Below are positions 1 through 28,891 of a DNA stretch of 28,891 nt, piece after piece (position 1 is the first letter of the stretch; each line of letters starts with the position of its first letter). Below the pieces are notes generated by a model that saw only the letters and a list, made by a program, of their open reading frames with translations, was not told where the DNA came from and did no database searches. The stretch is from a virus. The stretch is taken from the IMG/VR virus record IMGVR_UViG_3300048929_000811, positions 1 to 28,891 of that record. One strand, written 5' to 3'. Position numbers and translations under genes: made by a program.

Positions 1-156
1 AGTTTTAAATCAATGTGGAATGAAGGTAAAAGCATAAATCAAATAGCAATCATATTAGATCGTGATCCAGATGAGGTATTAATACTAGCAATAGATCAAT
101 GCAGGAGTGGATATATAAAAAAGCGTCAAGGTGGCGCAATGGGAGTGATGGCATGA
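1..156 (+). CDS. Phage helix-turn-helix protein, 3' part only
   Basis: An open frame runs in from the left edge and gives 51 residues before TGA, so the true start lies outside the window. The visible part has the look of a small DNA-binding helix-turn-helix: WNEGKSINQIAIILDRDPDE is the pattern of a resolvase/sigma-like HTH (helix, turn at LDRDPDEV, second helix LILAIDQC), followed by a basic tail IKKRQGG. Small HTH proteins of this kind are frequent in early regions of Firmicutes phages; the exact family is my inference. The stop overlaps the start of the RuvC-like gene (ATGA, 153-156), so the two are translationally coupled. Confidence 0.55.
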   Translation, partial: SFKSMWNEGKSINQIAIILDRDPDEVLILAIDQCRSGYIKKRQGGAMGVMA

Positions 157-713
157 GATTTGTAGGAATAGACCCAAGTACAAAAACAGGGATAGTGATT
201 TTAGACGATCAAGGCAGAGTGCTAGATAGCTTTGAGATTGAGCATAAAAAGCTAAAAGACCCAGCACGTATGTTTAACGTGATACAGGATACCATTGAGC
301 AACTAGAGCAAGGTGACGTAATTGCCATTGAGGGATTTGGCTTCGCTTCACAGTCTGGATTTTTGTTAGGCGGCATCGGGTGGGGAATGCGATGTGAAAT
401 GTATGCAAGGGGATTAGACTATATCGAAGTTGCCCCAACTCAGCTAAAAAAGTATGCAAGCGGTAAGGGAAACACCAAAAAAGATGAATTAGCAGTACAC
501 ATTTATAAGCATTGGGACTTCGAGAGTAAATCAGACAACGTACGAGACGCATTTGTTTTAGCTCAGATTGCACAATCGGTGCGTATGGGTACATTTAGTC
601 ATAAATACCAATCGGACGTAATACAGGCGATTCTAGCGCCGTCTAACGATGAAAATAAAAAGAAGGGTGGGAAGGGGAATGTTAATAAGCAAAGAGCAGT
701 ATGCAATAGCTAG
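153..713 (+). CDS. RuvC-like (RNase H fold) Holliday junction resolvase
   Basis: 186 residues starting at the ATG that overlaps the previous stop. An in-frame ATG at 99 exists but lies inside the upstream gene without a good ribosome site. The start MRFVGIDPSTKTGIVIL carries the first acidic strand of the RuvC/RNase H fold (Asp6), the centre has the second acidic strand (VIAIEGFGF, Glu near residue 59), and SDNVRDAFVLAQIA near residues 127-140 is the C-terminal acidic helix with the typical D-A pair. These are the metal-binding residues of RuvC-type junction resolvases, which cut branched DNA before packaging or during recombination. The fold is clear; the exact substrate is inferred. The C-terminus ends in a Lys-rich tail. 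Confidence 0.8.
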   Translation: MRFVGIDPSTKTGIVILDDQGRVLDSFEIEHKKLKDPARMFNVIQDTIEQLEQGDVIAIEGFGFASQSGFLLGGIGWGMRCEMYARGLDYIEVAPTQLKKYASGKGNTKKDELAVHIYKHWDFESKSDNVRDAFVLAQIAQSVRMGTFSHKYQSDVIQAILAPSNDENKKKGGKGNVNKQRAVCNS

Positions 714-1143
714 AGCTAACGGGATATCAAACGATACGGCGTATAACAGGGTTTATCAGTATGGTTGGGACGTCGAGAAGGCGATAACGGAGCCAGTGAA
801 AAAGAGAGTTTTTGTTGATTATCCAGACGATTTGGAAAAACGCGGTCTAACTAAATCAATATATTATAGTCGCATATCACGAGGTTGGGATCATAAAAGA
901 GCCGCGACAATGACGACTAAGGAAGCAATGAAACGAACTGCCTTGAAACGCAAAACAACTCCAAAACGAAAATACCCACTAGAGTATGTGAAGTTGGCAG
1001 AATCAAACGGAATCTCTTACAACATGTTTACAGACCGAATACGCAGAGGGTGGAAAATACAAGACGCTGCAACAAAACCAAAAGGAACAAAGCTACGTAG
1101 CATGGATAAAATAAGATTTCAAAAGGAGACGACAAGATGGTAA
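679..1143 (+). CDS. Three-repeat putative DNA-binding phage protein
   Basis: 154 residues. I choose ATG 679 because AAGGGTGGG lies just upstream; an in-frame ATG at 649 has no ribosome site. The protein is three copies of one ~35-residue unit: IARANGISNDTAYNRVYQYG W..A, EKRGLTKSIYYSRISRGWDH..A and LAESNGISYNMFTDRIRRGW..A. Each has the shape (basic) A/K-x-NGIS-x-x-x-x-x-R-x-x-x-GW-x-x-x-x-A, reminiscent of the short HTH modules (NUMOD-like) attached to phage homing nucleases and transcription factors. There is no catalytic domain. It is very basic, consistent with nucleic acid binding; function unknown. It overlaps the resolvase by 35 bp and dut by 7 bp. Confidence 0.7.
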   Translation: MLISKEQYAIARANGISNDTAYNRVYQYGWDVEKAITEPVKKRVFVDYPDDLEKRGLTKSIYYSRISRGWDHKRAATMTTKEAMKRTALKRKTTPKRKYPLEYVKLAESNGISYNMFTDRIRRGWKIQDAATKPKGTKLRSMDKIRFQKETTRW

Positions 1144-1634
1144 TCAAGGTAAAAAAACTCAATGATAATGCAGTAATCCCAGTATATGCAAAGCAAGGGG
1201 ATAGCGGATTTGATTTGGTGGCTTGCGAGGATAGATATATTTTCCCGAGTAAAACAGCTTTAATATCAACTGGTTTAGCTTTCGAGATACCAGAAGGATA
1301 CGAAATGCAAATAAGACCAAGATCAGGTGTTACAGCAAAAACAGGTCTTAGAGTGCAATTAGGAACAATAGATAGTGGTTACAGAGGAGAGGTAAAAGTA
1401 ATTATTGATAATCAAGGAACAGGCTCAAAGTTCAACTTACCAAAACTATTAGATGGGACTTATGACGAAGCTCAACAAAGCTTACATCCTTTGATAGACT
1501 CATATCTAATAAAAAAAGGTGACCGTATAGCACAAGGTGTTATTGTTCCAGTGGTGCGTGCAGAGTTGATTGAAACGGACTCTCTAAGCGACTCAGAGCG
1601 TGCTTCTGGAGGTTTTGGACACACAGGAATATAA
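1137..1634 (+). CDS. dut: dUTPase (dUTP diphosphatase), trimeric type
   Basis: 165 residues with all five dUTPase motifs: GDSGFDLVA (21-29), PRSG (61-64), GTIDSGYRGE (76-85, with the catalytic Asp), GDRIAQ and the C-terminal P-loop-like RASGGFGHTG. The enzyme hydrolyses dUTP to dUMP and PPi, keeping uracil out of phage DNA. Between motifs 3 and 4 there is an insert of about 35 residues (SKFNLPKLL ... LHPLIDSY) such as occurs in Gram-positive phage dUTPases; in staphylococcal phages this insert binds the island repressor Stl, which is known family biology and not shown here. ATG lies after GGAGACGACAAG. Identification is secure. Confidence 0.96.
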   Translation: MVIKVKKLNDNAVIPVYAKQGDSGFDLVACEDRYIFPSKTALISTGLAFEIPEGYEMQIRPRSGVTAKTGLRVQLGTIDSGYRGEVKVIIDNQGTGSKFNLPKLLDGTYDEAQQSLHPLIDSYLIKKGDRIAQGVIVPVVRAELIETDSLSDSERASGGFGHTGI

Positions 1635-1739
1635 ACACAAGGACAGACAAACAAAACGCCTTAGAGGTGATTTGTGCAAGGGTACAATTATAAAACTGAG
1701 TTTTCAGATGTTAATACTTTGTAAAGGAGCATGGCGACT

Positions 1740-2378
1740 ATGTATATGTACGATGATTTTTACAATGAACCAAGCGAATTTGAACTGCAAGTGGATGAGT
1801 TTAAACAAGGACTTATGAATGCTGTAAAAGATGAATATAAGGCCGAAATGGAGAGTTTACGCAAGGAGAACGAAGAATTGCAAGAGGTTAAAAAGCGCAT
1901 GAAGGACATCGAATTTGAACGTAGACAAGAAAAAAATGAGGTTGAAAGGATACGTAGGGAAGCGGTTAACGAAGCGAAAAAATCTCGACTAGATAGTCTC
2001 TTGGAAGGTCTGAGACACACTATTTACACCGTTGAGTATGAACGTGAGCATATGCCAAAATGCGATAAATGCGACGAAAATAGACTACTTGAATACAAAA
2101 CCCCATTAGGCAGGGTTACGAAGGAAGAATGCCTTTGTAAAAAGACAACAAAAACACACTTTGTCAAAGATTTATCAGCCGTACGAATCAACCTTAATAG
2201 CCAAGGGGATATGTTTGTAACAGGGTTTTACGATGAATTTAGAGACGAGTCAATACGACCAATAGACATCATGGGCAATGATGTGAAAAACGAAGATGTA
2301 CGAGAATGGAAGCCTTACTTTGATACAAAAGAACGAGCGGAAAGTTATTGCGAATGGGCAAACAAAAATAGGAGGTAA
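1740..2378 (+). CDS. Coiled-coil protein with Cys-rich centre, unknown function
   Basis: 212 residues from ATG 1740; the earlier ATG at 1731 sits only 1 nt after the AAAGGAG ribosome site, so 1740 (10-nt spacing) is preferred. Residues ~30-100 form a long charged coiled coil (MESLRKENEELQEVKKRMKD and following Glu/Lys/Arg-rich heptads). The centre has four cysteines in CDKCDEN ... ECLCKK, a possible zinc knuckle. The C-terminal part (VREWKPYFDTKERAESYCEW) is a compact alpha/beta segment like those of many phage early proteins. I do not recognise the family. It stands at the head of a run of small Cys-rich genes that overlap or nearly touch. Confidence 0.7.
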   Translation: MYMYDDFYNEPSEFELQVDEFKQGLMNAVKDEYKAEMESLRKENEELQEVKKRMKDIEFERRQEKNEVERIRREAVNEAKKSRLDSLLEGLRHTIYTVEYEREHMPKCDKCDENRLLEYKTPLGRVTKEECLCKKTTKTHFVKDLSAVRINLNSQGDMFVTGFYDEFRDESIRPIDIMGNDVKNEDVREWKPYFDTKERAESYCEWANKNRR

Positions 2379-2384
2379 CTACCC

Positions 2385-2612
2385 ATGAATGAATTATCAG
2401 ATACACAAGTATGTCCGTACTGCAACAGCGAAGTAGAAGACCACCAAAGAGAATGGGAAGAAGGGGAACACGTAATAGAATGTGATAACTGTCGCAAGCA
2501 TTACCACGTAGAAGTTCATTATAAGTTTTTGGGGTGGGAAGTTCAGAAATATTGTACTGAATGTAATGAAAAAGAAGAAGAATGCTTTTGTGGGGTGAGT
2601 GTAGATGAATAA
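2385..2612 (+). CDS. Small zinc-ribbon protein
   Basis: 75 residues behind an excellent AGGAGG site (2371-2376). It has CPYCNSE near residue 10, CDNC near residue 33, then CTEC and CFC near the C-terminus: four knuckles, probably one zinc ribbon (CPYC/CDNC) plus a second site. Such ribbons often bind nucleic acid or act as protein adaptors in phage early regions. Acidic overall, no enzyme motif. The stop overlaps the next start by 8 bp. Function unknown. Confidence 0.75.
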   Translation: MNELSDTQVCPYCNSEVEDHQREWEEGEHVIECDNCRKHYHVEVHYKFLGWEVQKYCTECNEKEEECFCGVSVDE

Positions 2613-2847
2613 CAAGATAGATTTAACAGAGATTAGAAACTTGTCAGAGTATGCACAGAAAAGTAGAAGCACTGGAATTATGGTACCTGCACATGAGTTG
2701 GAATATCTATTATCCGAATATGATCGGCTACAAGAGGAGAATGAGAGGTTGCGTAAAACGTTAAATAAGATTTGTTTCAAGGCAACAGAAGTAAAAATAA
2801 GCAACATTGCCTTTAACGCACTCCATGAGGATGGTGATAAGGAATGA
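2605..2847 (+). CDS. Small coiled-coil phage protein, unknown function
   Basis: 80 residues, ATG inside the end of the zinc-ribbon gene and preceded by GTGAGTG. The middle, SEYDRLQEENERLRKTLNK, is a clear leucine-zipper-like coiled coil with heptad spacing, suggesting a dimer. The N-terminal half is helical (IDLTEIRNLSEYAQKSRSTG). Proteins of this shape are common and uncharacterised in Bacillus-group phages. Overlap with the next start (ATGA at 2844-2847) indicates translational coupling. Confidence 0.7.
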   Translation: MNNKIDLTEIRNLSEYAQKSRSTGIMVPAHELEYLLSEYDRLQEENERLRKTLNKICFKATEVKISNIAFNALHEDGDKE

Positions 2848-3008
2848 ACAAATGCACATTATGTGAAAAAGAAAAGAAATCACTAGTCAAGTGCGAAGGG
2901 TGTAAAAATGATGTTTGCGAAGATTGCTGTATAGATATATCTCCAACAAACATGATTGACTTCCCGTTTTGTGTAGATTGCCATTCAGCCAATGAGGGAG
3001 GGGTTTAG
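2844..3008 (+). CDS. 54-residue Cys-rich zinc-binding protein
   Basis: ATG overlaps the previous stop; the frame runs without a break to TAG at 3006-3008, immediately followed by the next ATG. The peptide begins MNKCTLCEKEKKSLVKCEGC and continues with CEDCC and FCVDCH, giving nine cysteines and one histidine arranged as CxxC-CxxC-CxxCC-CxxCH. This is a cross-braced zinc finger pattern of the B-box/RING/PHD kind in miniature. It is short and easily missed, but the tight coupling on both sides supports it as a real gene. Function unknown; adaptor or anti-host factor is speculation. Confidence 0.75.
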   Translation: MNKCTLCEKEKKSLVKCEGCKNDVCEDCCIDISPTNMIDFPFCVDCHSANEGGV

Positions 3009-3449
3009 ATGAATATAGAGGATGTAAAACAACTGACTGACAAAAAACTAAATATAGCTATAGCTAAATTACTTGGGTATAAGGCAGTCAAGGTTGGAGG
3101 GCAACCGAAATACTCTCGAATTTTGTCTCCAGATGATCAATTACTTGGAAAAACTTCCGTGGTTGAGCAGTTAGCATGGGAAAGCGCCATTCCTAAATAT
3201 TCGTCAGAAGTGGTTCATTCGAGAGAAGCCCAAGCAAAGGCTATGAGCAAAGATTTTGAAGCTTATATTTATAACTTAGGCGAGGTATTAAGAGTACACG
3301 AGGAACACTTTGTACAAGTTGATTTAGGTTATACGTCAGGCATACAGCACGTCTATATCGGGGCTGTAGCCCACATGCTTCAAGCTACTCCACGACAAAT
3401 AGCAGAAGCATCTTATATAACATTACAGGAGGTACAACATGAAACCTAA
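3009..3449 (+). CDS. Phage ABA-sandwich domain protein
   Basis: 146 residues with GAGGGAGGGG just before the ATG. The N-terminus (DVKQLTDKKLNIAIAKLLGY) and following short strands match the small alpha-beta-alpha sandwich protein widespread in Bacillus and Paenibacillus phages (BC1872-like). The C-terminal half has a region (VYIGAVAHMLQATPRQIAEA) typical of proteins in which this domain is followed by a helical part. No catalytic motif. Function is unknown in the family. It overlaps the methyltransferase start by 11 bp. Confidence 0.6.
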   Translation: MNIEDVKQLTDKKLNIAIAKLLGYKAVKVGGQPKYSRILSPDDQLLGKTSVVEQLAWESAIPKYSSEVVHSREAQAKAMSKDFEAYIYNLGEVLRVHEEHFVQVDLGYTSGIQHVYIGAVAHMLQATPRQIAEASYITLQEVQHET

Positions 3450-4126
3450 ATTACTAGATTTATTTTGTAAGGCTGGTGGATGCTCTGCTGGATATGCCAA
3501 AGCTGGATTTGAAGTAGTTGGCGTAGACATCGAGCCACAACCTAATTACCCATATCAATTTATACAAGCAGATGCATTAGAGATATTAAAAGACAAGGAC
3601 TTTATAAATCAATTTGCCATGATAACAGCTTCACCGCCATGTCAAAAGCATAGTAAAGCACGCTCTCTCTCTCTCTCTCGCACGCAACGGCGGTAAATAT
3701 GGAGATCATCCCGACCTAATCCCTGAAACTCGAAGATTACTAATTGAATCGGGCAAACCTTACATCATTGAAAACGTTGCTGGTGCGCCGTTAATCAATC
3801 CAATTAAGTTGTTTGGGTCACAGTTTAAGAACCTTTACACGCAACGCGAACGGTGGTTTGAAACCAATTTAAACCTCATTGAACCTGAGATTAATAGAGT
3901 CAAGATGAAAACACCAGCTGCTGGAAACGGAATTGGTGAAGATGGAAGCATATCAATTTGCGGAAGTGGTGGAGTAAGAGGGTTAAACGTAAAACAGATC
4001 GTTTTATATTGGGGATTTGCACTAGGAGGAATCGACTGGATGACTAGGGCAGAGTTAGCCGAAGCCATACCACCAGCTTACACAGAGTTTTTAGGCAAGC
4101 AAGCCAAACAATTAATAAGTGTTTAA
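3439..4126 (+). pseudogene. C5-cytosine DNA methyltransferase, interrupted at a CT repeat (possible phase-variable gene)
   Basis: The first frame starts at ATG 3439 (AGGAGGT ribosome site) and gives LLDLFCKAGGCSAGY (SAM-binding motif I), VVGVDIEPQP (motif II), QADALE, and the catalytic motif IV SPPCQ (Cys at residue 68). It then enters a (CT)8C run at 3663-3679 and stops at TAA 3694-3696. The rest continues in the +1 frame from about 3680: NGGKYGDHPDLIPETRRLL, the ENV motif (PYIIENVAGAP), target-recognition region, and the C-terminal motifs (MTRAELAEAIPPAYTEFLG) to TAA 4124-4126. Adding one CT unit or removing two would fuse both halves into one enzyme of ~229 residues. As written, the active-site half is separated from the SAM/target half, so the protein should be inactive. 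A natural on/off switch, simple decay and assembly error are all possible; the location of the break in a long dinucleotide repeat favours slippage. Confidence 0.85.
3663..3679. repeat. (CT)8C simple-sequence repeat at the methyltransferase frameshift
   Basis: Seventeen alternating C/T bases, flanked by cg and gcacgc, lie exactly where the reading frame of the C5 methyltransferase changes. In frame it encodes Ser-Leu repeats directly after the catalytic PPCQ loop. Dinucleotide tracts of this length are known slipped-strand mispairing sites in phase-variable bacterial methyltransferases. Confidence 0.95.
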
Positions 4127-4160
4127 CCCCTATAAGGGATAACAGAAAGGATTGATATAA

Positions 4161-4517
4161 ATGAGCGAACCGGTATTAAAATGCTATTTTGTCCATGATA
4201 CTGACAATGAAAATCAAGAATTAATATTTGCTAGTAAACGATCAGAAGCGATTTTAAATAGCGAAGCTTATCAGTATGAGGGAGATTATATAAAAGTAAG
4301 AGCAACCAGAAAAAAAGAATTTGATAAATATGCACAACAAGGATTTGTACCAAAACAAGCTTTACTTAACGATGGCTGGTGGTTTGAGTGTTACGGATAT
4401 AACAATGACAGACGATGCTGCAAACAGTTAACCATAGATGATAATCCATTAATCGTGGATGAGCATGTTTACTGTAGAGAGAGTTGCTTAAAAAGGCATA
4501 CTCCATTTGAGGGATAA
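4161..4517 (+). CDS. Conserved phage protein with Cys-rich C-terminal half
   Basis: 118 residues, ribosome site AAAGGA at 4146-4151. The N-terminal half is a small alpha/beta domain (CYFVHDTDNENQELIFASKR ... YIKVRATRKKEFD). The C-terminal half begins with DGWWFECYGYN and holds five more cysteines (CCKQ, YCRESCLKRH), a likely treble-clef-like zinc site. Related proteins occur next to methyltransferases in Bacillus-group phages, but I know of no function. It sits between the two DNA methyltransferase genes and is flanked by GGGATAAC linkers on both sides. Confidence 0.65.
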   Translation: MSEPVLKCYFVHDTDNENQELIFASKRSEAILNSEAYQYEGDYIKVRATRKKEFDKYAQQGFVPKQALLNDGWWFECYGYNNDRRCCKQLTIDDNPLIVDEHVYCRESCLKRHTPFEG

Positions 4518-4534
4518 CAAGGAGGGGAAACCAA

Positions 4535-5035
4535 ATGCTGCTGATGGAAAGAAAATGGTGTATGCCTAACAAAAACACATTCTCAATCAAGCCGTTCAAA
4601 GAATTATTAGCGGATGAGATTGGTACAGGAATATGGGTAGACCCATTTGCAAACGAGAATAGATTAGCAACTATCACGAACGACTTAAATCCTGAGTTTG
4701 ATACAGATTACCATATGGACGCTTGGGAATTTTTAAAGATGTTTGATGATAACTCTATTGACGGTGTGGTATACGACCCTCCGTATAGCCCTAGACAAGT
4801 ATCTGAATGTTATAAGGGTTTTGGAATTGATGTAACCAAGGAAACTACTCAATCTAGCTTTTGGGCTAAACATAAAAATGAAATAGCTAGAATCCTTGTA
4901 CCAGGAGGAAAGGCAATCTGCTTCGGTTGGAATAGCCAAGGATTAGGGATTAACCGAGGTTTTGAAATGACAAGAGTGTTGATGGTTGCTCATGGGGGGG
5001 GCAAAACACGACACGATATGCACTGTAGAGGTTAA
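4535..5035 (+). CDS. Adenine-type DNA methyltransferase with C-terminal frameshift at G8
   Basis: 166 residues behind AGGAGGGG. It contains the catalytic DPPY motif in VVYDPPYSPRQVSECYKG and the SAM-proximal segment WVDPFANENRLATITNDLNP, so it is a small N6-adenine (or N4-cytosine) methyltransferase of the compact phage kind. The last residues, HGGGKTRHDMHCRG, do not resemble the family, whose members as I recall them end in HGG-x-x-(N/H)DTICTVE-x-K. Reading the G8 run at 4994-5001 as G7 restores exactly this ending: HGGAKHDTICTVEVKG with TAA at 5040-5042. The body of the enzyme is intact either way. Whether the altered tail abolishes activity cannot be told from sequence. Confidence 0.85.
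   Translation: MLLMERKWCMPNKNTFSIKPFKELLADEIGTGIWVDPFANENRLATITNDLNPEFDTDYHMDAWEFLKMFDDNSIDGVVYDPPYSPRQVSECYKGFGIDVTKETTQSSFWAKHKNEIARILVPGGKAICFGWNSQGLGINRGFEMTRVLMVAHGGGKTRHDMHCRG
4994..5001. repeat. G8 homopolymer at the C-terminal frameshift of the adenine methyltransferase
   Basis: Eight consecutive G in an AT-rich gene, at the codon where the reading frame leaves the conserved C-terminus. G7 (or G10) gives the conserved frame. Poly-G tracts are classic slippage sites; they are also classic sequencing-error sites. Confidence 0.9.
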
Positions 5036-5063
5036 GGGATAACAAATAAAAGGAGATATAACC

Positions 5064-5246
5064 ATGGCTAGTGGATCACTGGTTGGAGATTGCCCCTACT
5101 GCGGTGGAGTAATATTTGAAGACGAATGGACGCTAGACAAATACGGAGAACTTGCGCATGTAATGTGTGATTACAGGGCAGAACGTATGCGTAAATGGGA
5201 TGAAATTAAATCAAAGGAGATAGATAACAATGGCAAAGACACATAA
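5064..5246 (+). CDS. 60-residue zinc-ribbon-like protein
   Basis: AAAAGGAGATATAACC precedes the ATG. The peptide has CPYCGG at residues 10-15 and LAHVMC near residue 35, a CxxC...HxxC arrangement that could hold one zinc ion. The C-terminal third is a charged helix (YRAERMRKWDEIKSKE). It is one of several tiny Cys-knuckle proteins in this region. Function unknown. It overlaps the next gene by 17 bp. Confidence 0.7.
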   Translation: MASGSLVGDCPYCGGVIFEDEWTLDKYGELAHVMCDYRAERMRKWDEIKSKEIDNNGKDT

Positions 5247-5463
5247 ATTATTTTGGCTTATTGCAAAACCAAACAGGGATAAATATTTGGAAATATTTGT
5301 AATGAAAGTAGCGGAGCAGGATATCGAGGGCTATATCAATGCATTACGCACTAAAGGGTATGTCAGTTTTGAAATAGCTTCACCTGAGTATGGGGTAGAA
5401 AACTCTGGAACTGTAGATGCAGCCAAGATACTAACTGTAGATGATGAGGGAACAGAGGTATAA
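5230..5463 (+). CDS. 77-residue phage protein, unknown function
   Basis: The ATG lies within the end of the preceding gene and has AAGGAGATAGATAACA upstream. The sequence MAKTHKLFWLIAKPNRDKYL ... EIFVMKVAEQDIEGYINALR is a mixed alpha/beta fold with an acidic C-terminus (TVDDEGTEV). No recognised motif. It is the last gene before the only minus-strand gene of the early region. Confidence 0.6.
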   Translation: MAKTHKLFWLIAKPNRDKYLEIFVMKVAEQDIEGYINALRTKGYVSFEIASPEYGVENSGTVDAAKILTVDDEGTEV

Positions 5464-5474
5464 AACCCCTTTCC

Positions 5475-5675
5475 CTACTCAACAGCCATAAAATCAATTT
5501 TGAAATCATCAACTATACCTTGTGCTGTATCGGGTAATAAACCTCTTACAGCAGTAAGGTAATAGTAAAAGTGACTATAGATAGTATCATGTTGTCTCAT
5601 TTCTTCTTGACGTTTTTCGTCAGATTGCAAATAAGACATATGATCTTTAGCAAACATACTAGTTTCAGCGCGCAT
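5475..5675 (-). CDS. Lone minus-strand 66-residue gene in the early region
   Basis: Reading leftward from ATG at 5675, with AGGTGATATC just upstream, a good ribosome site that no plus-strand frame explains. The peptide (MRAETSMFAKDHMSYLQSDE ... IYSHFYYYLTAVRGLLPDTA) is soluble, helical and Met/Tyr-rich, with an acidic tail. There is a TAATAT -10-like box in its upstream region but no convincing -35. It opposes all neighbouring transcription, and the ends of its segment carry similar sequences (AACCCCTTTCCCTA at 5463-5476 and AACCTCTTTCCCATA at 5757-5771), as if it were inserted as a unit. Function unknown. Confidence 0.55.
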   Translation of the reverse strand: MRAETSMFAKDHMSYLQSDEKRQEEMRQHDTIYSHFYYYLTAVRGLLPDTAQGIVDDFKIDFMAVE

Positions 5676-5752
5676 GATATCACCTCAACACAATATTACT
5701 GTAGCTAGATCGGTAATACTAGAGGTGTAATTTGTAATAAATTGTCGATAGA

Positions 5753-5768
5753 GGGAAACCTCTTTCCC
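5753..5768 (+). promoter_or_regulatory. Hairpin directly upstream of a ribosome binding site
   Basis: GGGAAA-CCTC-TTTCCC is a perfect 6-bp stem with a 4-nt loop ending 2 nt before the AGGAGGGG site of the gene at 5786. There is no U tract, so it is not a normal terminator. It may tune translation or mRNA stability, or mark the border of the inserted minus-strand segment. Confidence 0.4.
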
Positions 5769-5785
5769 ATAGGAGGGGATAACGG

Positions 5786-6082
5786 ATGTATTACGAATTT
5801 AACGAACCTTATTATGCCCTAATAAAAGGTGACTATATTAATCGAAATGACGCACCTGTAGAACTAACCGCTGTTTCTGTGTATGAAAAAAACATTGCTG
5901 AGTTGACGGGCATAACAGACTCTATGAAATTTCGCTCTGCCAAGGGATGCAATATTTATAAAGATGAAGCACTTCATATATTTGCTAAAAACCTAGAGGG
6001 CAAAACATTCATCGAAGCAAAGCGGATGTTTGAGAAAATTCCGATGAACTCACTAATTATAGTTGATAATTCATTGGTTTAG
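5786..6082 (+). CDS. 98-residue phage protein, unknown function
   Basis: AGGAGGGGATAACGG precedes the ATG. The protein is a small alpha/beta unit (YYALIKGDYINRNDAPVELT ... FAKNLEGKTFIEAKRMFEKI) ending in a hydrophobic strand LIIVDNSLV. No Cys knuckles, no membrane segment, no known motif. Its upstream linker and that of the next gene are almost identical (AGGAGGGGATAAC), suggesting the two were acquired as similar cassettes. Confidence 0.6.
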   Translation: MYYEFNEPYYALIKGDYINRNDAPVELTAVSVYEKNIAELTGITDSMKFRSAKGCNIYKDEALHIFAKNLEGKTFIEAKRMFEKIPMNSLIIVDNSLV

Positions 6083-6093
6083 GAGGGGATAAC

Positions 6094-6258
6094 GTGATTA
6101 AACGGATAAATAGCGAAATTAGACGTTCCGACAACGGAGGTTTGTTCCATAATTCCCGCGAGGACGTGCGAGTGATAGGAATAATCATCAATGAAATGAT
6201 AGAAAAAATAAATGAAGTTGTTGACAAACTGAACGAGCAAAAGGAATCTAAGCCATGA
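6094..6258 (+). CDS. 54-residue protein with GTG start
   Basis: A GTG at 6094 follows AGGAGGGG with good spacing, and the frame is open to TGA at 6256-6258, which overlaps the next ATG (6255). The peptide MIKRINSEIRRSDNGGLFHN then SREDVRVIGIIINEMIEKIN continues as an amphipathic helix to a Lys-rich end. The strong ribosome site, shared linker and coupled stop make it a credible gene. Plus-strand coding is preferred over the two minus-strand readings of this stretch, which have no ribosome site. Function unknown. Confidence 0.65.
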   Translation: MIKRINSEIRRSDNGGLFHNSREDVRVIGIIINEMIEKINEVVDKLNEQKESKP

Positions 6259-6458
6259 ATGAAACAGTAACCGCCAAGACACATTGGGTATGGACAGATA
6301 AGGCAGAGAAACTCAATCCAGCACGTTCAAGGGCAGGCGAAAAGATATGGAGTGGTAAAGAGTACAACGCTCCTAAATACATGCTAGATGACGGATTAAT
6401 CATAGATAGTACAGAGTATGTAAAAGAAGGTCAGACTGACCTATTTGATTACTTGTGA
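6255..6458 (+). CDS. 67-residue phage protein, unknown function
   Basis: The ATG overlaps the previous stop. The sequence has a WVWTDKAEKLNPARSRAG segment and an acidic C-terminus (EGQTDLFDYL). No recognised domain. It has no strong ribosome site of its own (AAAGGAATC upstream) and probably relies on coupling. Confidence 0.6.
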   Translation: MNETVTAKTHWVWTDKAEKLNPARSRAGEKIWSGKEYNAPKYMLDDGLIIDSTEYVKEGQTDLFDYL

Positions 6459-6464
6459 GGTGTT

Positions 6465-6620
6465 ATGGTGGCGACAATAAGAGTGAGCGAAACTACAATA
6501 GGACACGCAGTTCAGGATTATTTAGAAGATAGGGGTTATGTCTTAAAAAGTTTAACGCTAACTATAGACGAAAGAAACAAAGAAGTCTATATAATTGCTG
6601 AAACAGAAGGCAGAGATTGA
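6465..6620 (+). CDS. 51-residue phage protein
   Basis: ATG 6465 has GTGAGGTG (6455-6462) just upstream and the frame is open to TGA 6618-6620. The peptide runs MVATIRVSETTIGHAVQDYL, then EDRGYVLKSLTLTIDERN and VYIIAETEGRD: a helix followed by two strands. It lies in the same operon, 6 bp after the previous stop and 22 bp before the start of the late regulator. Function unknown. Confidence 0.6.
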   Translation: MVATIRVSETTIGHAVQDYLEDRGYVLKSLTLTIDERNKEVYIIAETEGRD

Positions 6621-6642
6621 GTGAGGTGAGGTGATGGTACAG

Positions 6643-7071
6643 ATGGCATTAGACATATATAACGTTGACGAGGATAAGACAAGAGAAGCGGTGGAAACGT
6701 ACTTGATCAAAGCAAGGGAATACCAAGTAACGGAGTATATACCCGATGAACCTAGCATGACAGCATCATATAGCGATATGCCACGAAGCAATACAGGCGT
6801 TACAAGCGATCAAACTAGCAACATAGTAACTAAACTAGTAGATGAGCAACAGCGCCGCAAAAGGCACGTAGAGCGTGCTGAGAAGGCTATAAGGAAGCTA
6901 GGAGCAAAGCAACAACTGCTTATACGTGAGCGCTACATGAACGATGATGATGTATGGGACTATGATGTAGCACGCAAGATCGGATATAGTGACAGACATT
7001 ACAGACGTATTAAATCGTGGGCTATTTATCGGCTAGCAACATCATTAGGATTGATCGTATTTAAAGATTAA
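6643..7071 (+). CDS. ArpU-family late transcriptional regulator
   Basis: 142 residues from ATG 6643, which is 9 nt after AGGTG; GTG 6631 and ATG 6634 are possible earlier starts. The C-terminal half (RKRHVERAEKAIRKLGAKQQ ... LLIRERYM, then VARKIGYSDRHYRRIKSWAI) has the sigma-70 region-4-like HTH arrangement of ArpU/RinA-type phage regulators: helix, RERY, turn, then the recognition helix SDRHYRRIK. Proteins of this family stand at the end of the early operon and switch on the packaging/structural genes. The three GTCCG boxes and the promoter begin 7 bp after its stop, so they are its likely target, which I infer from position. Confidence 0.8.
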   Translation: MALDIYNVDEDKTREAVETYLIKAREYQVTEYIPDEPSMTASYSDMPRSNTGVTSDQTSNIVTKLVDEQQRRKRHVERAEKAIRKLGAKQQLLIRERYMNDDDVWDYDVARKIGYSDRHYRRIKSWAIYRLATSLGLIVFKD

Positions 7072-7077
7072 ATTTAT

Positions 7078-7104
7078 GTCCGCTCTATGTCCGATCTACG
7101 TCCG
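7078..7104 (+). promoter_or_regulatory. Three GTCCG activator boxes, 11-bp period
   Basis: GTCCG occurs at 7078-7082, 7089-7093 and 7100-7104, within the longer unit TCTA(T/C)GTCCGA, exactly one helical turn apart. The last box ends 21 bp before the -10 element, over the place of a missing -35. This is the arrangement of an activator binding array; the ArpU-type protein just upstream is the obvious candidate. Confidence 0.7.
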
Positions 7105-7122
7105 ACTTTACCCAATTAAACG

Positions 7123-7131
7123 TGATACAAT
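7123..7131 (+). promoter_or_regulatory. Late promoter, extended -10
   Basis: TG at 7123-7124, one base, then TACAAT at 7126-7131. The -35 position reads CGACTT and is not a sigma-A box, so the promoter should depend on an activator bound at the GTCCG repeats. Expected start of RNA near 7138. The whole packaging, head, tail and lysis block lies downstream with no other clear promoter before 10 kb. Confidence 0.65.
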
Positions 7132-7137
7132 AGTATT

Positions 7138-7337
7138 GTGATAAATATATAGGACGCACCGCAGATATAAAAATATATCAACCATTTGACCTAAAGAGTC
7201 CATAACAAAAGCGGTGTAAATCTCCTATATATATCAAGGTGGCAAACAATAAACTTAAACGGCTTATCGCTTGTCACCTTATCCATTAGGTAATCCATAA
7301 CCTTTTATATAGCCATCCTTTATAGGGTGGCATTTTT
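7138..7337 (+). ncRNA. Candidate structured leader / small RNA of the late promoter
   Basis: From the predicted start to the terminator there is no gene, but there are strong pairings. A 10-bp closing stem ATATATAGGA/TCCTATATAT (7145-7154 with 7223-7232) encloses a second perfect 6-bp stem CACCGC/GCGGTG (7157-7162 with 7211-7216), which encloses a hairpin GATATA-AAAA-TATATC (7164-7179) and a short GAC/GTC stem (7188-7200): a multibranched element. Next, AAGGTGGCAA (7236-7245) pairs with TTGTCACCTT (7271-7280), one G-U. The unit ends with the terminator at 7312-7337. It could be a ~200-nt phage small RNA, or an antitermination leader (as put RNA of HK022 acts in cis). No known family recognised. 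Confidence 0.5.
7312..7337 (+). terminator. Intrinsic terminator of the late leader
   Basis: GCCATCC-TTTATA-GGGTGGC (7-bp stem with one G-U, 6-nt loop) is followed by ATTTTT. It lies between the late promoter and all late genes, so transcription must read through it. Confidence 0.7.
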
Positions 7338-7363
7338 AATGCATTGAAAGGTGGCAATCATGA

Positions 7364-7552
7364 ATGAAAGATTGTGATCATAAATACATTCACTTAGAAA
7401 CAACAAGACAAACAGGAAGCAGACCTTCATGGGGTATATCTTCAGGACAACAATGGAAAAGAATAGATAGATTTTTCTGTGAAAAATGCTTGGATGAAGC
7501 GGAGAAAATAAAAACTGCCGAAGGTTGGGAAGATACTCCTTCTTGGTGGTAG
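7364..7552 (+). CDS. 62-residue zinc-finger-like phage protein
   Basis: ATG 7364 is 9 nt after AAGGTGG; a competing ATG at 7360 gives only five codons. The peptide has CDHKYIH at the start and FFCEKCLDEAE near residue 38, a C-x-H...CxxC pattern of a small zinc site, and a Trp-rich end (GWEDTPSWW). It lies between two terminators downstream of the late promoter. Its ribosome site is part of a 10-base repeat (AAGGTGGCAA) also present in the leader RNA, so its translation could be linked to leader folding. Function unknown. Confidence 0.65.
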   Translation: MKDCDHKYIHLETTRQTGSRPSWGISSGQQWKRIDRFFCEKCLDEAEKIKTAEGWEDTPSWW

Positions 7553-7566
7553 TGGGTAAATAACCC

Positions 7567-7592
7567 AGCACTCTTAACAGGGTGCTTTTTAT
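7567..7592 (+). terminator. Second intrinsic terminator of the late control region
   Basis: AGCACTC-TTAACA-GGGTGCT (7-bp stem with one G-U) followed by TTTTATT. Together with 7312-7337 it brackets the small gene at 7364-7552, again before the structural genes. Confidence 0.7.
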
Positions 7593-7628
7593 TGTGCGTA
7601 ATACTTATTTAAGAAAGAAGTGGTATAC

Positions 7629-7859
7629 ATGGATTTGGTCATTACCAGAATTAACCTAGACGAAACAATATTGAGTTCAGATCAAGGAGAAATTATATCT
7701 TTTGGAACTGAAGCCGAAATTACGTGTTTAGTAAGAAACGGGCCTACTCTTGCTAGGATTAATCTATGTGTTCCTAACGGGAATGTAATTAAACAAAATG
7801 GAGTTCCCGATTCTAGAAGGGAATTGCAGGAAATGTTTAACGGATTAAAGGAGGGTTGA
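7629..7859 (+). CDS. 76-residue phage protein, unknown function
   Basis: ATG 7629 follows AAGAAAGAAG; an in-frame GTG at 7620 is too close to that site. The peptide MDLVITRINLDETILSSDQG ... EAEITCLVRNGPTLARINLC is mostly beta strand with a helical C-terminus (SRRELQEMFNGLKEG). No known motif. It ends 5 bp before the P-loop gene and shares its operon. Confidence 0.55.
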   Translation: MDLVITRINLDETILSSDQGEIISFGTEAEITCLVRNGPTLARINLCVPNGNVIKQNGVPDSRRELQEMFNGLKEG

Positions 7860-7864
7860 AAAGG

Positions 7865-8227
7865 ATGGAACATAAAGACTTATTCCCGAGTGTGTTTATT
7901 GGGCCAAGGAGAAGCGGAAAAACAACGAACTTGCTTGTGCTATCTGACATAAAGAAGATTCCTGTGTTGGTGCATAACCGAAACGTGAAAAGATGTCTAG
8001 AAGAACAGGCTAGAAGGATTGGTTTGAAACATGCGAGGGTTATTACATTAGCTGAAATGAAACAACAAAAGGAAAAAGTGGTGGTTGTAGATGAAGCTCA
8101 GTCTCTGCTTGAACAACTCTTAGGGGTAAAAATCGACTCAGCATCTATCACAACCTATACCTGTATCGAACTGAATGAGATACCGCGCGAACGACAATTG
8201 AGAGGTGACTATAATGAGTTTCCATAA
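7865..8227 (+). CDS. Small P-loop NTPase-like protein
   Basis: 120 residues from ATG 7865 (AGGAGGG ten bases upstream). It has a Walker A motif GPRRSGKTT at residues ~14-22 and a Walker B VVVVDEAQS near residue 75, so it should bind ATP. At 120 residues it is only the first half of a normal RecA-like or helicase domain and has no motif III-VI, so it is a minimal ATPase or a nucleotide-binding accessory. It lies just before the HNH nuclease and terminase genes, suggesting a packaging or recombination role by position only. Confidence 0.7.
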   Translation: MEHKDLFPSVFIGPRRSGKTTNLLVLSDIKKIPVLVHNRNVKRCLEEQARRIGLKHARVITLAEMKQQKEKVVVVDEAQSLLEQLLGVKIDSASITTYTCIELNEIPRERQLRGDYNEFP

Positions 8228-8516
8228 GAAATCAGCATGGAGACGTAAACGGGCAAAGATACTCAGAAGGGATGAATACATGTGCCAAGAAAGCAAGAGA
8301 TACGGAAAGACAGTATCCGCTACAACGGTACATCATATATTTCCCGTCGAGTTTTATCCAGAGTTAGCATTGACAGATTGGAATCTATTAAGCCTAAGTA
8401 ATGACAAGCATAACGCAATGCATGTGAGAGATAGTCATGAGCTAACAGAGTTAGGCAAGCAATGGCAAGAAAGAAGAAAGAAAGAGTTTGAAGAATGGAG
8501 GGAACGTAATGGATAA
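8214..8516 (+). CDS. HNH endonuclease (packaging-associated)
   Basis: 100 residues from ATG 8214 (AGAGGTGA site 5 nt upstream). The basic N-terminus (HKKSAWRRKRAKILRRDEYM) is followed by C-x-E, and the nuclease core reads TVHHIFPVEFYPELALTDWN then LLSLSNDKHNAMH: HH of the first beta strand, the N of NLLSL, and the final H of the beta-beta-alpha-metal motif. In HK97-type cos phages an HNH protein beside terminase works with it in cos cleavage and genome packaging, and that is the likely role here. Confidence 0.9.
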   Translation: MSFHKKSAWRRKRAKILRRDEYMCQESKRYGKTVSATTVHHIFPVEFYPELALTDWNLLSLSNDKHNAMHVRDSHELTELGKQWQERRKKEFEEWRERNG

Positions 8517-8670
8517 GAGAGTGGAAAATAAAATAGATTACTTAAAACAGTTAAAGGAATTACTAGATAGTGAATCATTATCTGTGAACGGAAAGCAAGG
8601 TGTGTATGAGAGAGTGTGGAGAACATGCAACTCAATTGAGACAGATTTAGGGATATCCCCCCCCTCCTAA
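8509..8670 (+). CDS. 53-residue protein ending in a C8 tract
   Basis: ATG 8509 lies within the end of the HNH gene behind GGAGGGAACGTA. The peptide is a helical, charged protein (MDKRVENKIDYLKQLKELLD ... RVWRTCNSIETDLGISPPS). The last codons cross a C8 run at 8657-8664. Seven C would give an ending PPPKNR, nine C would extend it by 12 residues (to LLKTGNYTPRGTG). The C-run also belongs to the candidate cos region. Function unknown. Confidence 0.55.
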   Translation: MDKRVENKIDYLKQLKELLDSESLSVNGKQGVYERVWRTCNSIETDLGISPPS

Positions 8671-8745
8671 AAACAGGTAATTACACCCCCAGGGGAACGG
8701 GCTAGGGGACTTTTTCCAATAGAGCGAATGATTAAAAACTTTTTT
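8650..8745 (+). other. Candidate cos region
   Basis: This non-coding gap between HNH and small terminase holds a 10-bp palindrome GGGATATCCC (8650-8659) running into C8, a CCCC-A-GGGG inverted repeat (8687-8695), and G/C-rich blocks (GGGCTAGGGGAC) in an AT-rich genome, then two T tracts (8711-8715, 8740-8746). Position and composition are those of cos sites of phages that pair HNH with a P27-type small terminase. No cut site can be assigned from sequence alone. Confidence 0.4.
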
Positions 8746-8764
8746 TGAGGGAGGTGAGAGTGTA

Positions 8765-9115
8765 GTGGGCGTACCGACAAAGGAAACGATTAAACGAAGA
8801 ACGATAACGGATATGAAAGAGCTAGGAGTGTATAAAACGCAGTATGGAAGAATAATTGATCTATACTCTGAGCTTGTTTTTCAATTTCTCACTTTGAATA
8901 AAAAGTTTGAGGAAGAAGGATACCAATACGAAAGCTTTACTGCTGCTGGTGGCGCTAAAAAGTCGCCAATTGTTGCAACCCTAGAATCGTTACGTAAGGA
9001 CATACTAGCATACTCCAACCAACTATGTCTCAATCCCAAATCCCTTGAAAGCGTAACGGTAGAAAAAGAAAACAAATCACTGCTGGCTAACGTCCTGAGT
9101 GGGTTAGATGGCTAA
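8765..9115 (+). CDS. Terminase small subunit, P27 family
   Basis: 116 residues from GTG 8765, with GGGAGGTGAG upstream. The layout is that of P27-type small terminases: basic N-terminus ([20 protein letters not shown]), central helices with [20 protein letters not shown], and a C-terminal helix pair with NPKSLESV typical of the family. It recognises the packaging site and hands DNA to the large subunit. The order HNH, small terminase, large terminase is normal. It overlaps the large subunit by 8 bp. Confidence 0.85.
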
Positions 9116-10832
9116 CTTTAAAAACTATGAAGAAGTAATGGAGTATGCTAAAAGCATTACAGAAAGACGCAAGGTAGCTTGTAAGGAGATCATACAGGCT
9201 TGTGAGCGGTTCTTTAGGGACTTAGACAATCCTGCATATGATTTCATCCCTAAAGATGCGGAATTTGTTATAGGAATAATTGAAAAAACATTCGTCCATC
9301 AAAAAGGCGAAGATATGGAGGGTTACCCATTACGAGGTAAGCCTTTTTTGTTGCAACCATGGCAAAAGTTTGTTGTTTATAACTTACTAGGATTCTTCCA
9401 CAAAGGAACTAAACTAAGACGATTTAAAGAAGCCTTTGAGATGCTAACACGTAAGCAAGGTAAAACGCCTTTCATGAGTGCGCTTGCTTGGGGATTGGGC
9501 TTGCTAGAGCGTAGGTCTGGGGCTGAGATTGTAATTGTTGGGGCGCAGTTAAAACAGGCTTTACAAAGCTTTAACTTCCTCCATTACAACTTGAAGAACA
9601 TGGGGGAAGAAAAGAACTTCCGTATTCTGGATAACAATCAAGAGCATAGCATAAGTGGAGAACTTGGTGATGGTTATCTACGCATTGAAACCATTGCTGG
9701 TAACAGTGATCGTATGGACTCTCTAAACACACTTATTCAAATTCTGGACGAATTACACCTTTACCGAAATGCAAGCCAGTACAACACCATCAAGGAGTCT
9801 GGTAAGGCTTATCGTAATAGTTTGTGTATCGGTATTACAACCGCTGGTGACAACATGAATAGTTTCTGCTATAACCGTATGATTTATTGTCAAAAGGTGC
9901 TAGAGGGAACCATCAAAGATGAACAGTTGTTTATTTTTATCGCCAAAGCTGACGAAGACCCTGAAACAGGAGAGGTTGATTATACAAACCCTGTTGAACA
10001 TGAAAAAGCTAACTTAAACTATAACGTTTCGGTTTCAGCGCAGGAACTTATGAACGATGCTATGCAAGCGCAGAACGATCCGCAACAACGGAAATCTTTC
10101 TTGGCTAAGTCTTTGAATATTTATACATCAGCAATGAAGTCATACTTTAACATTGATGAGTTTAAGTCAAGCGACCGCAAATATGAATGGACCCTTGCAG
10201 AACTTGCTAGACTGCCGATAGATTGGTTCGGTGGTGCTGACTTATCAAAACTACACGACTTAACAGCATCGGCTTTATACGGCACATACAAAGGCGTAGA
10301 CATTATCGTGTCACATGCGTTCTTCCCTGTTGTAGCAGCGCATAGAAAAGCTGAAGAAGATAACATTCCGTTATTCGGATGGAAAGATGATGGATTACTA
10401 ACAATGTGTAATACGCCTACCGTCAACTATGACGATATCATAAGATGGTTCGTTGACATGAAAAACATGGGATTCAAGATTAAACAGATAGGGTTTGATA
10501 GAAAGTTTGGTCGAGAATTTTTCTTAGGCATGAAGCGCAAAGGATTTTCTATCATTGATCAACCGCAATATTTTTATAAGAAGTCTGAAGGTTTTCGCAG
10601 GATAGAGAAACAAGCAAAGGATGGAAACCTTTATTATCTTCATTCCCAAGCGTTTGAATATTGCGTTCAAAACGTTCATGCTATCGAGAAAACGGACGAC
10701 ATGATCCAATTCGAAAAAGTAATGCCTGAACAGCGTATTGATTTATTTGACGCCGCGGTTTTCGCTGCTGTTAGAATGCTTGAAAATATCGAAAAGTCAG
10801 GTACAGCTAGTAAATGGCTGAATGGGGGGTGA
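9108..10832 (+). CDS. Terminase large subunit (packaging ATPase/nuclease)
   Basis: 574 residues, normal for the HK97/lambda-unlike Terminase_1 family. The ATPase has a variant Walker A TRKQGKT at residues 114-120 and Walker B QILDEL near residues 211-216, followed by the coupling motif ITTAG. The C-terminal RNase H-like nuclease begins with [13 protein letters not shown] (first Asp) and has GFDRKFG and LFDAAVFA near the end as further acidic positions. It cuts concatemers and pumps DNA into the prohead. Starts within the end of the small subunit gene, so coupled. Confidence 0.95.
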
Positions 10833-10840
10833 TTAAAGCA

Positions 10841-12043
10841 ATGGGCAAAAAGAAGCGTAACAACAATGTTTCAAAGACAAGAGCAGAACCGCAAAATAGT
10901 ATTGGTTGGTTTTTAACAACGGATGCTTATGATACGCTTTGCGTGCCAGGATACACTAGATTGTCAGACAATCCAGAAGTAAAGATGGCAGTCCATAAAA
11001 TAGCTAATCTTATCAGCAGCATGACCATCCATTTGATGCGGAACACAGATAATGGCGATATACGAGTAAAGAATGAATTATCTCGTAAACTGGATATCAA
11101 TCCTTATAGCCTTATGACTCGTAAAAATTGGATGTACAACATTATTTACTCGATGTTGCTTTCTGGTGATGGTAACAGTGTTGTGTTCCCACAAATAAGA
11201 AACGGTTTGATTGACGAGCTGGTCCCACTTAAACCAAGTGGAGTTACATTCCGAGATACACCAGCCGCTTATCAAATTTTATACCAAGGGAAAACATACA
11301 ATCATGACGAAGTGCTTCATTTTGTGATGAACCCAGACTCTGAAAGACCTTGGATTGGTACGGGGTATCGGATTGTATTAAAAGATATCGTGACTAATCT
11401 AAAGCAAGCCACAGCAACAAAAAAAGGATTTATGAGCGGTAAGTACATGCCTAACCTCATTGTTAAAGTGGACGCCAATACAGCAGAGCTGTCTAGTGAA
11501 GAAGGTCGGGATAAAGTATTTGATATGTACTTAAAACGATCAGAAGCAGGTCAACCTTGGATTGTTCCAGCCGAAATGATTGATGTAGAACAAATAAAAC
11601 CATTAACACTGAATGATCTTGCTATAAATGACGCAGTACAAATCGATAAAAGGACTGTTGCTGGACTCTTAGAGGTTCCAGCTTTTTTTGTTGGAGTAGG
11701 GGATTTTAAAAAGGACGAATACAACGCATTTATCAATACTACTATTTTGCCGATGGCGACAGGCATTGTTCAGGAGCTTACACGCAAGCTGCTAATTTCT
11801 CCTGATATGTATTTTAAATTCAATCCACGTAGCCTATACGCTTACGACATGAAAGAACTTGCCGATGTGGGCGGAAACCTCTATGTCCGCGGATTAGCAG
11901 AAGGTAACGAAGTTCGTGATTGGATGGGGATGTCACCAAAAGAAGGACTAGACCAATTGGTCATTCTCGAAAACTTCATACCTGCTGGAATGATTGGTGA
12001 CCAGAAAAAGCTAACCCCTAAGGGAGGTGATGGCGATGGATAG
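10841..12043 (+). CDS. Portal protein, HK97 type
   Basis: 400 residues from ATG 10841, preceded by GGGGGGTGATTAAAGCA; an ATG at 10814 lies inside terminase without a site. The sequence [20 protein letters not shown] and later [20 protein letters not shown] then [17 protein letters not shown] matches the HK97-type portal (SPP1/HK97 group) that forms the dodecameric ring through which DNA passes. Position between terminase and protease is canonical. The C-terminal 10 residues are Gly/Lys-rich and overlap the protease gene by 8 bp. Confidence 0.95.
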
Positions 12044-12608
12044 GGAACTTAAAGTGACCCGAAGCATACAGACACAGTTAAAAACCAGAGCAGAACAAGA
12101 AAACTCTGAAATGTACATTGAGGGTTATTTCGCGGTGTTTAATCAAGTAACAGAATTATGGGCAGGGGCTTATGAGGAACTTGCACCAGAAGCATTTAGC
12201 GAAACGTTAGGAAACGATGTTAGGGCGCTAATAAATCACGATACAACCTTAGTGTTGGGGAGAAACAAATCTGGAACATTAGAACTTAAAGCGGACTCAC
12301 ATGGGCTATGGGGGCGTGTCAAGATTAATCCCAATGATACTGACGCTGTGAATATTTACGAACGTGTAAAGCGTGGCGATGTTGATCAGTGCAGTTTTGG
12401 GTTCAACATCCTTAAAGAAGATACAGAATTTAGGGACGATGGTTCTGTTAAATGGACAATTCGCAAAGTAGACCTTCACGAAGTTTCTGTATGTACATTC
12501 CCCGCTTATGCGGCAACAGGGGTACAAGCTAGAAAAGCAGAGGTTGAGCAACACAAAGAAAGACAAATGGAACAACGAAAAAACGCACTGAAAGCGAGGT
12601 TGAAATAA
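12036..12608 (+). CDS. Prohead protease, HK97 family
   Basis: 190 residues from ATG 12036, with GGGAGGTGAT upstream. [15 protein letters not shown], the conserved histidine in [13 protein letters not shown] and the catalytic Ser region QCSFGFNI followed by [13 protein letters not shown] mark the herpes/HK97 assemblin-type serine protease (S78). It matures the capsid by removing the N-terminal delta region of the major capsid protein, which is the neighbour downstream (1-bp junction at 12608). Confidence 0.93.
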
Positions 12609-13906
12609 TGGCACTTAGACAAATTATGCTTGCGAAGAAAATTGAACAGCGGAAAACGGTTCTTTCTGAATTGTTAGAGCAGGTAACGGCATTCAAAACA
12701 CGCGCAGGGGAACTTGAAAAGGCAATTGACGAAGCGCAAACACCAGAAGAAGAAACGGCTGTAGCTGAAGAAGTTGAAAAGTACGAATCAGACAAAGTGG
12801 AGCTAGAGGGCAAGAAGAGCGTTCTCGAAGGTGAAATAGCTGAGCTAGAAGGAGAACTTGATCAATTGAACAGCAAAGAACCAACTAATACACCAACCAT
12901 TACAGGTGGAGAAGAAAGAAGCAAACAAACACAATCCCAAGGGGGCGAAACTAGAATGAGAGAAAACAAATTTGAAACACGCGCGCAAATGTTGGAGCGC
13001 TTAAACCAACCAGAGGTGCGTGAATTCTATGCAACCATTGCAAAAGCAACCCAAGATAAGCGTGCTTTAGCTGGTGCGGATATCATCATTCCTGAGCAAG
13101 TGATTAACATGATTCAACAGCGTTTGGGAGACTACTCCACACTATACCGCGAAGTCAATGTGGAAACATTAAACGGTACAGCGCGTGTTATTATGGATGG
13201 TGCAATTCCAGAAGCGATTTGGACCGAAATGTGCGATCCAGTTCAAGAATTGGCAACGGGGTTCAGTCAAACGGAACTAGATGGATGGAAGGTTGGCGGA
13301 TTTATTCCAGTATGTAACGCCATCCTAGAAGATGCAATGATTAACCTTGCTAATTTTTTGGAAACTCGTCTTTCTATGGCGATTGCAAAGGCTCTTGATA
13401 AAGCAATTTTGATCGGTACAGGCGCAACAGGCAAACAACCGCTAGGTGTTATCCCTGCACTTGCTTCCATTACCGCTAGAAACGTGGAGAGTGACGGTAA
13501 ACTGTCAGACATCGTTGGTAAGATGTCTTTGATTGACGATGGCGAAGATGGCGTTCCAGTGGGTGAAGTGATTGCAGTTATGAAACGTTCTACTTACTAC
13601 GCACAAATTGCACCACAAACATTCTTGCCTACCTCTGATGGTAGATTAGTTATTCAAACGGCACAATCACCTAGACTTCCAGATGGTACAAGAGTGGTAT
13701 TCAGTCAGTATGCACCAGATGACACTATTATTATGGGGGATTTCAAAAAGTACCTTCTTGGTGAGCGTCGTGGTGTTCAATTGTCTGTATCTACTGATGT
13801 GCGATTTATTGAAGATCAAACGGTGTTCAAGGGCACTGCCCGTTATGATGGTAAGCCGATTTACACAGATTACTTTGTTATTATCACAATTGTTCCTACT
13901 CCATAA
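12608..13906 (+). CDS. Major capsid protein, HK97 fold with delta domain
   Basis: 432 residues. Residues 1-~100 are a Glu/Lys-rich coiled coil (the delta or scaffolding domain), followed by a low-complexity linker TNTPTITGGEERSKQTQSQG, where proteolysis by the protease is expected. The rest is an HK97-type coat: ADIIIPEQVINMIQQRLGDY, VCNAILEDAMINLANFLETR with the E-loop-to-spine region, AILIGTGATGKQPLGVIP and the C-terminal IYTDYFVIITIV. No separate scaffold gene is present, as usual in this group. Confidence 0.95.
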   Translation: MALRQIMLAKKIEQRKTVLSELLEQVTAFKTRAGELEKAIDEAQTPEEETAVAEEVEKYESDKVELEGKKSVLEGEIAELEGELDQLNSKEPTNTPTITGGEERSKQTQSQGGETRMRENKFETRAQMLERLNQPEVREFYATIAKATQDKRALAGADIIIPEQVINMIQQRLGDYSTLYREVNVETLNGTARVIMDGAIPEAIWTEMCDPVQELATGFSQTELDGWKVGGFIPVCNAILEDAMINLANFLETRLSMAIAKALDKAILIGTGATGKQPLGVIPALASITARNVESDGKLSDIVGKMSLIDDGEDGVPVGEVIAVMKRSTYYAQIAPQTFLPTSDGRLVIQTAQSPRLPDGTRVVFSQYAPDDTIIMGDFKKYLLGERRGVQLSVSTDVRFIEDQTVFKGTARYDGKPIYTDYFVIITIVPTP

Positions 13907-13911
13907 TAAGT

Positions 13912-13935
13912 GGCGGTCTAGTGCCGCCTATTTTG
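13912..13935 (+). terminator. Hairpin after the capsid gene (weak terminator or mRNA stabiliser)
   Basis: GGCGG-TCTAGTG-CCGCC (5 GC pairs) followed by TATTTTG. Short stem and interrupted U tract suggest partial termination or 3'-end protection, which would raise capsid mRNA relative to downstream genes. Confidence 0.45.
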
Positions 13936-13954
13936 CTTGAAAGGATGATGAATC

Positions 13955-14131
13955 ATGCCTAAGGTGTTGAAAAAGTTTAGGGATAAACTCGACAACTACC
14001 GAGTCTATGAAGTTGGCGAAGATTTCAACGGTGAACGGCAAGAATATTTGTCGTCTCTTGGTTATATCGAAATAGAAGAAAAGAAAACAAGCCGAAAAAG
14101 CAAAAAGGACGATGAACAGGCGGTGAAGTGA
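13955..14131 (+). CDS. 58-residue head protein, unknown function
   Basis: ATG 13955 follows AAAGGATGATGAATC and the frame runs to TGA at 14129-14131, which overlaps the next ATG. The peptide MPKVLKKFRDKLDNYRVYEV then GEDFNGERQEYLSSLGYIEI and a Lys-rich tail is the pattern of the small proteins with an N-terminal strand-rich core (YxVGE) that sit between capsid and connector in Firmicutes phages. It is shorter than usual calling limits, but coupling with the connector supports it. Confidence 0.75.
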   Translation: MPKVLKKFRDKLDNYRVYEVGEDFNGERQEYLSSLGYIEIEEKKTSRKSKKDDEQAVK

Positions 14132-14406
14132 TGGACACGTCCCAAATTGTAGCATTAGTAAAAGAACGGTTAGGAATACGGTCCGCAGTCAGGGACACGT
14201 ACCTAACCGCTATCACCGAAAGCGTAGTTAAAGAATTAGAAGATGAAAAGGGTTTGAAGCTTGATGCAGATAACTCCTATCATCTTCTTTTTTGTGTGGA
14301 TTATGCTACATGGCGTTATCAAAGTCGTGATGATACTGGGGCAATGCCAAGGCATCTACAGTTTAGATTACACAATTTGATGATACATGTAGGTGGTACC
14401 CCATGA
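14131..14406 (+). CDS. Head-tail connector (adaptor) protein, gp6-like
   Basis: 91 residues; ATG 14131 overlaps the previous stop. DTSQIVALVKERLGIRSAVR at the N-terminus and the helices that follow (YHLLFCVDYATWRYQSRDDT) match the all-helical adaptor family (HK97 gp6 / phage_connect type) that binds under the portal ring. The stop overlaps the next start (ATGA at 14403-14406). Confidence 0.75.
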   Translation: MDTSQIVALVKERLGIRSAVRDTYLTAITESVVKELEDEKGLKLDADNSYHLLFCVDYATWRYQSRDDTGAMPRHLQFRLHNLMIHVGGTP

Positions 14407-14714
14407 CATACGATCATAAGCTTATTTTAATTACGCCTAGTCAGATTATTGGGGATGATATCGGTAATCAAATCCCAAGCGATCCAATCGAAACTCCCAT
14501 TCTATGCGGTTTAAAATCCGTTGGTAGATCGGAGTTTTATAATGCTGCTGTTGCTGGATTGCGTCCAGAACTTGTATTTGTTGTGCATGCATACGAATAC
14601 GAGGGGCAAAAGTCAATCAAATTTGAGGGTATAGAGTATCGTGTCATCCGCACTTACTCAGTAAGTTTTGAAGAAATGGAGCTAACTTGTGAAAGGGTGG
14701 CGGCTGATGGCTAA
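14403..14714 (+). CDS. Head closure protein
   Basis: 103 residues, beta-rich: DHKLILITPSQIIGDDIGNQ, then SVGRSEFYNAAVAGLRPELV, HAYEYEGQKSIKFEGIEYRV and a C-terminal EEMELTCERV strand. This is the SPP1 gp16 / HK97 gp7-type stopper that seals the portal and joins the tail. It follows the adaptor in canonical order, and overlaps both neighbours by a few bases. Confidence 0.85.
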   Translation: MTYDHKLILITPSQIIGDDIGNQIPSDPIETPILCGLKSVGRSEFYNAAVAGLRPELVFVVHAYEYEGQKSIKFEGIEYRVIRTYSVSFEEMELTCERVAADG

Positions 14715-15093
14715 TATCTCCTTAGATAGATTGGCGCAGGAACTAGCGCAGGCGGTAAAAGATTATACAGATGACGTATCGGAAGCGATTGACCGAAAAG
14801 GCGATGAGGTGGCAAGGGAGTTAAATGAGGATGTCTCTGCAACGTCACCTAAGCACACTGGGAAGTATGCAAAAGGTTTTAAAGTGACTAAAGATTCTAG
14901 GGGCTTACGCTCAAAGTGGACAGTCTGGAACAAGAAGCATTACCGCAGAGTACATTTACTAGAATTTGGTCACGCCAAGGTTAATGGCGGTCAAGTACGT
15001 GCATACCCACACGTAAGGCCAGCATACGACAGGCACGCCACCAAGTTTGAAAATGATATCAAACGCATTATTAAGAATGGCGGTGGAATATGA
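14707..15093 (+). CDS. HK97-gp10-like minor tail/neck protein
   Basis: 128 residues from ATG 14707; AAAGGGTGG lies 6 nt upstream. NEDVSATSPKHTGKYAKGFK and HLLEFGHAKVNGGQVRAYPH then VRPAYDR are the conserved core of the HK97 gp10 family, found between head closure and tail terminator genes and involved in neck or tail completion. It overlaps the upstream gene by 8 bp and the downstream gene by 4. Confidence 0.88.
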   Translation: MANISLDRLAQELAQAVKDYTDDVSEAIDRKGDEVARELNEDVSATSPKHTGKYAKGFKVTKDSRGLRSKWTVWNKKHYRRVHLLEFGHAKVNGGQVRAYPHVRPAYDRHATKFENDIKRIIKNGGGI

Positions 15094-15425
15094 CACAAGC
15101 GGAATTGCACAGCCTTTTGAAATCAACAGGGTTGCCAGTAGCTTATAGTCATTTTACTGGTACAACTAATAACCCTGTTCCAAAACCACCATTCATTACT
15201 TATCAATTTTCATACAGCAATGACTTCCAAGCAGACAATAAAAATTATTTGTCTATTAGCAATTTCCAAGTGGAGCTTTACACGATAATCAAAGACTTGG
15301 CCGCAGAGAAGAAGTTGCAGGACAAGTTAAAAGAAATGAACATCCCTTATTCCAAACTTGAAGAATGGATTGAAGAGGAAAAGTTGTTTCAGAACATTTA
15401 TGAAATCCAACTCATAGGAGAGTGA
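15090..15425 (+). CDS. Tail terminator / tail completion protein
   Basis: 111 residues starting in the ATGA overlap with gp10. LPVAYSHFTG ... PKPPFITYQFSYSNDFQADN followed by FQVELYTIIKDLAAEKKLQD is the pattern of the small alpha-beta tail-terminator proteins (DUF3168-like) that cap the tail tube. The next gene is the major tail protein, which fits. Family assignment is from pattern and position. Confidence 0.75.
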   Translation: MTQAELHSLLKSTGLPVAYSHFTGTTNNPVPKPPFITYQFSYSNDFQADNKNYLSISNFQVELYTIIKDLAAEKKLQDKLKEMNIPYSKLEEWIEEEKLFQNIYEIQLIGE

Positions 15426-15429
15426 AAAC

Positions 15430-16014
15430 ATGAGTCAAAACAAGGTTACTTTTGGTCTTGAAAAATTACACATTGCGTTTTTTGACGATACAACTTCAGG
15501 TTATAAAACACCAAAACCAATTCCAGGGGCGGTTGGTTGGACGCCAGAAGCACAAGGGGAAACAACACCATTCTATGCTGATAACATGGCTTACTTTGTT
15601 GTAACGAGTAACAACGGTTACACAGGCGATCTTGAAACTGCTTTAATACCTGATGAAGTTCTAGCTGAAATGCTAGGATGGGTTATTGACGACAACGGGG
15701 CATTAATCGAAGTTGCTGATGCTATGCCTAAGAAGTTTGCTCTAATGGGACAGGTACAAGGGGATAAGCGTAATCGTAGATTTATTTATTGGGATTGCCA
15801 AGCTGCCAGACCGAATAAGGAACGAACCACGCAAGGTGAATCCATAGAGGTAGCAACTGATACATTGCCGCTTACCATTTCGCCAATCGAGATTGACGGA
15901 AGGAAAGTAGTTAAAGGTGATATGGAATTGTCTGATACTAACGCAACAGCGTTTAATTCATTCTTCACTACTGTTTATAAACCAGTCATCACCCCAACTG
16001 AGGGAGGGGAATAA
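15430..16014 (+). CDS. Major tail tube protein
   Basis: 194 residues with AGGAGAG upstream. GLEKLHIAFFDDTTSGYKTP, the negative-rich tube strands, and the repeated beta pattern to EIDGRKVVKGDMELSDTNAT match the phi13-type major tail protein group of Gram-positive siphoviruses. It polymerises into the hexameric tube. The next genes are the two tail chaperones and the tape measure, the canonical order. Confidence 0.92.
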   Translation: MSQNKVTFGLEKLHIAFFDDTTSGYKTPKPIPGAVGWTPEAQGETTPFYADNMAYFVVTSNNGYTGDLETALIPDEVLAEMLGWVIDDNGALIEVADAMPKKFALMGQVQGDKRNRRFIYWDCQAARPNKERTTQGESIEVATDTLPLTISPIEIDGRKVVKGDMELSDTNATAFNSFFTTVYKPVITPTEGGE

Positions 16015-16017
16015 TCG

Positions 16018-16362
16018 TTGGAAAAGATATTAGATATTGATGGTAAACAAGTAAGATTTAAATCCACCGCCGCCTTTGCTAAACGATATAAAGCACAATT
16101 CGGACGCAATGTATTTTCTGACTTCTATCGCCTTAGTTCAGTGCTTAAAAAGGACGAAGAAGGCAATGATGTTGTGGATTATGAAAACCTTGATATTGAT
16201 GTGTTTTATGACATTGCATGGGTTATGGCGAAAACAGCAGAACCTTCATTGCCGCCTGTGACCGAATGGCTTGATACTTTCGATGAGTTTCCAATCGAGG
16301 AAACGCTATCCGAGTTGGTTCCGTTGATTACTCAAAGTTTAGTAAGCGCTAAAAAAAAATAG
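16018..16362 (+). CDS. Tail assembly chaperone gpG
   Basis: 114 residues from TTG 16018 (AGGGAGGGG just upstream). The protein (ILDIDGKQVRFKSTAAFAKR and helices to LVPLITQSLVSAKKK) is the lambda-gpG-type tail chaperone, which keeps the tape measure protein soluble during tail assembly. It ends in a run of nine A immediately before TAG, a slippery site that gives the longer gpGT product. Confidence 0.88.
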   Translation: MEKILDIDGKQVRFKSTAAFAKRYKAQFGRNVFSDFYRLSSVLKKDEEGNDVVDYENLDIDVFYDIAWVMAKTAEPSLPPVTEWLDTFDEFPIEETLSELVPLITQSLVSAKKK

Positions 16363-16580
16363 AAAATGATGAAACGCCCTCTGAGGAAGATGTACTTACC
16401 ATTGAAGTGTTGATGGTTAATGCAATTCGCAGGGGGCTTTCTATTGCTGATTTTGAGGACATGACCATTGGAATGATTATTGATTACATCTATTGTTATG
16501 ACGATTTCAACAATCCAAAAGAAAATAAGAAGCCACGCAAGGCAACACAAGAGGACATTGACCGCTTCTACGGGGGGTGA
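16018..16580 (+). CDS. Tail assembly chaperone gpGT (-1 frameshift product)
   Basis: Ribosomes slipping -1 on A9 (16351-16359) re-read base 16359 and continue IENDETPSEEDVLTIEVLM and on to NPKENKKPRKATQEDIDRFY-GG, with stop TGA at 16578-16580. Fused length about 187 residues (114 + 73). The T part has no good start of its own and has the acidic/helical look of gpT-type extensions. Frameshift before the tape measure gene is conserved in siphoviruses. Confidence 0.88.
16351..16362 (+). other. Programmed -1 frameshift slippery site
   Basis: AAAAAAAAA then TAG: nine A read as AAA AAA AAA in the zero frame, directly before the stop codon. Transcriptional slippage on A9 could give the same product. 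Confidence 0.85.
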
Positions 16581-16585
16581 GGTGA

Positions 16586-19549
16586 TTGGCTGAAACAATA
16601 AAGGGTATTAACGTTGTCATCGGTGCAGAGACAACAGGACTTGCTAAAGCGTTATCAGACGTTAATAAACGTTCTAGGGATATGCAAAGCGAGTTAAGGC
16701 AAGTGGAAAGACTGCTTAAACTTGACCCTACCAATACAGAATTGCTGGCACAAAAACAGAAATTACTTGCGGACTCAGTGCAAAACACGAAGCAAAAACT
16801 GGACCAGTTAAAAGCAGTTCAGGAACAAGTGAATCAACAATTTGCCAATGGCGAAATATCCGAAGGACAATACAGAGCGTTTCAACGTGAAATTGCGAAG
16901 ACTGAGCAAGAATTAAAGGGTTTAGAAGATAAAATCGATGATACAACCGACACGCTGAAAGAACATAGCGGAGTTGTTGAAAAAATCGGTAAGGATTATC
17001 AAGAATCCTTTGAACAAGCCCAACAATCAATGGGCAACACATTTGAGCAAGCTAAAAAGTTGGGTGCAGGCATTACAGCAGTAGGAGGTACAATTGCCGC
17101 CGCTTTAGGATTCGCCGTTAAAGGCGCCGCTGACTTTGAACAAGGCATGGCTAATGCCTATTCCGTAATGGATCCTAGTGAAGTTTCTACGTTTAGGGAT
17201 GAGTTAGAAGCTTTAGCTGTGCAATTAGGGGCAGACACCAAATATAGTGCCACAGAAGCCGCTAAAGGCATTGAAGAGTTAATTAAAGCTGGGGTAACTG
17301 TACAAGATGTATTAGATGGTGGATTATCTGGTGCGCTGTCATTAGCAACGGCAGGAGAGTTGGAATTAGGGGACGCGGCTGAAATTGCTTCCACCGCTTT
17401 AAACGCCTTTAAAGACGACGCTATCTCTGTACAAGATGCTGCCGACATTCTAGCAGGAGCTGCTAATGCTTCTGCAACATCTGTCAGTGAAATGAAATTT
17501 GGATTAGCTCAATCATCTGCGGTTGCATCATCCGTAGGTCTGACTTTTAAAGATACAGCGACAGCATTAGCGGTCTTTGCACAAAGTGGGCTAAAAGGTT
17601 CTGACGCAGGGACATCCCTGAAAACAATGCTCATGCGCCTGCAACCTAAAACGGATGAGGCATATAACGAATTTGTAAAGCTTGGCCTAATGACATTAGA
17701 TTCTGCAAAAGCAATGGAGTATTTAAGTAAAGTAGGCGTAAAACCTGCATCGGATAGTGTGCAAGATATTACCGCGGCACTTGCTGGATATATGGCCAAG
17801 GCTGATGGGGCAAAGAGTGTTACAGGTAAGTATTTCAAAGCGGCCAAAGAAATGATTACGGCTAACGGTTGGGTATATTCCTCCTTTTATGATGCAACAG
17901 GGTCACTAAAGGATATGGACGAGATTGCAGGCATCCTAAACAAACAATTATCAGGCTTAAATGATATGCAACGACAAGCCGCCTTAAATACCATTTTTGG
18001 ATCGGATGCGATTCGTGGTGCAAACATCCTCTATAAAGAGGGCGCACAAGGCGTTAATGCCATGGCTGATGCAATGAGTAAGATAGATGCTCAAACGGTA
18101 GCGGCACAAAAAATGGACACATTCAAAGGGGCAATAGAGGAATTAAGCGGATCAGTGGAAACGGCTCAAATCGCCATTGGTTCTGCATTAATTCCTATTT
18201 TGCGTTCATTGACTGGTATTGTTCAAAAAGTCGTAGACATGTTCAACGCCATGCCACAAGGGATGCAGCAATTTATAGCTATATCTGGTGCAGTGGTTGC
18301 AGCTTTAGCCTTGATAACGGGTCCATTACTGATGCTCATAGGGTTTCTACCGCAGATTAAAGCAGGAATCGAAATGGTAAAGGGATTAAGCGCGCTCACA
18401 TCTGTATTTTCTGCATTAACTGGCCCGATAGGTTTAACCGTTGCGGCAATTGCGGCTTTAGCGGCTGGATTGACATATCTTTATCATAATAACGAAACGG
18501 TTAGGGAAGCACTCAATTCGGCGTGGGAAGCTATTAAATCAGCGGCGGAAACTATATTTACAGCAATCCAAGAGTTTTGGAATACATGGGGCGCAGATAT
18601 AACATCCTTCTTTAAAACGACTTGGGATGTAATTAAGTCTGTGTTTCAAACTATAATTACCGCTATTTCCACAGTAATAAAAACGATATTTGGAGAGATT
18701 AAATCATTTTGGGATACGTGGGGCACAACGATAACTCAGGCATTCAAAAATGTATTCGAAATCCTTAAAACTGTTTTCAAAACGGTATTTGATGCGATAT
18801 TTTCCACAATCAAGACCGTATTTACCGCCATACAAGCCTTTTGGAATACTTGGGGCGGTGTGATTACAAACCATTTCAAAACCGTATTCAATGTAATTAA
18901 AAGCGTCATCGAAGGTATTTGGAATCAAATCAAAAACATCATTGAAACGGCCATTGGCGTGATTACAAACGTGATCAAGCTTTTCCTATCTGTCTTAAAG
19001 GGAGATTGGCAAGGGGCTTGGGACGCCACAAAGGGCATTGTAGATAGTGTGTGGACTGGAATCAAAAATACATTCAGCAATGTTGGGCAAACAATGATGA
19101 ACATTGGTAAAGACATCATCAAAGGCCTTATCAACGGGATTAAGAGCATGGCTAATGCAGTAGTAGACACAGCAAAAGGCATAGCAAATAGTATCGGTGA
19201 CTCTGTTAAAGATTTTTTTGGTATCCACTCGCCGTCTAGGCTTATGCTAGGCTACGGCAAAAACATTATGCAAGGGTTAAGTAATGGTATTTCTGACACA
19301 GCCAAGCAAGCCGTTAAAGCAGCTTCAAACGCTGCTAACGCCGTATCATCTGCACTTACGGTTGATTCGAGTTTGGGCGTTGGTACAAGTGGCGGCGGCG
19401 CAGCCATAAGCGGTGCAGGAGGAACGGTTAACAACATCAACCTTAACGGGCCATTCTATGTAAGATCAGATAAAGACCTTGATGACTTGGCTAAAAAAAT
19501 TAATGACGCAACCACTACGGCTGGGCGTGGATTGGGGGAAACACAGTGA
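16586..19549 (+). CDS. Tail tape measure protein
   Basis: 987 residues from TTG 16586 (GGGGGGTGAGGTGA just upstream); the start MAETIKGINVVIGAETTGLA is the conserved beginning of this group. Residues ~20-130 form a coiled coil (LDPTNTELLAQKQKLLADSV). The tape-measure core follows (GMANAYSVMDPSEVSTFRDE, later SALIPILRSLTGIVQKVVDM). Residues ~555-640 hold hydrophobic helices (FIAISGAVVAALALITGPLL). The C-terminal third has three ~43-residue repeats marked FWNTWG, FWDTWG, FWNTWG. The end is SIGDSVKDFFGIHSPSRLML, conserved in tape measures. It sets tail length and probably crosses the membrane at DNA entry. No peptidase domain. Confidence 0.95.
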   Translation: MAETIKGINVVIGAETTGLAKALSDVNKRSRDMQSELRQVERLLKLDPTNTELLAQKQKLLADSVQNTKQKLDQLKAVQEQVNQQFANGEISEGQYRAFQREIAKTEQELKGLEDKIDDTTDTLKEHSGVVEKIGKDYQESFEQAQQSMGNTFEQAKKLGAGITAVGGTIAAALGFAVKGAADFEQGMANAYSVMDPSEVSTFRDELEALAVQLGADTKYSATEAAKGIEELIKAGVTVQDVLDGGLSGALSLATAGELELGDAAEIASTALNAFKDDAISVQDAADILAGAANASATSVSEMKFGLAQSSAVASSVGLTFKDTATALAVFAQSGLKGSDAGTSLKTMLMRLQPKTDEAYNEFVKLGLMTLDSAKAMEYLSKVGVKPASDSVQDITAALAGYMAKADGAKSVTGKYFKAAKEMITANGWVYSSFYDATGSLKDMDEIAGILNKQLSGLNDMQRQAALNTIFGSDAIRGANILYKEGAQGVNAMADAMSKIDAQTVAAQKMDTFKGAIEELSGSVETAQIAIGSALIPILRSLTGIVQKVVDMFNAMPQGMQQFIAISGAVVAALALITGPLLMLIGFLPQIKAGIEMVKGLSALTSVFSALTGPIGLTVAAIAALAAGLTYLYHNNETVREALNSAWEAIKSAAETIFTAIQEFWNTWGADITSFFKTTWDVIKSVFQTIITAISTVIKTIFGEIKSFWDTWGTTITQAFKNVFEILKTVFKTVFDAIFSTIKTVFTAIQAFWNTWGGVITNHFKTVFNVIKSVIEGIWNQIKNIIETAIGVITNVIKLFLSVLKGDWQGAWDATKGIVDSVWTGIKNTFSNVGQTMMNIGKDIIKGLINGIKSMANAVVDTAKGIANSIGDSVKDFFGIHSPSRLMLGYGKNIMQGLSNGISDTAKQAVKAASNAANAVSSALTVDSSLGVGTSGGGAAISGAGGTVNNINLNGPFYVRSDKDLDDLAKKINDATTTAGRGLGETQ

Positions 19550-20103
19550 GCTTTACGTTAAACGGAATAAAAGCCGAGGACTTAGGCATTATCTTTTTGC
19601 GACACTCACAACGTCCCTTGCTCCCATCCACAAGAGACATGACAATTACCCTACCTGGTCGTAATGGTGCTTGGGACTTTGGCGCAGATGTAGAGCCAAA
19701 GGAATTTGAATTACAGTGCGGTTTCATTACACAAGACGGAGTTGAGTTACAAATGTATGTAGAGAGGTTGGCGAGCTTGTTAGTAGATTCCTACGGCAAA
19801 CCACGATCTCTCAAACTATCATTCTCTTATCGTCCAGACCGAGAATATACGGTGCGATACTCAGGCGATTTGGAGATAGAGCGCATATACGGTGTCGGCA
19901 AGTTTACTATTCCTTTTAAAGCATTTGACCCTTATCCAGATGGCAAAGAAAGAGTGTTTGAGGAAGTCATTACTGATAACCTGCACTCAATCAGCATTGA
20001 ATCAGATGGGGAATTGCGATCAAACCCTAAAATCGTCTTAACAAACGAAGGTTCAACAACCATCACAAATTTTAGATTAACAAATGAATATAGAGTGGAG
20101 TGA
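19546..20103 (+). CDS. Distal tail protein (Dit), N-terminal domain type
   Basis: 185 residues from GTG 19546, overlapping the tape-measure stop by 4 bp. SFTLNGIKAEDLGIIFLRHS, TITLPGRNGAWDFG and YVERLASLLVDSYGKPRSLK mark the Dit N-terminal ring domain (Sipho_tail). GKFTIPFKAFDPYPDGKE and PKIVLTNEGSTTITNFRLTN begin the galectin-like second domain but the protein stops before its usual end. The remaining part of such a domain appears two genes downstream (20485-21006). Dit forms the hexameric baseplate hub at the tail tip. Confidence 0.85.
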   Translation: MSFTLNGIKAEDLGIIFLRHSQRPLLPSTRDMTITLPGRNGAWDFGADVEPKEFELQCGFITQDGVELQMYVERLASLLVDSYGKPRSLKLSFSYRPDREYTVRYSGDLEIERIYGVGKFTIPFKAFDPYPDGKERVFEEVITDNLHSISIESDGELRSNPKIVLTNEGSTTITNFRLTNEYRVE

Positions 20104-20107
20104 GGAC

Positions 20108-20485
20108 ATGAGTTTATCAAAAGCTACCGCTGATGCAATATTAAATGATTACTATCGTGACGAACCAATTTACTTGGCTTTATTCACAACTAACCCAACG
20201 CCTAATGCAACGGGTACTGAGGTTACAGGCACAGGTTATGCTAGGCAACCAATCACATTTACTGCACCAGTCACAGAGTCTCAAAAAGAAACGATCAAGA
20301 ACACCGCAGAAATTCAATTCCCGATTGCCGCGTCAGATTGGGGAACCGTTACGCATGTCGCTGTATTTTCAGCAGCTACCGCAGGGAATATGATAAGCTT
20401 TGGAGCCTTACAAAACGCACGCACGATTTTGACAGGCGATAGATTCGTTATCCCATTAGACAACGGAATCATACGGTTAAGCTGA
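20108..20485 (+). CDS. Conserved phage tail protein (tail-fibre-like family)
   Basis: 125 residues from ATG 20108 (GAGTGAGGAC upstream); an earlier ATG at 20084 lies in the Dit gene. It begins SLSKATADAILNDYYRDEPI and has LALFTTNPTP, TGTGYARQPITFTAPVTES and WGTVTHVAVFSAATAGNMIS. This is the widespread 'S-L-S-x-A-x-A-D-A-I-L-N' small tail protein of siphoviruses, annotated tail fibre in databases; its exact place in the particle is not known to me. It is mostly beta, probably trimeric, and lies between two Dit-like halves. Confidence 0.75.
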   Translation: MSLSKATADAILNDYYRDEPIYLALFTTNPTPNATGTEVTGTGYARQPITFTAPVTESQKETIKNTAEIQFPIAASDWGTVTHVAVFSAATAGNMISFGALQNARTILTGDRFVIPLDNGIIRLS

Positions 20486-21006
20486 TGTTTACAGGAGGGT
20501 TTAACGTCACTCCTTACAATCGCGTGTTAACCGTTGAGGTACAAGGTGCGTTTATCATAGATTCCGATCACGAAATTTCTGTATATGGCAATATGCTGAT
20601 AAATGGATTATTTGATAAATCAATTGAGCTAGAGCAAATCATCGAAGCTGTACGTCAGCAAGTTGGTGCTTTTATTCTTGATCAAACGCTAGATATGGAT
20701 TTCACGAAAATAAGAAACCGAACTTATAAATTCGACATTCAAAGCGAACTCGAAATGAAGTTCGATGCCGCGCGTTATCGTGTGGATAGTATAGAATTTA
20801 CAGGAGAATTCAAGTCGGGTGATCGTATTGAAATTGATTCAAAATGGATGACATTCATACAAAACGGACAAAACGCTATCCAGCACATGGATGGTGATTT
20901 TTTTGATTTAAACCTTGGAAACAACGAGATCATTTACACAGATAACCAAACGAACCGAACTGTCCGAGTGCGTATTACACATCGAGACAAATATGTAGGA
21001 GGGTAA
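20485..21006 (+). CDS. Tail protein with Dit C-terminal-like domain
   Basis: 173 residues; ATG 20485 shares a base with the previous stop. The first ~90 residues begin MFTGGFNVTPYNRVLTVEVQ and include a helix (LEQIIEAVRQQVGAFILDQT) and strands. The last ~80 (EFTGEFKSGDRIEIDSKWMT, then NGQNAIQHMDGDFFDLNLGN and RVRITHRDKYVGG) match the second, galectin-like half of Dit-type proteins: G-D-x-I-x-I-D, NG-x-NA, GDFF-x-L, E-I-Y-T-D. It is therefore a second distal-tail protein or the displaced end of Dit. Confidence 0.7.
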   Translation: MFTGGFNVTPYNRVLTVEVQGAFIIDSDHEISVYGNMLINGLFDKSIELEQIIEAVRQQVGAFILDQTLDMDFTKIRNRTYKFDIQSELEMKFDAARYRVDSIEFTGEFKSGDRIEIDSKWMTFIQNGQNAIQHMDGDFFDLNLGNNEIIYTDNQTNRTVRVRITHRDKYVGG

Positions 21007-21007
21007 C

Positions 21008-22918
21008 ATGCCTAAAGCACCGATCATCATTTATGACAAGGATATGAAAAAACAAGCATACCTAGAGAATGCTTTTGCCATTGGTTATGAATTTACAATG
21101 AACGGGTTGTGGTCTGCTGAATTTTACCTGCCAGCAGATGACCCCAAAAATGCCGAATGTTTACCTTTACGATATGTAGAGATTTTTGACAATAACGAAC
21201 GCATTGAATTGTTTCGCATCTTGCCAATGTCAGTTAATCGCACTTCTAATGGTCGTATCGTCCGTTACCGTTGTGAGCATGTGCTTGCCACCTTATTGGA
21301 CGATGTTTTATTCCAGTATCACACCATCGGAAATTTAGGCGTGTATACAAGGGATGTACTGCAATATATCTTGTCCAAACAGTCTGTACAACGTTGGGTT
21401 ATTGATGACGTGGAGTTTTCCAGACAGTTTGAATACAACTGGGAGAATGAAACGTTATTAGGCGCATTATGGAGCGTGTCACGTCCGTTTGTTGAAGAGT
21501 TTTTATGGACTTGGGACACAACAACATTCCCATGGAAACTAAGCTTAAAAACGCCGCCAGATGGCGTACAGGCGTACATCAAATACGGAGTTAACATGAC
21601 AGGCATTACCAAAGAGGTTGACCCAAGTAATCTATTCACACGCTTATATGGATTGGGCGCAGGCGAAGGAGTAAACCAACTTACCATAAAGGATGCAAAC
21701 GGTGGCGTGCCTTATATTCAGGATAATGCTGCTATCGCAAAATACGGATTGATTACACGCATTTTTGCAGACTCACGCTTTCAGTATGCCGACACGCTTT
21801 ACGCACGCTGTCAGACGCTATTAAACCAATCTAAAGAGCCAAGAGTTTCCTATCAAACGACGGCAACGGACATACACAGGCTAACAGGGCAAAAGATACA
21901 TCGATTTGATGTAGGCTCTATTATACGTGTGCAGGACAAGGAAATGGGCGAGGATTTTAGGGCAAGGTTAGTCAAAGTTTCTAAGAGCGATATTTTAGGC
22001 AATCCAGGAGAGGTAAGTTTAGAGATTGCCAATAAATCACAGGACATTTCTGGCACGATTGCAGACTTGGCTAACAGAGCGCGTATTAATGAGGTATACG
22101 CACAAGGAGCAACAAATTTTGATAGTCATAACTTTGCTGATAACGCAGACCCCACACATCCAGCTACTTTAAAGTTTTGGATTCCAGAGGAAACAGCAAG
22201 AATCAATAAGGTTATGCTTTCCTATCAATGTGAAGCCTTTAGGGCTTATTCTAAGGCTATCGAGGGTGGCGGAGCAGTACAAACCACAACAGAAAGTGGC
22301 GGAGGTACGCAAACCACAACAGAAAGTGGCGGAAGCTCAACACCTACAACTAATACAAATCCAACGACTGTTCAATCAGCAACAACATCAAAAAATTGGA
22401 GACAATATGCAATAGATGTCATAGAAGCTGTTGATTTTGCTGGTAGTCATAATCATGGGATTCCAAACGGGACACAACTTGCTAAAGCTGGTGGAGGGTT
22501 TGTTACATTTTCCGAGTCTGGTGGTCATTCTCACTCCTTGACTTCTGACCATACTCATGATGTGACTATACCAAGTCATAATCACATAGTGACAATACCA
22601 AACCATACTCATGGGATACAGTTACCCAATCACACACACAGTATATCTATACCTAGCCATACACACGAAATAGAGTACGGGATTTATGAGGGCCCAACTC
22701 CTACGCAACTTAATATAAAAGTAGATGGAACTACAATACCTGTTACAGACACGCAAGGAGACATTGATATTATCCCTTATTTGAGCAAAGATGGAGCGGG
22801 AAAAATCCAACGTGGAGCATGGCACACAATAGAAATAGCCCCAAATACATTGGGGCGCATTGTTGCGTCTGTGCTTAATCAAATTTTTGTGCAAAGTCGG
22901 GGTGGTGGCGATTATTGA
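21008..22918 (+). CDS. Tail-associated lysin/baseplate hub (Tal) with His-rich tip
   Basis: 636 residues, AGGAGGGTAAC before ATG. Residues 1-~380 match the prophage endopeptidase-tail family (gp27-like hub): KAPIIIYDKDMKKQAYLENA, YRCEHVLATLLDDVLFQYHT, SNLFTRLYGLGAGEGVNQLT and KVSKSDILGNPGEVSLEIAN. After a helical linker come two TTTESGG repeats (residues ~425-445) and a His-rich stretch (GSHNHGIP, HSHSLTSDHTHDVTIPSHNH and three further repeats to ~575), then an end domain (KIQRGAWHTIEIAPNTLGRI). HxH arrays are metal-binding in phage fibre tips. The 7-bp overlap with the opposing gene at 22912 is convergent. Confidence 0.85.
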   Translation: MPKAPIIIYDKDMKKQAYLENAFAIGYEFTMNGLWSAEFYLPADDPKNAECLPLRYVEIFDNNERIELFRILPMSVNRTSNGRIVRYRCEHVLATLLDDVLFQYHTIGNLGVYTRDVLQYILSKQSVQRWVIDDVEFSRQFEYNWENETLLGALWSVSRPFVEEFLWTWDTTTFPWKLSLKTPPDGVQAYIKYGVNMTGITKEVDPSNLFTRLYGLGAGEGVNQLTIKDANGGVPYIQDNAAIAKYGLITRIFADSRFQYADTLYARCQTLLNQSKEPRVSYQTTATDIHRLTGQKIHRFDVGSIIRVQDKEMGEDFRARLVKVSKSDILGNPGEVSLEIANKSQDISGTIADLANRARINEVYAQGATNFDSHNFADNADPTHPATLKFWIPEETARINKVMLSYQCEAFRAYSKAIEGGGAVQTTTESGGGTQTTTESGGSSTPTTNTNPTTVQSATTSKNWRQYAIDVIEAVDFAGSHNHGIPNGTQLAKAGGGFVTFSESGGHSHSLTSDHTHDVTIPSHNHIVTIPNHTHGIQLPNHTHSISIPSHTHEIEYGIYEGPTPTQLNIKVDGTTIPVTDTQGDIDIIPYLSKDGAGKIQRGAWHTIEIAPNTLGRIVASVLNQIFVQSRGGGDY

Positions 22919-23445
22919 ATTCCCAGTAAGTCAAGAGTGTTTGCCCCTAAATATATAACTGAGTTTTCGACTTTTATTGAAGCTGTATTTTCTTTGTTAG
23001 TAAACACTTTTCCGTTTTTATTTCCATATTCGATTGTCATTGGGAATGATATTTTTTGTTCCTTATATTCGACAATGGTGTCTTCTTTTCCCATGGTTAT
23101 AGTTACGCCGTGTTTTTCGCTTATTTCTCTTGCTGGTACCCATTCAGTAGATTGTACTGTCTCAGTCACCTTAGTTTCTCCTTTCGTATTCAATTCTATT
23201 TTTTGTGCTTTGCTATCAAAAGTTAAATCGGCATCCAACAAGCTTGCAACCTCACGTACCGGTAAATAAGTAGACCCTTGGATAACAACAGGAGTATTTT
23301 TAAGCTCCTGTTTTTCGCCATTGACTACAATATTAAACTTAGTCAATACAGCCTGAACCGTTTGAGGTGCGGCGGCGGCTAAAGTTGATGCACCTAATGC
23401 CATACCTATAAGTAAAGTAGCAAATGTTCTTATTAGTTTTTTCAT
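22912..23445 (-). CDS. Secreted copper-amine-oxidase-N-like (stalk) domain protein, lysogenic moron
   Basis: 177 residues read leftward from ATG 23445. Residues 1-~27 are a signal peptide (MKKLIRTFATLLIGMALGAS, Ala-rich h-region, cleavage near AAAA). Then comes one stalk-like domain: FNIVVNGEKQELKNTPVVIQ, GSTYLPVREVASLLDADLTF. A second partial copy follows (STEWVPAREISEKHGVTITM). It has AAGGAG upstream and its own promoter, against the direction of all tail genes, so it is likely expressed in the lysogen. Related domains are abundant on the surface of Paenibacillus/Brevibacillus. Function for the phage (surface change, exclusion) is inference. Confidence 0.8.
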   Translation of the reverse strand: MKKLIRTFATLLIGMALGASTLAAAAPQTVQAVLTKFNIVVNGEKQELKNTPVVIQGSTYLPVREVASLLDADLTFDSKAQKIELNTKGETKVTETVQSTEWVPAREISEKHGVTITMGKEDTIVEYKEQKISFPMTIEYGNKNGKVFTNKENTASIKVENSVIYLGANTLDLLGIQ

Positions 23446-23467
23446 TCGGGATCATCTCCTTATAGTT

Positions 23468-23473
23468 ATTATA
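23468..23473 (-). promoter_or_regulatory. -10 element of the moron gene
   Basis: On the minus strand this is a perfect TATAAT, 22 nt before the ATG and just ahead of AAGGAG. The -35 position is poor (TCCAAT at 17 bp). A promoter here would give the moron gene independent expression. Confidence 0.5.
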
Positions 23474-23530
23474 CTTTATTTACGGCAAATATTGGATTTG
23501 GTTTTAGATAAATTTTTAGGAGGGGTTAAA

Positions 23531-23782
23531 ATGTCAAGGGAAAACAGAAATCCGCATTATCATTCAATGCAAGTCCCTAATTATAACCTTGGGAATGAAG
23601 ATAGTATTTCACAAGAAAAATTAGATTGGATGAATGATGTGGGTATAAGAGAGTTAGATCGTGCGTTTAAATATTATCTACCATTCACAGGAATGTTTTA
23701 TTCAGAGGAGTATCTGAAAAATACCCCGCTTGAAGAAATCAAGGCAGGGCATGAAAGAACAGTTGTAAGAGAATCAATTTAA
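23531..23782 (+). CDS. 83-residue tail-region protein
   Basis: ATG 23531 has AGGAGGGG seven bases upstream; an in-frame ATG at 23492 has no site. The peptide is polar and aromatic: MSRENRNPHYHSMQVPNYNL, KLDWMNDVGIRELDRAFKYY, LPFTGMFYSEEYLKNTP. No known family. It sits between the moron and the fibre gene, so a structural or fibre-accessory role is a guess. Confidence 0.55.
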   Translation: MSRENRNPHYHSMQVPNYNLGNEDSISQEKLDWMNDVGIRELDRAFKYYLPFTGMFYSEEYLKNTPLEEIKAGHERTVVRESI

Positions 23783-23805
23783 TCTAGCAATAAGGAGTTG
23801 ATAAA

Positions 23806-25026
23806 ATGGCCCAAATGCCAATGTATCTAGGTATGGTTAACAGCCCACAAACGGAGCTTGCAACTGCCATAGATGATACACAAACAACCATAGATGTACA
23901 AAATGGCGATTCGCTTCCAGACGCGCCTAATTTGGCTGTTATCATCGGCGGAGAATTATCAGAAACAATTTTATACACAGAGAAGACGGGTAATGTGCTA
24001 TCGGGTATTACAAGAGGATTTCAAGGCGAAGCCAGAGGATGGAGCCTAGGAACGAAGATAGTTAGAAACGGTACAGAATACGACCACAGAGCTTTTAAAG
24101 AGAACATAGAAGACTTACAGGAACAAATAGAAGGGATTACACCTCTATCTATTGGAGCAGAAACGCCTTTAGGTGCACAATCCAAGGCAGATGCAGCGCA
24201 AACAGCCGCGGAAGAATCAGCGCAGATATTAGTTAATGATCTACAAACAGACGTTAACCAATTAGGTAGCGACTTAACCACGCACACAGCTACGCAAATA
24301 TATCAAAATGAAGCTCATGGTATGCGTGTAACTGATGGTGTATTAGAGTGGTTTAACGGTACAGAGTGGGTAGCAGTTAAAAGTGGTCAGGAAGCGATAG
24401 TAACTAATACTACATTTTATGTTAACTCCACCACTGGATCAGATGCTAATGATGGAAAAACGAGTGGATCAGCGTGGAAGACCTTACAACATGCGTGTGA
24501 CGTTTTAACAAAGTATACAATAATGGCGTCATCAGTAACGATCAACTTAACAGGTGAATTTCCTGAAGATGTAGTTTTTTATTGCCCCTCTGGTGGTGGT
24601 ACAATTCGACCGTTTTCGCCCAGCAAGTCTATAGTGCGATCAGTAAAAATTTTCGGTAGTGGTTGTCGAGTAGCGATAAATAATTTGAGTTTCAGTCTAG
24701 CGGACGCAACTAGCGCAACGGCTTCTATTTCAGCCGAAAATGGCAGCGTAGTCGATGTGACTAATTGTGATTTAACAGGAACTTTTAACTATGGAGTGCG
24801 TGCAAACTACGGTTCTAGTGTATTTATTTCAAATTGTACAATATCAAACAAATCATCAAGCGCGATTAGTTCTGTCAATAACTCCAGGATATACAGTTCG
24901 TCTGTCACGGGGTCATCCAATGCAGTTGGGTTGGAGGCGGTTAACAATAGTTCGATTGGTAAAAACGGAACTCAGCCAAGCGGCACAACCGCACAAACAA
25001 CAAGCGGAGGGAGCGTGATTCGATGA
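23806..25026 (+). CDS. Tail fibre / receptor-binding protein with beta-helix
   Basis: 406 residues, AAGGAG at 23791-23796. The N-terminus (QMPMYLGMVNSPQTELATAI, TILYTEKTGNVLSGITRGFQ) is the small beta domain that attaches fibres to the baseplate. A helical stalk follows (AAQTAAEESAQILVNDLQTD). After NTTFYVNSTTGSDANDGKTS, a signature of pectate-lyase-like right-handed beta helices, come short strand repeats with Asn ladders (SISAENGSVVDVTNCDLTGT, SSVFISNCTISNKSSSAISS). This is probably the host-range determinant, binding a cell-wall polysaccharide; hydrolase activity is not shown by any visible catalytic pair. Confidence 0.8.
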   Translation: MAQMPMYLGMVNSPQTELATAIDDTQTTIDVQNGDSLPDAPNLAVIIGGELSETILYTEKTGNVLSGITRGFQGEARGWSLGTKIVRNGTEYDHRAFKENIEDLQEQIEGITPLSIGAETPLGAQSKADAAQTAAEESAQILVNDLQTDVNQLGSDLTTHTATQIYQNEAHGMRVTDGVLEWFNGTEWVAVKSGQEAIVTNTTFYVNSTTGSDANDGKTSGSAWKTLQHACDVLTKYTIMASSVTINLTGEFPEDVVFYCPSGGGTIRPFSPSKSIVRSVKIFGSGCRVAINNLSFSLADATSATASISAENGSVVDVTNCDLTGTFNYGVRANYGSSVFISNCTISNKSSSAISSVNNSRIYSSSVTGSSNAVGLEAVNNSSIGKNGTQPSGTTAQTTSGGSVIR

Positions 25027-25433
25027 AACAACTGAAATATAACAACGAAACCTACGAAGCCGAACGCATAGTAAAAACATCTGATAGTATAATCGGATAT
25101 AACGGAGATAATGAAGTATTTAGTATGCGTGGTATATCGGACTTTAGCGGATTTGAGTTACTAGACGGTGCAGAGTGGGACATGCTTGAACAAAAAGAAG
25201 ACAACACAGAAAAAAATATCACTATAGCCATGCAAGAAACAGCACGTAATGAACTATCTTATCTGCAACTAAAACAACAAAATCAAGTCTTAGGTGCTGA
25301 ACTAGCTAAGAGTGAATTAAAGATTTTAGAACAAGATAAAAAAATACTAGCTTTGGGGTTACAGTTAAGTGCAATAGAACTTACGGTATTAGCCATTACA
25401 AAGGGGAAGGACGTGGAGAATGGTGTTTCCTAA
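25023..25433 (+). CDS. 136-residue coiled-coil tail protein
   Basis: ATG in the last codon of the fibre gene (ATGA overlap). The first ~60 residues are strands (LKYNNETYEAERIVKTSDSI, GFELLDGAEWDM); the rest is one long helix (ELSYLQLKQQNQVLGAELAK, then SELKILEQDKKILALGLQLS) ending in AITKGKDVENGVS. Such proteins occur just before XkdX-type genes in Bacillus-group phages, where they are probably fibre chaperones or accessory proteins. Function inferred from position. Confidence 0.65.
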   Translation: MKQLKYNNETYEAERIVKTSDSIIGYNGDNEVFSMRGISDFSGFELLDGAEWDMLEQKEDNTEKNITIAMQETARNELSYLQLKQQNQVLGAELAKSELKILEQDKKILALGLQLSAIELTVLAITKGKDVENGVS

Positions 25434-25572
25434 TGATTTTACAAGACTGTCCTACTACTATAAATGGACATGGTTAGATGAACAGGCATTACGGCTACAT
25501 GTTGCGTTAGGTACGATTACTCAAGCAGAGTTTCAAGTGATTGTGGGAAAACCTTATAAGCAAATACAGTAG
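25420..25572 (+). CDS. XkdX-family protein
   Basis: 50 residues from ATG 25420, inside the end of the previous gene, with GTGGAGA upstream. The sequence FPNDFTRLSYYYKWTWLDEQ then LRLHVALGTITQAEFQVIVG has the XkdX signature: a short aromatic helix, L-R-x-x-V-x-x-G-x-IT-x-x-E/Q-x-x-x-I-x-G. XkdX proteins (PBSX gp) lie between tail fibre and holin genes in phages of this group; the function is unknown. It is too short for ordinary calling but the motif is plain. Confidence 0.85.
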   Translation: MVFPNDFTRLSYYYKWTWLDEQALRLHVALGTITQAEFQVIVGKPYKQIQ

Positions 25573-25592
25573 CGCCTAAAGGCGTATTTTTT
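25573..25592 (+). terminator. Hairpin with U tract after XkdX
   Basis: CGCC-TAAA-GGCG followed by TATTTTTT. A short stem with a strong U tract, directly after the XkdX stop (25570-25572). Confidence 0.6.
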
Positions 25593-25594
25593 AT

Positions 25595-25620
25595 GCCCTC
25601 ATATTTTATGGGGGCTATTT
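25595..25620 (+). terminator. Second hairpin, before holin
   Basis: GCCCTCATA-TTT-TATGGGGGC (9-bp stem with one G-U) followed by TATTTT. Two adjacent terminators separate tail genes from the lysis cassette, so lysis genes must be read through or have another promoter. Confidence 0.65.
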
Positions 25621-25643
25621 TAATAGAGAGAAGGGGTTTATAC

Positions 25644-26045
25644 ATGAATGAGCTTGCGAAGTGGTTAGGAGCCTTTATAGTAAGTGTGACAACGTATTTA
25701 TTTGGTGGATGGTCTGGCGTACTTAGTGCATTACTTGTATTTGTAGTGGTGGACTTTTTAACAGGAGTAGCGGCGGCTGGATCGGCAGGGGAATTAAAAA
25801 GTAAAGTTGGTATGATCGGCATTGCACGTAAGGTGTTTATCTTTGCAATGGTAGCTGTAGCACATTTAGTGGATGGTATCTTAGGTGATGCTCATATGTT
25901 TCGTGATGCAGCAGCCTATTTTTATATCGCAAACGAAGTCTTAAGCATCATTGAAAACGGAGGTAAGCTTGGTGCGCCAATTCCTCCTGCCATTATACAA
26001 ATGGTGGAGGTTTTAAAGGGAAAGGGAGGAAAGAATAATGAGTAA
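25644..26045 (+). CDS. Phage holin (holin-4 / toxin-secretion family)
   Basis: 133 residues from ATG 25644 (GAGAAGGGG upstream). Two or three membrane helices are visible: LGAFIVSVTTYLFGGWSGVL, SALLVFVVVDFLTGVAAAGS, and FIFAMVAVAHLVDGIL. The VDFLTGV motif and the following GELKSKVGMIG are family signatures. It makes the membrane hole that releases the lysozyme. It overlaps the endolysin gene by 8 bp. Confidence 0.92.
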   Translation: MNELAKWLGAFIVSVTTYLFGGWSGVLSALLVFVVVDFLTGVAAAGSAGELKSKVGMIGIARKVFIFAMVAVAHLVDGILGDAHMFRDAAAYFYIANEVLSIIENGGKLGAPIPPAIIQMVEVLKGKGGKNNE

Positions 26046-26661
26046 AAAAATTTCACAAGCAGGATTGCAACTAATCAAAAACTTTGAGGGTTGTCGATTA
26101 ACAGCTTATAAACCTGTTCCATGGGAAAAATATTGGACTATTGGCTGGGGACACTATGGAGCTGACGTAAAGCAAGGGCAAACGATCACACAAGCCCAAG
26201 CTGATAAGATGCTTATTGACGACATGGGTAAGTATGAGTCCTTTGTAAATAATCCTGCATACGTACCATTAACCGCACAACTTAATCAACATCAATTTGA
26301 TGCACTTGTGAGCTTTTGCTATAACTGTGGTCAAGGTAACTTAAAAACTCTTTGCCAAAAGGGACGCACACTTGCTCAGATTGCCGCTAAAATTCCTGAG
26401 TACAATAAAGCAGGGGGCAATGTATTAAACGGCTTGGTGCGTAGGCGCAAAGCGGAGGTAGAGCTTTTTAATAAAAAGGTGGACGTACCACCTGTTAAAC
26501 CAACACCTAAAGTCGAGTTAAGTGTAATTGTCAAAGGCAAGACAATAGAGGGTGCAAAGCTTATTGATAATACAACCTATGTCCCGTTACGTGCCATTGT
26601 GGATGCGTTGGGTGTTAAACTAGATTGGGATGCTAAGACAAAGACGGCATCTATTAAGTAA
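26038..26661 (+). CDS. Endolysin: GH24 muramidase plus stalk domain
   Basis: 207 residues. Residues ~1-148 form a T4-lysozyme-type (GH24) muramidase: LIKNFEGCRLTAYKPVPWEK with the catalytic Glu17, then TIGWGHYGADV and the conserved C-terminal LNGLVRRRKAEVELF. Residues ~163-207 (LSVIVKGKTIEGAKLIDNTT, YVPLRAIVDALGVKLDWDAK) form a copper-amine-oxidase-N-like domain, the same type as in the moron at 22912-23445. It probably serves as a wall-binding module in place of the usual LysM/SH3. The ATG overlaps the holin end; AAAGGGAGG lies upstream. Confidence 0.93.
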   Translation: MSKKISQAGLQLIKNFEGCRLTAYKPVPWEKYWTIGWGHYGADVKQGQTITQAQADKMLIDDMGKYESFVNNPAYVPLTAQLNQHQFDALVSFCYNCGQGNLKTLCQKGRTLAQIAAKIPEYNKAGGNVLNGLVRRRKAEVELFNKKVDVPPVKPTPKVELSVIVKGKTIEGAKLIDNTTYVPLRAIVDALGVKLDWDAKTKTASIK

Positions 26662-26668
26662 TACAGCG

Positions 26669-26703
26669 AAGCCCCTGACCTTAAATGGTTGGGGGCTTTT
26701 TTT
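26669..26703 (+). terminator. Strong terminator at the end of the late operon
   Basis: AAGCCCCTGACC-TTAAAT-GGTTGGGGGCTT: 12 pairs including two G-U, loop 6 nt, followed by T7 overlapping the stem end. It closes the late transcript 8 nt after the endolysin stop. Confidence 0.92.
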
Positions 26704-26712
26704 GTTTTGGTT

Positions 26713-26964
26713 TCAATCTATAAATTCAGTGACTTCTTCTGTAGTTCTTGTTACTAAAAATGCACCGCCTACAAGTGTTCCTTTATGATTAAAACTACCA
26801 ATCACATTGTCGCTGTGAAACTTATCAAGGTATAAAGTAAATTTGTGACCCCAAGATTCGTCTTCGCTAAATTCCACTAACTTTACATTTCCATATTCTT
26901 CAGTAGCTACTACAACCCCCAACATTTCAGAGGCATGCTTCATTTCTTTTACCTTCATTTTCAT
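26713..26964 (-). CDS. 83-residue protein, lysogeny region
   Basis: Read leftward from ATG 26964, with AAGGAG nine bases before it; an in-frame ATG at 27003 lies in the upstream gene without a site. The peptide (KMKVKEMKHASEMLGVVVAT, SWGHKFTLYLDKFHSDNVIG) is a small basic-to-acidic alpha/beta protein. No known family. It shares a transcript with the HTH gene just upstream (27376 to 26978), 13 bp apart, driven from the promoter at 27407-27435. Confidence 0.6.
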   Translation of the reverse strand: MKMKVKEMKHASEMLGVVVATEEYGNVKLVEFSEDESWGHKFTLYLDKFHSDNVIGSFNHKGTLVGGAFLVTRTTEEVTEFID

Positions 26965-26977
26965 TTTTAATCGCTCC

Positions 26978-27376
26978 TTATAGTGTTTTCTTGTAATCTT
27001 CAATTTCTTTATATGTCCAGATTGGACCGCTTGCTAACTGTTTTAGCGGTTTAGGAAATGAACCTCTAGAAATATATGTGCTAACCTTACGCTTATCCCA
27101 TCCTAACAATTCAGCGGCTTCGGCTAATCCTACTAATGGAGGAATGACCATGTTTGCTTTTTCTGGAATGAGTTGCCCATTTTCATCAAAGAAGTTTTTT
27201 AGGAACCCAATTAGCTCTAATACAAACTTTTCATTTGCGATATACGAAGCGTAATTTTCGTCATCGGTTGTCTCCACTCCTTTTCTGATGTCATAACCTT
27301 TATAATAAATTCCATCGCTTAATTGGAGAAGGTAACAATGATCTAACTCGATTGGTGTATATTCAGTAATTTTCAA
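26978..27376 (-). CDS. HTH DNA-binding protein (AlpA/excisionase-like C-terminus)
   Basis: 132 residues from TTG 27376, with GGGAG 7 nt upstream. The C-terminal ~55 residues (LVGLAEAAELLGWDKRKVST, then YISRGSFPKPLKQL and WTYKEIEDYKKTL) are a winged HTH of the MerR/AlpA/excisionase kind: E-A-A-E-L-L-G-W turn K-V-S-T-Y and the wing. The N-terminal ~75 residues (DHCYLLQLSDGIYYKGYDIR) are a separate unknown domain. Its promoter overlaps a 9-bp inverted repeat, so autoregulation is likely. Excisionase or transcription regulator cannot be separated from sequence alone. Confidence 0.75.
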   Translation of the reverse strand: MKITEYTPIELDHCYLLQLSDGIYYKGYDIRKGVETTDDENYASYIANEKFVLELIGFLKNFFDENGQLIPEKANMVIPPLVGLAEAAELLGWDKRKVSTYISRGSFPKPLKQLASGPIWTYKEIEDYKKTL

Positions 27377-27404
27377 ATTTATCTCCCTCTCTTCTTGTAT
27401 GATA

Positions 27405-27435
27405 TTATCATACTATGATTGTATGATAAAGTCAA
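27405..27435 (-). promoter_or_regulatory. Promoter with inverted-repeat operator for the HTH operon
   Basis: On the minus strand: TTGACT (-35, 27435-27430), a 17-bp spacer, TATGAT (-10, 27412-27407). TTATCATAC (27405-27413) and GTATGATAA (27421-27429) form a perfect 9-bp inverted repeat with a 7-bp centre that fills the spacer and covers the -10. A repressor bound there would block the promoter. TATGAT-type half sites recur nearby (27397-27402). Confidence 0.75.
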
Positions 27436-27453
27436 CATATGATGTAAAATAAA

Positions 27454-27490
27454 ACCACAAAAGCATAATAGCTAATGTGGTCTTTATTTG
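27454..27490 (-). terminator. Terminator for the Spo0E-like transcript
   Basis: ACCACA-aa-AGC-ataata-GCT-aa-TGTGGT (27454-27481). On the minus strand the stem is followed by TTTTATTTTA, a good U tract. On the plus strand CTTTATTTG follows, so it may work in both directions. Confidence 0.55.
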
Positions 27491-27619
27491 TCCTAGGAAT
27501 AAAAACAGGAATAATTTGAGCGTGTTTTGACAAACGGCCGCAGTTGCAAAATCATTTAATTTTTAGTGAGATAGATGCAACGATGTTTTGTCAATTTATT
27601 TGTCCTCTGCTTGTCCTCT
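27483..27619. repeat. Repeat-rich non-coding segment, possible attachment or control site
   Basis: In the gene-free gap 27436-27657 I see: a direct repeat TTTATTTGTCCT at 27483-27494 and 27595-27606; TTGTCCTCT twice, 11 bp apart (27600-27608, 27611-27619); an inverted repeat TTGACAAA/TTTGTCAA (27527-27534, 27587-27594); and nested inside it GTTGCA/TGCAAC (27543-27548, 27576-27581). Phased direct repeats around nested inverted repeats are the layout of attP or of a complex operator. No integrase is in the window to confirm it. Confidence 0.4.
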
Positions 27620-27657
27620 TAATTTCCTTTGCAAAACATATGTTCGTATATTATTAT

Positions 27658-28020
27658 TTAATCAGTTACTAATTGCTCTAGATAGTAAATTTTAAGGTTT
27701 GTATCATTGTTTTTTACATATTCTTTTGCTAATTTTTTAGCTGTATTTAAGTCTTTAGCATTGGATATATGTGTGGACTTCATCCCTTCTTGCAAACTTA
27801 TTTCAAACTCTAATCCAGTAGGGGTGATACGTATATGCACTTTTGGTGCTGACTCAAATGTCTCTTCTAAATTGTTCAATATTTCGTCAAATTCGTTGAG
27901 CATTTGATCCATTACCTGACTTAATTGTATTACATCTGGATGGGTCAACCCCTTCTCATTCACTAGCTCATGTAAACGCTTCCTGTTTTTCTCAATACGT
28001 TCTCTAAACTTTTCTACCAT
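27658..28020 (-). CDS. Spo0E-like sporulation phosphatase with extra C-terminal domain
   Basis: 120 residues from ATG 28020 (GAAGG 8 nt upstream); an in-frame ATG at 28062 has no site. Residues 1-~47 (KFRERIEKNRKRLHELVNEK, then GLTHPDVIQLSQVMDQML) match the Spo0E family of aspartyl-phosphate phosphatases: two helices with the S-Q-x-x-D motif (SQVMD), which remove phosphate from Spo0A~P and block sporulation. The C-terminal ~65 residues (HIRITPTGLEFEISLQEGMK ... AKDLNTAKKLAKEYVK) are absent from ordinary Spo0E. It has its own promoter and terminator, as expected for expression in the lysogen. Confidence 0.8.
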   Translation of the reverse strand: MVEKFRERIEKNRKRLHELVNEKGLTHPDVIQLSQVMDQMLNEFDEILNNLEETFESAPKVHIRITPTGLEFEISLQEGMKSTHISNAKDLNTAKKLAKEYVKNNDTNLKIYYLEQLVTD

Positions 28021-28073
28021 GCAATAACCTTCTTTACATTTTTTGAAGATTATTTTCTGCATAGATGTTCTTT

Positions 28074-28103
28074 TTTATACAAGATATAGTAATAATTCGA
28101 CAA
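28074..28103 (-). promoter_or_regulatory. Promoter of the Spo0E-like gene
   Basis: Minus strand: TTGTCG (-35, 28103-28098), 18-bp spacer, TATAAA (-10, 28079-28074). The predicted leader is about 45 nt. Confidence 0.6.
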
Positions 28104-28139
28104 AGTAAGGGGTTGCAGAAAAACGTGATTTGCAATTTT

Positions 28140-28167
28140 TGATATGATGGTTTCATGAACCGGTTCA
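28140..28167 (+). promoter_or_regulatory. Extended -10 promoter with palindromic operator
   Basis: TGATATGAT (28140-28148) is an extended -10. Eight bases later, over the expected RNA start, lies the perfect 12-bp palindrome TGAACCGGTTCA (28156-28167). It sits between the Spo0E-like gene and the repressor gene. The nearby HTH repressor (28274-28501) is the natural candidate to bind it. Confidence 0.55.
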
Positions 28168-28237
28168 CATAATTAAAACGAAAAAGAGGGGTGATAAAAG
28201 GGGAATAGATAGGGTTAAAGTTGAGGTGGTATGCGGT

Positions 28238-28333
28238 ATGTATACTGTCAATATACACCTTTTTGGAAGAAGCTTATCGCTTCTCGCTAGGCTTCCAATC
28301 CCACTGATAAAGGTCTTCCATGGTACACCCTAA
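28238..28333 (+). CDS. Possible 31-residue peptide antisense to the repressor end
   Basis: ATG 28238 is 8 nt after GAGGTGG and downstream of the promoter/operator at 28140-28167. The peptide is hydrophobic: MYTVNIHLFGRSLSLLARLP, then IPLIKVFHGTP. Its 3' part runs opposite to codons of the repressor gene, so coding by chance is possible. A second ATG at 28231 gives a 19-residue alternative but too close to the ribosome site. Low confidence. Confidence 0.25.
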   Translation: MYTVNIHLFGRSLSLLARLPIPLIKVFHGTP

Positions 28334-28501
28334 TACATACGCAATGTTTTTCATGACCTCAGGCGACATTTGCGCTCTGTTGTTGGCGTAGTGTGATATG
28401 GCGTGGCGAGTATATCCTGTTCTTCTCGCTAGTTCAGATTGGGTGATATCACGATCTTTAAGCCTAACACGCAATAAACATCTCCCTTGGGTGTATGGCA
28501 A
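28274..28501 (-). CDS. Cro/CI-type (XRE) HTH repressor
   Basis: 75 residues read leftward from TTG 28501, with AAAGGAG 8 nt upstream. ITQSELARRTGYTRHAISHY followed by ANNRAQMSPEVMKNIAYVLG and CTMEDLYQW is a complete XRE five-helix domain with Q-S-E-L-A ... T-R-H-A-I-S-H-Y as helices 2-3. At this size it is a Cro- or antirepressor-like factor with no oligomerisation or cleavage domain. It faces the gene at 28646, with promoters in between, as in a lysis-lysogeny switch. Confidence 0.85.
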   Translation of the reverse strand: MPYTQGRCLLRVRLKDRDITQSELARRTGYTRHAISHYANNRAQMSPEVMKNIAYVLGCTMEDLYQWDWKPSEKR

Positions 28502-28537
28502 GGGGATGCTCCTTTCAATAGTTTTCTGCTATGAATA

Positions 28538-28584
28538 AGAATATCACAAAACTATATTGTAATTAAATTAGGTTATATTAAAAT
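28538..28584. promoter_or_regulatory. Divergent promoters between repressor and 28646 gene
   Basis: Plus strand: TTGTAA (28557-28562), 16 bp, TAAAAT (28579-28584), leading to the gene at 28646. Minus strand: extended -10 TGATATTCT (28546-28538) with a weak -35 (TTAATT, 28566-28561), leading to the repressor. The -35 regions overlap, so the promoters compete. Confidence 0.45.
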
Positions 28585-28645
28585 ATTTTTCCTGCATAGT
28601 AACAGATGTAAATAACATAAATATATCTAAAGAGGGAGAAACTAA

Positions 28646-28891
28646 ATGAATAATATTTTTGAACCATTATTCCAAATAGCAGCTAACCAAACGTTGGAGG
28701 AAGTAAGAATTATTAATAACGACGATTATATCCGTTTAGCTGAACTTATAGATGATTTAACAAATTATCCTCAATTTTCTCGATATGCTTATGAGTTGGA
28801 AGACATCTTAAACAACTTGGTTGGATGCGCTGCTAATCGTGGGGTTAAAGTGGGGTTCGAACTTTGTATAGAGTTAAAAAAACAATTATAA
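28646..28891 (+). CDS. 81-residue acidic helical protein
   Basis: GAGGGAG lies 8 nt before ATG 28646, and the stop is the last codon of the window. The sequence (NNIFEPLFQIAANQTLEEVR, YIRLAELIDDLTNYPQFSRY, LEDILNNLVGCAANRGVKVG) is all-helical and acidic with two cysteines. No recognised domain. It is divergent from the repressor gene, so it may be the first gene of the early operon on this side. Confidence 0.6.
   Translation: MNNIFEPLFQIAANQTLEEVRIINNDDYIRLAELIDDLTNYPQFSRYAYELEDILNNLVGCAANRGVKVGFELCIELKKQL

Follow-up and report, generated by a model that had tools for sequence, protein, structure and literature searches.

Bacterial viruses probably switch DNA marking on and off through the slippage of short repeats, a reading that emerged from a split C5 cytosine methyltransferase gene and from tracts of the same kind in the modification genes of other phages. 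The short gene lies at positions 3439-4126 of a viral record of 28,891 bases (hereafter the window), and is broken into two reading frames at a (CT)8C dinucleotide tract. For this tract we favour phase variation of phage DNA modification by slipped-strand mispairing, with confidence somewhat better than even because the window's own tract has been seen only once. For the wider class of tract-bearing modification genes, our confidence in the same mechanism is higher.

The features of the split gene are given in Table 1. Motif I (DLFCKAGG) and the catalytic PPCQ both fall within the first 75 codons, and the N-terminal open reading frame (ORF) stops 17 nt past the tract. The +1 frame is open from upstream of the tract through 4126 and lacks a separate start codon close to the junction, and the C-terminal part that it encodes is 80-87% identical to intact relatives. 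Motif I, PPCQ, ENV and QRxR are all present, as in members of PF00145, the C5 fold is predicted from the model of an intact relative (L003), and the gene product would presumably methylate cytosine in DNA. An earlier note on this DNA had placed motif I and PPCQ in one frame and ENV with the remainder of the enzyme in the +1 frame, and the ORFs bear this out. It had also put the change of frame exactly at the 17-base CT repeat; an alignment with seven relatives agrees, locating four additional nucleotides entirely inside the tract and requiring no gap elsewhere in the gene.

Table 1 Features of the split C5 methyltransferase gene in the window.
Feature	Position	Strand	Evidence or remark
AGGAGG, Shine-Dalgarno-like, upstream of the methyltransferase start	3427..3432	+	sequence
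N-terminal half of the C5 methyltransferase, 85 aa, with motif I and PPCQ	3439..3696	+	Pfam PF00145, E=3.9e-9
Catalytic PPCQ (motif IV)	3634..3645	+	invariant in 30 aligned relatives
(CT)8C dinucleotide tract, site of the frame change	3663..3679	+	exceeds the length in intact relatives by 4 nt
C-terminal methyltransferase part, +1 frame, 148 aa, with ENV, QRER and IPPAYTEFLGKQ	3680..4126	+	
ENV (motif VI)	3770..3778	+	
QRER	3842..3853		+1 frame of the methyltransferase gene

The 17-nt tract is the sole dinucleotide run of at least 12 nt in the whole record, and no comparable tract arose in 100 dinucleotide-preserving shuffles of it. It codes for Ser-Leu repeats and its length determines the reading frame of the gene in which it lies, as in phase-variable simple sequence repeat (SSR) loci. 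With the eight CT units recorded, translation stops at 85 aa. Six or nine units restore the frame (227 or 229 aa), so that the earlier arithmetic, by which one more unit or two fewer fuses the halves, was correct. Overall, 3, 6 or 9 units give a protein of 225-229 aa, and any other count leads to a stop 83-94 aa from the start, upstream of ENV and the target-recognition part.

Intact homologues were found in L003, L085, L004, L005, L007 and phage Vegas. Intact relatives that are 84-86% identical to the window gene carry 12 nt at the tract position; downstream of an Arg codon common to both, four codons in the intact homologues (SLSV in L003 and L085) correspond to 16 nt in the window. Six CT units would match this length (SLSL for SLSV), and the recorded state is therefore a two-unit expansion. 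Against L003 and L085 the window gene showed a pN of ~0.08-0.10 and a pS of ~0.8; synonymous change approaches saturation, while few amino acids differ in either the N-terminal or the C-terminal half. The C-terminal half is no looser than that of intact pairs. Since both halves are constrained and the C-terminal half shows no excess of change, the break is either recent or reversible. In L020, a close cousin of phage Vegas, a frameshift was observed at the same linker (near 3225), with one base lost from a G5 run. In L080, most of the C5 gene has been lost by internal deletion. Adjoining this deleted gene is a D12 adenine methyltransferase (L080:4974-5738) that contains 22 nt of AG repeat and has two N-termini overlapping in different frames; a search for length variants of its AG tract matched only L080's own contig.

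The structure predicted for the intact relative L003 (pLDDT 90) matches M.HaeIII (E=7e-9), and M.HaeIII and DNMT3A are the nearest solved structures to this model, in which the intact relative folds as a C5 enzyme with good confidence. The model is least certain at residues 71-90, a stretch that takes in the tract position. Alignment to M.HaeIII sets the tract in a loop after the catalytic Cys. The length of this loop varies in the family alignment, so in-frame Ser-Leu variants, and with them in-frame length variants of the window enzyme, are probably tolerated.

The gene order of the record is that of a siphovirus (terminase, portal, capsid, tape measure), and the relatives of its methyltransferase are Paenibacillus-like. 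Neither neighbouring ORF (3009-3449 or 4161-4517) is matched in Pfam, the second matching only PHROGs of unknown function, and nothing nuclease-like was found among the ORFs tested for a cognate endonuclease beside the methyltransferase. Elsewhere in the window, we observed a second methyltransferase-like gene with a DPPY motif (4535-5035; phrog_11619, E=1e-43) and a 30-base tandem repeat of 2.3 copies in a tail-region gene, encoding TTTESGGG units (22266-22333).

We propose that the virus is a Paenibacillus-type siphovirus and that its C5 cytosine methyltransferase gene, an orphan, is a contingency locus recorded in the OFF state. Slipped-strand mispairing during replication would add or remove CT units, with 3, 6 or 9 units yielding an enzyme of 225-229 aa and other counts truncating it. 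The phage population would then comprise methylating and non-methylating members, which would differ in their exposure to host restriction. Escape from host restriction through such switching is plausible. If this bet-hedging on DNA marking by slippage is true, protected and unprotected genomes would coexist within one clone, with a bearing on how restriction barriers are crossed and how shifts in host range are read. Many split methyltransferase 'pseudogenes' in viral genomes would then be switch states, which would affect their annotation.

Near copies of the window phage were sought among phages, and by the tract flanks in viral contigs, and none was found among the records open to these searches; one of 75 Paenibacillus genomes carried the methyltransferase gene, in intact form. 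The lack of a second copy of the window phage at another tract length counts against switching here; that the tract switches back, and that the phage benefits from switching, we infer. The tract is also short, at 8.5 units where other members of the class mostly have 9-18, and those members mostly carry GA on the coding strand whereas the window carries CT. No other methyltransferase recovered from viral contigs had a CT tract just after PPCQ; the only candidate, L104, was rejected since it is not a methyltransferase. A GA tract after PPCQ was found among viral methyltransferases only in L062, a distant relative of the window gene, where it occupies the same linker in frame. In L172 a C5 gene is split by (GA)10 between PCQ and ENV, as in the window.

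The closest intact relatives lack the tract, so it is not conserved within this gene family, and viral contigs were accordingly scanned for the bare 17-mer. The scan was blind to function; the ORFs on the tracts were matched to Pfam and PHROGs. A profile built from the window family proved too narrow for general C5 enzymes and was replaced by an iterated profile. (CT)8C occurred in at least 120 viral stretches, whereas a 17-mer of shuffled sequence occurred in 18 across the entire collection. Among the tract ORFs of the first 80 loci, Pfam matches were mainly to DNA-modification families, namely C5 methyltransferase (9), Mom (2), D12 (1) and N6/N4 (1), with four further matches to PAPS-reductase. 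The next 40 loci added four C5 and three PAPS-reductase matches in 46 tract ORFs. PF00145 was matched by 9 of the 113 tract ORFs in the first 80 loci and 4 of the 46 in the next 40, against 1 of 127 matched control ORFs from the first 80 loci, counted among the best 25 of the 49 families in that control set (Fisher p=0.005, one duplicate dropped). When tracts were placed at random, each within its own locus, the mean number of C5-bearing tract loci was 4.2, against 11 observed (the twins L158 and L210, one phage, are both counted); at least 11 were reached in 7 of 20,000 trials. This permutation test errs on the conservative side, since in some loci the gene fills almost the whole length. PHROGs matches at the tracts included DpdA-like queuine tRNA-ribosyltransferase and ParB-methyltransferase proteins. 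PAPS-reductase-like genes often bear or adjoin a GA/CT tract (L126, L134, L139, L154, L117).

Tract length was found to vary between otherwise identical contigs of this class, which rests on assembled contigs throughout. L158 (contig 3300022661_000184) and L210 (contig 3300024272_000819), from two metagenomes, align over 5.8 kb with 0 mismatches and differ solely in the tract of a C5 methyltransferase, (GA)16 versus (GA)18 (32 versus 36 nt). Assigning ON to L210 and OFF to L158 was rejected, as the next conserved segment lies in a third frame, and we claim the length difference alone. Similarly, L251 and L252 show 0 mismatches over 2.7 kb and tracts of 27 versus 33 nt, and L253 and L254 are 99.7% identical (6 substitutions in 4.7 kb) with GA tracts of 18 versus 22 nt. 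In this last pair a C run (at 57), the GA tract (at 2690) and a G9/G10 run (at 3123) all differ. More diverged relatives include copies in both states: for a Mom-like gene, L111 (19 nt) is in frame, the Mom profile match spanning the tract, and L133 (17 nt) is out of frame; for a PAPS-reductase-like gene, L126 and L139 are in frame and L154 is not; and for a phrog_757 methyltransferase, L166 is in frame and L164 is not. Since there are contigs that match everywhere except at the tract, hypermutability of tract length in the class is very likely, and the enrichment together with the in-frame and out-of-frame pairs suggests that, class-wide, the hypermutable tract is likely to be selected as a switch. 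The earlier proposal that the phage varies its own methylation thus gains from length variation and from in-frame and out-of-frame copies in other phages, and stops short at the window phage itself, of which there is no second copy.

The main rival is a gene left dead by a chance slip: a tract that appeared fortuitously in a linker tolerant of change gained two units and killed an unneeded gene, with no selected switching. We consider this clearly less probable than phase variation, yet a serious contender. The close relatives lack the tract, and the break at the same linker in L020 together with the loss of most of the gene in L080 indicates that the gene is dispensable. However, both halves of the window gene are constrained and free of stops, tract-split modification genes recur in unrelated phages above expectation, and other phages show length variation and in-frame partners. 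A sequencing or assembly error within the repeat of a gene that is really intact is improbable. Short tandem repeats are error-prone in PCR and in some sequencing chemistries, and the window is a single record; nevertheless, 17 nt is far below the usual read length and the same pattern appears in coherent frames in other phages from different metagenomes. Least probable of all is that expression bridges the split, through RNA polymerase slippage or a ribosome slipping back two bases, a slip that would re-pair perfectly on a dinucleotide repeat and restore the frame, for a cursory look noticed no stimulating signal at the tract, and the class has widely varying tract lengths, many of them in frame, neither of which a programmed shift would need.

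Slipped-strand phase variation, the reading preferred here, has a close bacterial counterpart in M.MmyCI of Mycoplasma mycoides, a phase-variable Mod methyltransferase with 10 or 12 AG repeats whose activity follows repeat length (PMC3498834). Both genes carry a dinucleotide tract of which one length is in frame and another leads to a stop right behind the tract, but M.MmyCI is a bacterial adenine methyltransferase of Type III that is paired with a nuclease, whereas the window gene encodes a predicted orphan phage C5 enzyme with CT on the coding strand. The orphan C5 methyltransferases of the Vegasvirus phages (Vegas and others) of Paenibacillus larvae are the same short C5 protein at 70.7% DNA identity; unlike the split window gene they are intact and without the CT tract, all 28 records being alike. 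In phages, polyG SSR switching of a receptor-binding protein has been described in a Campylobacter phage (Sorensen 2021, doi 10.1016/j.celrep.2021.109214, as cited in PMC11868660). As presented in that citing paper, it shares with the window an SSR in a phage gene, but is a homopolymer in an adsorption gene rather than a dinucleotide in a DNA-modification gene. A search of the open-access literature turned up no report of phage DNA modification being switched by SSRs, and a gut phage methylome paper makes no mention of repeats or phase variation (PMC10477858). The earlier remark that such switching is little described in phages therefore holds for DNA modification within the open-access literature, but not for a phage receptor-binding protein, for which SSR switching is published according to PMC11868660. 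SSR switching itself is known from bacterial methyltransferases and one phage receptor-binding protein.

In the L127 family of C5 genes, a GA tract of 13-34 nt recurs at one site, and intact cousins without the tract were found (L258, L262-L264). Past the GA tract of L245-L257 and L266, the three frames lead to module 1 (AKTITTKAG...), to module 2 (GTCRTIKAQ...) or to an immediate stop, and all three states are present among the loci examined. Tentatively, and with a good deal of doubt, we suggest that dinucleotide contingency tracts are widespread in phage DNA-modification genes and that, in this one C5 family, a GA tract at the entrance to the target-recognition region could form a three-way switch of methylation specificity, as opposed to a plain on/off switch. 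In the same loci (L245-L257, L266), the last part of the enzyme (motifs IX-X) follows a G run in yet another frame.
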